This document shows positions 1 through 64,000 of a stretch of DNA of 64,000 bases, in pieces (the first letter of the stretch is position 1; each line of letters begins with the position of its first letter). A program made the translations under genes and the position numbers. This DNA comes from Pseudomonadota bacterium (GTDB taxonomy: Bacteria > Pseudomonadota > Gammaproteobacteria > Xanthomonadales > SZUA-38): assembly GCA_039033415.1 (NCBI GenBank), contig JBCCCR010000006.1, positions 124,001 through 188,000 on the forward strand, in the 5' to 3' direction. The notes under the pieces are model-generated. The model was given only the letters and a program-made list of their open reading frames with translations. It searched no databases and was not told where the DNA came from.

Positions 1-504
1 GCGCGACGCGGTCGGCAGATATTCGAAGTGTCCATAGCGGAGCGTCAGCGCTACCTGGCCGCCCGGCAGCCGCGCCGCGAGGGCCGTGTCCCGGGTACCG
101 GCAAGCGGTGTGAGCCGGAGGTTACGCAGGTCGACTCGCCCCCCGGGACCCGCAAGCACCGATCCTCCGTCGAGCAGCAGCGAGCCGCCGCGGAGCCGGT
201 TAAAGCGACCGAGCGTCCCGTCAAACTCCAGCGTGCCGGTCCGGCTGATTGGCACATCGAGCTTCAGCCTGCCGCGGCCATCAGCCTGCGGTTCGTCTGC
301 TCCCTCCGTTTTGAGACCGAGGTTTTGCAGTGCTTTGGCGTCGAACCACCAGCTCGCCTTACCGCCGACGGCAGACCACAGTGCCTCCTCCGCCGGTGCT
401 GGCCAAGGCAGCGCCAGCAGAGCCGTGAGGGCCACGCCGGCCAACAGAGTGCGCGTAAGCTTGGCCGGTCGGGCTTTCCATTGGATGTACGGTGAGTGGT
501 TCAT
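1..504 (-). CDS. Secreted protein of unknown function, N-terminal part (cut by window edge)
   Basis: An open frame runs on the minus strand from ATG at 504-502 to the window edge without a stop (168 codons seen). The N-terminus is a clear Sec signal peptide: basic residues K10, R12, K15 and R18, a hydrophobic core around residues 19-34 and an APA cleavage site near residue 38. The visible mature part is Trp-rich at its start (SWWFDAK) and then Gly/Leu-rich with alternating polar and apolar residues, which would suit a beta-rich periplasmic or outer-membrane protein. I do not recognise the family. No good Shine-Dalgarno sequence precedes the ATG. Plus-strand open frames over the same bases look like shadows, because only this strand gives a signal peptide. 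Confidence 0.72.
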   Translation of the reverse strand, partial: MNHSPYIQWKARPAKLTRTLLAGVALTALLALPWPAPAEEALWSAVGGKASWWFDAKALQNLGLKTEGADEPQADGRGRLKLDVPISRTGTLEFDGTLGRFNRLRGGSLLLDGGSVLAGPGGRVDLRNLRLTPLAGTRDTALAARLPGGQVALTLRYGHFEYLPTASR

Positions 505-659
505 CGACAACGACAACTCAATCGGAGAATTCAGTGAGTAGTTTAGCCCGCCGCCGCCGGCGTGCCGTTAAGGCAGGTTACTTTCGTCGGCCGCCTGCTG
601 CCCTTGGTCAGAGTCTGGCTCAGAGTCCGGTTCAGTATCCGTACCGGAACCCGATTGCT

Positions 660-1211
660 TCAAAGGTCAGCACCCGCGTCGACCAGCCCGCGGTAGATCA
701 GCTCGGCTGCGGCCTGGGCGCTGTAGCGATCCGTGTCGACGGTCAGCAGCGGTTCGGGCAACGCGGGAAAATCGAAGCCACCGGCGCGCTCAATCTCCGC
801 GTACAGCTTCGGGTCCGTCAACTTGCCAAACTCGTGCCGGCTGGCGTTGTCCAGGCGCCCTAGGAGCGAATCACGACTGACCGTCAGCGCCACAAAATGC
901 ACGTGGCCTGCGGGACCGTGCGGATCGGTGACCGCCGCAGTCAGCTGATCGATGAGCGCCGGGTCGACGCTGGCCTCTGGATGGAAGGTAAAGATGAATG
1001 ATCGGCGGTGCCGGGCGGCTGCCTCAAAACAGCTTCGCCACAGCGCCGCCCGCAGCTCCTGAAATCCCGGCGTACCGAATTCGAATAACGTGCTGGCCGC
1101 ATCGACGGCAAGATGGTTGTGCAGCAGCGGCAGACCGGTGAGTTCACTCAGCGCCCGACCGATGGTGTATTTGCCGGCCGCCGCCGGGCCGTGGATGAAT
1201 ACCAGATCCAT
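660..1211 (-). CDS. P-loop kinase-like AAA-type ATPase (small)
   Basis: A 183-residue protein starting MDLVFIHG with a Walker A motif GPAAAGKYT at residues 8-16, followed by the HNHLAVD segment seen in shikimate/gluconate/adenylylsulfate-kinase-like proteins. It resembles the uncharacterised small cytosolic nucleoside or metabolite kinases; the substrate cannot be read from the sequence. The ATG at 1211 lies 5 bases after the stop of the SDR gene upstream, so the two are probably translationally coupled. An in-frame GTG at 1220 overlapping the SDR stop is the alternative start. It is the last gene of the minus-strand operon methyltransferase-SDR-kinase. Confidence 0.8.
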   Translation of the reverse strand: MDLVFIHGPAAAGKYTIGRALSELTGLPLLHNHLAVDAASTLFEFGTPGFQELRAALWRSCFEAAARHRRSFIFTFHPEASVDPALIDQLTAAVTDPHGPAGHVHFVALTVSRDSLLGRLDNASRHEFGKLTDPKLYAEIERAGGFDFPALPEPLLTVDTDRYSAQAAAELIYRGLVDAGADL

Positions 1212-1216
1212 TGAAC

Positions 1217-2206
1217 TCACTCAGTCTCTACCGGGTAAGGACCCTCATCGAACGACTGGTCGTGATAGCCCTTACTGCCCACAGTCCGCGCCAGCTCGCT
1301 CCGAGGATCGCGCCCTTCGGCCAGCGCCTTGAGCACCGTTTCAAAACTGTATTTGGGTCGCCAGCCCAGGATCGAGCGAGCCCGCTCGTTGACGTAAACC
1401 CGATCGAGCGTCGGAAACATCTTCCAACCCAGCTCCTGATAAATCGCCTCAAACGCAGGAATCCGCCGCTTCAGAACCGCCGGCGCGTCCCGGCGCAGCA
1501 GTTCCAGGTCTTCCTTGAGGAACGGCGTGGTTGCGCTGATGATCAGACGCTCGAAGTCCAGCTCAGGCGCCTTCTCCGCCGCGAGCAGGTGAGCGTCAAC
1601 GATATCCGCGATATCGACTCGGCGGTGCAGGTACTCATTCGCCTTGGCGTTGGCGTCCTCATAGGATTCCCGGATTTCCCGGCTGTCGTCTTCCTCGGGG
1701 AAAAACCGCGAGGTGCGCAGCGCCAGACACGGCAAGCCGAAGCGACGCTGGAATAGATGGCAGAGGTCCTCCGCAGCGGTTTTGGTGGCGCCATAGATAT
1801 TTTTGGGCACCGAGGGCATCTGCTCGGTGATCCAGGCCGCAGGCTCGCCGGCCGGAGGCTTCAGATTGCCCCCAAACGCGCTGGTGGTGCTGGTAAAAAT
1901 GAAGGCATTGACGCCAGCACGCAGGGCCGCCTCCAGCAGCGTCAGCGTGCCGGAGATATTGGTATCTACAAACTGCTGGCGGCTGTGGGTGGCCACATGC
2001 GGCTTGTGCAGGGTGGCGGTGTGATACACCACCGACACGTCGCGCATACACTCGGCCACCAGCTCGGGATCGTCGACCGAACCCTCGTGTGAGGTAGTGT
2101 ATGAAGGGGTCAGATCCAAGCCGACAATGCGGCATTCCCCGGTCAGTCGGCGGACCAGTGCGTCGCCCAGATGGCCGCTGCTGCCGGTGACCAGGACACC
2201 GCTCAT
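1217..2206 (-). CDS. NAD-dependent epimerase/dehydratase (extended SDR)
   Basis: A 329-residue extended short-chain dehydrogenase/reductase. The N-terminal Rossmann motif TGSSGHLG (residues 7-14) binds NAD(P); the catalytic Ser/Thr segment FTSTTSAFG (about 103-111) and YGATK (Y138, K142) complete the active site. The family acts on nucleotide sugars or related sugars in the cytosol; the substrate is not evident. The start ATG overlaps the stop of the methyltransferase-like gene by 4 bases (ATGA), and the P-loop kinase follows after 5 bases, so all three genes form one tight operon. A sugar-modification role is an inference from the combination only. Confidence 0.88.
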   Translation of the reverse strand: MSGVLVTGSSGHLGDALVRRLTGECRIVGLDLTPSYTTSHEGSVDDPELVAECMRDVSVVYHTATLHKPHVATHSRQQFVDTNISGTLTLLEAALRAGVNAFIFTSTTSAFGGNLKPPAGEPAAWITEQMPSVPKNIYGATKTAAEDLCHLFQRRFGLPCLALRTSRFFPEEDDSREIRESYEDANAKANEYLHRRVDIADIVDAHLLAAEKAPELDFERLIISATTPFLKEDLELLRRDAPAVLKRRIPAFEAIYQELGWKMFPTLDRVYVNERARSILGWRPKYSFETVLKALAEGRDPRSELARTVGSKGYHDQSFDEGPYPVETE

Positions 2207-2883
2207 TGCGCCGCGCTGGTGACCCCGAGTGATACCTCAGCAAAGCGGCCCAATCGACCCTGCCGGTTCGCGCGAAGCTGACCCAGACGCTGCCAGCCAG
2301 CGATCGCGTCCTGCTCGCCGCGACGATGGGTGTCGTCGAGCAGGATGACGCAATCTTTAGCGAGCTGGTCCTGCATGACGGGCACCAGGCCGTAGCGCCC
2401 TCCAGAGGTGGAACTTGGCGGGCCATCACAGACCACTAGACGAAACGGATCAACGATCTGGGCAGGTGCCTGATACCACTGAAAGTTGTCATAGTCGGTG
2501 AGCGGTGCATACCGCATCTGAACATGCTCGAACCGCAGAGCCTCGAGAATCCGACACAGGTAGTCGTACCAGTCGCGGTTGTGTTCCAGCACGCGTATCG
2601 GCGTTTGTCGGTGGCGCGTCAGGGCCCCCATCAGCAGGGTTGTGGCTCCGGAGCCACACTCCAAGATAGGGCCTGGGTTACGGCCGACGTGGCCGGCGAC
2701 AAAGTTCAGGTAAGAAAAGCCCGCGGCGTAACCCAGGTTGCCCCAGGCGAGCGCCAAGCGGACCACGTCACCGCGCGCCGGCAGCTGACCCCGCTGGGCA
2801 CCGCGGGTCAGCCTGCGACACGCCGCGGCGAGCGCGCGCGATTTCAGTGGGAATGTGGCCGCACGAAACTGTTTCATCACCAT
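2203..2883 (-). CDS. Class I SAM-dependent methyltransferase-like protein
   Basis: 226 residues from ATG 2883, chosen because AGGAGGGG stands 7 bases upstream; the open frame extends farther 5' but without such a site. A Rossmann-type SAM-binding glycine motif is visible (ILECGSGATT, residues 73-82), followed by an acidic strand end (VLEHNRDWYD) and a LVVCDGPP segment, all in the order expected for class I methyltransferases. Substrate unknown. First gene of the operon with the SDR and the kinase. The 188-bp intergenic region upstream separates it from the TonB receptor, which lies on the same strand. Confidence 0.78.
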   Translation of the reverse strand: MVMKQFRAATFPLKSRALAAACRRLTRGAQRGQLPARGDVVRLALAWGNLGYAAGFSYLNFVAGHVGRNPGPILECGSGATTLLMGALTRHRQTPIRVLEHNRDWYDYLCRILEALRFEHVQMRYAPLTDYDNFQWYQAPAQIVDPFRLVVCDGPPSSTSGGRYGLVPVMQDQLAKDCVILLDDTHRRGEQDAIAGWQRLGQLRANRQGRLGRFAEVSLGVTSAAQ

Positions 2884-2939
2884 GGAAGGTCCCCTCCTGG
2901 TTGAGTCTTGTGAAGTTGTCGTTTTCATATAGCCGCAAC

Positions 2940-3045
2940 ATTGATCGGCTATGCTTCGCCCCGCATCAGATGGCAGTCTGATGCAGATGGACAATTCAGT
3001 TTGACCCTCCCCGCTTGCCCGGCGCTCTCGCCGGGCATTTTTTTT
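2940..3045 (+). ncRNA. Candidate small RNA on the plus strand, ending in an intrinsic terminator
   Basis: All genes on both sides are on the minus strand, yet the gap between them holds a strong plus-strand terminator at 3016-3045 and, just before it, a perfect 8-bp hairpin (GCATCAGA at 2963-2970 with TCTGATGC at 2977-2984). The order hairpin, linker, GC-rich hairpin, eight T residues is that of a short independently terminated transcript. No coding frame is evident. I could not find a convincing sigma70 promoter (a lone TATGCT stands at 2950-2955), so the 5' end is a guess. Confidence 0.3.
3016..3045 (+). terminator. Intrinsic terminator, plus-strand direction
   Basis: Perfect 8-bp stem GCCCGGCG (3017-3024) and CGCCGGGC (3029-3036) with a 4-base loop, extended by a T-A pair, followed by eight T residues (3038-3045). 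The T-run is on the plus strand, so it would stop transcripts running rightwards. On the minus strand no T-run follows, so it is not the terminator of the TonB receptor gene. Confidence 0.8.
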
Positions 3046-3071
3046 GCGGGATTACAGCTTCGCGCGTTGTC

Positions 3072-5249
3072 TTATTCCCACCGACCCCGGAATGTCAGGC
3101 CCCACACTCGAGGCTCGTTGACGAAGCCGGTGTTGTTATTGAAGTCGATACCACCAATCAGGTTTTCTTCGTCGGTGACGTTACGACCGAACAACGAGAA
3201 ACGATACTGATCGTTGTTCATCGAGTAGCCAACTTCCAGACCCAGCTCGGAGTTACCGCTGTGGTTAAACTCGCGGCTCTCGTAGATAAAGATCTCCGTG
3301 CGTCCGGTCCGAACGTAGTCGAGGCCAAAAAACACTTCGTTACCGTTGCTCAGCGGATAAACGTAGTCCGCCGTCACGTTGAACGTCGAGCGCGGCGCGT
3401 TGGGGAACGGGTTGCCGTCAACCTCGGCCACAAGACCGGCCGGTGACATCACCAGCGGATCGGTGGGGGTACAGATCTCGGAACCACAAACCGGCACCAG
3501 GAGGTTGGAATCCTCGATTTCGGTGTAGTTATAGGCATAACCGGCGGCGATCGTCAGATTCTCAGAGGCGGCCCACTGGATGTCGGCCTCGATACCGTAC
3601 CCGGCACCGCCCTCGACGCTGACGAGCTGAACGTTATTGCCGGTGCCGCCGACAGCGGTCAGCTGCAGGTCTTCGATATCGTAGACGTAAGCCGTGACGT
3701 TCGCCCGCAGCTGGTCATCAAACAGCTGACTCTTGACGCCGAACTCCAGCGAATCGATGATCTCGGACGCGGCGGTTGACGGCTGTCCGCCAAACGCAAT
3801 GTCCCGGCCCTGAATCGACGGGCCGCGGAAGCCTCGTGCGTAGCGGCCGAACACGTTGACGTCGTCGTTGACGCGGTAAGTCAGGCTGATGTCGCCACTG
3901 AGCTCATCGTCTTCAAGGTTAGTGGTCGGCACCGGAGCACCGGGGTTGTTAAACGCGTTGAGCTCTTTTTCGTCATTGGTATAGCGAATGCCGGCCGTCA
4001 CCGTAGTGCGGTCATTGAGGTCCCAGGCGCCCTGTGCGAACAGCGCCCACAGCTCATCATCGCGCGTGATGGTCGACGGCGGCACAAAGCCCGGGTCGGT
4101 GACGTCAGTCAGCTCACTCTCGAAATAATAGAAGCCGGCCTGCCAGCGGAACGATTCAGCGGTGTCGCTGGCCAGTCGAATTTCCTGGGTGAACTGATCG
4201 GTGTCGGCCGTGCCGCCGGTAGCTGAAGGAAAGGGAATCGGCCCGGGAAACTCTACCGGCAGAAAACCCGCGCCAAACCCGCCGTCGATGTCGCCAAACG
4301 CCGTACGTTCGCCGTCATCGAAGCCGGTGATGGACGTGAGCACCATGTCACCCAGATCCCAGTTAACCTTGGCGGTGAAGCCCCACTGCTCCATGTCGCC
4401 GATCGCCTGGCCGGCATCGTGGTAGACGCCGTCGCGGTCGAAGTTCTGATTCAGGCGATTGCTGCCCGGCGTCAGGATGTTGGCCCGGAAATAGGAAGCG
4501 GGACCGTCCAGATCGCGCCACCGGAGGGTAAACAGCGCGTTCAGATCGTCACTCGGTTCCCACAGCAGCTTGGCGCGCAGGGCGAACTCTTCGTGCCCGC
4601 CTTCGACGTCGTCAGCACCGGTAAACAGGTTGTCGATCCAGTCATCGCGCCGGTTGGCGAGGAAGGAGATGCGACCGGACAGCGTCTCGGACAAACCGCC
4701 ACCGATGCCGCCCTCAGCAATCACGGTGCCTAGCCGGCCAACCGTCAAACCGAGATCGGCCTCGAATTCCTGGCTGGGCCCTTTTGAGTCGATCTTCACC
4801 AGACCTGCTGTCGTGTTTCGGCCGAAGAGCGTTCCCTGCGGCCCCCGAACCACTTCAACCTGGTCGATATCGAAGAGCGGGAAGCTTTTCAGGATCACGT
4901 TTTCCATGACCACATCGTCCATGATCACCGACACCGGCTGCGATGCGGCGTTATCAAAATCGATGTTGCCGAGGCCACGAATGTAAAAACGCGGCGCGAC
5001 GCGACCGTTGGAAGACTCCACATAGAGTCCCGGGACGCGCGCTGACAGCGCCAACACATCGGCACCGCCAGACAAGACGGCAGTCACCGTACTGTTGTCT
5101 AGCGCGGCGATGGAAATCGGCACGTCCTGAAGGTTTTCAGAGCGTTTCTGGGCTGTTACGACAATTTCTTCCAGAACCTGCGCAGAGGCGGTGGAGCTGA
5201 GGCCTACAGCGATGGCTGCGGCGAGGGTGGTCAGTCTCTTCATGTCCAT
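3072..5249 (-). CDS. TonB-dependent outer-membrane receptor
   Basis: 725 residues. Signal peptide at 1-23 (cleavage after ASA), then a TonB box [10 protein letters not shown] at about 27-36, a plug domain with the hallmark [16 protein letters not shown], and a 22-strand-type beta barrel ending in the short aromatic strand TFRGRW. This is the iron-complex/sugar-transporter-like class common in aquatic Gammaproteobacteria; the ligand cannot be deduced, and no transport or catabolic genes stand beside it. AGGAG lies 12 bases before the ATG at 5249; a second ATG two codons on is possible. A TATACT hexamer at 5302-5297 (minus strand) could be its -10 box, but no good -35 was found. Confidence 0.94.
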
Positions 5250-5482
5250 GCTTTTCGGAGTCTCCTGCAGCGGATGACGGGGATTGGAAGCGGGCGAGTA
5301 TACCTAATGCTGAGCGGCTTTTGGGGGAGTGGCGCGGCGTCCAGAGTGTGACCAGCACCACCCTCAATAGATTCACGGCAATTTCATGTACATCAAGGCG
5401 CTCGTCACGTCGGCTTAACCGCAAAAGCATGATCTCCGGGTTCTACTCGCCGCTCTTCCCAAACCTGATGAGAGCATCACTC

Positions 5483-5968
5483 ATGAAATTTCTTCTTGCT
5501 TCTGTTCTGACCGCCGTGATGGCGTTTCCGGCCCTGGCGGGTCACCACGAAAAGAAAGACATTGTCGACACCGCTGTTGCCGCAGGCAGCTTCGAGACGC
5601 TGGCCGCAGCCCTGACCGCCGCTGGCCTGGTCGACGTGCTGAAAGGCGACGGCCCGTTCACGGTTTTTGCGCCCACCGACGCCGCTTTTGCCGCTCTGCC
5701 GGCCGGCACGGTCGAAACGCTGCTGAAGCCCGAGAACATCGACCAGCTGAAGGCGGTTCTGACCTATCACGTGGTGGCCGGTAAAGTGAAAGCCGCTGAC
5801 GTGGTTAACCTGACCGAAGCTACCACCGTCCAGGGCAGCCCCGTGAGCATCGCCGTGGAAGGCGGCACCGTGAAGGTGAATCAAGCCACCGTGACCGCGA
5901 CGGACATCATGGCCAGCAACGGCGTGATCCACGTGATCGACGCAGTGATCCTGCCGCCGCAAAGCTAA
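5483..5968 (+). CDS. Secreted fasciclin (FAS1) domain protein
   Basis: 161 residues beginning with a signal peptide ([19 protein letters not shown], cleavage near 19), followed by one complete FAS1 domain: [13 protein letters not shown], the [11 protein letters not shown] core, the TYHVVAG segment and the closing [15 protein letters not shown]1 domains mediate adhesion or bind small molecules outside the cell; bacterial single-domain forms are mostly uncharacterised. The start was placed at the ATG that begins the signal peptide; the frame extends upstream without coding character. It is divergent from the TonB receptor gene and convergent with the cryptochrome-like gene, separated from it by a 13-bp inverted repeat. 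Confidence 0.93.
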
Positions 5969-5984
5969 GCCAGCTTGCCTTTCG

Positions 5985-6015
5985 AGTTTCCCGGAGCTTC
6001 ACGCTCCGGGAAACT
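5985..6015. repeat. Perfect 13-bp inverted repeat between convergent genes
   Basis: AGTTTCCCGGAGC (5985-5997) and GCTCCGGGAAACT (6003-6015) form a perfect stem with a 5-base loop. The right arm and the loop cover the last codons and stop of the cryptochrome-like gene on the minus strand; the left arm lies 17 bases after the fasciclin stop. Neither side has a T-run, so it is not a canonical intrinsic terminator, but it could end or stabilise both convergent transcripts. Confidence 0.75.
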
Positions 6016-7201
6016 GCGACAGATCGGCGACAATCTCCGGGATCCGCTGCCGAAACTGGAAAAACCCTTTCTTGCAGTAAGGCCAGCACACTTCATCCCA
6101 GCGCCGGCTGATCTCCTTAAATCGAATCCCTGCGTCGGCCAACCGGTTGGACAGGTCGTCGATTTGCGTACGTCCTGGCCCGACGGGGCAGCGGCTCATG
6201 ACCACGCTGGCCACACCGTGGTCTCTGGCAAACGCCACCACTTCACCCACGTCGGCCAGTGAGCTTGACGCTCCCACGCCAAAGCGATCGTTCAGCCTCG
6301 CGGTGGCGTCCGACAACGCGCCGCCGCTGAAAGAATCCGCGACGTCACCCCGCAGCTGATTTGACTTGAATCGCCGCAGCGACAGCGATCCGATAGCCGC
6401 AACCTCGCAACCGGCGTCCAGCTCTGGACGGAATAGGTCGGTTTCCGTCAGAAGAAACACGGCACGACCGTCAATGACATCCCGCTGATGCTCAACAGCG
6501 TTAAGCGCGGGGCGCTCCACGTCCGGAAGCTCGCCGGCGCTCTGAGCGAGCCCAGGCGTCTCCGAGAAGCGTCCCTCGGTGAAGCGGCGAATATTGTCTT
6601 CGCGCGCGAGATAGGTTTTGCCGACCGTTTGAAACCCCGCCACCCAGCGCCACGACAACGTATTTGACGCTGCGTCGCCATCGACGAGATGGCGCAAAAA
6701 CCAGTCAGCACCGCGCTCCCAGGGCAGCTTGAGCGTAAAGACCCAAATGCTCGCAAACCACATGCGGGCATGGTTGTGCAGGTAACCAAAGCGGGTCAGC
6801 TCATCAGCCCAGACGTCAAAACACTCGATACCCGTCTGGCCGGCGGTCGCCCGCGCCACGGCTTTTTCCAGTGCCGCCGGCAAAGGAGCGCTCAGGGTTG
6901 CCTGATAATCGTCCCAAACCTGACGATGCTGCTCCAGCCAGCCACGCCAGTAGGTGCGCCACATCACTTCGTCGACGAACTTCTCGGCAGCATCCAAGCC
7001 GTGATGATCCATCGCAGCCTGCACAACCTCCCAGTCGCTCAGCAACCGATGGCTCAGCCACGGCGACAAACACGAGACGTTGTCCCGACGATCCGGACCC
7101 AGGTCGAAGTTACGATCGCGCTGGTATCGGCGACCAGCGCGCGGCAAAAAAGCGTCCAGCCGCTCAAGGCCGGCTTGTCGGCTCGGCAAAAATTCGATCA
7201 T
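5999..7201 (-). CDS. Cryptochrome/photolyase-like FAD protein with apparently permuted domains
   Basis: 400 residues. The N-terminal half (about 1-225) is the helical FAD-binding domain of the cryptochrome/photolyase family: LSPWLSHRLLS (45-55), YWRGWLEQH (84-92), NHARMW (143-148) and DGDAASNTLSWRWVAG (174-189). The usual N-terminal antenna domain is missing. Instead, residues about 240-395 read like that alpha/beta domain placed after the FAD domain: a first strand AVFLLTETDLFRPEL, a helix-strand unit FARDHGVASVVMSRCP, then helix LSNRLADAGI and a KKGFFQFRQRIP end resembling the KVFTPFWR end of normal antenna domains. It follows the DUF2256-DUF3253 gene by 42 bases. Whether it repairs DNA or only senses light is not known. 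The family assignment is sure; the permutation is my inference. Confidence 0.85.
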   Translation of the reverse strand: MIEFLPSRQAGLERLDAFLPRAGRRYQRDRNFDLGPDRRDNVSCLSPWLSHRLLSDWEVVQAAMDHHGLDAAEKFVDEVMWRTYWRGWLEQHRQVWDDYQATLSAPLPAALEKAVARATAGQTGIECFDVWADELTRFGYLHNHARMWFASIWVFTLKLPWERGADWFLRHLVDGDAASNTLSWRWVAGFQTVGKTYLAREDNIRRFTEGRFSETPGLAQSAGELPDVERPALNAVEHQRDVIDGRAVFLLTETDLFRPELDAGCEVAAIGSLSLRRFKSNQLRGDVADSFSGGALSDATARLNDRFGVGASSSLADVGEVVAFARDHGVASVVMSRCPVGPGRTQIDDLSNRLADAGIRFKEISRRWDEVCWPYCKKGFFQFRQRIPEIVADLSQFPGA

Positions 7202-7243
7202 AGAGGGATCTCAAGGGGATGCGGTGATGGGCCCGTCAGCCAG

Positions 7244-7624
7244 CTATTTCACCAGGCGCAAGCGCACCGGGCCTTTTGCCCTGGAGGGATCGATGGGGCG
7301 TCCCCGCTGAAGGATTTCCAGTCGCCCCACGTGGTGAAGCCGACGGGCAGCCATCCGCGTCCGTTCCATCAGCGGCCGCCAGTTGTCCTCATCGGGTGCA
7401 ACGCGTCGCGCGGCCTCGCTCGGACAAATAGTGGCACCGGCGGCCCGCTCGCTTAGCAGCGTCACGATCGCCGCCTCCAGCTCCTGGTCCTCGTCGCGGA
7501 GCCCGCTCTGGCTGCAGGCTTTGGAGCAATACCGCACCTGGTCCCAGTCTCGGGCCCACTTTTTGCGCCAGGTGATGACCCGGCCACAGACCCGACAGTT
7601 TTTTGATTCTCTCTCTCGGCTCAT
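7244..7624 (-). CDS. DUF2256 and DUF3253 domain protein
   Basis: 126 residues with two small domains. Residues 8-40 form a DUF2256 zinc-ribbon-like unit with C10, C13, C33 and C37 and the conserved TWRKKW and DQVRYCS segments. Residues 50-126 match DUF3253, a winged-helix-like domain, with ICPSEAARRVAP and NWRPLMERTR. Neither domain has an established function. DUF2256 genes are often found beside cryptochrome/photolyase genes, as here, where the permuted cryptochrome-like gene follows after 42 bases on the same strand. A role as DNA-binding partner is a guess. Confidence 0.85.
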   Translation of the reverse strand: MSRERESKNCRVCGRVITWRKKWARDWDQVRYCSKACSQSGLRDEDQELEAAIVTLLSERAAGATICPSEAARRVAPDEDNWRPLMERTRMAARRLHHVGRLEILQRGRPIDPSRAKGPVRLRLVK

Positions 7625-7667
7625 TAACGTTCACGAAGCGGGGACAGTTGCTCTGATTCCATGAGGC

Positions 7668-8507
7668 ATGCCTGAGGGTCCAGAAATTAAACGTGTGGCC
7701 GACAAGCTGGCCAAAACCGTGCTCGGGGAGCCGCTGGAAACCGTGTGGTTTGCCCATCCCGACGCGCAACGACACGCGGCAGCACTCACTAACAGTAGGG
7801 TCATCAGCGTGAAGACCAGGGGAAAGGCGCTGCTGACCGCCTTTGACTGTGGTCTCACGGTTTACAGCCACAACCAGCTCTACGGGCGCTGGTATTTTGT
7901 GGCGCGAGACCGGCATCCCAACACCCGGCGAAGCTTGCGGTGGCAGCTGGAAACGGAGAACCGTGCGGCGCTGCTATACAGCGCCTCCGAGATCCGGGTG
8001 CTCGAGTCAGACCGCCTGCAGGAGCACCCGTTTCTTGCCCGCGCGGGCGTTGACGTGCTTTCCGATGATCCGACGCCCCAGCAGCTGTTCAAACACTTTC
8101 GCCAGCCGCGGTTCGCCAGGCGGTCATTGGCCGCCCTGATGCTCGACCAACATTTTGTTGCCGGCACGGGTAACTATCTGCGGTCGGAAATCCTGTTCTG
8201 CGCCGGGCTGCCGCCCGATTGTCGTCTGGCGGATCTCAGCGACGCTCAGGTGCGAAAGCTGGCCAAACAAACGCTGCTCATCACGCAGCGAAGCTACGAA
8301 ACCGGGGGCATCACCAACGACCCCAAAATTGCCGCCAAGCTGAAGAAGCAGGGATTCAAGCGGGCAGCGCTGCGGCATTTTGTCTTCGCGCGCGCGGAGC
8401 TTCCGTGTCACCGCTGCGGCACGCTGGTGAGGCGCATCGAAGCCTCCGGTCGGCGGCTTTATTACTGCCCCGTCTGCCAACCTTCACAAGCGGTTGACCG
8501 GGCGTGA
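7668..8507 (+). CDS. nei: Endonuclease VIII / DNA glycosylase-AP lyase
   Basis: 279 residues of the Fpg/Nei family. The catalytic N-terminus is MPEGPE (P2 and E3), the proton-donor lysine is K53 in TRGKALL, and a C-terminal zinc finger uses C247, C250, C267 and C270. The spacing agrees with Nei rather than MutM (MPEGPE rather than MPELPE). It removes oxidised pyrimidines and nicks the resulting abasic site in base-excision repair. Its place beside three photolyase-type genes and a peroxidase fits a photo-oxidative damage island. The stop overlaps the upstream region of the next gene, so the peroxidase is probably co-transcribed. Confidence 0.93.
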   Translation: MPEGPEIKRVADKLAKTVLGEPLETVWFAHPDAQRHAAALTNSRVISVKTRGKALLTAFDCGLTVYSHNQLYGRWYFVARDRHPNTRRSLRWQLETENRAALLYSASEIRVLESDRLQEHPFLARAGVDVLSDDPTPQQLFKHFRQPRFARRSLAALMLDQHFVAGTGNYLRSEILFCAGLPPDCRLADLSDAQVRKLAKQTLLITQRSYETGGITNDPKIAAKLKKQGFKRAALRHFVFARAELPCHRCGTLVRRIEASGRRLYYCPVCQPSQAVDRA

Positions 8508-8538
8508 AATACCGTTCGCGGTTTTTGGAGACAGCACC

Positions 8539-9063
8539 ATGCAAAGCCTAATGGGAATACTGCTACTGGCCGCCTCCGGCCAGAGCTGCGATCTACTCAA
8601 CCACGATTTCCGTAAGCTCGCGTCCGACGATTCTGTCAACCTGTGCGAAACCTACGAAGGTGACGTACTGCTGCTGGTCAACACGGCAAGCAAATGCGGC
8701 AATACGCCTCAGTACGACGGTCTGGAAGCCATGTATGAGGAATACCGCGAGCAGGGTTTCGCCGTGCTGGGTTTCCCCTCCAACGATTTCATGGGTCAGG
8801 AGCCTGGCACCGAAGAGCAGATCGAGGAGTTTTGTCGTCTGACCTACGGCGTGGAGTTTCCGATGTTCGAGAAGACCTTGGTCAAAGGCGGCGACGCACA
8901 TCCGCTTTTCAAGCAGCTCGCGGCGGCCGATAAAGCGCCGACCTGGAACTTCCAGAAGTACCTAGTTGGGCGCGACGGCAAGTTAATCCGGAGCTTCACG
9001 CCCCGAACGCAGCCGAACGATCCTGAACTCGTCAAGGCCATCCAGGCGGCAATCGCTCGCTAG
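8539..9063 (+). CDS. Glutathione peroxidase-family thiol peroxidase (Cys type), exported
   Basis: 174 residues. The start ATG 8539 follows GGAG by 8 bases. A short hydrophobic leader (residues 1-16, SLMGILLLAASG) suggests export to the periplasm; a lipoprotein cysteine at residue 17 is possible but the lipobox is poor. The GPx core is complete: NTASKCGNTPQYDGL with peroxidatic C53, FPSNDFMGQEPG (79-90) and the WNFQKYLV motif. C53 replaces selenocysteine, and such bacterial enzymes usually use thioredoxin rather than glutathione to reduce peroxides. It lies 31 bases after nei and is followed by a terminator. Confidence 0.92.
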   Translation: MQSLMGILLLAASGQSCDLLNHDFRKLASDDSVNLCETYEGDVLLLVNTASKCGNTPQYDGLEAMYEEYREQGFAVLGFPSNDFMGQEPGTEEQIEEFCRLTYGVEFPMFEKTLVKGGDAHPLFKQLAAADKAPTWNFQKYLVGRDGKLIRSFTPRTQPNDPELVKAIQAAIAR

Positions 9064-9085
9064 AAAACCCAAACCTTTTTCGAAA

Positions 9086-9120
9086 AAGGCGCTGGCCTGC
9101 GGGTTCAGCGCCTTTTTTTT
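9086..9120 (+). terminator. Intrinsic terminator after nei-peroxidase
   Basis: Stem GGCGCTG (9088-9094) and CAGCGCC (9106-9112) with an 11-base loop, preceded by A residues and followed by eight T residues (9113-9120). It stands 23 bases after the peroxidase stop. Confidence 0.88.
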
Positions 9121-9419
9121 GCGGTCGCCATGGACAAAAAGGACGACGTCCAAACGTGCGGCAACGCGTTTAAGGGAGAAAATTAAGGAATGCCGCGGGC
9201 GTAGCTTTGTAGAGGGAGGGGACCCGACCGAGGGAGGGGAGAATGGGGAGGAACGTTCGGCCGGGCCCCCGCTTTCAACAACCCCTATTCTAGACAATGC
9301 TCGTGAATTTCCGGTGAAAATCTAGACGCTTTTCAGATTTTTCTAATTTCTTGCCCAAATAGGAGGACTTGTCGAAGAATTTTGTCTAGAATCTTCGCCT
9401 TTATGGTTACCTCCGTCCA
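9121..9419 (+). promoter_or_regulatory. Upstream region of the MerR-type gene with repeated TCTAGA-centred sites
   Basis: This 299-bp gap holds no gene. Three TCTAGA hexamers occur within about 100 bp: ATTCTAGACAA at 9287-9297, TCTAGAC at 9321-9327 and TTGTCTAGAAT at 9382-9392. The first and third are exact inverted copies over 11 bases. The third is also flanked by a 6-bp inverted repeat CGAAGA (9373-9378) and TCTTCG (9392-9397). Relatives of the LitR/CarH group of MerR regulators commonly bind such palindromes upstream of their own gene and nearby photolyase genes, so autoregulation is likely, but this is inference. The left half (9121-9280) is purine-rich (GAGGG runs) and shows nothing clear. 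Confidence 0.5.
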
Positions 9420-10379
9420 ATGACTATGGCCGAAAATGCTCACAATCTGTTCTCCATCGGGGCTGTTGCCCGCCTGACGGGCTTAACCACGCATAGCCTC
9501 CGCAAATGGGAAGACCGATATCAGGTGGTGACGCCGCTGCGCAGCGACGGCGGTGACCGCCGCTACACGAGCGTGCAGGTGGCGCGGCTGACGCTGCTGA
9601 AGGAGCTGGTCGACGCCGGCCACAGCATCAGCGAACTGGCTGGACTCACAACCGAACGGCTCAAAGCCCGCTCGCTGGCAACCCTGATGCCCCGCGAGCC
9701 GCGAAGCGAAAACGCGTTTAAGGTAGCTGTGCTGGGAGAATTCCTGCCCGCGCTGCTGGAGTATCACAACCCGCTGTCCCCGTCGCTGGACGTCATTGCC
9801 AGCGGCAGCGATGCCGCTGAACTCGACGGGACGCGCGCTGACGCGGTGATCGTTGAAACCTGCAGCCTCGGGGAGCAGCCCGAAGAAACGCTGCACACGA
9901 TTCGGCGGCTGACGGGCGCCCGGTGTCTGGTGGTGCTCTATCGATTCAGCACCCGCACCGACGCCGCCCGCCTGCGCGCCGCTGACGTGATTTGCCTGCG
10001 TATGCCGGTCGATTACCAGGAGCTGCAGCGTCAGGTCGTATCGATGGTGGCCGCGCGAACCGAACCGAACCTCAATGGCGACAGGCCGCCGCCGCAGCGC
10101 TACAGCAAGGAGCTGCTGGCGCGTCTGATGACCATCCAGCCGAGCATCGGCTGTGAGTGTCCGGGGCACGTTGCGGAGATTGTCGCAACGCTGATGGATT
10201 TCGAGGCGTACAGCGCCAACTGCGAGTCAAAAAACGCCGCCGACGCCCAGATTCACCGCAACCTCCACCTCACCGCATCACGAGCACGCGCTGCCTTTGA
10301 GGCGGCGCTCACCGAGGTGGCCGCGCATGAGGGGATCTCGCTCACCGAGACGCTCCCGAGAAGAAGCGCTTCACACTGA
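9420..10379 (+). CDS. MerR-family transcriptional regulator with Rossmann-like C-terminal domain
   Basis: 319 residues. Residues 10-80 form a MerR winged helix (FSIGAVARLTGL, HSLRKWEDRY, GDRRYTSVQVARL) close to the LitR/CarH/MlrA group. Unlike LitR, no helical B12-cap domain follows. Residues about 105-210 look like a Rossmann or receiver-like fold without the cobalamin motif DxHxxG, and the end (about 235-310) carries a Cys/His-containing segment GCECPGHVAEIV and a helical region with an EAYSANCE segment. It therefore probably does not use the adenosylcobalamin light switch. Its neighbours (photolyases, Nei, peroxidase) suggest it controls the response to light or oxidants. Starts are ATG 9420 or ATG 9426; no clear Shine-Dalgarno sequence. 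Confidence 0.85.
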   Translation: MTMAENAHNLFSIGAVARLTGLTTHSLRKWEDRYQVVTPLRSDGGDRRYTSVQVARLTLLKELVDAGHSISELAGLTTERLKARSLATLMPREPRSENAFKVAVLGEFLPALLEYHNPLSPSLDVIASGSDAAELDGTRADAVIVETCSLGEQPEETLHTIRRLTGARCLVVLYRFSTRTDAARLRAADVICLRMPVDYQELQRQVVSMVAARTEPNLNGDRPPPQRYSKELLARLMTIQPSIGCECPGHVAEIVATLMDFEAYSANCESKNAADAQIHRNLHLTASRARAAFEAALTEVAAHEGISLTETLPRRSASH

Positions 10380-10416
10380 GGCGCAGCGGCCGGCGCCGCA
10401 GGCCCGGTAGTTTAGG

Positions 10417-11862
10417 CTAGCCCTTGCTCTCCTGAAGCGCCGCCAGCGCGGCTTCCCGAGCCTCTCGGTGGTCGACGATGGGATGTGGGTAGTCCGTCCC
10501 GAGCTCAACGCCAGCTTTTCTTAAGATCTCCACCGGCGCTTCCCACGGGCGATTCAGAAATTTCTGCGGCACCTTTGCCAACTCCGGCACCCAGCGTCGA
10601 ACGTAGGCACCATCCGGGTCGAATTTTTCGCCCTGACTCATCGGATTGAAGATGCGGAAGTAAGGCGCAGCGTCGGCGCCGCTGCCGGCAACCCATTGCC
10701 AGCTAGCGGCGTTGCTGGCAAGGTCTGCGTCGACCAACGTATCCCAGAACCAGTCCTCACCGGCACGCCAGTGCTGGCGCAGGTGTTTCACCAGAAACGA
10801 GCCCACCACCATACGAACCCGGTTGTGCATCCAGCCCGTATGCCACAGCTGACGCATGCCCGCGTCCACCAGCGGATAGCCGGTCTGGCCCCGCTGCCAG
10901 TGCTCCAGCTCGACGTTGTCGCTTCGCCAGGGAAAGCGATCGAACTGGTCGCGGAAATTTGCCTCGGGCAGCTCGGGAAACAGCGTCAGAAGATGGTACG
11001 AAAAGTCGCGCCAGCCCAGCTCGCGAAGATAGGCGTCGCTCGCCTGCCCGCTGACCTCGCCAAAGCCGGCGGCCATCTTGAGCGCCTGCCAAACCTGGTT
11101 TGGGCTGATCTCACCGAAGTGCAGGTACGGTGAAAGCCGGGAGGTGTGGTCTTTGCCGGGCCGATCGCGGCCTTCAGCGTAGTCATCCGCTGCGTGGGTC
11201 ACAAAATCGCGGAGCCGCTCGTGGGCACCGGCCTCGCCCGGCTGCCAGCTCTCCCGCAGGCCACCGGCCCAGTCGGGTTTCGTCGGCAGCAGCGCCCAGG
11301 CGGCAAGATCGTCGCTGGCGACGTTATCGCCTTCATACCAGTCCAGCTGATCCGGCATCTCACGCGCGGCCCGATCGCCGATCTGCGCAAGCGAGGCACG
11401 CCAGAACGGCGTGAACACCTTGTACGGGCGACCATCGTTGGTGCGAACCTGCTCGGGCTCCAGCAGCAGCCGGCCGGGAAAACGCTTGACGCTCAGCCGC
11501 TCACCCAGCAGCGCATGCGCGCGCCGCTGCTGCTCAGCGGCCCAGGGCTCGTAGGCCCGGGAAAAAAAGATTGCCTGGGCGCCAGTCGCCTCAACCACCG
11601 ACTCCAGGATCTCCTCGGCGGCACCGTCGGCCAGGACCAGCCGCCCGCCCTGCTCCCGGATTCGCCGAGCGAGGTCGTCCAGGCTGTGATGCAGCCACCA
11701 CCGGCTGGCGCCGCCTTCCTGCCAGGTGCCGGCCGCTGCGCGATCGCGAATGTAAATCGGCAGCACCGGGCCCAGCTCGGCGGCAGCCGCCAGCGCGGCG
11801 TGATCGCTGAGCCTTAGGTCGTTGAAAAACCAACAGATTACGGGTGCGTTTGAGTCGGTCAT
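10417..11862 (-). CDS. phrB: Deoxyribodipyrimidine (CPD) photolyase
   Basis: 481 residues in normal domain order. The N-terminal alpha/beta antenna domain begins VICWFFNDLRLSDHAAL and ends with PYKVFTPFWRASL; the FAD-binding domain includes HTSRLSPYLHFGEIS, LGWRDFSYHLL, HNRVRM and DADLASNAASWQWVAG, as in class I CPD photolyases. The enzyme uses blue light to split cyclobutane pyrimidine dimers in DNA. It follows the PhrB-type gene by 2 bases, so the two form one operon that runs convergent to the MerR-type gene. The C-terminus GTDYPHPIVDHREARE is typical of proteobacterial enzymes. Confidence 0.95.
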   Translation of the reverse strand: MTDSNAPVICWFFNDLRLSDHAALAAAAELGPVLPIYIRDRAAAGTWQEGGASRWWLHHSLDDLARRIREQGGRLVLADGAAEEILESVVEATGAQAIFFSRAYEPWAAEQQRRAHALLGERLSVKRFPGRLLLEPEQVRTNDGRPYKVFTPFWRASLAQIGDRAAREMPDQLDWYEGDNVASDDLAAWALLPTKPDWAGGLRESWQPGEAGAHERLRDFVTHAADDYAEGRDRPGKDHTSRLSPYLHFGEISPNQVWQALKMAAGFGEVSGQASDAYLRELGWRDFSYHLLTLFPELPEANFRDQFDRFPWRSDNVELEHWQRGQTGYPLVDAGMRQLWHTGWMHNRVRMVVGSFLVKHLRQHWRAGEDWFWDTLVDADLASNAASWQWVAGSGADAAPYFRIFNPMSQGEKFDPDGAYVRRWVPELAKVPQKFLNRPWEAPVEILRKAGVELGTDYPHPIVDHREAREAALAALQESKG

Positions 11863-11864
11863 CG

Positions 11865-13361
11865 TCAGGCGGTGTAGTCGTTCAAGAATTGTTCAGCGGC
11901 GGCAAAAATGCCGTCGCGGCGCTCGCTTTTCATTCGGTCCAGCGTTTTGACCATCATCGACAGGCGGTGATTCCCGGCAAAAAAGCTGCGGTGCCGATCC
12001 ACGAAACGCCAGTAGAGGCCGTCCACCACGTCGCACCACGGGCCCCGGGAATAATCGCTCATCTTGAGCAAATAGTTCGAGCCGCAGATATAGGGTTTGG
12101 TCGCAAAAACCCCGCCGTCGGAAAACAGCGCCATGCCGTACACATTCGGGCCCATGACCCAATCCGCCGAGTCGACGTGAGTCACCATAAACCAGTCGTG
12201 GACCTGGCGCGGTTCGATTTCGCAAAGGTTCATCAGGTTGCCGACCACCATCAGCCGGACGATGTGGTGCGACCAACCGAGCTTATTCACGGTGTCGATC
12301 GCGTGGTCGAGCGGCTCAATCCCGGTCTCACCGGTGAACCAGGCGTCGGTGAGCGATCGATGATGGTTCCAAAAGTTACGTTGCCGCTGTTCCTCATCGA
12401 AATGCTGGTAGACGCCACGGATGAACTCGCGCCAGCCGATCACCTGCCGCACAAACCCCTCGAGGCTGTTGAGCGGAATATCGTCGCGCTCCGCCTTTTC
12501 CAGCGCCCGCTCGAGCACCTCCGCGGGGGTGATCAATCCGAGATTCATCATCGGTGAAATCACCCCGTGAAAGACGGTATCGCTGCGCTTGCTCAGGGCA
12601 TCCTGGTAGCGCCCGAAATCAGGCAGCCGGTCCTCGATGAATCGGTTGACCCATACCAGCGCGGAGCGCCGGGTGACCGGCCACCAAAAGTCATCCGCCC
12701 TGCCCGGGTGGTCAGCAAAGTGCTCTTTGACCAGCGCCACCACCTCTTTGGTATGGTCGGTCCAGGCCATCTCAGGCATCGCCGGAATGTCCAGCTTCGC
12801 TGGCAGCTTCTTTCGGTTGTCCTGGTCGAAGCTCCACTGCCCCCCGCGCGGCTTGCCGTCAGCGTCCATCATCAGGCCAAACGATTTGCGCTGTCGCTTG
12901 TAGAAATCCGCCATGAACGGCTTTTTCACCGAGTCCAGATAGCCCGCGAAGTCGTCCCGACTGCTCATGAACATCGGTGAGCGAAGCGTCTCCAGCCCAA
13001 GATCATGAACATTGCAAAAATCGCTGATGCGCTCGGCGAAGAAGTGGTCCTCCAGCTCGAAGCAGACGAGCTTCTGGAGCCCGTTGGCGGCGACAAACGC
13101 CTCGAGCCGATCCTCGTAACTCTCCTCGGATGCCGGGTCGAGCTGCCGGTAGGTGACGTCAAAATCCCGCCGCGCCAGCTCATCCGCGTACTCGCGCATG
13201 GCGGCCAGGAACAGCACCAGCTTCTGCTGATGGTGCTTGACGTAGATGCATAGCCCCACGTCCTCGCACATGAAGACTGGCCCGGCGTCGTCGGGCAGGA
13301 GGTTGGGTGGGAACAGCTGGCTGCCGGTGATCAGCAGGCCGCTGCGCAACGACTCGGACAC
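11865..13361 (-). CDS. FeS-BCP/PhrB-type cryptochrome-photolyase lacking the cluster CxxC
   Basis: 498 residues of the bacterial (6-4) photolyase/cryptochrome group (PhrB of Agrobacterium, CryB of Rhodobacter). Family marks include the long antenna domain, GWREFIRGVYQHF, HHIVRLMVVGNLMNLC, DWVMGPNVYGMALFSDGG and KMSDY. Known members bind a 4Fe-4S cluster with four cysteines, two of them in a CxxC directly after MSDY. Here MSDY is followed by S438-R-G-P-W-C443, and the insert between this point and LYW is shortened by about ten residues. C380 (MNLCEIEP) and C443 could match the first and fourth ligands, but the CxxC is gone. FAD-binding parts look intact. The role (6-4 repair or signalling) is therefore open. 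First gene of the operon with phrB. Confidence 0.9.
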   Translation of the reverse strand: MSESLRSGLLITGSQLFPPNLLPDDAGPVFMCEDVGLCIYVKHHQQKLVLFLAAMREYADELARRDFDVTYRQLDPASEESYEDRLEAFVAANGLQKLVCFELEDHFFAERISDFCNVHDLGLETLRSPMFMSSRDDFAGYLDSVKKPFMADFYKRQRKSFGLMMDADGKPRGGQWSFDQDNRKKLPAKLDIPAMPEMAWTDHTKEVVALVKEHFADHPGRADDFWWPVTRRSALVWVNRFIEDRLPDFGRYQDALSKRSDTVFHGVISPMMNLGLITPAEVLERALEKAERDDIPLNSLEGFVRQVIGWREFIRGVYQHFDEEQRQRNFWNHHRSLTDAWFTGETGIEPLDHAIDTVNKLGWSHHIVRLMVVGNLMNLCEIEPRQVHDWFMVTHVDSADWVMGPNVYGMALFSDGGVFATKPYICGSNYLLKMSDYSRGPWCDVVDGLYWRFVDRHRSFFAGNHRLSMMVKTLDRMKSERRDGIFAAAEQFLNDYTA

Positions 13362-13457
13362 GCGAGCTCCGTGGTGAAGATCAGTGAGCGCGGGAGGCTA
13401 GCGCCGTAATCGGCAACAGCGCGTGAATTTGCGGCTCAGGCAGCAATCAAAGCTGGG

Positions 13458-13793
13458 TTACAGCCGCTCCCGCCACTGCGCTTCGCTAAAGCCCACCGAC
13501 AGCTCCCGACCCCAGTCGACGAGCGGGCGCTTGATGAGCGTGACGTTGGCCGCCAGGAGCGCCACGTCACCCGCCATAACCTGCTCCTGTTCGTCGCCCG
13601 CGAGCTGGCGCCAGCTGGTGGACCGGCGGTTGATCAGCTTGTCCGCGCCCAGTTCGGCAAACCAGCTCTCAAGCTGGCCGTTGGAGACCGGAGACTCCCG
13701 GAGGTCGACGAACTCATAGCTGACGCCCTGTCCGTCCAGAAACTTCAGCGCTTTGCGGCAGGTATCACACTGCTTGATGCCGTAGACCTTCAC
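13458..13793 (-). CDS. yffB: ArsC/Spx-like reductase family protein (YffB)
   Basis: 111 residues with a thioredoxin-like fold and N-terminal C9-D-T-C12, the ArsC/Spx/MgsR superfamily signature, followed by YEFVDLRE and the RRSTSWRQL segment. Proteobacterial YffB proteins have thiol reductase-like structure but no proven arsenate reductase role. Its start overlaps the dapD stop by 4 bases, and dapD overlaps glnD, so the three are co-transcribed; association of this family with dapD is common in Gammaproteobacteria. Confidence 0.9.
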
Positions 13794-14626
13794 TCGCCGG
13801 ACCGCAGCAGTTCGTTGATGCCCACCTTGGCGCGGGTCTTTTCATCCACCTGTTTGACGATCACGGCGCAGTAGAGGCTGTGGCTTCCGTCAGCCGCCGG
13901 CAGCGACCCCGAGACCACCACCGAGCCGGCCGGGACGCGGCCATAGCTGACTTCCCCCGTGGCCCGGTTATAGATCCGGGTGCTCTGACCGATGAACACC
14001 CCCATCGAAATGACCGAGCCCGCTTCGACCACCACCCCCTCGACCACTTCAGATCGAGCGCCGATGAAACAGTTATCTTCGATGATGGTGGGGCCAGCCT
14101 GAAGGGGTTCGAGCACGCCGCCGATACCCACACCGCCAGACAGATGCACGTTCTTGCCAATCTGGGCGCAGGATCCCACGGTGGCCCAGGTATCCACCAT
14201 CGTGCCGGCGTCAACGTAGGCCCCGATGTTGATATAGCTCGGCATGGCGACCACGTTGGGCGCCAGATAAGCGCCTCGGCGAACCGTCGCCGGCGGCACA
14301 ATGCGCGCTCCGGTGGCGGCGACACTATCATCATCGCTGGCAAAGCGGCACGGCACCTTGTCGAAGTAGCGGGTGTAGCCGCCGTCGATCTCGCGATTGT
14401 CATGGAGCGCAAAAAACAGCAGCACGGCCTTCTTCAGCCACTGATTGACCTGCCAGCCGCGGGCGCCCGGTTCCGCGACCCGCAGCGTACCCGCTTCGAG
14501 GCTGCTGATAGCCTGTGCCACGGCGTCGCCTGCCTTCGCTTTGAGCTCGTCGCGGGACAGTTCAGCTCGTCGCTCGAACGCCTCGTCGATCCTCGATTGC
14601 AGTGATTCCACGTTGAGTTCAGGCAT
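13790..14626 (-). CDS. dapD: Tetrahydrodipicolinate N-succinyltransferase
   Basis: 278 residues (E. coli 274). The N-terminal helical domain is followed by a left-handed beta-helix of hexapeptide repeats with the family motif [20 protein letters not shown], and a C-terminal tail that binds succinyl-CoA. It transfers succinyl from succinyl-CoA to tetrahydrodipicolinate in lysine and meso-diaminopimelate synthesis; the active form is a cytosolic trimer. It overlaps glnD by 8 bases and yffB by 4. Confidence 0.97.
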
Positions 14627-17171
14627 TTTCCAGGGCTTCCTGTATAGCGGTTTCCAGCTGATGACTGGCCTTTTCGTCCAGCGGCCGGTCGTCCCGATCG
14701 CTGATCACAAACACATCTTCTACTCGATCGCCCAGCGTGACCACCCGAACGCCGTGGATACGCACCTTCTGGGCCATCAGCGTGCCGGCGATGATCGCCA
14801 GCAGTCCGGGTCGGTCGGAGCCGAACACCTCCATTTCCGTGAATCGGCCGGCCGCGTCGGGGCGAAACCAGATATTTGGGCGACGCTGAAACGGCTTGAG
14901 GCGGGCCGGCATACGGCTCCCCTGGTTGGTCGGCTCAAAGTCGGGCAGACGACGCAGCCGATCCAGCACCCGCTGATTCAGCCGCTGCACCGACGCCTTG
15001 TCGAGCGTCGCCGAGCCGCTGGCATCCAGCACCAGAAAGGTGTCGAGCACGTGCCCGTCAGCGGTGGTAAAACCTCGAGCGTCCACCACGCTGAGCCCGC
15101 TGCGACCCAGGCAGTCCACAATGCTGGCAAACGTGCCTTCGATGTTCGGCGCGTACACCATCAGCTCCGCAGCGCCGCTATCGGCCGACTGCCGCATGGC
15201 GACCAGCGGCATGGTCACCGGCCCCTGCGGACCGTCGATCATCAGCTCCTGGGTGTGCCAGGCAACCTGATCGGGCGTGTGGCGCAAAAAATACTCGTCG
15301 CTCAGGTCACCCCACAGCGTTTCGCGAGCGGCCGCGCCAATCCCCTCGCGTTCCAGCAGCACGCTGGCGCGCGCCCGGGTGTCAGCGATGGTGTCCGAGC
15401 GTTCCGCCAGATTATTCGGGCCACGCTCCAGCGCCTCCACCGTCAGGACATAAAGCTGGGACAAAAGTCGGGCCTTCCAGGAATTCCACAGCTTGATGCT
15501 GGTGCCGGAGATGTCCGCCAGCGTCAGCAGGTACAGGAGGTCGAGCCGGCGGCGGGTGCCGACCAGCTCACTGAATTGCGCCACCACGGCCGGGTCCGCG
15601 ATGTCCTGACGCTGCGCAGTCATCGACATCAGCAGGTGGTGGCGAACCAGCCAGGCGACCTGCGCGCTGTCGCTCTCGGAAAACCCGTGGTCGGCGCAGA
15701 AGGTGCGCGCATCCTGCTCTCCAAGCTCGGAGTGATCGCCGCCCCGCCCCTTGGCGATATCATGGAAAAACGCGCCGAGATAGAGAATTTCCGGGGCCGC
15801 GAGCGATCGAAACAGGTCGTGGGCCATCGGATAGGTTTTGTCGTCCCGCCGGGTAGCGAAGTAGTGCACATACTTCATGACCTCAAGCGTGTGCTGATCG
15901 ACCGTAAACACATGAAAAAGGTCGAACTGCATGCGGCCGACAATCTGCCGAAACACCGGCAGGTACGCGTCGAGCACCTCATACCGATGCATTTTTTCCA
16001 GGATTTCCGGCAGCCGGCGTCCGTCTCGCCACAGGTCGCCAAAGATCTGGCGCGCCTCCAAGCTGCGGCGGAACGACTCATCGATGAGGGACCGAGAGGC
16101 CCGAAGCTGCCGGAGCGTATCGGCGCGGACCCCGCGCAGCTCCGGAATTTCCTGCAGCACCCGAAACAGTCTTAGCAGCAGCAGCGGGTTCTCGGGCAGC
16201 GGATTTGGCCTCGCAAACTCCAGATAGCCTTGCCGAACCTGAAAGTCGTCGTCGACGCGGGTCAGGCTGCTGCGCTTGCGTCGCCCCAGGATATCCTCAT
16301 CAAAAGCCTGCAGCAGGCGCTCGTTCAGCCGCTCCAGCTGCATGACGCGGCGGAAATAATCCTGCATAAACTGCTCGACCGCCAGATTGGCGCCGGGCAC
16401 GTCGGCAAAGCCGAACTGGGCGGCGAGCTCGCGCTGGTGCGCAAAAAGCAGCCGGTTTTCCTTACGCTTCGCCGCGAGGTGGAGGCCGTACCGGACCCGC
16501 CACAGGTAGCGTTGCCCCTCCATCACCGCCTGGTACTCCTCCTCGGTGAGGAAGCCGGCGCGCGCGGTCTCCAGGAGGGATTCCGCGCCGTAGTGTCGTT
16601 TCGCCACCCACGCGATCGTCTGGATATCGCGCAGCCCCCCTGGTCCCTCCTTAACATTGGGCTCCAGGTTGTAGGCGGTGCCACCGAAACGCTTGTGGCG
16701 GGTTTTCTGCTCTGCAAGCTTAGCCCGGAAGTAGGCCTCACCGCGCCAGATGCGCTTGGGGGAAAGGGCCTGGCGAAGCTGCTGCGGCAGGATCTCATCG
16801 CCAGCCAGCAGCCGAGTTTCCATGAGCGTGGTGGCGGTACTCACATCGTCTCGGCTGGCCTTGACGCACTCCTTAACCGTGCGCACCGAATGCCCGACCT
16901 CGAGCCTCAGGTCCCACAGCTGCGTGATAAAGCCGCTGACCGCTTCCGGGGGCTTGCCGTTCGGCAGCAAAATCAGCAGATCAATATCGGAAAATGGGTG
17001 GAGCTCACCGCGGCCGTAGCCGCCGACGGCGAGCAGCGAGATGCGAGCCGATGGATCCAGAATTCGGCGCCAAAGCGCCACCACCAGCTGGTCCATGGCC
17101 TGGGCCCGGCCATGAACGATGCGAGATATATCGACCTGATCGTGAAACGCCGCATTGAGCGTTTCATCCAC
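14619..17171 (-). CDS. glnD: Bifunctional [protein-PII] uridylyltransferase/uridylyl-removing enzyme
   Basis: 850 residues from the GTG at 17171. Order of domains: nucleotidyltransferase with [17 protein letters not shown] (50-66; D62, D64), a helical region, an HD phosphohydrolase with [17 protein letters not shown] at about 450, and two C-terminal ACT domains that sense glutamine. The enzyme uridylylates PII when nitrogen is scarce and removes UMP when glutamine is high. The frame stays open and homologous for 34 more codons up to a CTG at 17273 that follows AAGGAG by 7 bases; this would give 884 residues, near the 890 of E. coli, so the true start is probably non-AUG (see findings). Located between map and dapD as in E. 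coli. Confidence 0.96.
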
Positions 17172-17269
17172 CTTATCAAGCCAGCTGCGGAGGACTTTGG
17201 CGGTCGCGTCGTCGGCGAGGGGCGGCCAATCCCAGCCGATGTCAGCCTGCTCACCGGCCGACGGCAGGA

Positions 17270-18037
17270 TCAGATGGATTCTCCTTCAACCAGCGTGAAG
17301 ACCTCGAAACCGTCATCCGTTACGCCGATCGTGTGCTCCCACTGGGCCGAGAGGCTGCGGTCTTTGGTGACCACCGTCCAGCCGTCCGGCAAAAGCCGGG
17401 ACTGGCGCTTGCCGGCATTCACCATGGGCTCGATGGTAAACGTCATGCCGGGAATCAGCTCTTCCCGGGTTCCTGGCTGGCCGTAGTGCAGGACCTGCGG
17501 GTCCTCGTGGAAGATTTCGCCGATCCCGTGACCGCAGTACTCGCGCACCACAGAAAAGCGATTCTTCTCGACATGCGCCTGGATCGCGTGGCCAATGTCA
17601 CCCAGCCGCACACCGGGCTTGACCATTTCAATGCCGATAGTCATCGCTTCGTGAGCGACCTTACAAAGCCGTTTCGCCAGAACCCCGGTCTCACCCACGC
17701 CGAACATCTTGCTGGTATCGCCGTGAAACCCATCTTTGATCACGGTCACGTCGATGTTGACGATATCGCCATTCTTGAGCTTTTTATCACCCGGTATACC
17801 GTGGCAGATCACGTTGTTGACGGATGTGCAGATCGACTTGGGAAAGCCGCGGTAGTTAAGCGGGGCGGGAATTGCCTGCTGCTCGTTGACGATGAAGTCG
17901 TGGCAGCGCTGATTGAGCTCTTCGGTGGTGACGCCAGGCTGAACGTGAGGCTCGATCATGTGCAGCACTTCACGGGCCAGCCGACCGGCGACTCGCATCT
18001 TCTCGATTTGCTCTGGCGATTTCAGGGTGATGGACAT
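17270..18037 (-). CDS. map: Methionine aminopeptidase type I
   Basis: 255 residues starting MSITLKSPEQIEKMR at ATG 18037; a TTG 33 bases upstream only adds a non-homologous leader. The dinuclear metal site is complete: NIDVTVIKDGFHGDTSKMF with two aspartates, GHGIGEIFHEDP, FTIEPMVNAG and QWEHTIGV. It removes the initiator methionine from new proteins. It is divergent from rpsB as in many Gammaproteobacteria. The last codons (GAA GGA GAA) supply the purine-rich sequence in front of the probable CTG start of glnD. Confidence 0.97.
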   Translation of the reverse strand: MSITLKSPEQIEKMRVAGRLAREVLHMIEPHVQPGVTTEELNQRCHDFIVNEQQAIPAPLNYRGFPKSICTSVNNVICHGIPGDKKLKNGDIVNIDVTVIKDGFHGDTSKMFGVGETGVLAKRLCKVAHEAMTIGIEMVKPGVRLGDIGHAIQAHVEKNRFSVVREYCGHGIGEIFHEDPQVLHYGQPGTREELIPGMTFTIEPMVNAGKRQSRLLPDGWTVVTKDRSLSAQWEHTIGVTDDGFEVFTLVEGESI

Positions 18038-18228
18038 TGCGTCTGGGGTTGACCTTTGTGTGCTGATCAACGGGCAAAAACCGGGCGACCCGTCGCGTCA
18101 TTTCGGACGCCTATGGTAAGCAAATGCCGTCAGTCGAACCAGTACCGGGGCGCCCCAAGGCCTGCGGCACCCTGCACGAGGCGTCGGCGCCGCCGGAGAG
18201 GGTCGTGCGAAACTTGGCCAGCGCCCGC

Positions 18229-18257
18229 TTGCCCCGCTCCCGCCAGACCTCTATAAT
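18229..18257 (+). promoter_or_regulatory. Sigma70 promoter of rpsB-tsf
   Basis: TTGCCC (18229-18234), a 17-base spacer and a perfect TATAAT (18252-18257). The start point should be near 18264, directly followed by the GC-rich sequence common at growth-rate-controlled ribosomal promoters. Confidence 0.85.
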
Positions 18258-18263
18258 TCGCGC

Positions 18264-18439
18264 GCCGCGCAAAGCTGCGCGGTAAATTCACACGCAGGCC
18301 GACACGTGCAGCGGGGTGCCCGACGCCAGCTTAATGGCAATACAACGGGTTGCTGCATGGGGTCTGCGGAGGACTAACCCAGAGGATCATCGACTGCCGA
18401 CCGCAGGGCGATGCCTCGCGTCATGAAAGGTAAGACAAC
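18264..18439 (+). promoter_or_regulatory. Structured 5' leader of rpsB (candidate S2 autoregulatory element)
   Basis: About 176 bases lie between the predicted start point and the rpsB ATG, long for a ribosomal gene. A 7-bp hairpin (CCGCGCA 18265-18271, TGCGCGG 18276-18282) stands at the 5' end, and CTGCGG (18364-18369) can pair with CCGCAG (18401-18406) close to the start codon. In E. coli the rpsB leader is conserved and binds S2 to repress rpsB-tsf; this leader is in the same place and of similar size. Identity with that element is inferred from position and folding. Confidence 0.55.
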
Positions 18440-19531
18440 ATGCCTAGTATTAGCATGCGCCAGATGCTCGAAGCCGGCGTACACTTCGGTCACCAGACCC
18501 GCTACTGGAATCCCAAGATGGCCCCGTTCATCTTCGGAGCCCGTGGCAAGATTCACATCATCAACCTGGAAGAATCCCTTCCGCTGCTGAAAGACGCGCT
18601 GAACTTCATCAGCGGCGTCGCTGCGCGCCGCGGCCAGATCATGTTTGTGGGCACCAAGCGCGCCGCCCGCAGCGTGGTTCGCGAAGAGGCTGTGCGCTGC
18701 GGCGTATCACACGTGTCGCACCGCTGGCTCGGTGGCATGCTGACCAACTTCCGCACCGTCAAGCAGTCGATCAAGCGGCTCAAGGAGCTCGAAGAGATGG
18801 CCGGCGACGGATCGTTCGAGCGCCTGATCAAGAAAGAGGTGCTGTCGCTGACCCGCGAGCGCGACAAGCTCGAGCAGAGCCTGGGCGGCATCAAAGACAT
18901 GAACGGCCTGCCTGACGCCTTGTTTATTGTGGACGTTGGCTACGAGAACATCGCGGTGCAGGAAGCGCGCAAGCTCGGGATTCCGATTGTCGGGATCGTC
19001 GACACCAACAACGACCCGGACGAGGTCGACTACGTCATCCCCGGCAACGACGATGCCATCCGCGCGATTACGCTCTACACGCAGCTCGTGGCTGACGCGG
19101 TCCTGGAAGGTCGAGCGTCTGTGCCCCAGGCCGAGGAAGGGTCCGACGAGTTTGTCGAGCTCGACGCTGACGGTAAGCCGGTCAAGGCCGCTAAGCCTGC
19201 ACGCAAGAAGACGCCTCGGAAGAAGACGGCCAGCAAGCCGAAGACGGTGAAAGCTGACGCCGAGGAAGCCGCTGCCCCGGAGGCCACCAAAGAGGCTGAA
19301 GCAGCCGCTGAAGCTGCGCCGGAACCGGCCGCTGCTGAAGGCGATGCGCCGGCCGAAGCAGAGGCGAGCGCCGACGCACCAGCCGAGGCTGCCGCTGAGG
19401 CGCCCAAGGCTGATGCAGAGGAAGCTGCCGAGCCTAAGCAGGCAAAGAAGACCACCAAGAAAAAAGTGGCTAAGAAAACCGCCGCGAAGAAGACGGCCGC
19501 CAAGAAAGCTGAAGCTGACGACGACGCCTGA
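18440..19531 (+). CDS. rpsB: 30S ribosomal protein S2 with long C-terminal extension
   Basis: 363 residues, about 120 more than the E. coli protein (241). The S2 core (residues 1 to about 230) is canonical: [45 protein letters not shown]. From about residue 240 the protein continues as a low-complexity tail: a Lys/Arg block, a long Ala/Glu block and a final Lys/Ala block resembling histone H1 or the AlgP family. The tail stays in frame to the stop and uses the same codons as the core, so it is not a sequencing artefact. AAAGG precedes the ATG. First gene of rpsB-tsf-pyrH. Confidence 0.97.
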
Positions 19532-19571
19532 TTCGGGCGCGTCGGCAATCTAAACAAACGGAGAAACGATC

Positions 19572-20447
19572 ATGGCTGTACCAGCCAAACTGGTCAAAGA
19601 ACTGCGCGAGCGCACCGGCGCTGGCATGATGGAGTGCAAGAAAGCACTCGTGGAAACCGACGGTGATCTGGAAGCAGCCGCCGAACACCTGCGAAAGACG
19701 GGTCTGGCCAAAGCGGACAAGAAAGCCGGTCGAGTTGCAGCTGAAGGGCAGATTGTCACGGCCACCAGCAGCGACCGCGCCGTGCTGGTGGAGGTGAACA
19801 GCGAAACTGACTTCGTCGCGAAAGACGACAACTTCCTCGGGTTTGCTGACGAAGTTGCACAGGCGGCGCTCGGCGGCGCCGAGGACGTGACTGCCCTGAT
19901 GGCCCTGCCTGCGGGCGGCGCCGCGACCCTCGAGGAAGCACGGCAGGCACTGGTTGCGAAGATCGGCGAAAACATCCAGGTTCGACGCCTCGCAGGGATT
20001 GCCGGTCAAGACGTGGTCGGCAGCTACATCCACGGTGGTCGAATCGGCGTGCTGGTCGCGCTGGAAGGCGGTTCTGACGAGCTGGCCAAAGACGTGGCGA
20101 TGCATATCGCGGCGACCAATCCAGCCTACATCAGCGCCGACGACGTGCCTGAGGCTGAGGTGGCAAAAGAGAAAGAGATCCTTGTCGCCCAGGCCGCCGA
20201 ATCTGGCAAGCCTCCGGAGATCATCGAAAAGATGGTTGGCGGCCGGCTCCGCAAGCACCTGGCTGAGATCACGCTGCTCGGGCAGCCTTTTGTCAAAGAC
20301 CCCGATCAGACCGTGGAGAAGCTGCTCAAGCAACACGCCGCGAAGGTGGTCGAGTTTCATCGGCTGGAGGTGGGCGAAGGCATCGAAAAGGTCGAAGAAA
20401 ATTTCGCTGAGGAAGTGCGCAAGCAGCTGGGCGACGACAACACCTGA
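19572..20447 (+). CDS. tsf: Translation elongation factor Ts
   Basis: 291 residues (E. coli 283). The N-terminal UBA-like domain ([19 protein letters not shown]) is followed by the [12 protein letters not shown] motif (the TDFV loop that opens the EF-Tu nucleotide site), the two core subdomains and the C-terminal module with [16 protein letters not shown]. It exchanges GDP for GTP on EF-Tu. Forty bases after rpsB, with CGGAGAAACGATC before the ATG; its stop overlaps the pyrH start. Confidence 0.98.
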
Positions 20448-21169
20448 TGGCGGACGCTGAGCCTCTGAAGTACCGGCGTATCCTGCTTAAGCTCAGCGGC
20501 GAAGCGCTGCTGGGCAATGAGGATTACGGCATTGACCCGCTGGTGATTCAGCGGCTCGCCCGGGAAGTCCGGGAGGTGGCAGCGCTCGGGGTGCAGGTCG
20601 GCATTGTCATCGGAGGGGGAAACATCTTCCGTGGCGCCGGCCTCGCCGCCGCCGGCATGGATCGCGTCACCGGTGACCACATGGGCATGCTGGCGACCGT
20701 CATCAACGCGCTGGCGATGCAGGATGCGCTCGAAAAAATCTCGGTCACGGCGCGCGTGATGTCGGCGATCAAGATCAACGAGGTCTGCGAGGACTACATT
20801 CGCCGGCGAGCGATCAGGCATCTGGAAAAGGGCCGCGTGGTGCTTTTTGCGGCAGGCACCGGGAATCCCTTCTTCACCACCGACTCCGCCGCCAGCCTCC
20901 GCGCGGTGGAAATCGGCGCTGATCTGGTGCTAAAGGCAACAAAAGTTGACGGAATTTATTCCGCAGACCCGCTATCCAACCCTAACGCCGAGCGGTTTGA
21001 ACGGCTATCCTACGACGAGGTGATTCAAAAAGATCTGCGGGTCATGGACACCTCGGCGATTGTCCTGTGCCGAGACCAGTCGGTGCCTTTAAGAATTTTT
21101 GACATCAATAACGCTGGCGCCCTGCTGCGGATCATGCAGGGAGAGCCGATCGGCACGCTGGTCGCCTAA
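20447..21169 (+). CDS. pyrH: UMP kinase
   Basis: 240 residues of the amino-acid-kinase fold family: [15 protein letters not shown] at the N-terminus, [13 protein letters not shown], and [17 protein letters not shown] for nucleotide binding, then [16 protein letters not shown]. It makes UDP from UMP as a hexamer, inhibited by UTP. The ATG overlaps the tsf stop by one base (TGATG), so it belongs to the rpsB operon. Confidence 0.98.
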
Positions 21170-21250
21170 ACGCGGCCAACCACGGCAGGCGGTGCCCTGC
21201 CCGCAATTTGCTAGACTGGCGAGATATTTTTGCCATGGGAGGCTTTCAAC

Positions 21251-21808
21251 ATGCTCACGGAGATTCAGGCAGACGCTGAAAAGAGGATGACTCAAGCCGT
21301 TGAGCACCTGAAGGTAGAGCTCACCAAGATTCGCACCGGCCGCGCCCATACCAGCCTGCTGGACCACCTCAAGGTGGATTATTACGGCAGCGACGTGCCC
21401 CTTTCTCAGGCCGCCTCCGTTTCCATCAGCGACGCCAGGACGTTGACGGTGCAGCCCTGGGAAAAAGATATGGTGGCGAAGATCGAAAAAGCGATCATGG
21501 AGTCCGACCTGGGTCTCAACCCCAACACGGCGGGAACCACGATCCGCATTATCCTGCCACCGTTGACTGAAGAGCGGCGCAGAGAGCTGACCAAAGTGGT
21601 CGGCCACGAGGGAGAAAACGCCAAGATTGCGGTTCGGAACGTTCGCCGCGATGCGATCTCCATGGCGAAAGACCTCCAGAAGGAAAAAGAGATCGGCGAA
21701 GATGATGAGCGTCGCGCTGAATCCGAGATCCAGCAGCTCACCGACCGGTTTGTGGCTCAGATCGATGAGGTCGTCAAAGCCAAAGACGCCGAGCTGATGG
21801 AAATCTGA
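21251..21808 (+). CDS. frr: Ribosome recycling factor
   Basis: 185 residues. Start MLTEIQADAEKRM follows GGGAGG by 7 bases; an ATG 21 bases upstream is not homologous. The long three-helix bundle is marked by TEERRRELTK and the C-terminal RRDAISMAKDLQKEKEIGEDDERRAESEIQ. With EF-G it splits post-termination ribosomes. An 81-base gap after pyrH leaves room for its own promoter, but none is convincing. Confidence 0.98.
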   Translation: MLTEIQADAEKRMTQAVEHLKVELTKIRTGRAHTSLLDHLKVDYYGSDVPLSQAASVSISDARTLTVQPWEKDMVAKIEKAIMESDLGLNPNTAGTTIRIILPPLTEERRRELTKVVGHEGENAKIAVRNVRRDAISMAKDLQKEKEIGEDDERRAESEIQQLTDRFVAQIDEVVKAKDAELMEI

Positions 21809-21827
21809 GCAAAGGTCTCAACCCGCC

Positions 21828-22553
21828 GTGAATCTTCCCCGCCACATCGCGATCGTCATGGACGGAAATGGCCGCTGGGCGCAAAGCCGCCGCCGGCCGA
21901 GGTCCTTTGGACATCAGGCAGGCGTCAAGGCCGCCCGCGAGGTGGTCCGTGTGTGCGCGGAACGCCGTATCGAGGCGCTCACGCTCTTCGCTTTCTCCAG
22001 CGAGAACTGGAACCGGCCCGCCAACGAGGTCAGCCGCCTGATGGATCTGTTCATGCGCTCGCTCAATCGCGAAGTGGACGAGCTGCATGGTAATAAGGTG
22101 CGACTGCGGTTCATCGGTGACCTCACCGCCTTTTCTCCTGACCTGCGTCACGGCATGGCGCTCTCCGAACGCAAGACGGAAGCCAACGACGGCTTGACGC
22201 TTTCCATCGCCGTAAATTATGGCGGCCGCTGGGACGTCGCGCAGGCCGCCCGGAAGCTGGCGGAGCAGGTGGCACGCGGCGAAATGGCACCGGAAGAGAT
22301 CGATGAACGCAGCCTGCAAGCCGAGTTTGCCCTGGCTGACCTGCCCTCACCCGACCTGCTGATTCGCACCGGCGGTGAACAGCGCATCAGCAATTTCCTT
22401 CTCTGGCAGCTCGCCTATACGGAGCTTTATTTCTGCGAGACGCTGTGGCCGGATTTCGGCCCGGCACAGCTTCAGCTGGCGCTAGACGACTACGCGTCTC
22501 GGCAGCGCCGCTTCGGTCGTGTCCCGACGCCAAAACAGGTGGGCAACGGGTGA
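21828..22553 (+). CDS. uppS: Undecaprenyl diphosphate synthase (cis-prenyltransferase)
   Basis: 241 residues from GTG 21828. The catalytic P-loop-like segment HIAIVMDGNGRWAQSR carries the Mg-binding Asp; FSSENWNRP, NYGGRWD and the C-terminal DLLIRTGGEQRISNFLLWQ are all present. It makes the C55 carrier lipid for peptidoglycan and LPS O-antigen. It follows frr by only 19 bases, so dxr, which sits here in E. coli, is absent from this position. Confidence 0.97.
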   Translation: MNLPRHIAIVMDGNGRWAQSRRRPRSFGHQAGVKAAREVVRVCAERRIEALTLFAFSSENWNRPANEVSRLMDLFMRSLNREVDELHGNKVRLRFIGDLTAFSPDLRHGMALSERKTEANDGLTLSIAVNYGGRWDVAQAARKLAEQVARGEMAPEEIDERSLQAEFALADLPSPDLLIRTGGEQRISNFLLWQLAYTELYFCETLWPDFGPAQLQLALDDYASRQRRFGRVPTPKQVGNG

Positions 22554-22559
22554 CCCTGG

Positions 22560-22602
22560 CCTGTCGCTCTGCCGGCTGAGGCCGGCAAACCCATCTGACA
22601 GG
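22560..22602 (+). promoter_or_regulatory. Two-tier hairpin between uppS and cdsA
   Basis: The 57-base gap is almost filled by a nested fold: outer stem CCTGTC (22560-22565) with GACAGG (22597-22602), inner stem TGCCGGC (22570-22576) with GCCGGCA (22581-22587) around a TGAG loop. There is no T-run, so it is not an intrinsic terminator. The AGG of the outer stem is the only Shine-Dalgarno-like sequence before the TTG start of cdsA, so folding might limit its translation. Function inferred only. Confidence 0.45.
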
Positions 22603-22610
22603 TTAATCGC

Positions 22611-23441
22611 TTGGAACTCCTCGTCCGCGTTATCTCCGCGCTGGTGTTTGCACCGGCGATGCTGGCGATCGTCTGGTATGCCGATGAAGCGCAGTACGCC
22701 TTTTTTGTCGCGGCGCTCGGCGCTGTCGGAGGCTGGGAGTGGGGCCGCCTCGCCGGTAGTGAAAACCCCGCGACGCGCGCCTTGCTGGGAGCGTTGGTCG
22801 CTGGCGCCGTGCTGGCGCTGGTGCTGTTGGCTGACCATGCGTGGACGCCGATCGTCATATCCCTGGGTATGCTCATCTGGCTTCTCAATCTCTGCTGGCT
22901 GGCACAAACCCAGTTTCTGAGCGCGCCTGACGGTGCGGCGCGACTGATCAAGCTGGCGCTGGGTTTCATGGTCCTGGTGGCGGCCGCAACGAGCCTTTCC
23001 CGCATCCACCAATTCGCCTACGGGGTGGGCCTGACAATCGTATTCCTGCTGATTATTTGGGCCGCCGACGTTGGTGCCTACGCTGCCGGTCGGCTGTTCG
23101 GCCGCCACAAGCTGGCGCCCACCATCAGTCCCGGCAAGACCTGGGAAGGGGTGTTGGGCGGGCAGCTGCTCGTGGCGGCGGCCTGCGCCGCGCTGCTGAG
23201 GTATCTACCCGAAGCCATGATCGACGAAGTGCAGCTTGGGGCCTGGCTTTTTTTGTTGGCCGCAGTGACCGCCGCGATCTCTGTGGTGGGCGATCTCTTT
23301 ATCAGCGTACTTAAGCGCCAGCGGCAGCTCAAAGACACCGGCCGCGTCATCCCGGGCCACGGCGGAATTCTCGACCGGTTCGACAGCGCGTTTGCCGCTG
23401 CGCCGTTTTTCCTTTGTGGTCTATTGCTGACGAGGTGGTAG
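22611..23441 (+). CDS. cdsA: Phosphatidate cytidylyltransferase (CDP-diacylglycerol synthase)
   Basis: 276 residues from a TTG start, with about eight membrane helices and the C-terminal CdsA signature SVVGDLFISVLKRQRQLKD followed by GRVIPGHGGILDRFDS. It makes CDP-diacylglycerol from phosphatidate and CTP for phospholipid synthesis in the inner membrane. The start codon is weak and the preceding hairpin may hide its binding site. In Pseudomonas and Xanthomonas the next gene is dxr; here it is rseP. Confidence 0.95.
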   Translation: MELLVRVISALVFAPAMLAIVWYADEAQYAFFVAALGAVGGWEWGRLAGSENPATRALLGALVAGAVLALVLLADHAWTPIVISLGMLIWLLNLCWLAQTQFLSAPDGAARLIKLALGFMVLVAAATSLSRIHQFAYGVGLTIVFLLIIWAADVGAYAAGRLFGRHKLAPTISPGKTWEGVLGGQLLVAAACAALLRYLPEAMIDEVQLGAWLFLLAAVTAAISVVGDLFISVLKRQRQLKDTGRVIPGHGGILDRFDSAFAAAPFFLCGLLLTRW

Positions 23442-23715
23442 GGTCCTGGGCTAGAAGAGGGTCGCTTTTCAGACCGCGTTAGCGCCAATAATAAGGTGCA
23501 CCGCTCCGGCACTGGCCGGCGTCGACGGTTTCTTCAACCGTTTCGACCGACACTCAAGCCTGGTGCCTGGACGTTAAGTGAGGCCGAGGGGTATCCCGGC
23601 CGATGATTCAGAGCGGCGTCTAACTGGCTCCGCTGAGGTCACTCCAACCGATGGCCTATTGAAAAGTGGCGTCATGGGGCTTAAGAACTACAACAGATCA
23701 TAGGAAGTGCAAGGC
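23442..23715. other. 274-bp gap where dxr stands in relatives
   Basis: No open frame of coding character and no recognisable dxr remnant (no GSTGSIG motif in any frame). A small hairpin ACGGTT-TCTTC-AACCGT lies at about 23527-23543. AGGA at 23702-23705 is the probable binding site for rseP. The rest shows nothing clear; a promoter for rseP-bamA may lie here. Confidence 0.6.
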
Positions 23716-25071
23716 ATGGGTGAATTTCTCGGCTCGGTCTGGTGGCTGATTGTGGCGTTAGGCCTTCTGGTCACGTTTCACGAGTTTGGTCACTACTGGG
23801 TGGCTCGCCGTTGCGGCGTCAGGGTTTTGCGGTTTTCCGTCGGCTTTGGTGCGCCCCTGATGCGGCGTGTGGGGCGCAACGGCACCGAGTGGGTGCTGGC
23901 CGCGCTGCCCCTCGGCGGTTACGTCAAAATGCTCGACGAGCGCGAAACGCCAGTGGCGGCCGTCGAGCGGCACGAGTCTTTTAACGCCAAATCGCTGGGC
24001 CAACGCTCGGCGATCATCGCTGCCGGCCCGATTTTTAACCTCTTTTTTGCACTGTTCGCCTTCTGGCTGATGTTTATGGTCGGCGTTTCGGAGCTCCGGC
24101 TCCTGCTCGGCGACACCAGCGGTCTGGCGGCGCGGGCGGGGCTCCAGCGTGGTGACCAGGTGGTTGCCGTCGACGGCAACGAGACCCAGACGCTGACGCA
24201 TGCCAGCATCGAACTCCTCGGCCACGCGCTGGACCGACGCGACGTGACCATCGTCGCTGAAGACGCGGCGGGCCGGCAGCGAACGGTTGAGCTCGAGCTT
24301 TCCCGGCTGCCGGACGACTTCAACGAAGAAAAGCTGCTGGAGGAGACCGGTCTGAACCTGCACACTTCTCGAGGTCGACCCTTTATCGACCGGGTTATCG
24401 AGGGTGACGCGGCTGATCAGGCGGGCATCCAGGCCGGTGATCTGATCCTTACTGTCGGGGGTGACCCGGTCAGCACCTCGCTGGCCCTGTCGGAGGCGGT
24501 GCAGCGTCACGCCAGACCCGACGAGGCGCTGGAGGTTGTCGTCAGACGGGGGGAGACGCGGATGCGCTTTGACGTGCAGCCTCAGCTGACGGGCCGTGGC
24601 GAAGAGCAGCGATATGTGCTCGGTCTCTACCCCTACGACCCCGAAGACAAGCGTTTTTGGACGATTTTTCAGTACGGACCGCTGGAGTCCGTTGGCGCAG
24701 CCTTCTCAGAAAGCTATCGCATCACCACCGCAACCGTGGGGCTGATCGGGCGCATGTTGACCGGTTCTGCATCCCTCAAGAATCTTTCCGGACCAATCTC
24801 CATTGCACAATACGCCCGGGATTCCGCGCGCCTTGGCCTGTCCCGCTTTCTCTTTTTCCTGGGCGTGCTGAGCCTGTCGCTGGCTATTCTGAACTTTCTG
24901 CCCATACCGATGCTCGACGGCGGTCAGCTGTTCTATAACCTAATTGAATGGGGCACCGGTAAACCGGTTTCCGAAAGAGTCCAGATCGCCGGCCAATACG
25001 TCGGGCTGACGATGCTGTTTGGCCTGATGACGCTCACCTTTTATAACGATATTTTACGATTAATGTCGTAG
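23716..25071 (+). CDS. rseP: Site-2 intramembrane metalloprotease RseP
   Basis: 451 residues from ATG 23716 (a GTG three codons earlier sits too close to AGGA). Zinc-binding HEFGH in the first membrane helix (about residue 22), a second metal ligand region LNFLPIPMLDGGQL near the C-terminus, and two PDZ domains between (around LAARAGLQRGDQV and AADQAGIQAGDLIL). RseP makes the second cut in the anti-sigma-E factor RseA and clears signal peptides. Stands before bamA as in other Gammaproteobacteria. Confidence 0.97.
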   Translation: MGEFLGSVWWLIVALGLLVTFHEFGHYWVARRCGVRVLRFSVGFGAPLMRRVGRNGTEWVLAALPLGGYVKMLDERETPVAAVERHESFNAKSLGQRSAIIAAGPIFNLFFALFAFWLMFMVGVSELRLLLGDTSGLAARAGLQRGDQVVAVDGNETQTLTHASIELLGHALDRRDVTIVAEDAAGRQRTVELELSRLPDDFNEEKLLEETGLNLHTSRGRPFIDRVIEGDAADQAGIQAGDLILTVGGDPVSTSLALSEAVQRHARPDEALEVVVRRGETRMRFDVQPQLTGRGEEQRYVLGLYPYDPEDKRFWTIFQYGPLESVGAAFSESYRITTATVGLIGRMLTGSASLKNLSGPISIAQYARDSARLGLSRFLFFLGVLSLSLAILNFLPIPMLDGGQLFYNLIEWGTGKPVSERVQIAGQYVGLTMLFGLMTLTFYNDILRLMS

Positions 25072-25205
25072 CTTCGGCCTCGCCAGCCGGCACGGCAGGA
25101 AATCGCGCTGAACACCACAACTGTGGGCCCAGGCAGGGTAAACTGCGCACCGTTGCAGGCGGCCTTAGGTAAAACGAGGGCGTGACTAGAAAGGTGTTGC
25201 AGAAA

Positions 25206-27689
25206 ATGGATAACCATCAACGAAGCCTGGCGGCGCGCCAATGGCCGATCGGGCTCATGCTGCTGCTGGTCAGCGTCTGTATCAGCGCAGCTGAGCCGTT
25301 CCAAATCTCCGATATCCGTGTTGAGGGGCTGGAACGTATTTCCGCGGGCTCTGTGTTCAACTATCTGCCGGTTGAGGTTGGCGATACGCTGACCGACGAC
25401 AAGACCGCAGACGCCATGCAGGCGCTGTTCCGCACGGGCTTTTTCGAAGACATCGAGTTTGACCGCGAGGGCAATATCCTGGTGGTCCGGGTCAGCGAGC
25501 GTCCCGCGATTACCGAAATCAGCCTCGAGGGCAACAAGGACATCAAATCTGAAGACCTGCTCCGAGCCTTATCGGATTTTGGCCTGTCGGAGGGTGACGT
25601 CTTTGAACGCCGAACGCTGGAACGTGTGCAGCAGAGCCTGACGAAGGAGTACTACAACCGAGGCAAGTACAACGTGCTGGTCGACGCGTCGGTGGACGAA
25701 TTGCAGCGCAACCGCGTCCGCGTCAACATCGAAATCACCGAAGGTGACGCGGCCACGATCAAGCACATCAACGTCGTGGGCAACACGGTCTTCACCGATG
25801 AGGAAATCCTGGAGGATTTTGAGTCGAGTACCGGCAACTGGCTGTCGTGGTACTCCCGGGATGACCAGTACTCGCAGGAGAAGCTTCAGGGGGATCTCGA
25901 GTCACTGCAGTCGTACTATATGGACCGCGGCTACATCGATTTTGAGATCGAGTCCACGCAGGTCAGCATCAGCCCCGACCGCAAAGACATCTACATCACC
26001 GCCAACGTTCGCGAGGGCGACCTCTTTACGATATCCGAGGTCCAGATTACCGGCGATCTGGTTCTCCCGGAGGAAGACCTGCGCCGATTCATTGTGCTGC
26101 GAGAAGGACAGACCTTCTCCCGTCGGCTGCTGGAGGCCAGCACCGAAAACATCACCCAGCGGCTGTCAGGCGTCGGCTACGCGTTCGCCGACATCAATCC
26201 GATTCCCGATATCGATAAAGAGAGCAAAACCGTAAAGCTTACGCTGCTGGTCGATCCCGGGCAGCGTGTTTACGTGCGGCGGGTGAACTTCACGGGTAAT
26301 TCCAAGACCAAGGACGAGGTGCTGCGCCGGGAGATGCGCCAGTTTGAGGGGTCGGTGTTTTCTCAGTTCATGGTCGATCGATCACGACTGCGCCTGCAGC
26401 GACTCAGCTTCATCGAAGAGGTGAACATCGAAACGCCCCGCGTTTCGGAAGATCAGGTGGACGTCAATATCGCGATCAAAGAACGTACCGCCGGTTCGTT
26501 CACCTTTGGTCTAGGTTTCTCCCAGGTAACGGGCATTCTCGGCAGTCTGTCAATTAACCAGGAGAACTTCCTGGGCTCCGGCAAACAGGCTGGGGTCAGC
26601 CTGCAGAATTCGAGGTTTTTCAGCCGCTTCGACCTGTCCTACGTCGATCCCTATTGGACAGAAGACGGGGTAAGCCGCGGATACAACCTCAGTATCCGGG
26701 AGCTCGATCAGGGCGAAGCGAACATCGCCAGCTACCTGGCGGATACCAAGGCGCTGTCCACGAGCTTCGGCATACCCATCACCGAAGTCGATCGCGTGAG
26801 GCTGCTGATCGGCGTCGAGGACACGGCGATCACGCCGTTCCTGGGCGTTGGACCCGATATCTTTGAGGAACTGGTGTTTTACGATCTCGGTGAGTACTGC
26901 GACCTTCGGACAGACCCCGGCCCGCCGGTCACGGCGATCGACCCGAACTGTTTCTCACCGGCAGACGTACCGGCAGACCAGCCGCCTGATCAAACCGGTT
27001 ACCGGACGATCGACAACGCGCTCACGTTGCGTACCGAGCTGCTCTGGTCCCGCGACTCTCGAAATCGATTCTTCAGCCCAACGCGTGGGTCCATTCAGCG
27101 GGCGGGTTTGGAAATTGCAGTTCCGGGCAGCACGATCGAATACTTCAAGATGTCGTATAACGCCCGCAAATATTTCCCCTTGAGCCGGAGCTTCACCTTC
27201 GCGCTGTCGGGTGACCTCGGCTACGGCGACACCTACGGCGACGCCGGAGACTCGGAGTTCGGTCTGCCGTTCTTCGAACACTTTTTTGCCGGCGGCGTGC
27301 GGTCGGTCCGTGGCTACGAAGACAATACGCTAGGACCGAGGGTGGCACGAGTCTTGGGAGAAAATCCCGATACTGGTGAGCCGATCTTCGACCCAAACCC
27401 CCGTCCAATCGGCGGCGACCTTAAAATTACCGGCTCCGCTGAGCTGTTTTTCCCGATACCGTTCGCTAAGAACAGCAACACAACCCGCCTGTCGTGGTTT
27501 GTCGACTTCGGCCAGGTCTACGAAGATTTGGATGCGTTCGACGCGGGCCAGATGCGCTATACCACCGGGCTGTCACTCCAGTGGCAGGCGCCGGTCGGTC
27601 CGGTGATTATCAACCTGGTTGCGCCGCTGAACGACGAACCTGGCGACGAAACCGAGACGCTGCAGTTTGCCTTTGGCAATTTTTTCTAG
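25206..27689 (+). CDS. bamA: Outer-membrane protein assembly factor BamA
   Basis: 827 residues from ATG 25206 (MDNHQRSL); a GTG 8 codons upstream has poorer spacing. Signal peptide (GLMLLLVSVCISAAEP), five POTRA domains (first FQISDIRVEGLERIS), then a 16-strand barrel with the VRGYEDNTLGPR loop (VRGF/Y motif in loop 6) and the terminal strand LQFAFGNFF with C-terminal Phe. It inserts beta-barrel proteins in the outer membrane. A 134-bp gap after rseP. Confidence 0.97.
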   Translation: MDNHQRSLAARQWPIGLMLLLVSVCISAAEPFQISDIRVEGLERISAGSVFNYLPVEVGDTLTDDKTADAMQALFRTGFFEDIEFDREGNILVVRVSERPAITEISLEGNKDIKSEDLLRALSDFGLSEGDVFERRTLERVQQSLTKEYYNRGKYNVLVDASVDELQRNRVRVNIEITEGDAATIKHINVVGNTVFTDEEILEDFESSTGNWLSWYSRDDQYSQEKLQGDLESLQSYYMDRGYIDFEIESTQVSISPDRKDIYITANVREGDLFTISEVQITGDLVLPEEDLRRFIVLREGQTFSRRLLEASTENITQRLSGVGYAFADINPIPDIDKESKTVKLTLLVDPGQRVYVRRVNFTGNSKTKDEVLRREMRQFEGSVFSQFMVDRSRLRLQRLSFIEEVNIETPRVSEDQVDVNIAIKERTAGSFTFGLGFSQVTGILGSLSINQENFLGSGKQAGVSLQNSRFFSRFDLSYVDPYWTEDGVSRGYNLSIRELDQGEANIASYLADTKALSTSFGIPITEVDRVRLLIGVEDTAITPFLGVGPDIFEELVFYDLGEYCDLRTDPGPPVTAIDPNCFSPADVPADQPPDQTGYRTIDNALTLRTELLWSRDSRNRFFSPTRGSIQRAGLEIAVPGSTIEYFKMSYNARKYFPLSRSFTFALSGDLGYGDTYGDAGDSEFGLPFFEHFFAGGVRSVRGYEDNTLGPRVARVLGENPDTGEPIFDPNPRPIGGDLKITGSAELFFPIPFAKNSNTTRLSWFVDFGQVYEDLDAFDAGQMRYTTGLSLQWQAPVGPVIINLVAPLNDEPGDETETLQFAFGNFF

Positions 27690-27714
27690 CTTCTCGATGC
27701 GCTGAATCCGGCAA

Positions 27715-27743
27715 CCGTTCAAGGACTTGAGCAACGGGTTTTT
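27715..27743 (+). terminator. Terminator-like hairpin after bamA
   Basis: CCGTT (27715-27719) pairs with AACGG (27733-27737), with CAAG/CTTG stacked inside, followed by G and five T residues. Short stem and short T-run, so it may only partly terminate before skp. Confidence 0.45.
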
Positions 27744-27781
27744 GCTAGCATACGGTCCTTGTACGAACGGTCTTCGGTGAT

Positions 27782-28348
27782 TTGAGCAAGCGGCCAATTT
27801 CTCTTCGACTGCTGCTGGCAGCGTTCCTGGCAGGCATTACTGTGCTGTCAGGAGTCGCGCAGGCGCAGGAGGTTGAGGGTTCAGCCCCCGGTCGAATCGG
27901 CTACGTAGACTTTGAATTCCTGCTGGAGAGCTCCCCCCAGCGGAAGATCCGCAAAGAAGCGCTGCAGGCCCGCTTTGAGGGCCGCTACCTGGAAATCGAC
28001 ACCAATGAAAAGGAGCTGGAAGAGCTGGAGGACCGTCTGGTGAGGGACACCGCCGTGATGAGCGAAGAGCGTCGCCAGGCCCTGGAGCGGCAGATACGCA
28101 ATCTGCGCCGTGACGTCCAGCGCTCCAAGGAAGACCTCGCTGAAGACGTGTCGCTGGCGCACGATGAGCAGCTGAAGAGGCTCCGAGACGAAATCTACGT
28201 GGTCGTGGAGCGGTATGCCAAAGACGAAGGGTATGACCTGATCCTCGCCTCGCCGGCCATCTACTATTCCGAGTCCATCGATCTGACCCAGCGTCTGCTG
28301 GAACGGCTGGAGGAAGCCAGTCGCATCCCGTCGACGGCGGTCAACTGA
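27782..28348 (+). CDS. skp: Periplasmic chaperone Skp (OmpH family)
   Basis: 188 residues from a TTG start; signal peptide with core LLLAAFLAGITVLSGVAQA and cleavage near residue 28. The mature protein is a long charged coiled coil (FEGRYLEIDTNEKELEELED and onward) typical of Skp tentacles, with YDLILASPAIYYSE forming the body strand at the end. It carries unfolded outer-membrane proteins through the periplasm to BamA. Between bamA and lpxD as in E. coli. Confidence 0.94.
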   Translation: MSKRPISLRLLLAAFLAGITVLSGVAQAQEVEGSAPGRIGYVDFEFLLESSPQRKIRKEALQARFEGRYLEIDTNEKELEELEDRLVRDTAVMSEERRQALERQIRNLRRDVQRSKEDLAEDVSLAHDEQLKRLRDEIYVVVERYAKDEGYDLILASPAIYYSESIDLTQRLLERLEEASRIPSTAVN

Positions 28349-28360
28349 CCAGCAGCCTAG

Positions 28361-29392
28361 ATGCACCCAGAACCCCCTACCCTGACGCTAAAGGAGCTGG
28401 CGAATCAGCTCGGTCGACCGTTTCGCGGCGACCCGGATCTCCCGCTAAGCGGCTGCGCGACGCTCAGCCGCGCCGGCGAGGGCGATCTCAGCTTTCTGGC
28501 CAACCCACGATACCGGTCGGACCTCCACGACTGCCAGGCCGGCGCCGTGATTCTGCGCGAGGAAGACAGCGAGGGGTACAGCAGGGGTGTCATCATCAGC
28601 CCCGATCCCTACCTGGATTACGCCCGCGGTGCAGCCAATTTTGACCCGAGTGGGCACTTCGTTCCCGGCGTCCATCAGAGCGCCGTCGTCGGCGAAAACG
28701 TAACGCTGGGCGAAGGGTGCTGGATCGGCGCCAACAGTGTCCTCGAGCCTGGCGTCACCATCGGGCGCAACGTCTTTATCGGCGCCGGCTGCGTGGTTGG
28801 CCCCGGCTGCGTCATTGGTGACAACAGCAGGCTCACGGCGCAGGTCACGCTGGTCAGTCGCGTCAAGCTGGGTCAGCGCGTGATCATCCACCCCGGCGCC
28901 GTGCTGGGGGCTGACGGGTTTGGGCTCGCCCGCGATGCGTCCGGCTGGGTGAAAGTGCCGCAGCTGGGCGGCGTTGAGCTGGGCGACGACTGCGAGATCG
29001 GCGCGAACACCACCATCGACTGCGGCGCGCTGGATAATACGACGCTCGAGAACGACGTCCGCCTGGATAACCAGATCCAGGTCGGCCACAACGTTTTTAT
29101 CGGTGCCCATACCGCTATTGCGGGCTGTGTTGCCATCGCCGGCAGCGCTCGAATCGGTCGCAACTGCATGGTTGCCGGCGGCGCCGGATTCGCCGGCCAC
29201 ATCAAGGTCGCTGACGGCGTGACCGTGACCGCCATGACCATGGTGACGCACGACATCAAGGAACCCGGCGGCACCTATTCCTCCGGCATTCCGTTTCAGC
29301 CCGCCAGCACCTGGCGCCGCAACGTGGCGCGGCTGCGCAATCTCGATCAGCTGGCCCGGCGCCTGCTTAAACTTGAAAAGGACTCCCAGTGA
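28361..29392 (+). CDS. lpxD: UDP-3-O-(3-hydroxyacyl)glucosamine N-acyltransferase
   Basis: 343 residues (E. coli 341). The N-terminal uridine-binding domain (LTLKELANQLGRPFRGD, LSFLANPRY) is followed by a left-handed beta-helix of hexapeptide repeats and the conserved GFAGHIKV active-site region. It adds the second hydroxyacyl chain in lipid A synthesis. Its stop overlaps the GTG start of fabZ. Confidence 0.97.
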   Translation: MHPEPPTLTLKELANQLGRPFRGDPDLPLSGCATLSRAGEGDLSFLANPRYRSDLHDCQAGAVILREEDSEGYSRGVIISPDPYLDYARGAANFDPSGHFVPGVHQSAVVGENVTLGEGCWIGANSVLEPGVTIGRNVFIGAGCVVGPGCVIGDNSRLTAQVTLVSRVKLGQRVIIHPGAVLGADGFGLARDASGWVKVPQLGGVELGDDCEIGANTTIDCGALDNTTLENDVRLDNQIQVGHNVFIGAHTAIAGCVAIAGSARIGRNCMVAGGAGFAGHIKVADGVTVTAMTMVTHDIKEPGGTYSSGIPFQPASTWRRNVARLRNLDQLARRLLKLEKDSQ

Positions 29393-29856
29393 CTGACAAA
29401 GACAACAACAGTAAGGTCGTGGATATCGAAACCATTTTCCGGGCGCTTCCGCACCGCTACCCTTTTCTGCTGGTCGACCGCGTGGTGGACTACGAGACCG
29501 GCAAGTGGGTGAAGGCCATTAAAAACGTCACGATCAACGAGCCGTTTTTCCAGGGCCATTTCCCCGACCATCCGGTGATGCCGGGCGTGCTGATCCTCGA
29601 GGCCATGGCGCAGTGTGCTGGCGTTCTGTGTTACCTGAATACGATCGACGACCCGCAGGATAGCCCGATGTTCTATCTGGTGAAGATCGACAATGCTCGC
29701 TTCACCCGGCTCGTCGGCCCCGGGGACCAGCTGCACATGGAAGTACGCCTGAAGCGCATGCTGCGCAACATGGGGCAGTACGAGTGCTCCGCGGAGGTTG
29801 ACGGCGAAAAGGTGGCCAGCGCGCAGATCCTGTGCGCTGAGCGGAGCGCTACATGA
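29389..29856 (+). CDS. fabZ: 3-hydroxyacyl-[ACP] dehydratase
   Basis: 155 residues, single hot-dog fold, starting from [16 protein letters not shown] and the catalytic stretch [23 protein letters not shown] (His in GHFP, Glu in LEAMAQ) are intact. It dehydrates 3-hydroxyacyl-ACP in fatty acid synthesis and competes with LpxA and LpxD for the same substrate pool. It overlaps lpxD and lpxA by 4 bases on each side. Confidence 0.97.
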
Positions 29857-30626
29857 TTCATCCACAGGCGGTGGTGGACTCCACAGCGGAGCTCGCCGAG
29901 GACGTCGAAGTTGGTCCGTTTTCGTTTATCGGCCCCGGCGTCACAATCGGCGCAGGATCGGTGATCGGCCCCCACGTGGTGGTCAAAGGGCCCACCACCA
30001 TCGGCAAAAACAATCGGATCTTTCAGTTCGCGTCGGTGGGTGAAGAGCCACAGGACAAGAAGTTTCTACCCGAGCATGACACCCGGCTGGAAATCGGCGA
30101 CGGCAACACGATCCGTGAGTACTGCACCATCAACCGCGGCACGGTGGGCGGCGGCGGAGTCACCCGCATCGGCGATCGAAACTGGATCATGGCTTATGTG
30201 CACATCGCCCATGATTGCATCATCGGCAACGACACCACCTTCGCCAACTGCGCTTCCCTGGCCGGCCACGTTGAGGTCGAAGACCACGCCATCCTGGGCG
30301 GATTTTCCCTCATCCATCAGTTCTGCCGGGTCGGGCGAAACGCGTTCACCGCCATGGGTGCCAGCGTCAACCGGGACGTGCCTCCTTACGTGGTGGTCGC
30401 CGGCAAGATGTCGGAGCCGCGCGGGATCAATTCGGAGGGGCTACGTCGACGCGGCTTCTCCGCTGAGCAGATCGCGGCCGTCAAGCGCGCGTACAAAATG
30501 CTGTACACCCAGGGCCGGCCGCTGAGCGAGGCGCTGGAACAGATCCGCGAGCTCGCCGCCGAATGGGAGGAAGTGGCGCCCATGGTGGAGTTTATTCAGA
30601 AAAGCCAGCGCAGCATCCTGCGCTAG
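29853..30626 (+). CDS. lpxA: UDP-N-acetylglucosamine O-acyltransferase
   Basis: 257 residues (E. coli 262). Hexapeptide repeats form the beta-helix from residue 1 to about 185; the catalytic His lies in AYVHIAHDCIIGN, and GINSEGLRRRGFS opens the C-terminal helical domain. It performs the first acylation in lipid A synthesis. It overlaps fabZ and is 3 bases before lpxB. Confidence 0.97.
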   Translation: MIHPQAVVDSTAELAEDVEVGPFSFIGPGVTIGAGSVIGPHVVVKGPTTIGKNNRIFQFASVGEEPQDKKFLPEHDTRLEIGDGNTIREYCTINRGTVGGGGVTRIGDRNWIMAYVHIAHDCIIGNDTTFANCASLAGHVEVEDHAILGGFSLIHQFCRVGRNAFTAMGASVNRDVPPYVVVAGKMSEPRGINSEGLRRRGFSAEQIAAVKRAYKMLYTQGRPLSEALEQIRELAAEWEEVAPMVEFIQKSQRSILR

Positions 30627-30629
30627 AGC

Positions 30630-31802
30630 ATGGTCAGCAGCAACACCGATCCGCGCCACATCGTGCTGGTCGCCGGAGAATCCTCGGGCGATCGGCTGGG
30701 TGCCGGCCTGGCAAGTCAGCTACGGGCCCGATACCCGGACGTCAAGCTGTCGGGCATTACCGGCCAGGCGATGAACGCTGCCGGCGTCGAAAGCTGGTAC
30801 GACTGTCAGGCGCTCGCCCTGATGGGTTTTGCCGAGGTGGTGGGACACCTGCCGGAACTCCTGCGTCTGCGCCGGACCATTCGGCAGCGTATGCTGGACG
30901 ACCCGCCGGACTGTTTCATTGGTATCGATGCACCGGACTTTAATCTGGGACTGGCCCGAAAGCTCAAGGCAGCAGGCATCCCCGCCGTGCACTATGTAAG
31001 CCCCTCGATCTGGGCCTGGCGTCAGGGCCGCGCTGGAAAAATTGGGCGCTGTATCGATCTGATGCTGACCCTGTTTCCCTTCGAACCGCAGATCTATGAG
31101 CGCTACCAGGTCCCGGCCCGCTTTGTTGGCCATCCAAGCGCGCAGGCGGTGGCGCTCGAACCCGACCGCGCCGCGGCTCGCCGGGAGCTGGGCATCCCGG
31201 ACGACGTGCAGCTGGTCGCCCTGCTGCCCGGCAGCCGCGGCGGCGAAATCAAGCGCCTCGGTCCGGTGATCGCCGCCGCCGCGAGACGCATCCTGGCCGA
31301 GAAGCCGGAGGTGCGGTTTGTCACCCCCACCGCAACGGCCGCCACGCGACAGCGCTTCAGCCAGATGCTGGCAGCCGAGGGGCTGGGGGATCGCGTCGAG
31401 CTGCTGGAGGGACAATCTTTCACCGCGCTTTGCGCCGCTAATGCGGCCATTATCGCCTCCGGCACCGCCACGCTGGAGGCGTTGCTTTGCAAGACGCCGA
31501 TGGTGGTCACCTACCGGATTTCGCCGATCACCCACCTGATCGTAAGAGTGACCCGCATGATGAAGGTCGACCAGTTTTCTTTGCCGAACGCGCTGGCCGG
31601 AGAGCGGCTGGTCCCCGAGCTGATGCAGGCTGCGGCGACCCCCGAGGGTCTGGCCGAGGAAGCGCTGGCGCTGCTCTCCGATTCGCCGCGCCGGAGCCAT
31701 ATGATCCAACGATTTGCCGAAATTCATCAAAGCCTTCGCTCCGACACCAGCGCCGGCGACGAGGTGGCCGCCTTTCTCGCCGAACGTGGAGGGTCGCGGT
31801 GA
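30630..31802 (+). CDS. lpxB: Lipid-A-disaccharide synthase
   Basis: 390 residues (E. coli 382), GT19 family: LVAGESSGDRLGAGL near the N-terminus, FIGIDAPDFNL, YVSPSIWAWR and LLPGSRGGEIKRLGP are family signatures. It joins UDP-diacylglucosamine and lipid X on the inner face of the inner membrane. Its stop overlaps the GTG start of rnhB. Confidence 0.97.
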   Translation: MVSSNTDPRHIVLVAGESSGDRLGAGLASQLRARYPDVKLSGITGQAMNAAGVESWYDCQALALMGFAEVVGHLPELLRLRRTIRQRMLDDPPDCFIGIDAPDFNLGLARKLKAAGIPAVHYVSPSIWAWRQGRAGKIGRCIDLMLTLFPFEPQIYERYQVPARFVGHPSAQAVALEPDRAAARRELGIPDDVQLVALLPGSRGGEIKRLGPVIAAAARRILAEKPEVRFVTPTATAATRQRFSQMLAAEGLGDRVELLEGQSFTALCAANAAIIASGTATLEALLCKTPMVVTYRISPITHLIVRVTRMMKVDQFSLPNALAGERLVPELMQAAATPEGLAEEALALLSDSPRRSHMIQRFAEIHQSLRSDTSAGDEVAAFLAERGGSR

Positions 31803-32371
31803 ACACTGCGGGCGTCGACGAGGCAGGCCGGGGCTGTCTGGCCGGACCAGTCGCAGTGGCCGCGGTGGTGCTCAATCCCGACCTCAACTGGGATTGGGTA
31901 GATGATTCGAAAAAGCTAAGTGCCCCGCAGCGTGCGGAGATGGCGGAAAAGATCCGCGCCGGCGCGCTGGACTACACCCTCGAAATGATCGATGTTGTGA
32001 CCATCGACAAAATCAACATTCTTCAGGCAACGCTGCTCGGGATGAAGCGCTGCGTAGAGCGCCTGGCGCAGCCGCCGGCAGAAGTACTGATCGACGGCAA
32101 CCGAACGCCTGACGTGACGCTTCCCTGCAAAGCGATTGTGGGTGGTGATGCGCTGGTGAAGTGTATTGGTGCGGCATCGATCCTCGCAAAAACGGCCCGT
32201 GATGACCTCATGACCGAGCTGGACCGCCAATATCCCGAGTACGGCTTCGCCAGCCACAAGGGCTACGGCACGCCGCAGCACCTGGCCGCGCTGCGGTCCT
32301 TGGGACCTACCCCGCTGCATCGCTCCAGCTTTGCGCCGGTTAGAGCGATGATTCAGGGAGAGCTCCTGTGA
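31799..32371 (+). CDS. rnhB: Ribonuclease HII
   Basis: 190 residues from GTG 31799, which overlaps the lpxB stop; the frame is open farther upstream inside lpxB but has no RNase H sequence. Catalytic acidic residues are in GVDEAGRG (Asp, Glu), LIDGN and DDLMTELD; KKLSAPQRAEM and SHKGYGTPQHLAAL are family motifs. It removes ribonucleotides from DNA. Its stop overlaps the GTG start of dnaE. Confidence 0.96.
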   Translation: MNTAGVDEAGRGCLAGPVAVAAVVLNPDLNWDWVDDSKKLSAPQRAEMAEKIRAGALDYTLEMIDVVTIDKINILQATLLGMKRCVERLAQPPAEVLIDGNRTPDVTLPCKAIVGGDALVKCIGAASILAKTARDDLMTELDRQYPEYGFASHKGYGTPQHLAALRSLGPTPLHRSSFAPVRAMIQGELL

Positions 32372-35300
32372 CCCCCTGGTTTTCCCATCTGTCGCTCCAC
32401 ACGGAGTATTCGCTGGTCGACAGCACGCTGCGGATCAAACCGCTGGTTCAGCAGGCCGCTGCGATGGAGATGCCGGCCCTGGCAATGACCGATCAGCACA
32501 ACCTGTTTGGGCTGGTGAAGTTTGTGCGGGCCGCGGAGGGTGCCGGCATCAAACCTCTCGCCGGTGCCGATCTTTGGCTGCTGGACGAGGAGGCCGACAG
32601 CCCAGCGCGCTGCACGGTGCTGTGCCAGAACCAAACCGGCTATCGCAACCTGTCGGCCCTGCTGTCTCGCTCTTTTGCGACACGCCAGTCACACGCCCTG
32701 CCCTGCGTGGACCCCGAGTGGCTGCTGACGCATAACGACGGGCTGATTGTGCTGACCGGCCAGCAGCAGGGTCCCGTGGGGCGCCTGCTGGCGGACGGCA
32801 AACCCAACCGCGCCAGCGACACGCTCGCGCGCTGGGCAGCGGCACTGCCCGATCGGCTTTACGTGGCTATCTCGCGCGTTGGGCGGCCCGGCGAAGAAGA
32901 GTATCTGGAGCAGGCCCTCAAGCTGGCTCATGCTCACCAGTGCCCGGTGGTGGCGGTCAACGACGTCCGCTTTCTAACGATGCAGGACTACGCCGCTCAC
33001 GAAGCCCGGGTCTGTATCAACCAGGGTCGGCTGCTCGACGACCCCGGCCGGCCGCGGGACTATTCCGATCAGCAGTATCTGCGTTCGGCTCGCGAGATGG
33101 CGGAGCTGTTTCACGATCTGCCGGAAGCGCTGGAGAACACGGCGGAGCTGGCGCAGCGGTGCAATTTACACCTGGAGCTCGGCCAGTACTTTTTGCCCGC
33201 GTTCCCGCTGCCCGATGGGCAAACCGAGGCCAGCTATCTGGAACAGCAGTCGCTGCAGGGGCTCGAGGAACGTCTCCAGTCTCGACCGCCCACCTCGATC
33301 GCCCGCGCCGACTACGACGCGCGGCTGAGTCACGAGCTAAGCGTCATTGGCCAGATGGGGTTTCCCGGCTATTTTCTGATTGTCGCAGACTTCATCTCTT
33401 GGGCCCGCCAGCAGTCGATTCCCGTCGGACCGGGGCGCGGATCAGGCGCCGGGTCGCTGGTGGCGTACGCACTCGGCATCACCGATCTCGATCCCCTGGA
33501 CCACGACCTGCTCTTCGAGCGTTTTCTGAATCCAGAGCGCGTGTCCATGCCCGACTTCGATATCGACTTCTGCATGGACCGTCGCGATGAGGTGATCGCG
33601 TACGTTGCCGAACGTTATGGACGTGAGAAGGTTTCGCAGATCATCACCTTTGGCACGATGGCGGCAAAAGCCGTGGTGCGTGACGCAGGCCGGGTGCTGG
33701 GTCTGCGTTACGGCTTTGTCGACGAGGTCGCCAAGCTGGTTCCCAACACGCTGGGGATTACGTTGGAAGGCGCGCTGAAAGAATCGGCCGAGCTGGCCGA
33801 AAGGGTCGATACCGACGACGACGTGGCGCAGCTCATGGAAACCGCGCGCTCCCTCGAAGGGCTGACCCGCAACGCCGGCAAACACGCCGGCGGCGTGGTG
33901 ATCGCACCACGCCCGCTGGAGTACTACACCCCGCTCTACAGCGAGACGGCGGGTGAAAGTGTGGTTTCCCAGTTCGACAAAGACGACGTTGAGGCCATCG
34001 GCCTGGTGAAGTTTGACTTCCTCGGCCTGCGTACGCTCACCATCATCGACTGGGCCGTGAGCGCCATCAATCATCGGCCCGACCAGCCGGCGCTCGACGT
34101 CGACTCCCTGCCGATGGACGACGCGGCAGCATTCAACCTGCTCAAGGCGTGCCAGACCACCGCCGTTTTCCAGCTCGAATCTCGGGGCATGAAAGAGCTG
34201 ATTCGCCGACTGCAGCCCGGCAGCTTCGACGACATCGTGGCGCTGGTGGCGCTGTACCGACCCGGGCCGCTCGACTCCGGCATGGTGGACACCTATGTGG
34301 ACTGCAAACACGGCCGGCAGGAGGTGCGCTACCCCCACGACGAGCTCGAGCCGATTCTCGAACCCACCTACGGCGTCATTCTCTATCAGGAGCAGGTGAT
34401 GCAGATCGCCCAGGTGATGGCCGGCTATACGCTCGGCGGCGCCGACATCCTGCGTCGGGCGATGGGTAAGAAGAAGCCGGCGGAAATGGCCAAGCAGCGA
34501 TCCATATTTGTTGACGGCGCTACCGCCCGGGGGATCGACGGCGCCCTGGCGGAGTCGGTCTTCGACCTGATGGAAAAGTTTGCCGGCTACGGTTTTAATA
34601 AGTCGCACTCCGCCGCTTACGCGCTGCTGTCCTACCAGACCGCGTTCCTGAAAGCCCACTATCCCGGCGAGTTCATGGCGGCGGTGCTGTCCGCGGATAT
34701 GGACAATACCGACAAGGTGGTTGTGCTGATCGACGACACCAAGCAAATGGGCTTGGAGCTGCTAGCGCCGGACGTCAATCAGTCCGCTTATGCCTTTAAG
34801 GCCCTCGACGATCATCAGGTGCTGTACGGCCTGGGTGCGATCAAAGGCCTCGGGCGCAGCGCCATCGATGCCTGCATCGAGGAACGCGATCAACACGGGC
34901 CTTTTACCGACCTGCTTCAGCTGTGCAACCGAGTGGATATGTCCCGCCTCAACAAGCGGGGCCTAGAGGCCCTGATCATGGCTGGTGCGCTGGACTGCCT
35001 GGGCCAGAACCGGGCCACCCTCTTTGCCTCCCTGCCGGAGGTAATGAAAGCGGCGGAGCAAAGTGCCCGGGATCGAGCCGCCGGCCAGAGCGATCTGTTT
35101 GGCGCGCCGGCACCGGTCGCGAAGGCCGATCCGACCCTGACCGTGCTGGCCGATTTTGACGACGACCGCCGCCTGCGCGGCGAGCGGGACACGCTGGGGC
35201 TTTACCTGTCGGGCCACCCACTGGACCCTTACCGGTCCTCGCTGGAAAACGTGGTCAACTGTCCGCTGGGCGGGATCGACAAGCGCTTTGGCAAGCTCAA

Positions 35301-35838
35301 CAGCGACAACCGACGCGGCGTTCCGGCGACCCTCGCCGGATTGATCATGGGGCTGCGCAAGCGCGGCGAGCGCAATGCGTTTGCCCAGCTTGATGACGGT
35401 ACGGGCAGAATTGAACTCGCGTTCTTTGGCAAAGCGATGGGTGAGAACGTTGAGCTGCTGAACAATGACCAGCTGGTGGTCGCTGAGGGAAACCTGCTGC
35501 CGGACGACGTCTCCGGCAGCGTCAAGATGCGCGTTGAGCGACTGAAGACGATCGACGACACGCTCGCTAGCTACGCTCGCGCTCTGCGCCTGACGCTCAA
35601 TCGCACCCAGCTGGATCTCGCAGCGCTGCGCGAGACGCTGCTGCCTCACCAGCCGGGCAATACGCCCGTCGTGCTGAGCTACCACAACGACACGGCCGAA
35701 GCTCACATCCAGCTCGGCGATGCCTTCAACGTCAAACCCACCCGGAGCCTGCTCGAAGGACTGACCGGCGTCCCCGGCGTGGCCGGCGCTCGGCTGCTGT
35801 TCAGCGAGCTTCTGGAAACCGATAACGCGTATAATTAG
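32368..35838 (+). CDS. dnaE: DNA polymerase III alpha subunit
   Basis: 1156 residues (E. coli 1160). PHP domain at the N-terminus ([15 protein letters not shown]), the palm with [23 protein letters not shown] and the catalytic [36 protein letters not shown]-type motif as [17 protein letters not shown], then helix-hairpin-helix and OB-fold near residue 1000. Replicative polymerase; located between rnhB and accA as in E. coli. Confidence 0.98.
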
Positions 35839-35842
35839 CCGC

Positions 35843-36571
35843 ATGACGCAATCCGAAGCCAACTACCTGGATTTTGAACAGCCAATCGCGGAGCTGGAGA
35901 CCAAGATCCACGAACTCCGTAACGTCAGTTCTGACAACGCTATCAACATCGAGGAAGAGGTTGAGCGGCTGCAGGAAAAGCTGCGCAACAAAACCGAGTC
36001 CATTTTCTCGAGTCTCGATGCTTGGCAAATTTCCAAGCTGGCCCGGCACCCAAACCGCCCTTATACCCTCGACTACGTGGAGCACCTGACCGAAGAATTC
36101 CATGAGCTGCACGGCGACCGGGCGTTTAAAGACGACCCGGCCATCGTCGGCGGGCTAGCGAGGCTCGGTGGACATCGGGTCATGCTGATCGGCCAGCAGA
36201 AAGGACGCAGCACCAAACAAAAGGTCCTGCGCAACTTCGGCATGCCGCGGCCCGAGGGTTACCGCAAGGCGATGCGGCTCATGGAGACCGCGGAACGATT
36301 CGGCCTGCCGATCGTCACGATGATCGATACGCCTGGCGCCTATCCCGGAATCGGGGCTGAGGAACGCGGCCAGAGCGAGGCGATTGCTAAGAACCTCCAG
36401 GTCATGGCGGGACTGCGCGTGCCGATCATCTGCTGCGTCATCGGCGAAGGGGGCTCCGGTGGCGCCCTGGCCATTGGGGTCGGCGACCACCTGATGATGC
36501 TGGAGTACAGCACCTATTCGGTGATTTCACCGGAGGGCTGTGCGTCGATCCTTTGGAAAAGCTCGTACTGA
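35843..36571 (+). CDS. accA: Acetyl-CoA carboxylase carboxyltransferase subunit alpha, N-terminal part (frameshifted)
   Basis: 242 codons from ATG 35843, homologous to AccA from the first residue ([14 protein letters not shown]) through [32 protein letters not shown]-type motif (here [16 protein letters not shown]), [12 protein letters not shown] and [13 protein letters not shown]. Right after WKSS the frame meets a TGA, whereas the rest of AccA continues in the -1 frame (next entry). AccA with AccD transfers CO2 from biotin to acetyl-CoA, the first step of fatty acid synthesis, and is essential, so a natural null is unlikely. Five bases after dnaE. Confidence 0.93.
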
Positions 36572-36810
36572 CCAAGGACGCCGCCAGCGCTATGGGAATC
36601 ACTTCCGAAGCGCTGAAGAAGCTCAAGCTGATTGACGAGATTGTGCCCGAGCCTCTCGGTGGTGCACACCGAGACCCGAAGGCTATGGCTAGCACGCTCC
36701 AGGCGGCGATCTGTACCAAACTGGAGAATCTCGCAGCGCGGGACACCGATTCTCTCCTCTCCGAACGCTACCAGCGGCTGATGGCTCTCGGTCGCTTCAA
36801 GGGTGACTGA
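36553..36810 (+). CDS. accA: accA C-terminal part in the -1 frame
   Basis: About 80 residues continuing Acc[21 protein letters not shown], then [14 protein letters not shown] and [15 protein letters not shown]. There is no independent start with a binding site; the TTG at 36553 lies inside the upstream part. Counting residues between ILWK and AMGIT, the join needs exactly one added base, or re-reading of one base, to match other AccA proteins. It therefore belongs to the preceding entry. The stop at 36810 overlaps the GTG start of tilS. Confidence 0.85.
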
Positions 36811-38098
36811 CCAGCCCGTCGAGCTACTGCAACGGGCCTTCGCCGAGCTGAAGCCCAAGCGGGTCATCGTCGCCTTCAGCGGGGGGCCGGATTCCACCGC
36901 ACTGCTGCTGCAATCCATCGAGTGTTTCCGGGGACCTCTGCGCGCGGTCCATGTCAATCACGGCATTCATGCTGATTCGGATCGCTGGGCCGCACACTGT
37001 CGCGACGTGGCCGAGAAACTCGATGTACGTTTTGAGTGTTTGGCTGTCCCCAGCGACCAGCTGCCCAGCCAGCCGAACGAAGGTCAGCTGAGGGACGCCC
37101 GCTACGCGCTGCTGGCTCAGGCGTTGAGCGAGGACGATGTGCTGCTAACGGCCCACCACGCTGACGACGTGGCCGAAACGGTGCTGCTCGCTGCGCTGCG
37201 CGGCGGCAGCAGCCACGAGCTTGCGGGCATCCCGCGCCTCCGACCGCTGGGTAGGGGCCAGGTTTGCCGACCGTGGCTGGCCGTGTCGCGAGAAACGTTG
37301 ATCGCTCTGCTCAAAAAGTCCGACTTTGCCTGGCTCGAAGACCCGACCAACGCGTCATCCGAGGTGCGGCGCAGCTTTCTGAGACAGCACATCATGCCGA
37401 CGCTGGCTGAGCGTTGGCCCGACGCGGCAGCCAGTCTCGCCGCCACCGCCCAGCGCCAGAGCCAAACCGCGGCAGCGCTGGACGAGCTCGTCGATCGTCA
37501 CCTGTCGGTCCACTCGGAGCCATCAACTTCGATCAGCGCAGAGGCACTGGATCCGCTATCACTTGAGACGCAGGTCCTGGTGCTGCAGCGCTGGCTGACA
37601 ACCCACGGCGTCGAACTACCGCCGGCACGCCGGCTCCGCGAGCTGCTCCAGCAGCGCGCCACCTGCGCCGACGACCGCCACCCCGAACTGTCGCTGGCGA
37701 AGCACCACCTGCGGAGCTATCGCCGCCATCTCTTTCTGGTACGCCACAAACCGCAACCGTCCTCCACCCTCAACACGCTGCGTTGGACCCCGGCCAGCCA
37801 GCCTGCGTTGACGCTACCCGATGGATCGAAGCTCACCTGGCAGGGCGAGGAGCCGCTGTCCGAGCTCACGGTTTCGACCGGTTTGCTTCGACGCTCGGTG
37901 AAGCGGGAGGGTGATAGTCAACACCGAAATTTGAGCAAAATTTTCCAGCAGCTGGGTATTCCACCCTGGTCACGCGCCGCGACCCCCTTGGTCTTTCAGG
38001 GTGAACTGTTGGTCCAGATCGGTAACGCGTGGCGCAGCCGACGCCTGGCGGCGTTCCTAAGTGAGCGCCAGCAGGAGCTGACCTGGAAATCGGTGTAG
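36803..38098 (+). CDS. tilS: tRNA(Ile)-lysidine synthetase
   Basis: 431 residues from GTG 36803. The ATP-pyrophosphatase P-loop is SGGPDS (26-31), followed by HVNHGIHADSDRWA, RYALL and LTAHHADDVAETVLL, then the substrate-binding and TilS C-terminal domains. It modifies C34 of the AUA-reading tRNA-Ile to lysidine. It overlaps the accA end by 8 bases; accA-tilS adjacency is common in Gammaproteobacteria. Confidence 0.95.
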   Translation: MTDQPVELLQRAFAELKPKRVIVAFSGGPDSTALLLQSIECFRGPLRAVHVNHGIHADSDRWAAHCRDVAEKLDVRFECLAVPSDQLPSQPNEGQLRDARYALLAQALSEDDVLLTAHHADDVAETVLLAALRGGSSHELAGIPRLRPLGRGQVCRPWLAVSRETLIALLKKSDFAWLEDPTNASSEVRRSFLRQHIMPTLAERWPDAAASLAATAQRQSQTAAALDELVDRHLSVHSEPSTSISAEALDPLSLETQVLVLQRWLTTHGVELPPARRLRELLQQRATCADDRHPELSLAKHHLRSYRRHLFLVRHKPQPSSTLNTLRWTPASQPALTLPDGSKLTWQGEEPLSELTVSTGLLRRSVKREGDSQHRNLSKIFQQLGIPPWSRAATPLVFQGELLVQIGNAWRSRRLAAFLSERQQELTWKSV

Positions 38099-38172
38099 CG
38101 CATGAGGTCGGCAACGGTTGCTATTCGGCGCCGGCAATTCCATTATGCGTCGCTTGATCAGACCACGAGACC

Positions 38173-38412
38173 ATGATGGCAAAAAAGGATTCCACACCAG
38201 ATTTTGAACAGTCGCTGGCCGAGCTGGAAACGCTGGTGGAGCAGATGGAAAGTGGTGAGCTCACGCTCGAGAATTCGTTGGCACAGTTTGAAAGGGGCAT
38301 GGAGCTGACCAAAACCTGCCAGGTGGCCCTCCATGCCGCCCAGCTGCGTGTCGATACGCTGCTGGAACAACCCGCCGACGAGGGAGCCGGGCCGCTTGAA
38401 GACTCGGATTGA
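38173..38412 (+). CDS. xseB: Exodeoxyribonuclease VII small subunit
   Basis: 79 residues: FEQSLAELETLVEQMESGEL and LENSLAQFERGMELTKTCQ are the XseB signature, a short helical hairpin that packs in several copies on XseA. Starts at ATG 38173 or the next codon. The ispA start lies inside its 3' end, as in many relatives. Confidence 0.95.
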   Translation: MMAKKDSTPDFEQSLAELETLVEQMESGELTLENSLAQFERGMELTKTCQVALHAAQLRVDTLLEQPADEGAGPLEDSD

Positions 38413-39262
38413 TGCGCTAACCCGGCAAATTAACGACGTACTTGCGACGCATCTGCCGACCGCCGACGTCGCGCCGGAGCGGCTTCATGAGGCGATGCGT
38501 TACGCTGTTTTCAACGGCGGTAAACGAATCAGACCCCTGTTCAGCTATGGTGCCGCCGCGGCTCTCAAGGTGGACGATCGCCAGGTGGACGACATCGCAG
38601 CCGCGGTGGAGCTAATACACGCCTACTCGCTGATCCACGATGACCTGCCGGCGATGGATGACGACGACTTGCGGCGTGGCAAACCCTCAGTCCATCGACA
38701 GTTCGACGAAGCCCTGGCCATTCTCGCGGGTGACGCCCTGCAGGCGTTGGCCTTTCGGGTGCTGGTGCAAGGCGCCGCCGACAAAGCCGACGTGGCGGTG
38801 ACCGCGCTGGCGGACGCCTGCGGATCGGTGGGGATGGCCGGGGGTCAAGCCGTCGACCTGGCGGCGGTTGGCAAAACGCTGACGCTCGATCAGCTTTCCG
38901 GGATGCACCGGCTGAAAACCGGCGCCCTCATACGCTGCTCACTGGCGCTCCCGGCGCTGCTCTATAGCGCCGATGCTGCGCACGTAACCGCGCTGACCAC
39001 CTACGGCGAAGCCGTGGGGCTGGCGTTCCAAATCCATGATGACGTGCTGGACGTCGAGGGCAGCACCGAAGAACTGGGCAAGCCGTCCGGCTCTGATAGC
39101 GACAGCAATAAGCCCACCTACCCTGCCTGCATCGGGCTGGACGCCTCCCGGACTATGGCCAACCGGCTGGTGGAGGAAGCCCGGGATCAGCTCACGTTGC
39201 TGCCTGGCGACACCGAGCTGCTCGCCTACCTGGCGGGCTTCAGCATCGAACGCCGAAGCTGA
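38396..39262 (+). CDS. ispA: (2E,6E)-farnesyl diphosphate synthase
   Basis: 288 residues from TTG 38396, which follows GAGGGAG by 9 bases and overlaps xseB by 17; no ATG is available before the conserved region. Both Asp-rich motifs are intact: HDDLPAMDDDDLRRG and QIHDDVLDVEG, as well as GGKRIRP. It condenses IPP with DMAPP and GPP to FPP for UppS and ubiquinone. In E. coli and relatives dxs follows directly; here the strand ends and a convergent gene comes next. Confidence 0.95.
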   Translation: MKTRIDALTRQINDVLATHLPTADVAPERLHEAMRYAVFNGGKRIRPLFSYGAAAALKVDDRQVDDIAAAVELIHAYSLIHDDLPAMDDDDLRRGKPSVHRQFDEALAILAGDALQALAFRVLVQGAADKADVAVTALADACGSVGMAGGQAVDLAAVGKTLTLDQLSGMHRLKTGALIRCSLALPALLYSADAAHVTALTTYGEAVGLAFQIHDDVLDVEGSTEELGKPSGSDSDSNKPTYPACIGLDASRTMANRLVEEARDQLTLLPGDTELLAYLAGFSIERRS

Positions 39263-39319
39263 ACGAAAGCGCTGCTGCTGGTTCGCTTTTTGCTCGGCCG
39301 CTCGCGCGTGCCTTGCCGG

Positions 39320-39973
39320 TCAGCTTTCAGCGTCGGGCTGATTTTCCGGGGCGGCTACCCGAAACTCCGCCAGCGACTCGCAGCGTTTGCAGATGTCGAT
39401 GATCAGCGGAAAGGGGGTGAGATCGCAGCCGTACCGCCGCGCGTTGTACACCTGAGGGACCAGAAAACAGTCGGCCATCGTCGGCGTATCACCCTCGCAG
39501 AATTCGCCCGTGGTGGGGCTGCCGGCCAGCATCGATTCAAAGGCTGAGAAGCCTTCGGTCATCCAGTAATTCATCCACTGAACCCGATCTTTGCCTTTGA
39601 TGCCCAGCTCCTTGTCGAGATACATGTTGACACGGAGGTTGTTCAACGGGTGAATGTCGCAGGCGATGATCTGCGCCAGCGACCGCACCCGACCGCGAGC
39701 GCGAATCTCTGACGGCAGCAGAGGCGCTTCGGGATAGGCCTCATCGAGGTACTCCAGAATGGCCATGGACTGACGGTAGACCCTCCCACCATCGGTCAAC
39801 ACCGGCACCAGACCCTGAGGATTCAGCTCGAGAAAGGGCGCCCGATGATGTTCTCCCCCGTCACGCAGCAGGTGGATCGGCACCAGGTCGTACTCGAGTC
39901 CCTTGAGATTCAGCGCAATCCTGACCCGATAGGCGGCGCTGCTGCGCCAGTATGAGTAAAGCTTCAGATCCAT
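39320..39973 (-). CDS. maiA: Maleylacetoacetate isomerase (zeta-class GST)
   Basis: 217 residues. The N-terminal thioredoxin fold starts LKLYSYWRSSAAYRVRIALN with the zeta-class SSxxxR active site (here SSAAYR, a frequent bacterial variant of SSCxxR), then NPQGLVP, and the C-terminal helical domain with CDIHPLNNLRV. It isomerises maleylacetoacetate to fumarylacetoacetate in tyrosine breakdown; the other genes of that path (hmgA, fahA) are not in the window. Divergent from a MarR-type regulator, which may control it. Confidence 0.9.
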   Translation of the reverse strand: MDLKLYSYWRSSAAYRVRIALNLKGLEYDLVPIHLLRDGGEHHRAPFLELNPQGLVPVLTDGGRVYRQSMAILEYLDEAYPEAPLLPSEIRARGRVRSLAQIIACDIHPLNNLRVNMYLDKELGIKGKDRVQWMNYWMTEGFSAFESMLAGSPTTGEFCEGDTPTMADCFLVPQVYNARRYGCDLTPFPLIIDICKRCESLAEFRVAAPENQPDAES

Positions 39974-40161
39974 GCTGCTGCTCCCTACTTCTTCTTATTT
40001 CTCCCCTCGGAAGGTAGCTTACCAAATGCGCGTCGGCCGGACTGTGGCCCCCGTTGATCCATGGCTCTTCGGCGGGTCGGGGCAGACAATGCCGTTCTCC
40101 GCCTGCCTGCTGCAGCCCGCCGCAAAACGTGCGACCATCACCATTTTGCTGCACCCGCCGC

Positions 40162-40623
40162 ATGCCTGACGCCTTCCAGCTCGAGTCCTTTTTCCCGTTT
40201 CTGTTATCCCGCCTGTCCAATCGCGTCAGCGCGGGCATTTCCGAAACCTACGCCTCGCGCTATCAGCTGAAGGTCAGCGAGTGGCGCCTCATTTGTCTAA
40301 TCGGCTGTTATCCGGGCGTTTCAGCCGGCGAAGTCGCTCAGCGAGGTGAACTCGACAAGGTCGCGGTGAGCCGCTCGGTGGCAACGCTGATCAGTCGAGG
40401 CTTGATCGAGCGAGAGTTTGACGAGGTAGACCGACGCCGATCGATGCTGCGCTTGAGCGCCGCAGGCCAGGCGATCCTCGATGACATCGCGCCGACCGCT
40501 AGTGCCTACAGCAACGCGCTGCTCGAGGCCCTGAGCACGTCGGATCGGGAGGTTTTGGAACGATGTCTCGATCAGTTGTGGCGGCGGGCACGACAGCTGG
40601 AATCAGAGGCGGCTGAATCCTAA
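40162..40623 (+). CDS. MarR-family transcriptional regulator
   Basis: 153 residues from ATG 40162; the open frame upstream lacks homology. The winged helix spans about 45-110 with SEWRLICLIGCYPGVSAGEV, then VAVSRSVATLISRGLIER and DRRRSMLRLS. MarR proteins are dimeric repressors often released by aromatic acids. Its place divergent from maiA suggests control of tyrosine or aromatic catabolism, an inference from position only. Confidence 0.9.
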   Translation: MPDAFQLESFFPFLLSRLSNRVSAGISETYASRYQLKVSEWRLICLIGCYPGVSAGEVAQRGELDKVAVSRSVATLISRGLIEREFDEVDRRRSMLRLSAAGQAILDDIAPTASAYSNALLEALSTSDREVLERCLDQLWRRARQLESEAAES

Positions 40624-40644
40624 GGCGGGCCCCGTCAGCGTGCC

Positions 40645-42345
40645 TCAGCGCCAGCTCTGTCCATACCAGCTGCCGGAATAGGGGGCCACATCAAAGACCT
40701 CTCCGGCGCCGAGCCGTTCCTTCAAGCCGTTCCAGAAGGCGGCGGTGAGAAGGTCTTCATGGGATTCGCGGAAGATCGCCAGCTGCGAAGGGGTTAGACC
40801 GAGAAAGCTCGGGAACTGGGCCGGAAAGACGTCCTCCGGCGCAACCTCATACCAGACGTCGCTCCCAAACTCCTCGAATTCATAGCGGGCCCGTGGGACG
40901 TTGCGAAACCGGCATTCGTCGAGCGAGCAAAGCTCGTCGTAATCATAAAAAATCACCCGACCGCTCCGCGACACCCCGAAGTTTTTCAGCAGCAGATCCC
41001 CGGGGAAGATATCGGTCATGGCCAAATCGCGGATTGCCTGACCGTAGTCCAGCACAATGCGCCGCTGCTGTTCTGCGTCGACGCGATTTAGGTAAAGATT
41101 AAGCGGCTCTAGCCGACGCTCGATGTAGAGGTGCTGGATCACCAGCTGACCAGCAACAACGCTCACGCTGTCGGCACACTCCTCGCGCAGCTCGGTGAGC
41201 ACCTCCTCGCTGAAGCGATCCAGCGGAAAGCGCAGCTGCTTAAACTCCTGCGCGTCGACCAAACGCCCTGCGCGGTTGTGCGTATAGACCATCAGATAGC
41301 GATCTTTGACGTCCTGGTGCGTGACTTTCTTAGGCGGGGCAAAGCGATCCCGAATCACCTTGAACACAACCGGGTAGCTATCGAGCGTAAAGACCGCCAT
41401 CACCATCCCTTTGATGCCAGGGGCCGGCACGAAGCGGTCTTCGCCCCGCTGCAGATGGCGATAGATGCCTCGGTATCGCTCGGTCTTCGCCTGCTTGGCA
41501 CGCCCCAGGATGCTGTAGAGCTCCTCCACGGGTTTGTGGGGAAGGATCCCTTTCAGAAACTTGACCGCGTCCGCGATGCTGATCAGATCAGCGTGGAAGT
41601 ACGAACGCGAATAGCTGAAAACCGAGCTCGCCTCGTCGACCGCGGTGGTGACCCAGTCCACCCGTATCCCCGGCGCCGGGTTTTCCAGCGCGACGAGCAG
41701 CGGCAAGTTTTTTTCAGCCAGACAGATTCGCCCGACGATGAACGCCCGGGTATTGCGATAAAAGAGCGGCCGGATGACCTCCAGATCGCGAATACTCGAT
41801 ACCCCACCGTGTTGGGCCAGCTGGCTGGTGATAGCGTCCCCAAGCCGCCGCACGCAGCGCTGACGGTCTTCCCAGGGCAGCCCCAGGGAATAATCCTGCA
41901 GCAGCTGCTGGCAGATTGCGCGAAGATCGCCGGTCCAGGGGTAGCGGAGAATGCTGGGCCGGGAGCTGACATGATCCGTGGGACCAAGCTGAGTTTCGGC
42001 AAACTCCAGCGCGGCGTTAACGCCAACGGTGCTGAACCGACGACGACTCACCGAGTTAAAGAAGGTTTTGTTCAGTTCCCGATCGATAGCGTCACCCAGC
42101 CGATCTTCGTAATGGCTGCGGGCTTTACCCCAAAGGGCTTCATCACTAACCTGCGCACCCAGGACTTGATCGATGCGGGCGATGGTATCGAGAACGAAGC
42201 GGTCGTAGAGTTCGATTCGCCGGCGCGCGTCTTCCTGCGCGCCGGCCCAGTCGCGGGTTTCAAACCGCCGGCCGCTGCTCTGGGTTATGGCCCTGAACTG
42301 TTGCCCGTACCGCTCAAATTCCGAGAAAATCAGATCCGAGAGCAT
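40645..42345 (-). CDS. aceK: Isocitrate dehydrogenase kinase/phosphatase
   Basis: 566 residues from ATG 42345 (E. coli 578). ATP-binding stretch PGIKGMVMAVFTLDSYP and VFKVIRDRFAPPK, catalytic region DYGQAIRDLAMTDIFPGDL and the following LLKNFG are conserved. It phosphorylates ICDH to push carbon into the glyoxylate shunt on acetate or fatty acids. The frame is open to an ATG at 42441, but that lies 58 bases inside the divergent DUF924 gene and has no binding site; a TTG at 42388 is another choice. aceA and aceB are not adjacent. Confidence 0.93.
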   Translation of the reverse strand: MLSDLIFSEFERYGQQFRAITQSSGRRFETRDWAGAQEDARRRIELYDRFVLDTIARIDQVLGAQVSDEALWGKARSHYEDRLGDAIDRELNKTFFNSVSRRRFSTVGVNAALEFAETQLGPTDHVSSRPSILRYPWTGDLRAICQQLLQDYSLGLPWEDRQRCVRRLGDAITSQLAQHGGVSSIRDLEVIRPLFYRNTRAFIVGRICLAEKNLPLLVALENPAPGIRVDWVTTAVDEASSVFSYSRSYFHADLISIADAVKFLKGILPHKPVEELYSILGRAKQAKTERYRGIYRHLQRGEDRFVPAPGIKGMVMAVFTLDSYPVVFKVIRDRFAPPKKVTHQDVKDRYLMVYTHNRAGRLVDAQEFKQLRFPLDRFSEEVLTELREECADSVSVVAGQLVIQHLYIERRLEPLNLYLNRVDAEQQRRIVLDYGQAIRDLAMTDIFPGDLLLKNFGVSRSGRVIFYDYDELCSLDECRFRNVPRARYEFEEFGSDVWYEVAPEDVFPAQFPSFLGLTPSQLAIFRESHEDLLTAAFWNGLKERLGAGEVFDVAPYSGSWYGQSWR

Positions 42346-42383
42346 GACGTCCAGAGATTGTTTAGGGTTCGAAGTGGTGACCG

Positions 42384-42980
42384 ATGTCAACTGAGATTCA
42401 CCCGTCGCAGGTACTGAGTTATTGGTTTGGACCTGAACCATATCAGGAAAGAAAATCGCTTTGGTGGGGCGGGAAGAAAAATGATGCGGCCATCATTGAG
42501 CGCTGGCGTGTTGCGGTGGAGCAAGCGCTCGCCGGCGGCCTTGAGGAATGGACCGCAACCGCTCAGGGGAACCTGGCGCTGATCCTTCTCAGCGACCAGC
42601 TCACCCGCAACGTTTATCGCGGTACCGCGCAAGCGTTTGCCGGCGATGCAATGGCCCGAGCTTGTGTGGCCCGCGGCCTCGAACGCGGTGACCTCGCCCA
42701 CTACCACCCGCTGGAGGCGGTGTTTTTCCTGATGCCGCTGGAACACCACGAGTCGATGGAGAGCCAGCGCCAGGCCCTGCAGCTGATGCGTGAGTTGCGG
42801 GAACAATGCCCGCCCGAACTCCGGAAAATTCTCGACTCCAACATCGAATATGCGCGGTCTCACGGCGAGATCATCGAGCGTTTTGGGCGTTTCCCCCACC
42901 GCAACGTCGCCCTGGGGCGGCCGTCGACACCGCAAGAGGCCGCCTACCTGGCCTCCGGTGGGCGCCGCTTTGGCCAGTAG
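42384..42980 (+). CDS. DUF924 family protein
   Basis: 198 residues: the start VLSYWFGPEP, then WWGGKKNDAAI, LALILLSDQLTRNVYRGTA and FFLMPLEHHES match DUF924, an all-helical TPR-like cytosolic family of unknown function. FPHRNVALGRPSTPQEAAYL closes the domain. It is divergent from aceK with 38 bases between start codons, so the two share a promoter region. Confidence 0.93.
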   Translation: MSTEIHPSQVLSYWFGPEPYQERKSLWWGGKKNDAAIIERWRVAVEQALAGGLEEWTATAQGNLALILLSDQLTRNVYRGTAQAFAGDAMARACVARGLERGDLAHYHPLEAVFFLMPLEHHESMESQRQALQLMRELREQCPPELRKILDSNIEYARSHGEIIERFGRFPHRNVALGRPSTPQEAAYLASGGRRFGQ

Positions 42981-43187
42981 ATTCCGTCAGCCGGTTGCCG
43001 GCCCGCGGTGCAAAACTTTTTCTAGAACAATAACCTAAACGCCGATTTTCCCGGTTTTACCCCCACCTTCCCGATATTTCCTGACTTTTTTGTTGCCGTC
43101 GGCAGAGCACCACTCGATGCTTCTTCGAAATGGGCGGACGGATCGCCGCCCCGCACCCAACACATACTGACGTCAACTGGAGGACCG

Positions 43188-44159
43188 ATGATGCGGTGTT
43201 TCTTCTTCGCCCTATTTTTCGCGCTGGCAGCGGCCTCGCCTGCCCTGGCTCAAACCTCCGCTTACGAGGATCAGCTGGTCGACAATCTGGCCCGAGTCGA
43301 CGCTTGGTACGCCTACCTTCGCAACTTTCCGTCGAGGCCCAACCTGCCTCCCACCGGCGAAGTCGCCGAGCTGGCCACCGCGGTGGCTCAGGTCTACGCC
43401 GCCTTTCATGATCAGCACGTCTCAGAGCACGAGGAACGGCTGAAGGCAGAGTTCGACGAGATGGTGATTGCGGGCCTGGTGTCACACTACCCCGTGCTGT
43501 CAGACAGGCTCGCCGTCACCACGGCCGTCCTGAGTTCGGGCCGGGCTGCTGATCCCACCGACTACGACTTTCGGCTGGCGCGGCTGACAGAAATGGTTGA
43601 GTGGCATTACTTTGCCCTGCCTCTCCTGCTCTATAAGGGCCCAACGCCCTACCATCAAATGTATCGCTCGGCCCAGGAGGCCTACCGCACCGCAACCGGC
43701 AAGCGCCCGCCTGAGCTCGACCTGGCCTCGGTCGACTGGCCGAGCGTCGCTGCCCGCGAGCTCGGGTCCACCGAAGTGGTTTCGATCAGCGAAAGGCGTC
43801 GTCGCGAGGCCGAGCAGCGCCTGGCGAAGCGCACGGCCCTAACACAAGACATCGCCCAGGCTAACGCGGCGAATCAGGCGCGGATCGCCGAGGAGGTCAG
43901 CGCTGCCCAGGCCGCGGCGCAGGCAGAGGTCGCCCGCGAGCTGGCGCGAGCGCAGCAGGTCGCGGTGGATCTTCCCGCAGAGGACAGCTCCGGCTCGTCG
44001 TTCTTTTGGCTGGTGCTGCTGGCGGCGGTCGCTGCAGGTGCTGCTTTGGCCTACCGACAAGGTTGGTTAAACCGGCAAATCCTGGACCGGGCCCCCGATG
44101 TCCTCGCGGCCACCCAAAAACTCTCTCCGCTCAACCTCAAGAAGGACGGACGCCCATGA
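43188..44159 (+). CDS. Exported membrane-anchored protein of unknown function
   Basis: 323 residues. Signal peptide 1-21 (cleavage after ALA), a helical region to about 200, a charged Ala/Arg/Gln-rich coiled coil (about 200-265), and a single membrane helix near the C-terminus (about 272-290, FFWLVLLAAVAAGAALAY) leaving a short basic cytoplasmic tail. I do not recognise the family. The segment WHYFALPLLLYKG recurs in the next gene as NYFALPKLL, so the two are related or interact. The ATG follows TGGAGGACCG. The 207-bp gap upstream is A/T-rich near 43010-43090 and may hold the promoter. Confidence 0.8.
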   Translation: MMRCFFFALFFALAAASPALAQTSAYEDQLVDNLARVDAWYAYLRNFPSRPNLPPTGEVAELATAVAQVYAAFHDQHVSEHEERLKAEFDEMVIAGLVSHYPVLSDRLAVTTAVLSSGRAADPTDYDFRLARLTEMVEWHYFALPLLLYKGPTPYHQMYRSAQEAYRTATGKRPPELDLASVDWPSVAARELGSTEVVSISERRRREAEQRLAKRTALTQDIAQANAANQARIAEEVSAAQAAAQAEVARELARAQQVAVDLPAEDSSGSSFFWLVLLAAVAAGAALAYRQGWLNRQILDRAPDVLAATQKLSPLNLKKDGRP

Positions 44160-44653
44160 AGCCGCGCATCACAAGCATTCTCTTATTGTTGCTGACGCTA
44201 AGCTGGACGCCACAGGGTATGGCTCGCTGGCCCTGGGACAGCTCTGCCGTCGACGAGCGCCAGCAGCTCGATCTACACCTCGACGCGCTGGTGACGGCAC
44301 ACGAGAACTTCAAACGCCTCGCCGCGGGGGACGCTCCGCCTCCCTTTGACCCGGCGCAGCTGGCGGACACCGTCGCCGCGCTGAACGATCTGCTTTCCAA
44401 CTCGATCGACCCGGGCAACGAGAAACACTACCGCGCTACCGTGGAAAGAATTCGCAACTATCTGGACGATCGGATAGACCGGATCGAATACGAAGTGACA
44501 CGCCTTCAGTTGTCCCGGGATGCGGGCGATCAGGCGCGGCTCGAGCGTTTGATCACGCAAAACTATTTTGCCCTGCCGAAACTTCTGGCGGTGAAAGAGC
44601 GCAGCCGCTACGAGCAGCTCGAGGGGATGGCGCGCGCCCAGCTGGGCCTGTGA
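44156..44653 (+). CDS. Small exported protein, partner of the preceding gene
   Basis: 165 residues. Start ATG 44156 overlaps the preceding stop (ATGA) and follows AAGGA. Signal peptide 1-23 (core ILLLLLTLSW), then an all-helical protein with many Arg/Asp/Glu residues and a NYFALPKLLAV segment near the end. Family not recognised. The tight overlap and shared motif mark a two-gene operon whose products act together in the periplasm or at the membrane. Confidence 0.8.
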   Translation: MKPRITSILLLLLTLSWTPQGMARWPWDSSAVDERQQLDLHLDALVTAHENFKRLAAGDAPPPFDPAQLADTVAALNDLLSNSIDPGNEKHYRATVERIRNYLDDRIDRIEYEVTRLQLSRDAGDQARLERLITQNYFALPKLLAVKERSRYEQLEGMARAQLGL

Positions 44654-44704
44654 TCTCCACCCCCTGGCCCAGGTGGTCCAGCCGCTGGGTTACTCGATCG
44701 CTCG

Positions 44705-46810
44705 CTACGACTCCAGAGCACGGCTTCGCTCGAGGCGCAGAAACCCTTCAAGCAGCTCCTCGAGAGACCGACGTTGTGCCGCTGAAAGCTGGCAATTGAG
44801 CAGGATGTAGCGACAGGTTCGCACAACCTGCCTCCAGCGCGGCCGCTGCGGCAAGCGCTGCAGAGAGAGATACTTCTCCATTGTGCGGGTCCTGACGCGG
44901 CCATCGTCAATCGCCACCTGCCAGATACTGCTTTGCTCCGCCAACGCGATCCGGTCATCGCCGGTCACGGCCTCCCACGCGTTGACGCAGGCGAGCATCA
45001 GATCGACCAGGGCCTGCCGGTAGGCGGCACGATTTTCCTCCGCCGCCCGCTGCGACTGGTCCGCGATCTGCGCGAGCGCTGCCGTCGCCGTTGCCGCGTC
45101 TTCGGATGACTGGATCAGGATCAGCCGGTAGCCGTCGCTTTGATCCAGGGACCGCACCGAGACCGTGGCTCGAGCGCCGTCAGGCGACGCGGCTGTGGTC
45201 AGCTCATGGGTGTCCTTCGTGTCTGGATCAATCCGCGTGACCTGCGCCAGGAGCTCGGGATCGACGGCGCGAAGGTTGTCACCATCGGCAAAAGGTTTCG
45301 GAAACCAGTCTCGACAGGCGGCGTTTGCGTGCACGATGCGCCCGCCCTCATCGATACACAGCAGCGGATACGGAGTGCTGTCGAGCAGGTCGAGCAGCCG
45401 ACCGCTCTGACGCGACAGGTCCATCAGCTCGGAACGATGGGCGGCCAGCTCGCCGTGAAGGTGTGCCTCGGCGCGCCGCTTGTTCCGCCAGACCCAGGTC
45501 ACGATGGTACCCGCCAGCAGCACAAGCATGCCTGCTGACAGCAGGGCGATTCGCTGGCGGCTGACGGTCAGCGCCGCGATCTCGTTGTCCTTCTCCAGCA
45601 GCTCGTTGGCTTTCCGCTGCTCGTCGATTTCGATGCGGGTCCTGAGCGCCGAGAAATCCTGGGCAAACTTTGCCTCCAGCAGCTTTTCATAGCCGTCGAC
45701 GTAATCCTTCATGGCGGCCAGCGCCAGCTCCGGCTCGTTCAGGGAAGTATGGATATCCACCAGCAGCCGCTGCAGCGAAAGCGCGATACGGGCTTGTCGG
45801 GTTTCGCGTGCGCGCGCCAGCGCGCCTGTCGCGATGGCTCTGGCCTCCTGGGCACGTCCGAGCTGGAGATAAACCCGAGCAAGCTCGGGCTCGAGCTCGA
45901 GCAGCTGCCGTTGCTCCAGTCGGCGAACCAGTTCGGTGGCCTCATCGAGGATCGCCAGCGCGCCCTCTGGATCCCCCTGTGCATTGGCCAGACGCCCCTT
46001 GAGTACCAGCACCCGCGCAAGCTCGGCGTTCCGCGTGAGCTGCCGATAGCGCCTCGCAGCGTCATCGAGGTGAGCGGCCGCGGTGGCGAGCTCGCCCGCC
46101 GCCATTTCGGTCGCCCCAAGATCCTCGTAGACGTGGGCGATAAAGCTTTCGATGTAGTCCGCGGAGTCGGGGTCCGCCTGTTGGGCGCGCCGGTGTATCG
46201 CCAGCGCTCGGTCAAGGTAGAGACGAGCCTCATCGACGCTACCCATATCACGATACACGCCAGCGATGTTGGCCAGGGTCAGCCCGCTCCGATAATCCGC
46301 CGGACCTGCCTTGAGCAGCTCAAGAGACCGCTCAAACGCCGCCAGCGATGCACGGTAGTTGCCCATCTCCCGATGGATCGTGCCCAGATCGTTGTGGACG
46401 GTGGCGGCGAGCAGATCTCGACCGAGCCTGCGAACGATTTGGAGCGCGGCCTCAAAATACGGCAGCGCCGCCCGATAGTCCTCCTGCCGAAGTTCTATGA
46501 TCCCCTTTTGCCTCAGCCAGTTGTAGCGATAGAGGTTGTCCTCCAGGAGGCCAGGGTCGCGCAGGAGGGCTGTTTCGAGGTACTGGTTTGCCTTGACCAG
46601 CTCATCCCACTGGGCGTGGAGCATGGCCAGATGGATGTAGAGCTTGGTTCGGTCGGACTGAGGTCTCGCGGTGTCATCCAGCCACCGCTCGCACGCGCCG
46701 ACCAGCGGTCGCGCGTCCTCCGCGCCGCTGGACAGGCACTCGTCAAAATCCGGGGCGGGAGCGCCCCACGCCAGCCAGCCGCTGAGGACCGCCGCGCGCA
46801 GCAAGCCCAA
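44705..46810 (-). CDS. TPR-transmembrane-PAS sensor-like protein
   Basis: 701 residues from a TTG start directly after a stop codon. Signal-like N-terminus (1-18), a long array of TPR repeats (about 55-390) on the periplasmic side, a short coiled coil, one membrane helix (about 420-440, IALLSAGMLVLLAGTIVTWVW), a PAS-like domain (about 470-570, PYPLLCIDEGGRIVHANAA) and a C-terminal helical region with IWQVAIDDGRVRTRTMEKYL and RPRWRQVVRTCRYIL. The end resembles the output region of TPR sensors in Alteromonadales; no kinase, GGDEF or known DNA-binding motif is visible. The output is unknown. Confidence 0.8.
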   Translation of the reverse strand: MGLLRAAVLSGWLAWGAPAPDFDECLSSGAEDARPLVGACERWLDDTARPQSDRTKLYIHLAMLHAQWDELVKANQYLETALLRDPGLLEDNLYRYNWLRQKGIIELRQEDYRAALPYFEAALQIVRRLGRDLLAATVHNDLGTIHREMGNYRASLAAFERSLELLKAGPADYRSGLTLANIAGVYRDMGSVDEARLYLDRALAIHRRAQQADPDSADYIESFIAHVYEDLGATEMAAGELATAAAHLDDAARRYRQLTRNAELARVLVLKGRLANAQGDPEGALAILDEATELVRRLEQRQLLELEPELARVYLQLGRAQEARAIATGALARARETRQARIALSLQRLLVDIHTSLNEPELALAAMKDYVDGYEKLLEAKFAQDFSALRTRIEIDEQRKANELLEKDNEIAALTVSRQRIALLSAGMLVLLAGTIVTWVWRNKRRAEAHLHGELAAHRSELMDLSRQSGRLLDLLDSTPYPLLCIDEGGRIVHANAACRDWFPKPFADGDNLRAVDPELLAQVTRIDPDTKDTHELTTAASPDGARATVSVRSLDQSDGYRLILIQSSEDAATATAALAQIADQSQRAAEENRAAYRQALVDLMLACVNAWEAVTGDDRIALAEQSSIWQVAIDDGRVRTRTMEKYLSLQRLPQRPRWRQVVRTCRYILLNCQLSAAQRRSLEELLEGFLRLERSRALES

Positions 46811-46822
46811 GTCCTACGTTGC

Positions 46823-47800
46823 TCAGGCCGCCGGCGGCGGCGACGGGTCCGGCGACGGCCCGCCGCCCCAGCTGGTCGCTTTGTCTTTGAGTTCGCGGAA
46901 CTTGGAGGACATGCCCGCCAGCTTCTGCTCCCACTCGGGGTTTGGCTCCTGACCTTCGATCGACTTGAAGTACACCTGCATCAGGGCCGTCATCGCAATG
47001 GGATCGATGACCGCCGCCTTGATCCCGTAGGCCAGCAGCGCGGCAAAGGCGAAGGTCCAGAAACCCGCCAGCGCCGGAAACAGCGCAATAAGGCCCGCCA
47101 CCGGCGCCAGCACCACGAGAAATACGCCGAAGGTCAGCAGCCAGATAAAAAATGCCAGAAACGCCGCGTTCTTGAGGATCGACTTGTAGTTCTGGGCGTA
47201 GAGCACGAGCGCGCGCTGGGACGACTGCCAGATATTGTCTGAACCGGTGCGCAGGTGATACGCGAGGATCACCTCGTCGAGATAGGTCATGGACATGTTG
47301 AGCACCGCGTTCACCAGCTTCATCGCGCCGCCCAGGCCGGGAATCGGGAGAAAGTTCGCGATGCTGAAGGTGATGCGATTGAAGGTCTTGAGAATCCCCT
47401 TGATCAGCTGATCGACCGCAAACAGCGCGGACGACTCACCGAAGTTTTCTTTGACTCGCGCCTGAGCATATTCCACCTGCCCTTTGCCGTCCGGCACCGG
47501 CTGACCGGCCAGAAACCGCTCAAGCACCGCAATGTGCCCGGCCTTCACCATGTACAGCAGATATTCACGGGCGAAGTAGAGCACCGTACTGACGAGCCCA
47601 AAGCCGATCAGACCGCCGTAGCCGGCGCCCGCCGCAGGATCACCGCCCACCTTGCCGGCGACAAATCCAATCCCCGCACCGCCGCCGGTGACGATGATGT
47701 AGAGCAGCGTGATGCCCATGTAGATCGCCAGCCGAAATATCACAAACGGCAGCGTCTTCATGATCAACCCAATGATTTCGCCGAGCTTGAAATCCCACAT
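46823..47800 (-). CDS. Multipass membrane protein of unknown function
   Basis: 325 residues. About six hydrophobic segments: 17-37, 38-60 (Gly-rich, IIVTGGGAGIGFVAG), 65-90, then after a polar middle a pair at about 210-265 (FLAFFIWLLTFGVFLVVLAP and following). A polar C-terminus ends in a Pro/Gly-rich tail. No catalytic motif was found. It lies 12 bases from the sensor-like gene downstream and 13 bases from crcB upstream, so it may be in an operon with them. Similar proteins of unknown role are found in many Proteobacteria. Confidence 0.8.
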   Translation of the reverse strand: MWDFKLGEIIGLIMKTLPFVIFRLAIYMGITLLYIIVTGGGAGIGFVAGKVGGDPAAGAGYGGLIGFGLVSTVLYFAREYLLYMVKAGHIAVLERFLAGQPVPDGKGQVEYAQARVKENFGESSALFAVDQLIKGILKTFNRITFSIANFLPIPGLGGAMKLVNAVLNMSMTYLDEVILAYHLRTGSDNIWQSSQRALVLYAQNYKSILKNAAFLAFFIWLLTFGVFLVVLAPVAGLIALFPALAGFWTFAFAALLAYGIKAAVIDPIAMTALMQVYFKSIEGQEPNPEWEQKLAGMSSKFRELKDKATSWGGGPSPDPSPPPAA

Positions 47801-47813
47801 ACGCTTAAGTCCC

Positions 47814-48188
47814 TTAAGTTGCGATCCAGTAGCCGGCGGCTACCCCCGCCAGACATAGAAGTACTGAGCCCAGGGCGTACAGCAACGCTCGCTCCGGGTA
47901 GCCGGCCTGCAGCAGCTCCAGCGTCTGCAGACTGTAGGCAGAAAAGGTGGTGAAGCCTCCCAGCACACCCGCCATTAAGAATAGTCGAAAATTTTCGTTG
48001 ATCACCCAGCGCCCTTCGGACACGGCGTTACCCGCCACCAAACCGATGAGAAGCGCGCCAAGGACGTTGACCGCGAGGGTTGCGTAGGGCCAACGCTGAC
48101 CGGCGAGCGGCGTCAGCCACAAGCCAACGCCGTAGCGGGAGGCACCGCCGATGGCGCTGCCGAGGGCCACCAGCAGGACCGCTTTCAT
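47814..48188 (-). CDS. crcB: Fluoride ion channel/exporter CrcB
   Basis: 124 residues with four membrane helices. GGASRYGVG at the N-terminus, [10 protein letters not shown] and the signature [13 protein letters not shown] are intact, as in Fluc dimers that expel fluoride. It overlaps the trpS stop by 4 bases. No fluoride riboswitch can be present directly upstream because the start lies in trpS. Confidence 0.95.
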
Positions 48189-49201
48189 ATCAGCGACCGG
48201 ATTCCCACCGCTCGGCGCACCGCGTGCATCAGCGGGGCGGCCTCATCTCGGGCCTTGACGGCGCCAGCGGCCAGCGCAGCCTCAACTTCCGCGGGATGTT
48301 CGATCAGCTGGGCATAGCGATCCCGGGCAGGCGCAAGGACCTCATTGATCCGCTCGAATACGCGCTGTTTAGCCTCGCCCCAGGCCAGGCCGGCGGCTAG
48401 GTCTTCCGCAAAGGTCTGTCGCTCATCCGCCGAGACAAACGGTGCATAGATCGGATAGAGAGCGGACTCGTCGGTGCCCTTCGGCTCACCGGGCTCTTTG
48501 GAGTTGGTGACTATGCGCATGATCGCCTTGCGAAGCTGTTTTTCGTTCAGCCACAGACCGATCGTGTTGTCATAACTCTTGCTCATCTTGCGCCCATCAA
48601 GACCCGGTAGCACCGCAGCGCTCTCGTCGATGACCGCCTCGGGGAGCGTAAAGATTTCACCGTAGCGATGGTTGAACCGCTGCGCCATGTCCCGCGCCAT
48701 CTCGATGTGCTGGCTCTGGTCTTTGCCGACCGGCACGTGCGTGGCGTTGAACATCAGAATATCGGCCGCCATCAGCACCGGGTAGCTAAACAGCCCCATC
48801 GTGATTTCGTGATCGGGATCATCGCCGGCACTTTCGTTGTCCTGAACTGCGGCCTTGTAGGCGTGGGCGCGGTTCATCAACCCCTTGGCACACACGCAGC
48901 CCAGGATCCAGGTCAATTCCGGGATCTCCGGAACGTCCGATTGCCGGTAGAACGTGGCGCGGTCGACATCGAGCCCCAGCGCCAGCCAGGTGGCCGCAAT
49001 CTCCAGCGTGGACTGGTGGACCCGTTCCGGCTCGTCACACTTGATCAGGCCGTGATAATCCGCGAGGAAGTAAAAGGAGTCGGTTGCATCGCTCAGGCTA
49101 TCTTCGATGGACGGGCGAATCGCCCCCACATAGTTGCCGAGATGCGGTGTGCCGGTGGTGGTAATACCGGTCAGCGACCGGGGCAAAGACTGGCTAGACA
49201 C
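48185..49201 (-). CDS. trpS: Tryptophan-tRNA ligase
   Basis: 338 residues from GTG 49201. Class I motifs: [19 protein letters not shown] (HIGH equivalent PHLGN) and [13 protein letters not shown] (KMSKS). [19 protein letters not shown] binds ATP and tryptophan. Stop overlaps crcB, so the two are co-transcribed. Confidence 0.97.
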
Positions 49202-49246
49202 GTTGCTCGCAAAGGTCCATTTGGCTAGGGAATCAGCGCGGCATTA

Positions 49247-51115
49247 TCAATCATCTGCCAAGCTGCGGTCCAGAAAGCCCGCCACCGCCTCGTACCAGGC
49301 CCGCCGTGCCGCCGCGCCCCGGAGGTCATGGGCCTGACGACGCAGCCGGACCCAGGTGAACTCGGCCTCAGCATCACCCCTTCGCAGGCGCGCCCGCAGT
49401 CGGCGCGATTGATCAAACGCCACGACCGTATCACGGTCGCCGTGCCCCAGCAGAATCGGTCCCTGGATGTTTGCCGCCAGATTGACCGGCGAGGCGGCGG
49501 CCAGCGCGGGATCAGCCGGGTCGCCCACCATCTCCAGCCATTCCCGGTAGCCCCGCTCGTTGCCCATCGCCGTGAGGTCCTCGATGTGCCGCGGCAGATC
49601 GGACACGGGTGCCCGGGCCACGGTGCAGCGAGTGACCGGGTCTGGGCGAGCCGCCAGCATCAGGGCCGCATAGCCGCCGAAGCTGCCGCCCATAGCGCAC
49701 CCCCGATGGCTGCCGGGCAGGCCGCTGCGACGGGCCCAGCGCACGGCGTCCTCCAGATCATCCAGCATTGCGCCCGCCCACTCGCGGCGCCCCGCCCACT
49801 GCCACGCGGCCCCCTGGTTGGTACTGCCACGATAATTGACCTGAAGCACCAGGTAGCCAAGATCAGCAAGCCACTGCGCCTCGTCGTGCCAACGACGCTG
49901 GTCATGGCTCCACGGCCCACCATGGATCAACAGCACCATCGATCGGGCTCGGCTGGCAGGCCGGGTCACCAGCACCTCCACCGGCTGATTGTCACGGCTG
50001 ATAAAAGTCTCGACGCTCACCGGGTGACCTGCGGGCAGCGACATACCGGGCCAGCTTCGAACGCCCCGATCGCTGACCGTATAAAGCTGAACGCCTCCCG
50101 GATCGGGGCCCAGCTGCCACAGCGAACCTTCGCGGGTTTCTCCAAGCCAGAACACCTGACGCTCGGCAATCCGCTCGCCGAGCGCCGCCAGCGCCCGGCG
50201 GGTTTGCTTGTCAGGGCCGCGAATGGCCTCCAGCCGACTGCCCACCACCAGCGCCTGCGGCTGAGGCAGGCCCGGCAGCAACGCACCCGCGTCGTGATCT
50301 CCGCGGGTGTTTGGGTTCGCGTGCACGGCGGGGCGCGGGTTCAGCGACCCGGATGGAAAATCCAGCACCCGGTAGACCCCGCCTTCCCCCTCGCTGAACC
50401 AGGCTTCTTTGGCATCCTCGGTGAAGCCGAGCAGGCGCCAGGCCGGCTCCGCCAGCGTCCGACGACGCAACGACCGCCAGGGCGCCGCCGGCTCGCGGCG
50501 CCAGACCCACTCATAGGCCGGCTGCCCCTCATCCATGCGCCACCGACGGGCCAGCAGCGTCTCCCCGGACGGCGCGGGATGCCAGCGAAACAGCTGGCCG
50601 GGGTTACGTTCCACCAGCGTCCGCCGCCCGCCGGCGGTGAGACGAAGCAGGTCGGACCGCCAAGGTCGATCGCGGTCGTTGGCCAGCAGCAGCGCACCGT
50701 CCGGCATGACGCGAAGCAGCCGCGGACCGAGGCGGCGCTCGACCGATTCAGAGAGCAGGAGCTGCTGCCCACCGGCCGGGAACGACAGGCGATACCACCG
50801 AACGCGGTTGGCCCGGCGCACCATCACCAGCAGCTGATCCTGCGGCAGCCAGTGGAGCCCTTCGATCCATCCGTCCGCCTGCCAGAGCAAGTCCGGCGGG
50901 TCGCTGGGCGTCGCCAGCGCCTGCCAGACCACCGCGTCGCCGCCATCACCTGAGGCCACCCACAGCAGCGCTTTACCGCCGGGGGCCAGCGCCGTAAACC
51001 TGGGCGCCTGCCGGGGTAGGTCAACCGCCGCGCAAGTCCCCGACAGCAGCGCCGCACAAACGACAAGGGTGCCCCAAAAGGTGCGCGTGATCGGATCAGC
51101 CGCAGCCTTTGCCAT
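49247..51115 (-). CDS. S9-family serine peptidase (prolyl oligopeptidase type), exported
   Basis: 622 residues from ATG 51115, chosen because it opens a signal peptide (WGTLVVCAALLSGTCAA). A beta-propeller-like N-terminal region (to about 360) precedes an alpha/beta-hydrolase domain with the nucleophile in AMGGSFGGYAALM, the Asp in LGHGDRDTVVAF and the His in RRQAHDLRG. It cleaves short peptides in the periplasm. It is divergent from oxyR; the two share a 52-bp A/T-rich promoter region. Confidence 0.93.
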   Translation of the reverse strand: MAKAAADPITRTFWGTLVVCAALLSGTCAAVDLPRQAPRFTALAPGGKALLWVASGDGGDAVVWQALATPSDPPDLLWQADGWIEGLHWLPQDQLLVMVRRANRVRWYRLSFPAGGQQLLLSESVERRLGPRLLRVMPDGALLLANDRDRPWRSDLLRLTAGGRRTLVERNPGQLFRWHPAPSGETLLARRWRMDEGQPAYEWVWRREPAAPWRSLRRRTLAEPAWRLLGFTEDAKEAWFSEGEGGVYRVLDFPSGSLNPRPAVHANPNTRGDHDAGALLPGLPQPQALVVGSRLEAIRGPDKQTRRALAALGERIAERQVFWLGETREGSLWQLGPDPGGVQLYTVSDRGVRSWPGMSLPAGHPVSVETFISRDNQPVEVLVTRPASRARSMVLLIHGGPWSHDQRRWHDEAQWLADLGYLVLQVNYRGSTNQGAAWQWAGRREWAGAMLDDLEDAVRWARRSGLPGSHRGCAMGGSFGGYAALMLAARPDPVTRCTVARAPVSDLPRHIEDLTAMGNERGYREWLEMVGDPADPALAAASPVNLAANIQGPILLGHGDRDTVVAFDQSRRLRARLRRGDAEAEFTWVRLRRQAHDLRGAAARRAWYEAVAGFLDRSLADD

Positions 51116-51127
51116 ATGAATTGTTAA

Positions 51128-51162
51128 TTGATAATCTGTTTTCAATCAGTAGATTCTATCAA
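51128..51162 (+). promoter_or_regulatory. oxyR promoter and operator-like inverted repeat
   Basis: TTGATA (51128-51133), a 16-base spacer and TAGATT (51150-51155) make a plausible sigma70 promoter for oxyR. TTGATA is repeated inverted as TATCAA at 51157-51162, giving a palindromic region of 35 bases that overlaps the promoter, as expected for OxyR autorepression. The match to the OxyR consensus (four ATAG elements) is only partial. Confidence 0.5.
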
Positions 51163-51167
51163 AACTC

Positions 51168-52079
51168 ATGAACATTCGAGACCTGTCTTACCTGGTGGCG
51201 CTGGCGGACCTGCGCCACTTTGGCCACGCCGCAGAAGCCTGTTTTGTCAGTCAGCCTACCCTCTCGACCCAGATCAAGAAACTCGAAGAGGAGCTGGGGG
51301 CGCAGCTGATCGAACGCGCGCCTCGGCAGGTGATGCTGACCGAGGTCGGCAAAGAGGTTGTCGAGCGGGCGAGGCTCGTGCTCAGGGATGTTCAGCAGAT
51401 CCGCGAGGTGGCGCGCCGCGCGGCTGATCCCAAGTCTGGCGTGCTTCGACTCGGGATTTTTCCCACGCTCGGGCCCTATCTGTTGCCTCACGTCATTCCG
51501 CAGATTCACCGGCGCTATCCCGGACTGGAGCTGCTGCTGGTCGAGGAGAAAAGTGAGGTGCTTCTGTCTCAGCTTCGCGACGGACGCCTCGACGCCGCCA
51601 TCCTGGCTCAGCCGGTCGACGGCGATCAGCTTCGATGTCAGGAGCTGTTTGAGGAGCCTTTTGTGCTGGCGTTGCCGGAGGGCCACCCGCTGGACAAAAC
51701 CGGCGCGCTGACCATCGACTCGCTGCGAGACCACACGGTGCTCCTGCTGGAAGATGGCCACTGCCTGCGTGACCAGGCCCTGGAGGTCTGCAAGCTGGCC
51801 GCGGCGAATGAAAAACCCGGATTCCGCGCCACCAGCCTTGAGACCCTCCGTCAGATGGTCGCCGCCGGCGTCGGCCTCACGCTGCTGCCGGTCCTGGCCG
51901 TGAAACCCCCGGTAGCCATCACCGAATCGATCCACCTGCGGCCGTTTGATACGCCGGCCCCGAGCCGCAAGCTGGCCATGTTCTGGCGCAACAGCTCAGC
52001 GCTCGAGTCGTTTCTCCTGGAGTTTTCTGAGGTGTTTTTGCGCCTGCCGGAGAAGCTGCTCGCCGCGGAGGGAAGCTGA
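51168..52079 (+). CDS. oxyR: LysR-family hydrogen peroxide sensor OxyR
   Basis: 303 residues (E. coli 305). LysR winged helix at 1-60 (LSYLVALADLRHFGHAAEAC, SQPTLSTQIKKLEEEL). The two redox cysteines of OxyR are kept with the exact spacing: LLEDGHCLRDQALEVC, equivalent to C199 and C208, which form a disulfide on exposure to H2O2. It activates catalase, peroxidase and other defence genes. None of its usual targets is adjacent. Confidence 0.95.
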   Translation: MNIRDLSYLVALADLRHFGHAAEACFVSQPTLSTQIKKLEEELGAQLIERAPRQVMLTEVGKEVVERARLVLRDVQQIREVARRAADPKSGVLRLGIFPTLGPYLLPHVIPQIHRRYPGLELLLVEEKSEVLLSQLRDGRLDAAILAQPVDGDQLRCQELFEEPFVLALPEGHPLDKTGALTIDSLRDHTVLLLEDGHCLRDQALEVCKLAAANEKPGFRATSLETLRQMVAAGVGLTLLPVLAVKPPVAITESIHLRPFDTPAPSRKLAMFWRNSSALESFLLEFSEVFLRLPEKLLAAEGS

Positions 52080-52105
52080 GCCCGGCCCAACCGATGACGG
52101 CGCCG

Positions 52106-53626
52106 TTATTCGGCGCCAGTGCTCTCTGCCGCGGCGGGCTCCGGCGCGTCCGCAGAGACCGTGCGGCTGGCCGCCCAGCGACGCAGGTACTCGATCTTTT
52201 CAGCCATCACTACGGAGAGCGGACGGGTCTGCGCAATCGCTGATTCCAGGTCCTCGCTGCAAAGCTTTTTGCCCGATGCCATCGCGGTATAGAGTCCGGA
52301 CACCACAACCTGCTCAATCTCTGATCCCGAGAAGCCCTCGCTGCGCCGGGCTAGCTCAGCCATATCAAACGATTCCACCGGCTGCTGCCGTCGCGCCAGG
52401 TGGATCTCGAAGATCCGGGCCCGAACCGCCGGACTGGGCAGGTCAACAAAAAAGATCTCATCGAAGCGGCCCTTACGCACGAGCTCCGGCGGCAGCGCCT
52501 CGATGTCGTTGGCGGTGGCCACCAGGAAGACCCGGCTGTCGCGTTCCGCCATCCACGTCAGCAGCGTGCCCAGCACGCGGCGCGAGGTGCCCGAATCGCT
52601 GTCCGACACCGAAAGCCCTTTTTCGATCTCGTCGATCCACAGCACGCAGGGTTCCATGACCTCCGCAGACCGTAGCGATTGACGCAGATTCTTTTCGGTC
52701 TCGCCGTGATATTTGTTGTAGATCGCGCCAAAATCCAGCCGCAGCAGCGGGACACCAAAACCGCTTGCAACGGCCTTAGCGGCCATGCTCTTACCGCAGC
52801 CCTGCACGCCCAGAAGCAGCACCCCTTTGGGTGGCTCCAGACCGTACGGATTCTCGTCGCTCAGGAAGATTTTCTGCCGATCGCGAATCCAGCGCTTGAG
52901 GACGCTCAGGCCCGCGATGTCGTCAAAGCTGACGAGGTCATACTCGTAGCTCAGCACCCCACCCCGGTTGAGCAGCTGAAACTTCTGTTCCATCACGCTC
53001 TTGATGTCTGATGCGGTGATGGCGCCATCATTGAAGATAGCGTTGCGGGTGAGATGACGGGCATCAGCCAGCGTCAGGCCGCGAAGATTCAGCATGAGGT
53101 CACCCATCGCCTCGCGGCTGATGCGCACCCGCTGGCCGTCATGCCGCCGGGACCAGTCGAAGGCTTCCTCGCGCACCATCTTCTCAAGCGCTGCCGTTGT
53201 GGGCAGATGGAGTTCCATCAGCGCGCTATGACCCTCCAGCTCGTCGGGCAGCTTCAGGCTGGGGCTGATCAGCACAATCGTATGCTCAACGCCTTGATGG
53301 CGCAGCGCCAGTTCGCGCAGCTTGCGCACGTTGAGCGGGTCGTTCAGGTACGGGTGAAAATCGAGCAGGAGGTAAATCGAGGGCTCGGCGTTGAGCGCAA
53401 TCTTTTCCAGCACCAGCTCGGGTTCAGCATGGTTGACGCCAAAGTCGGATAGATCGAGGTCAACGCGCCGCAGGCCGGTGGTCGCTGACCACTGATACAG
53501 CGGTCGCAACGCCTGTTCGAGGGCCGACTTGAAAAGCTCGATCGCCCGCCGCTCTTCCTCGGTTTCGATGACGATAAGGGGAGTCGCTGCCCTGAGCAGC
53601 AGCGCGAGATCCTGTTCCTGTCCCAT
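52106..53626 (-). CDS. AAA+ ATPase of the Ycf46 type
   Basis: 506 residues from ATG 53626. A non-AAA N-terminal region (1 to about 220; LLLRAATPLIVIETEEERR, ISPSLKLPDELEGH) precedes one AAA domain: Walker A GVQGCGKSMAAKA, Walker B CVLWIDEIEKG, sensor ATANDIEALPPELVRKGRFDE with the Arg finger region, and the lid with RSEGFSGSEIEQ. This is the layout of Ycf46-like proteins in cyanobacteria and many Proteobacteria, of unclear function. On the same strand, the two small genes at 53785-54160 lie 158 bp upstream. Confidence 0.92.
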   Translation of the reverse strand: MGQEQDLALLLRAATPLIVIETEEERRAIELFKSALEQALRPLYQWSATTGLRRVDLDLSDFGVNHAEPELVLEKIALNAEPSIYLLLDFHPYLNDPLNVRKLRELALRHQGVEHTIVLISPSLKLPDELEGHSALMELHLPTTAALEKMVREEAFDWSRRHDGQRVRISREAMGDLMLNLRGLTLADARHLTRNAIFNDGAITASDIKSVMEQKFQLLNRGGVLSYEYDLVSFDDIAGLSVLKRWIRDRQKIFLSDENPYGLEPPKGVLLLGVQGCGKSMAAKAVASGFGVPLLRLDFGAIYNKYHGETEKNLRQSLRSAEVMEPCVLWIDEIEKGLSVSDSDSGTSRRVLGTLLTWMAERDSRVFLVATANDIEALPPELVRKGRFDEIFFVDLPSPAVRARIFEIHLARRQQPVESFDMAELARRSEGFSGSEIEQVVVSGLYTAMASGKKLCSEDLESAIAQTRPLSVVMAEKIEYLRRWAASRTVSADAPEPAAAESTGAE

Positions 53627-53784
53627 GCCGCCATTGTATCGCGAACCAAAGGTTGCCGGTGGCGTCGAAGAATCCATCCAGCGGCGCAATCCGCGCGCTC
53701 AGCCCAGAGCTCAACACACGGCTGAACCCAAGTCCTAGCGCGCGTTTCGATCACTCCTGCAGGACGACGAGAGCGTTTCTAGCG

Positions 53785-54006
53785 TCAAGCGGCGCGGTGC
53801 TCCGCGGTGATCTCACGCATTTGGTTGACCGCACAGATCCGCTTTTGCAGATCGACGAGTTCATCACGGAGCCAGTCAGCGTTTTCGCCGCGCGCAACGG
53901 TTTGCTCGATCAGCCGCCCGAGTCGATCCTGCTGATCCAGATACTCGCTATGCAGTTCTTCCCAGTCGGGCAGCTCGGTGGTCACCGGCCCTTTAGGTGT
54001 TCTCAT
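53785..54006 (-). CDS. Small charged helical protein
   Basis: 73 residues, no Cys, mostly helical: ELHSEYLDQQDRLGRLIEQT then LRDELVDLQKRICAVNQMRE. No signal peptide or membrane segment. ATG 54006 follows GAGGG and lies 14 bases inside the preceding small gene. Family not recognised; the heptad-like pattern suggests a coiled coil and protein-protein contact. Confidence 0.65.
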   Translation of the reverse strand: MRTPKGPVTTELPDWEELHSEYLDQQDRLGRLIEQTVARGENADWLRDELVDLQKRICAVNQMREITAEHRAA

Positions 54007-54160
54007 GATTCATGGCCCTCTTTAACTGTTGCCTCTCCTGTGCCATGGCGCGGATCAATGCCTGCCCGCGATTCGAACCCAGCTGTCGAGGGTCGGCGGC
54101 GGTTCTCACCATCTCGCGCTGCAGATGACGGATTCTTCTTTCGATGACCGATCGGCGCAT
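53993..54160 (-). CDS. Very small basic helical protein (55 aa)
   Basis: ATG at 54160-54158 follows GGGAG by 7 bases and the frame ends with TAA at 53993. The product is strongly basic (many Arg, start MRRSVIERRIRHLQREM) and amphipathic helical. It overlaps the next gene (start 54006) by 14 bases, which supports translational coupling. Its composition is close to that of ribosome- or nucleic-acid-associated small proteins, but no family is recognised. Confidence 0.6.
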   Translation of the reverse strand: MRRSVIERRIRHLQREMVRTAADPRQLGSNRGQALIRAMAQERQQLKRAMNHENT

Positions 54161-54334
54161 GTTTTGTCTCCCTAATCCCTTAGCTCTGTCAGTAACGACG
54201 TAAACAACCGTGTACCTCAGTGGAATTGCGATAAGATTTTACGGACGCTGTCGCGGGCCGGTCCTGCCGGCTGACAGATTTCTCTTGTAAGAAAATCGCC
54301 CGACTACGGGCCTTTTGTGACTGGGTTGGCACTT

Positions 54335-55669
54335 ATGCCGGAAATGAGCAACGAGAAAGATCAGCAGCCAACGGCCGACGAGGCGCCGCCGCCCGAAGCG
54401 CCCGCCGGCGACACAGCCGCAGCTGACGCGGCCCCGCCGGATACCGAGACCACCAGTCCATCCGTCACCCAGGGCGCCGTCGACGACAGTGTTCCCGCCA
54501 GCGCCACGGAAAGCGGGCTGGCCGGTGACGTCGCCCCGGCCGAACCGACGGCCCTGGGGCAACTTGCCGAGCAGATGACCAGCGCCGACTCGTGGCTCCC
54601 GGAACAGCTGCAGCCGGCCTGGACCATGCTGCAGGACTTTCCGCTGCTTCGCGCTGCGCTGATCATCGTGCTGGGTATGGTGGCGGCCTACGTGGTTCGA
54701 TGGCTCGTACGCAACTCCATCGGGCGCCTGACTGGCCGCACCAACAGCACGCTGGACGACGAGGTGCTGCGGCACGTCTCCCGACCCGTGTTTCTGACGG
54801 TGCTCTACGCGGCGCTGGCGCTGGCGGTCATCAGCATGAACCTGAGCAGCGGGCTGACCGGCGTGCTGATCCGCGTCCTGTTCAGCTTGACGGTCCTGGT
54901 GTGGATGCTCGCCGGACTCAAGATCAGCTCGGCGGTGATCTCGACGCTGGCCAACATCAAAGACCGAGTGCCGCTGATTCAGCCGCGCACCATCCCGCTG
55001 TTCGACATTACCTCCAAGCTGCTGATCCTGCTGATCGGCAGCTACATGGTGCTACAGATCTGGGACGTCGACGCCACCGCCTGGCTGGCCTCGGCGGGCG
55101 TGGTGGGTATCGCGGTCGGTTTTGCCGCCAAAGACACGCTCGCGAACCTTTTTTCGGGTGTCTTTATTCTTGTCGACTCACCCTACAAGCTCGGCGACTA
55201 CGTCAATCTCGACAGCGGCGAACGCGGCATGGTGACTCACGTGGGCATGCGGAGCACGCGCCTGCTGACCCGTGACGACGTGGAGATCACCATCCCCAAC
55301 GCCGTGATTGCCAACGCCAAGATCGTCAACGAAAGCGCTGGCCGCTGGACCAAGCGGCGGATCCGAATCAAGGTGGGTGTGGCTTACGGCAGCGACCTGG
55401 AGCACGTGAGCAAAACGCTGATGACGGTCGCTGACGGACACCAGGAGGTGTGCCGCGAGCCGCGGGCGCGGGTGCGGATGCGCGCCTTTGGAGATTCAGC
55501 GCTGGATTTTGAGCTGCTGGCCTGGATTACCGAGCCCGAGCTGCGCGGCAAGATCACGCACGAACTGCTGATGGCGGTGTACAGCGCGTTCGACGAGGCC
55601 GATATCGAGATTCCGTACAACAAGCAGGATCTCTACATCAAAGAGTTTCCGGGAAAATCCCCCGCCTGA
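54335..55669 (+). CDS. MscS-family mechanosensitive ion channel
   Basis: About 444 residues. The first ~85 are an unusual Ala/Pro/Asp/Glu-rich, probably disordered region before three membrane helices (about 100-270). The pore helix and the beta domain are marked by VGIAVGFAAKDTLANLFSGV and DSPYKLGDYVNLDSGERG, then ITIPNAVIANAKIVN. It opens under membrane tension on osmotic downshock. Start uncertain: GTG 54317, ATG 54335 and ATG 54344 are all in frame, none with a strong binding site. Confidence 0.92.
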   Translation: MPEMSNEKDQQPTADEAPPPEAPAGDTAAADAAPPDTETTSPSVTQGAVDDSVPASATESGLAGDVAPAEPTALGQLAEQMTSADSWLPEQLQPAWTMLQDFPLLRAALIIVLGMVAAYVVRWLVRNSIGRLTGRTNSTLDDEVLRHVSRPVFLTVLYAALALAVISMNLSSGLTGVLIRVLFSLTVLVWMLAGLKISSAVISTLANIKDRVPLIQPRTIPLFDITSKLLILLIGSYMVLQIWDVDATAWLASAGVVGIAVGFAAKDTLANLFSGVFILVDSPYKLGDYVNLDSGERGMVTHVGMRSTRLLTRDDVEITIPNAVIANAKIVNESAGRWTKRRIRIKVGVAYGSDLEHVSKTLMTVADGHQEVCREPRARVRMRAFGDSALDFELLAWITEPELRGKITHELLMAVYSAFDEADIEIPYNKQDLYIKEFPGKSPA

Positions 55670-55699
55670 ACGGATCCAGCACCGCGCTTAGCCAACAAA

Positions 55700-56923
55700 C
55701 TAACGTGACTGGACACTAGACCGCTGTTGCACCAGCTTTGGCACCTTGCCGCCAAAGCCGGAAGCGTGCTGAATCAGCATGCCGCGCAGCCAGCCGGCCT
55801 GATTGATCGCCCTTGCGCCCAGCAGCCGCAGCCCTCGCCAGCCGGGCGTATCGCGTCCGTACATCCCCGCAATCTGATGCAGTGCCTCGATCATGATGGC
55901 GTTGTCGCTGCGCCGCCAGCGCGCGTAGCTGCGCAGGGTTTTTGGATCAGCAGCGCGACGCTTGAGGTCACGTCCCGTGGCCACAACCTCCGCCAGCGCC
56001 GCGGCGTCCGCCAGGCCGAGGTTGGCGCCCTGCCCGGCGAGCGGATGGACCACGTGAGCGGCGTCACCCACGAGCACAACCCGCCGTTTGACGTAGTCGG
56101 TGGCGTGCATGCGGTTCAGCGGAAACGCGCCGCGCTCACCGATGACGGTTACCTCGCCGACGCACCCTTGAGCGGCCTCCTCCAGCCGCTGCGAAAAGGC
56201 CTCATCGTCGCAGGCCAGCAGTTCTTTGGCCTCGGCTTCGGGCAGGCTCCAGACGATTGAGCTGCGGCGGTTGGCGAGCGGCAGAAAGGCCAGCGGACCG
56301 GTCGGCAAAAACCGCTGCCAAGCGGTGTCCTGGTGATCTTCCACCGCCACCGTGGCCACCACCCCGAGCTGACCGTAAGCGTGTCGATTGATGCCGATGC
56401 CCGCCAGCTCGCGCACCTTCGAGCGCGCCCCGTCCGCCGCGAAAATCAGATCAGCCTGAAGCGCCGTGCCGTCAGCGAGCGCAACCGTTGCGCCGCCTTC
56501 ACCCAACTCCAGCGTATCCACCTGCGTCCCAGACCACTGCCGAACCTGCGACTCGCCAGCCTGCCACAGGGCGGCCGCCACCAGCTCGTTTTCCAGCACG
56601 CAGCCGAGCTGGGCCATGCGGGCGTCGGCGGCACTGAAGGAGAGCCCCAGATCGATATCGGACTCCCAGACGTGCATGCGATCGAACCAGCCGAGGCGGT
56701 CCGCGGGCAAACGGTCCCAAACCTCCAGCCGCCGCAGCAGCTCAATCGCGGCCGGGTTGAGGGTCGAGACCCGCAGGGTCGGCCGGTCGTCCGGCAACGG
56801 CACGGCGGGCGGTGGCCCCGCCTCCACCAGCGCCACCTGCCAGCGGTCGCGCGCCAGCGCCAGCGCTGTAGCGTTGCCAACAATTCCACCGCCGACGACC
56901 ACCACGTCAAACCGTTCGCTCAT
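55700..56923 (-). CDS. ubiI: UbiH/UbiI-family FAD-dependent hydroxylase (ubiquinone synthesis)
   Basis: 407 residues. FAD-binding DVVVVGGGIVGNATALALA at the N-terminus, the DG motif ADGARSKVRELAGI and the second FAD motif LVGDAAHVVHPLAGQGANLGLAD are complete. These enzymes hydroxylate the ubiquinone ring; second place after ubiH suggests the C5 hydroxylase UbiI/VisC, as in E. coli pepP-ubiH-ubiI. Other members (UbiF, UbiL, UbiM) are close enough that the exact position hydroxylated is not certain. It overlaps ubiH by 4 bases. Confidence 0.85.
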   Translation of the reverse strand: MSERFDVVVVGGGIVGNATALALARDRWQVALVEAGPPPAVPLPDDRPTLRVSTLNPAAIELLRRLEVWDRLPADRLGWFDRMHVWESDIDLGLSFSAADARMAQLGCVLENELVAAALWQAGESQVRQWSGTQVDTLELGEGGATVALADGTALQADLIFAADGARSKVRELAGIGINRHAYGQLGVVATVAVEDHQDTAWQRFLPTGPLAFLPLANRRSSIVWSLPEAEAKELLACDDEAFSQRLEEAAQGCVGEVTVIGERGAFPLNRMHATDYVKRRVVLVGDAAHVVHPLAGQGANLGLADAAALAEVVATGRDLKRRAADPKTLRSYARWRRSDNAIMIEALHQIAGMYGRDTPGWRGLRLLGARAINQAGWLRGMLIQHASGFGGKVPKLVQQRSSVQSR

Positions 56924-58170
56924 CGCGTTGACTCCGCCAGCGCCATCATCGGCGGGCGCTGCCCGCCAAACCCCATGCCGCGGTGCGCAAGAGCACCGCG
57001 CAGCCCCGGCGCAAGCTGCAGCGCCAGCAGACCAGCGCTGCGCGCAAAGGCCACGGGGCCAAAGGATTGCGAGAAAGCCCGAACCATGCCGTCGGTGAAG
57101 GCCACCGTTCGGCTGACGTCGGGCTCCCGCCAGTCGGCGTAGGTCTGGAGCAGCGTCTCGTTCCCCGGGTCGTCACCCGACGCCGCAGCCTCGGTCAGGA
57201 GCTCGGTGAGCGCAGCGACATCCCGGAGCCCGAGGTTGAAGCCCTGGGCGGCCACCGGGTGAATGGTGTGAGCGGCATTGCCGACAATCACCGAGCGTCG
57301 CGCCACCGGCGAGGGCACCGTCAGTCTGGCCAGCGGATAGCTAGCCCGCACGCCGACTCGCTCGAGGTGGCCCAGACGGTAGCCGAAGCGCTCCTGCACC
57401 GCGGCGAGAAACTCGCGGTCGCTCATGGCCAGAATCGCTTCGGCGTCAGCGCTGTGGCAGCACCAGACAACGCCGCAGCGCCGCTCCACGTGCGGCAGCA
57501 TGGCGAGCGGGCCGGTATCGGTCATCCGTTCAAACGCCCGACCCTCGTGAAACTCCTGCGGCGTGACGTTGGCGATAATGGCGGTTTGGTCGTAGTCGTA
57601 GCGTTCGCTGGGGATTTTGATGGCGTCGCGTACACGAGACGCGGTTCCGTCCGCGCCGACCAGCAGCTGAGTGGCGATGGTGGTGTCAACGCCGTCGAGC
57701 AAGCAGGACACCCGAACGTCGCCAGCGTCAGCCTCAACGTCCGTCACCTCGCACGGCACCAGCAGGTCAACGCCGGGGCAACCCGGCAGGGTTTTGAGCA
57801 CCTGCTCACCGAGCCGCCGCGCCTGGACCACGTAGCCCAAGGCGTCCAGCCCTTCTTCCAGCGCACTGATGGTGACCAGGCCCGGCCCCCCTTTCTGCGT
57901 CACCTGCACGCTGCGGATCGGCGTGACGCCGGCGGTTGAACCATCCTCCGGGTGACGCTCGAGACCGGCCCATAGCCCGATGGCGCTGAGGATGTTGCGC
58001 GAGGCGAGCGACAGCGCCAGCGTTCGGTCGTCGTAGGTCGGCGGCGCTACCTCGCGAAAAGGCGCCCGCTCAAGCACCGCCACGCGCCAGTTGAGGCGCG
58101 CCAGCGCCAGCGCCAGGCTGGCACCGACGAGGCCCGCTCCGGCGATCACCACGTCGTAACGTTCACTCAT
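56920..58170 (-). CDS. ubiH: 2-octaprenyl-6-methoxyphenol hydroxylase UbiH
   Basis: 416 residues. FAD motif DVVIAGAGLVGASLALALA, the family segment DDRTLALS, GADGTASRVRDAI, and VGNAAHTIHPVAAQGFNLGLRD, where Asn replaces the usual Asp of GDAAH. That change is also seen in a number of UbiH sequences. Position between pepP and the second hydroxylase supports UbiH, which acts on C1 in ubiquinone synthesis. It overlaps both neighbours by 4 bases. Confidence 0.9.
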   Translation of the reverse strand: MSERYDVVIAGAGLVGASLALALARLNWRVAVLERAPFREVAPPTYDDRTLALSLASRNILSAIGLWAGLERHPEDGSTAGVTPIRSVQVTQKGGPGLVTISALEEGLDALGYVVQARRLGEQVLKTLPGCPGVDLLVPCEVTDVEADAGDVRVSCLLDGVDTTIATQLLVGADGTASRVRDAIKIPSERYDYDQTAIIANVTPQEFHEGRAFERMTDTGPLAMLPHVERRCGVVWCCHSADAEAILAMSDREFLAAVQERFGYRLGHLERVGVRASYPLARLTVPSPVARRSVIVGNAAHTIHPVAAQGFNLGLRDVAALTELLTEAAASGDDPGNETLLQTYADWREPDVSRTVAFTDGMVRAFSQSFGPVAFARSAGLLALQLAPGLRGALAHRGMGFGGQRPPMMALAESTR

Positions 58171-59462
58171 GCCATCAGTGCCTCAAGCTTGTCGACGGCT
58201 TTTGGTACGTCCGCCGACAACACCTCCGGACCGCGTTTGCGCAGGACAAGCGAGTCTTCGATCCGAATGCCGATGTTTCGGAAAGCCTTCGGGATATCCC
58301 GCTTGCCGTCGATGTAGACGCCCGGCTCGATCGTAAACGCCATACCGGCTTCCAGTTCACGCGGTTCGCCGTGGACCTCGTAGTCGCCCACGTCATGGAC
58401 GTCCATCCCCAGCCAGTGCCCGGTCTTGTGCATAAAAAACCGCTCATAGGCACGCCGCCGGATTGCGGTGTTCAGCCGGCCGGAGATGAGCTTGAGCTTG
58501 ATCAGGCCACGCGTGATCACCCGGACCGCCGCGTCGTGTGGCGCGAGCCAGCTGTTGCCTACCTGCGCCGCCTCAATCGCCGCCTCCTGGGCCTCGAGCA
58601 CCACCTCGTAGATCGCCCGCTGCTCCGGGCTGAAGCGTCCGTTGACCGGAAACGTGCGGGTGATGTCCGACGCATAGTGGTCATACTCCGCACCTGCGTC
58701 GATCAGCACCAGATCACCGTCCCGTAGCTCCGCCTGGCAGCGGATGTAGTGCAGCACGCAGGCGTTGCTGCCCCCGCCGACAATCGGCGCGTACGATTCG
58801 CACGCGTTGTGCTGGTGGAATATCCGGAGCAGCTCAGCGCGTAGCTGATACTCATTGACACCGGGTGCACACGCGCGGATGGCGGCAAGGTGCGCCCGGC
58901 TGGCGATCCGTGCCGAGCGGCGCATGGAGCGCATTTCCGCAGCGCTCTTATAGAGCCGCATGTCGTGCAGGTGATGGTCTAGCGAGACAAACTCCTCGGG
59001 CGGCCTGGCACCTTTGCGCTGCCGGCTGGTGCCGATCCATTCCATCACGCGCTGATCGAAGGCCGTTTCGCGGCCCAGCGGATAGAAGAGCCGCTCGTAT
59101 CCCTCCATGAGGTTGGGCAGGATGTCGTCGAGATCAGCCATGGGAAACGCGTCGTCCATACCAAACTCTTCGACGGCCCCCTTAAGACCTGCCATCGGGC
59201 CGTCCCACATTTCTTTTGTGGCGTCCTTTTGTCGGCAAAACAGGATGGCCTCACCGTCTTTACGCCCAGGCGCCAGCACCAGCAGCGCGTCCGGTTCGGA
59301 GAAGCCGGTCAGATAATAGAAGTCGCTATGTTGACGAAACGGAAATTCCACGTCGCCGTTGCGCAGCAGCGTGTGGGCTCCCGGGACAACCACGAGCGAT
59401 CCCTCACCCACCGTGCGCATGAGCTGGCGCCGGCGGCGAGCAAATTCAGCCGCGGCGATCAA
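58167..59462 (-). CDS. pepP: Xaa-Pro aminopeptidase P
   Basis: 431 residues (E. coli 441). N-terminal AMP_N domain (FARRRRQLM, HSDFYYLTGF), then the pita-bread domain with the dinuclear Mn site: LIDAGAEYDHYASDITRTFP (two Asp), HKTGHWLGMDVHDVG (His), FTIEPGVYI and GIRIEDSLV (two Glu). It removes N-terminal residues before proline. The order ygfB-pepP-ubiH-ubiI is that of E. coli, with 4-base overlaps throughout. Confidence 0.96.
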   Translation of the reverse strand: MIAAAEFARRRRQLMRTVGEGSLVVVPGAHTLLRNGDVEFPFRQHSDFYYLTGFSEPDALLVLAPGRKDGEAILFCRQKDATKEMWDGPMAGLKGAVEEFGMDDAFPMADLDDILPNLMEGYERLFYPLGRETAFDQRVMEWIGTSRQRKGARPPEEFVSLDHHLHDMRLYKSAAEMRSMRRSARIASRAHLAAIRACAPGVNEYQLRAELLRIFHQHNACESYAPIVGGGSNACVLHYIRCQAELRDGDLVLIDAGAEYDHYASDITRTFPVNGRFSPEQRAIYEVVLEAQEAAIEAAQVGNSWLAPHDAAVRVITRGLIKLKLISGRLNTAIRRRAYERFFMHKTGHWLGMDVHDVGDYEVHGEPRELEAGMAFTIEPGVYIDGKRDIPKAFRNIGIRIEDSLVLRKRGPEVLSADVPKAVDKLEALMA

Positions 59463-60019
59463 TGCAGTGGCGCTCCTTCCGGGGGACCGGCGGGACTCAG
59501 AGACTCAAACACCGTCATTGCGCCGAGCCGAACGTATTCGGCCAGCTCCCAATACTGTTCTTCCGCTTCCGGATCCGCGTCGTCGACCTCGGTATCCGCC
59601 CGGATCACTTCCGCCAGGTCGGTCACAAACTCGCCGACTTCGGGCGGCAGGAGATCCAGGTCGCTGGCCCGCTGACCAATGCCGGCCGAAAAGCCGGCGC
59701 TCCAGGCAACCAAAGCGGCGAGCCGGTCGGTCAGCGGCGCCTCGTCGTCGGGCACCAGCAGCAAAAAGGCAAAGTCTTGATCGCTCAGGTTGTCGCGGGT
59801 CCAGTCGAACATCCAGTAAAGAGACTGGCGCACCTCGCCGTCCAGCTCGTGCATTTCCAGGGAATCGCCGAGGGCCGCCCGCAGCCAGGCTTCCGGATCG
59901 GTCTCGGCGTCGAAACTCAGCAGCGCACATAAAACGCCATGCAGCTCCGCGGGGTTGAGCGCCATGGGAGTGCTGGAAAACTGCTCGCGAAGGGTATCGT
60001 AGTGAGGGGCGTCGGCCAT
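59459..60019 (-). CDS. ygfB: YgfB/YecA (UPF0149) family protein
   Basis: 186 residues from ATG 60019. LNPAELHGVLCALLSF and the acidic helices up to YVRLGAMTVFESL match UPF0149, a small all-helical family found next to pepP in Gammaproteobacteria. Pseudomonas YgfB is reported to affect a regulator of beta-lactam resistance, but the molecular role here is unknown. AGGGAG stands immediately before the ATG, which is tighter than usual. Confidence 0.92.
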   Translation of the reverse strand: MADAPHYDTLREQFSSTPMALNPAELHGVLCALLSFDAETDPEAWLRAALGDSLEMHELDGEVRQSLYWMFDWTRDNLSDQDFAFLLLVPDDEAPLTDRLAALVAWSAGFSAGIGQRASDLDLLPPEVGEFVTDLAEVIRADTEVDDADPEAEEQYWELAEYVRLGAMTVFESLSPAGPPEGAPLH

Positions 60020-60175
60020 CTCCCTATGGTACCAAGGGACGCTGCCCCATCGAACCCTAATGCGTGGCCACAACCCGGTCGGGTCGACGGCGAATCAGCA
60101 AAAACGTGAACAAAATCCGCAGTCTAGGAAAACAATCATTGACCTGGCTTTAAGCGCAATTTATGCTTTGGGGTT

Positions 60176-60400
60176 ATGGGGAAGATCGAACACGCAGTCG
60201 ACGATCTGCTGGCGGTTGAAAGCCGCATGGAAGACCTCCTGGGTGCGCTCCAGCGCCTCAAGGAGGAAAACCGCTCGCTTCGTGCCAGTCAGGAGTCTTT
60301 GGTCGCGGAGCGCGCCAACCTCGTGGCCAAAAACGAACAGGCCCGAACCCGGGTGGAAGCGATGATCTCGCGCCTGAAATCTCTGGAACAGAGTACGTGA
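60176..60400 (+). CDS. ZapB-like coiled-coil protein (TIGR02449 type)
   Basis: 74 residues, almost entirely a heptad-repeat coiled coil (VDDLLAVESRMEDLLGALQR, LKEENRSLRASQESLVAER). Proteins of this kind stand just before zapA in many Gammaproteobacteria and resemble ZapB, which links the Z-ring to the nucleoid. Divergent from ygfB and overlapping the GTG start of zapA by 4 bases. Confidence 0.88.
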   Translation: MGKIEHAVDDLLAVESRMEDLLGALQRLKEENRSLRASQESLVAERANLVAKNEQARTRVEAMISRLKSLEQST

Positions 60401-60693
60401 GCAGCAGCAAGGAAGCGGTCACCGTCAACGTGCTGGATCGGGAGTATCGGATCGCCTGTGATCCGGGCGAACGACGCCAATTGCTCGATGCGGCCGACTA
60501 CCTGGATCAGCAAATGCGGTCTATCCGCGACGGCGCCAACATCGTCGGGATGGAGAAAATTGCCGTGCTGGCCGGCCTCAACATCACCAATATGTTCCTC
60601 CAGGTCCAGCAGCGAGAAGAAACGATGTCAGGCAACGTCGCCGAACGCCTTAAGTCGCTGCGCGACCGACTGGAGTCCGAAGAGCTCACCTAA
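60397..60693 (+). CDS. zapA: Cell division protein ZapA
   Basis: 98 residues from GTG. VTVNVLDREYRIACDPGERR and LLDAADYLDQQMRSIRD are the ZapA globular head signature, followed by MEKIAVLAGLNITNMFLQVQ and a coiled-coil tail. It cross-links FtsZ filaments. The 6S RNA gene follows, as in E. coli. Confidence 0.96.
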   Translation: MSSSKEAVTVNVLDREYRIACDPGERRQLLDAADYLDQQMRSIRDGANIVGMEKIAVLAGLNITNMFLQVQQREETMSGNVAERLKSLRDRLESEELT

Positions 60694-60799
60694 CGCCGGG
60701 CTTCCGGCGTCAGACCATAGCTGTACGATCGATCTTCACTGCCCCGTCGCAACCAAGGGGAAGGGAGACGCAGTCGGCGGTTCCTTCACCTCGTCGTGG

Positions 60800-60805
60800 T
60801 ATACT
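60800..60805 (+). promoter_or_regulatory. -10 box of the 6S RNA promoter
   Basis: TATACT stands 7-8 bases before the predicted 5' end of 6S RNA. The -35 region (about 60777-60782) is poor. Confidence 0.5.
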
Positions 60806-60812
60806 TTGCGTA

Positions 60813-61005
60813 TGGGCTCCTCTGCGGTGTTCGATAGCGAGTCTGCATTTGCCTTGACCCTAGTTATTGTGACCACGGAGAAACAACGTTGTAACCAGTG
60901 TGCATGTCTGCCTTGCGCGGAAAGCCTAGGGTGCAGCCCGTTTCCCCACCTGAACCGACGGTTCAAGGTCGCTAATCTCGCAACGGCACAGGCGGAGGAT
61001 GCCCT
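60813..61005 (+). ncRNA. ssrS: 6S RNA
   Basis: The 305-bp gap between zapA and the 5-formyl-THF cyclo-ligase gene holds 6S RNA, the standard gammaproteobacterial position. The ends pair: GGGC (60814-60817) with GCCC (61001-61004), and CTCC with GGAG. Near the 3' end, TGAACCGACGGTTCAAGG closely matches the E. coli hairpin (TTGAACCAAGGGTTCAAGG), followed by GGCACAGGCGGAGG in place of the E. coli closing arm. About 193 bases long (E. coli 184). 6S RNA mimics an open promoter and holds sigma70 RNA polymerase in stationary phase. Exact ends are estimated. Its 3' end overlaps the ATG of the next gene. Confidence 0.9.
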
Positions 61006-61601
61006 CTCTTTCTCCTGCTGAAGCGAAAGCTGCAGAACGCCATCGCTGGCGCAGCCTGCGCCGAAGCCAGTCCGCTGAACATCGCAACGCCGCCAGTCGG
61101 CTGATCTGTGATCGCATCGTCGACCAGCCGGTTTTTCAGCGTGCGGCCCATATCGCCGCCTATCTGGCACTGGGTGACGAGGTCAACCTCAGCGGCCTGC
61201 TGGACCGCTGTCAGGCCTTAGGCAAACAAATCTGGCTCCCTCGCGTGACTGATCAGCACATGGCGTTTGCCGCCTACGACCCGCGGGAGCGCGGAGCGCT
61301 GATCAAGTCTCGCGTCGGCACGTACCAGCCCAAATCTGGGGCTCCGGTCCAATCCACCCAACGGCTCGACCTCGTCCTTTTGCCGCTGCTGGCTTTTACG
61401 CGCCGCGGCGATCGTCTCGGTATGGGGGGTGGTTACTACGACCGGACCTTTTCGTTTATGCTCCCCACCCGACCCGGCTCGGGTCCGGAGCTGGTCGGCG
61501 TTGCGTTTACCGTCCAGGAGGCCGAGCGCCTGCCCAGTGACCCCTGGGATGTGCCTCTGCATCACGTTGCCACCCAACAGGAATGGATTGACTGCAAATG
61601 A
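60999..61601 (+). CDS. ygfA: 5-formyltetrahydrofolate cyclo-ligase
   Basis: 200 residues: RHRWRSLRRSQSAEHRNAAS at the N-terminus and the signature RRGDRLGMGGGYYDRTFSF near residue 140. It converts 5-formyl-THF to methenyl-THF with ATP. GGAGG directly abuts the ATG at 60999, and both lie within the 3' arm of 6S RNA, so this gene may be translated from a transcript that includes 6S RNA, as described for E. coli ssrS-ygfA. Confidence 0.94.
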   Translation: MPSLSPAEAKAAERHRWRSLRRSQSAEHRNAASRLICDRIVDQPVFQRAAHIAAYLALGDEVNLSGLLDRCQALGKQIWLPRVTDQHMAFAAYDPRERGALIKSRVGTYQPKSGAPVQSTQRLDLVLLPLLAFTRRGDRLGMGGGYYDRTFSFMLPTRPGSGPELVGVAFTVQEAERLPSDPWDVPLHHVATQQEWIDCK

Positions 61602-62059
61602 AAAGATATTGGCTGGTCAAAAGCGAGCCTGACGAGTTCGGCATTGACGATCTCGCCGCCATGCCGAAGCAAACCGAACACTGGGACGGCGTGCGCAATT
61701 ACCAGGCGCGCAACACGATGCGCGACGACATGAAAAAAGGCGACGAGGTCTTTTTCTACCACTCGAACTGCGACATCCCGGGCATTGTCGGCCTCTGCAC
61801 CGTGGTGCGGGAGGCGTATCCCGATCACACCGCGTTCGACCCCGGAGACAAACACTACGACCCGAAGTCAGACCCCGACAACCCACGCTGGTTTATGGTC
61901 GACGTGAAGCTCAAACGTAAGCTGAAGCGCACCATTTCGCTCAAGGAGCTGAAGGCGCGGGATGACCTCGACGGCTTCGCCCTGACTCGCAAGGGCAACC
62001 GGCTGTCGGTCATGGAAGTGGACAAAGCCCACTTCAAGCTCATCCTTGGTCTGGAGTAG
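61598..62059 (+). CDS. EVE-domain protein
   Basis: 153 residues, single EVE (PUA-like) domain: YWLVKSEPDEFGIDDL, HWDGVRNYQARNTMRD, DEVFFYHSNCDIPGIVGLC. EVE domains bind modified bases in RNA or DNA. It overlaps the cyclo-ligase stop by 4 bases and precedes rpiA, an arrangement found in several Gammaproteobacteria. Function unproven. Confidence 0.92.
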   Translation: MKRYWLVKSEPDEFGIDDLAAMPKQTEHWDGVRNYQARNTMRDDMKKGDEVFFYHSNCDIPGIVGLCTVVREAYPDHTAFDPGDKHYDPKSDPDNPRWFMVDVKLKRKLKRTISLKELKARDDLDGFALTRKGNRLSVMEVDKAHFKLILGLE

Positions 62060-62062
62060 CGA

Positions 62063-62719
62063 GTGGTGGACCTCACCGCACTGAAACAGGAAGCCGCAAA
62101 GGCGGCGTTGAGCGAGCTTCGCAACGGCATGAAGCTCGGCGTTGGCACGGGTTCGACGGTCAACTGCTTTATCGACGCACTGGTCGACAGCGGGATGTCG
62201 TTCGACGCGGTATGCTCAAGCTCCGAGGCGACGACTGAACGGCTTCAAGCAGCGGGCTTCGAGGTCAGCGAGCTGAACGACGTCGGCGGCCTCGATCTGT
62301 ACGTTGACGGCGCCGACGAGGTCGACCCCCACAAGCGCCTGATCAAAGGCGGCGGAGCCGCGCTGACCCGGGAGAAAGTGGTCGCGGCATGTGCCGACCG
62401 GTTCGTCTGCATTGTCGACGCCAGCAAGGAAGTTGATGTCTTAGGACGCTTCCCGCTGCCGGTCGAGGTGATTCCCATGGCCCGCAGCTACGTCGCCCGC
62501 GAGCTGACGGCGCTGGGCGGGCGCCCGGAATATCGGACAGGTGTGGTGACAGACAACGGACAGCAGCTGCTGGACGTTCACAACCTGAGAATCGTCGACC
62601 CGGTCGGCCTGGAACAGACCATCAACGGGCTCGCCGGGGTGGTGACGGTAGGGCTGTTTGCGCAGCGGCCGGCCGACACCATCATCGTGGCGGCCCCGGA
62701 AGGCATCCGGACTCGCTAA
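62063..62719 (+). CDS. rpiA: Ribose-5-phosphate isomerase A
   Basis: 218 residues (E. coli 219) from [38 protein letters not shown] and ALTREKVVA are the active-site motifs. It interconverts ribose-5-phosphate and ribulose-5-phosphate in the pentose phosphate path. Three bases after the EVE gene. Confidence 0.96.
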
Positions 62720-62744
62720 CCGCCTACACCTGGTGGGCCGATCG

Positions 62745-63806
62745 TTAGGCGGACTGCTGCTGACGCATGATGAGCTGTCGGGAAACGCTGGACAGCCCCC
62801 CGCGCAGCGCGAACACGCGAAAACCCAGCTTGTTGAGGATAAAAGCCGCTGACGCGCTGCGTTCGCCGGTTTCGCAGTAAACGACAAAAGGTCTTTCCGA
62901 GTTGCTGCCCGCCATTTCCTCGCGCAGCCGAAACAACGGCGCGTTGACGCTGCCGGCGAGATGACGCTGCTGATGTTCTTCTTTCATCCGCACGTCCAGC
63001 AGCGCGGCACCGCCGGTGATCAGGGCTGACGCCTGTCCGGCTGAGACCCAGTCGACCACCGGATGTTTCAGCAGCTCGCTGAAGTCGGACTTACCCAGAC
63101 GCATGAGCTGTCCGGCGGTCCGTGCCTTGACGCTGGCGTTGCGCGGCTCGTTGGAGGTCAGCGCGTCTTCACCGAAGCTGTCTCCTTCGCTCAGCGTTGC
63201 GACCACCTGCTCGCGGCCATCGATCTGTTTGATCACCTGAAAGTCGCCACTCTTGATGACATAGAAATAGTCGCCGTCGTCTCCCTCTTTGATCACGAGG
63301 CGATCAGGCATCACGGTTATCAGCTCAAAGCGCTCAAACATGCGCTCGATGTTGCCCGCGGGTAAACGCAGCAGGGCCTGGCTGTTGAGCATCTTGAACA
63401 CCCAGCGGGCCGACTCGGCGGTACCATCGGGGAGCGTAAATTGGGACGAGCGGCTGATCTGGTCCCAGGTCACCACTTTTTCGAGGAAATTCCGATCGAA
63501 GACCACCGCCCTGGCGCCGACACCGGACACGATGGCCGTAAAGCGTCGGGGCTGGAAGTCGCCGATGGCGTACCGCGTTCGATCCGAATCGGCGTGAAGC
63601 TCCCGTTCGCGGCCGTCGGGATACCGACAGCTGACCGAGCCCGACAGCAGAAAGAGGCTTTCCCCGTCGTTGTCTCCTTCACGAAAAAGCGTCTCATCCC
63701 GCGTGTAATCGCGCACCTCACCGTGCTGCGCCAGCATCGCCAGATGAGCGTCCGCTAGCGTGTCCATGGGATAGAGCCGCGCGAGTGTCTTACTATCTAC
63801 TGACAT
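62745..63806 (-). CDS. Double cyclic-nucleotide-binding and rhodanese domain protein
   Basis: 353 residues from ATG 63806, which follows GGGGGAACA; the open frame upstream crosses a terminator and is not coding. Two Crp-like cNMP-binding beta-rolls (about 15-140 and 150-255; the second has SGDFQVIKQIDGREQVVATL and SFGEDAL) are followed by a rhodanese domain (about 265-350) with VYCETGERSASA as active loop (Cys present). There is no helix-turn-helix, so it is not a transcription factor. Such fusions may sense a nucleotide or membrane signal and act on sulfur; no substrate is known. Confidence 0.88.
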   Translation of the reverse strand: MSVDSKTLARLYPMDTLADAHLAMLAQHGEVRDYTRDETLFREGDNDGESLFLLSGSVSCRYPDGRERELHADSDRTRYAIGDFQPRRFTAIVSGVGARAVVFDRNFLEKVVTWDQISRSSQFTLPDGTAESARWVFKMLNSQALLRLPAGNIERMFERFELITVMPDRLVIKEGDDGDYFYVIKSGDFQVIKQIDGREQVVATLSEGDSFGEDALTSNEPRNASVKARTAGQLMRLGKSDFSELLKHPVVDWVSAGQASALITGGAALLDVRMKEEHQQRHLAGSVNAPLFRLREEMAGSNSERPFVVYCETGERSASAAFILNKLGFRVFALRGGLSSVSRQLIMRQQQSA

Positions 63807-63863
63807 TGTTCCCCCAGGTGATTGATAACTATGCACATTCCTGGAGGGAACATCAACGGGGCA

Positions 63864-63890
63864 GAAAAAAAGCCCGCTCGAGGCGGGCTT
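63864..63890 (-). terminator. Intrinsic terminator after rpsI
   Basis: On the minus strand AGCCCGC and GCGGGCT pair over 7 bases with a 5-base loop, followed by seven T residues (A residues at 63865-63871 on the plus strand). It stands 44 bases after the rpsI stop. Confidence 0.9.
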
Positions 63891-63933
63891 TCTGAAACGG
63901 TAGCCGGGAGCACACTCCCGAGCACTGAATGGA

Positions 63934-64000
63934 TCAGCGCTTGGAGTACTGCGTGGCCTTGCGAGCCTTGTGCAGACCCACTTTCTTTCGTTCAACCTCG
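63934..64000 (-). CDS. rpsI: 30S ribosomal protein S9, C-terminal end (cut by window edge)
   Basis: The last 21 codons before TGA 63936-63934 read [20 protein letters not shown], the conserved C-terminus of S9 (E. coli ends [20 protein letters not shown]). The SKR end reaches the ribosomal P site. The rest of the gene, and rplM expected upstream of it, lie beyond the window. Confidence 0.92.
   Translation of the reverse strand, partial: [21 protein letters not shown]

Follow-up and report, generated by a model that had tools for sequence, protein, structure and literature searches.

The gene at positions 5999..7201 (minus strand) of the 64,000-nucleotide stretch of DNA analyzed here (the window) very probably encodes a photolyase of the NewPHL/Phr7 type, a short protein of 400 residues that starts with the catalytic FAD domain, ends with a shrunken antenna-like domain, and most likely functions in the repair of cyclobutane pyrimidine dimers (CPDs). 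The assignment draws on the open reading frame, the Pfam match to FAD_binding_7, the predicted structure, the relatives of the protein, and its position in a phylogenetic tree. A preliminary description of this DNA had taken the arrangement to be undescribed; however, FAD-first photolyases are already in print, as NewPHL in 2020 and as Phr4, Phr5, Phr6, and Phr7 (PMC9426592), and the window protein is a member of the known NewPHL/Phr7 group, the domain order of which has been described since 2020. PMC9426592 presents the picocyanobacterial Phr4/5/6 proteins as reverse-order photolyases and Phr7 of Prochlorococcus as an N-terminal FAD domain followed by a C-terminal domain, termed the Z-domain in the literature; it credits Emmerich et al with showing proteins of the Phr7 kind. 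PMC13274461 reports an inverted domain topology for NewPHLs and SPLs, and supplies the accessions of two characterized NewPHL members, A8LJA9 and M7YZC8, as well as the accessions Q2N8F4 and B6IPR5. A literature search combining photolyase with circular permutation found nothing relevant.

The swapped domain order itself is confirmed. The coordinates of the open reading frame are exact, with the stop codon at 5999-6001. From stop to stop the frame comprises 403 codons, with the upstream stop just before the ATG, which leaves no room for an in-frame antenna domain ahead of the FAD domain. This in-frame stop, together with conserved full-length relatives, also rules out a truncated or frameshifted ordinary photolyase. 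At least 579 relatives are present in named genomes, and we kept the best 80 loci; all of these best 80 match the protein over its full length, aligning from residues 1-10 to 383-400 with 41-50% identity. The AlphaFold2 model of the whole 400-residue protein, based on 65 aligned sequences, has a pLDDT of 93.7 and a pTM of 0.92. This alignment of 65 rows consists of the window protein and 64 of the 80 loci, 16 loci having been removed by hand.

The N-terminal FAD (catalytic) domain covers residues 1-230 (6512..7201, minus strand) and is supported by VIA-align structural matches, invariant columns, and active-site residues. The preliminary description had placed the FAD domain first, which is borne out by the sole Pfam match in the protein, FAD_binding_7 at residues 75-195 (E 1.2e-19), and by VIA-align Z scores of 13-16 to photolyases. 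For example, residues 1-230 match photolyase FAD domains with Z 15.8 (1iqr) and Z 15.4 (7ykn), and it is FAD domain matches that fill the Foldseek and VIA-align lists of the whole model. Similarly, 44 solved sequences are matched, photolyases leading, and no best stretch extends past residue 229. FAD motifs listed in the earlier account are clearly recognizable at residues 45-55 (LSPWLSHRLLS), 143-148 (NHARMW), and 174-189 (DGDAASNTLSWRWVAG). NCBIfam photolyase models score 58-60 bits against cut-offs of 317-885; membership in the CRY-DASH or class I groups was rejected on account of these sub-threshold scores and the missing N-terminal antenna domain.

Conservation is concentrated in the first domain, with 41 invariant columns in residues 1-230 vs four in residues 231-400 among the 65 rows. 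Eleven residues are unchanged in all 65 rows, namely E78, W81, R82, N143, R146, M147, D174, D176, N180, W184, and W186, and they align, in the same order, with E274, W277, R278, N341, R344, M345, D372, D374, N378, W382, and W384 of the E. coli photolyase (1DNP). These E. coli residues have roles in FAD and CPD binding. In addition, W161 aligns with E. coli W359, and both W161 and W184 are kept in 65/65 rows. The column of the third tryptophan of the triad is occupied by alanine in the window protein and carries tryptophan in none of the 65 NewPHL rows vs 20 of 24 ordinary rows. Five of the 65 have a tryptophan within eight columns of the missing one, which, judged from the alignment, may represent a shifted donor. 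The position facing FAD-N5 is asparagine (N180) in every row. The window protein contains cysteines only at positions 44, 127, 265, 338, 372, and 376; it lacks the Fe-S cysteine set, and column 127 is the only one with cysteine in more than 30% of the 65 rows.

Several of these features are published for NewPHLs. The window protein shares with them the FAD domain in front and the second domain at the end, the tryptophan dyad, the asparagine at FAD-N5, and a wide distribution in Alphaproteobacteria, and we found no differences in a comparison made through published descriptions. The NewPHL of D. shibae (Dinoroseobacter) is reported to have just a tryptophan dyad (PMC8948257), and the asparagine at FAD-N5 to be conserved in NewPHL (PMC12083526). 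Class I CPD photolyases, represented by E. coli 1DNP and by the ordinary photolyase encoded at 10417..11862 (minus strand) of the window, which we used as the comparison gene and in which PF00875 and PF03441 both exceed the Pfam cut-off, share the same two predicted folds and the catalytic residues. However, they differ in the opposite, antenna-first domain order, the tryptophan triad, and a longer FAD domain.

Given the conserved active site and two tryptophans without a third, photoreduction via the dyad and CPD splitting are the natural reading. In the proposed mechanism, the N-terminal domain would bind FAD, which would be photoreduced through W184 and W161. A dimer held by E78, W81, N143, M147, and W186 would then receive an electron under blue or near-UV light and be split. 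By analogy with characterized NewPHLs, the enzyme would prefer single-stranded DNA, and most likely repairs pyrimidine dimers in that substrate. The C-terminal domain would close the flavin pocket, probably without an antenna chromophore. The class is relevant to how photolyases came to be assembled and to the light-driven repair of single-stranded DNA. The preliminary description had instead suggested a possible light sensor. On such a reading, the protein would be a permuted cryptochrome-like one, no longer active in repair, with signaling via the C-terminal domain. Although the flavin chemistry would permit such a role and a MerR-type regulator is encoded nearby, we consider it highly improbable: the CPD-photolyase active-site residues are invariant in 65/65 rows, the FAD-N5 position holds asparagine rather than the aspartate or cysteine with which it is contrasted in PMC12083526, the neighbors include DNA-repair genes, and the characterized relatives repair CPDs according to PMC9426592.

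The C-terminal antenna-like alpha/beta domain comprises residues 237-400 (6002..6493, minus strand) and is recognized from AlphaFold2, VIA-align, and hhalign with shuffled controls. Folded alone, the ~164 C-terminal residues reach a pLDDT of 88.9 and show the order strand, strand, helix, strand, helix, strand, helix, strand, followed by helices. The best VIA-align match is residues 2-150 of the Thermus photolyase (Z 10.9, rmsd 3.0, 142 residues), and ranks 1-16 are all photolyases or cryptochromes, with Z falling from 10.9 to 9.7. In agreement, Foldseek ranks 1-26 are photolyases and cryptochromes, at 12-18% identity and with a best E of 1.3e-3 (none below 0.001). Thus, the earlier suggestion that the last ~160 residues resemble the antenna domain holds: they are predicted to adopt this fold, and they also match it by profile.

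In hhalign, the C-terminal profile scores 31.4 against a curated alignment of canonical antenna domains (E 2.7e-4, probability 42) and 34.5 against Phr5, a separate antenna protein (E 6.5e-5, probability 64), while Phr5 itself matches the canonical antenna profile with E 5e-11. The control built from other families at the loci consisted of just ten clusters, one of them NewPHL and one photolyases, and because of this small number we added shuffled profiles. None of 200 block-shuffled controls per target reached the observed score (maxima 21.0 for the canonical antenna and 22.5 for Phr5), and the reversed targets scored 14.8 and 12.1, respectively. With 31 full-length photolyase-family proteins aligned without curation, the score was 21.5, inside the shuffled range but still the top score among the nine non-NewPHL clusters compared (next, 16.5). 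The profile of the whole family also yields a weak second match in hmmsearch, between the C-terminal part and residues 36-127 of the Anacystis photolyase, at 1.7 bits and non-significant alone.

In single-sequence searches with the ~163 C-terminal residues, Pfam gives nothing below E 0.19, NCBIfam nothing at E 1, and the PDB sequences only matches at chance level (E 1.1 and worse). The Z-domain is poorly recognized by family databases, Pfam detecting only the FAD part, and the present results add a link to the antenna domain through structure and profile. Could the domain instead be an unrelated Rossmann-like or stress-protein-like one, making the protein a fusion with a foreign domain? Universal stress proteins do enter the VIA-align list at rank 17 with Z 9.7 over 107 residues, level with ranks 11-16, and again at Z 9.5, so that only the best photolyase rows are more than one Z unit clear. 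PF00875 (DNA_photolyase) weakly matches three of 65 C-terminal parts (best E 0.011), none of which reaches the cut-off, and the unrelated family BLH_phosphatase matches six of 65 (best E 7.6e-5); the sequence signal is weak, as is also seen in the low score of the uncurated photolyase alignment. Against this, most photolyase rows extend over 142-157 residues and take in the helices that follow the sheet, compared with 105-132 residues for the stress proteins (the photolyase-list rows 7ykn, 8a1h, and 3zxs, with 112-117, are exceptions). Foldseek places nothing but photolyases and cryptochromes in its leading rows, the hhalign matches are in register and above all shuffles for both targets, and Phr5, clearly an antenna protein, bridges the two domains. 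We therefore regard a foreign origin as improbable and think it likely that the domain derives from the antenna domain.

Within this domain, the conserved structural residues are G341, D369, G379, and F381, together with the nearly invariant R366, W373, and P374. With so few invariant columns, the domain appears to be held by a few structural residues rather than to form an obvious pocket. The abstract of Emmerich et al reportedly assigns a sealing role to the second domain, and we infer that such a role fits the conservation pattern better than light harvesting does. The C-terminal domain of the window protein probably represents a degenerate antenna domain whose function is to close the flavin pocket.

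The best 80 of the at least 579 relatives belong, by title, mostly to Alphaproteobacteria, such as Ruegeria, Roseobacter, Sphingomonas, and Brevundimonas, and nine are from Microbacteriaceae. Among 274 sampled genomes from the class to which the window belongs, seven have a match with E <1e-45 (its own genome included), and three further related forms occur, two split (L009 and L011) and one fused (L010). Among 41 near relatives, four genomes, again including its own, have a match with E <1e-100. Six annotated plasmid-borne relatives carry the name 'FAD-binding domain-containing protein'. Six phage records match mainly the FAD part (query residues 8-238) with 23-30% identity and lend no support to a phage origin.

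Matches at E 1e-22 or better occur in 71 of 292 genomes from the phylum of an uncultured cyanobacterium record. Twelve small genomes (1.6-1.9 Mb) among those 71 contain open frames of 385-405 residues that we label Phr7-like on the basis of phylum, small genome, length, and absence of Fe-S cysteines; the next 17 loci of this phylum are Phr4-like. Four spaced cysteines are present in 17/17 Phr4-like and 0/12 Phr7-like proteins and are absent from the window protein; PMC9426592 describes Phr7, too, as lacking the Fe-S cysteines. The window protein resembles Prochlorococcus Phr7 in architecture, absence of Fe-S cysteines, clade, and tail motif (FAKKGFFKFKENIP vs YCKKGFFQFRQRIP); the identity between the two is ~45% in the FAD domain, with greater divergence in the C-terminal domain.

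For the FAD-domain tree, we combined every third of the 80 loci (27 in total) with two near relatives and four loci from the class, leaving out the ordinary rows L049, L061, and L087. The window protein falls into one group (100/99) with the Phr7-like proteins and its relatives from Alphaproteobacteria, whereas Phr4 and the split forms (100/90) and the ordinary photolyases (100/98) make up separate groups. For a second tree, we dropped the long-branched L027 and L010 as well as L006, whose letter composition is odd; this tree recovers the same three groups at 100/100, 99/97, and 100/100, with a bootstrap that had not settled. L113, a relative from the same family with one in-frame TGA, is outside both trees. 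A photolyase with Fe-S cysteines and reversed domain order, of the Phr4/Phr6 or SPL type, would also have the FAD domain before the antenna, as in Phr4 plus Phr5 (two genes) or in SPL and the fused Phr6 of Synechococcus/Cyanobium, whose order is the same according to PMC9426592. However, Phr4-type proteins are set apart by their cysteines, their separate clade in both trees, and a better preserved antenna protein. We rejected the Fe-S Phr4/Phr6 group on the basis of the cysteines and both trees, and consider it extremely improbable that the window protein is of an Fe-S type rather than a NewPHL.

With three groups and no root, the trees do not reveal whether the FAD-first order had a single origin. 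Separate downstream antenna genes in relatives make a fusion possible instead of a strict circular permutation in three dimensions. An antenna gene lies downstream on the same strand in 11 of the 17 Phr4-like loci, and the Phr4/Phr5-like two-gene layout persists in the window's class as the split pairs L009 and L011. It is conceivable, if somewhat doubtful, that the reversed order arose by fusion of a FAD-domain gene to a downstream antenna gene, without any full photolyase having been circularly permuted. If this were so, ordinary photolyases would represent the same two pieces fused the other way around. The adjacent FAD and antenna genes of these pairs (L009:1339-2615, plus strand; L011:917-2229, minus strand) have the FAD gene first and lack the four Fe-S cysteines seen in Phr4; in the tree, they fall within the Phr4 clade. 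The other six Phr4-like loci (L148, L154, L155, L156, L157, and L158) encode Fe-S cysteines and have no antenna gene within the ~1.5 kb flank; these genes may be true FAD-only photolyases.

The window carries three photolyase-family genes within 7.4 kb, of the NewPHL, ordinary, and DPRP types, and four FAD_binding_7 genes are present genome-wide. The DPRP-type gene (11865..13361, minus strand) matches Pfam DPRP (E 1.4e-64) and FAD_binding_7; inspected by eye, it seems to lack the C-terminal Fe-S cysteine cluster of its relative in L008. Further nearby genes encode an Fpg/Nei-type glycosylase, a glutathione peroxidase, a MerR regulator, a fasciclin protein, and, 42 bases upstream of the NewPHL-type gene, a protein with the Pfam domains DUF2256 and DUF3253 (7244..7624, minus strand), which is possibly co-transcribed with the photolyase. 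In 72 of the 80 related loci, the flank on each side is 1.5 kb or longer, so that neighbor counts are lower bounds: among the best 80 of at least 579 related genes, at least 23 lie near a further photolyase-family gene, and at least 12 have DUF2256/DUF3253 relatives nearby, 11 of them within 135 bases. We found no paper in a literature search for DUF2256 with photolyase. The repeated association of the two genes may offer a lead. The nearest matching gene neighborhoods are those of Woeseiaceae, where L058 and L109 each have the MerR, peroxidase, and glycosylase genes as neighbors, too. The MerR-type regulator gene (window 9420-10379) lies beside the photolyase genes and is likewise found next to the photolyase relatives at these two loci; PMC9758184 describes control of photolyase genes by LitR-type MerR regulators in Pseudomonas.
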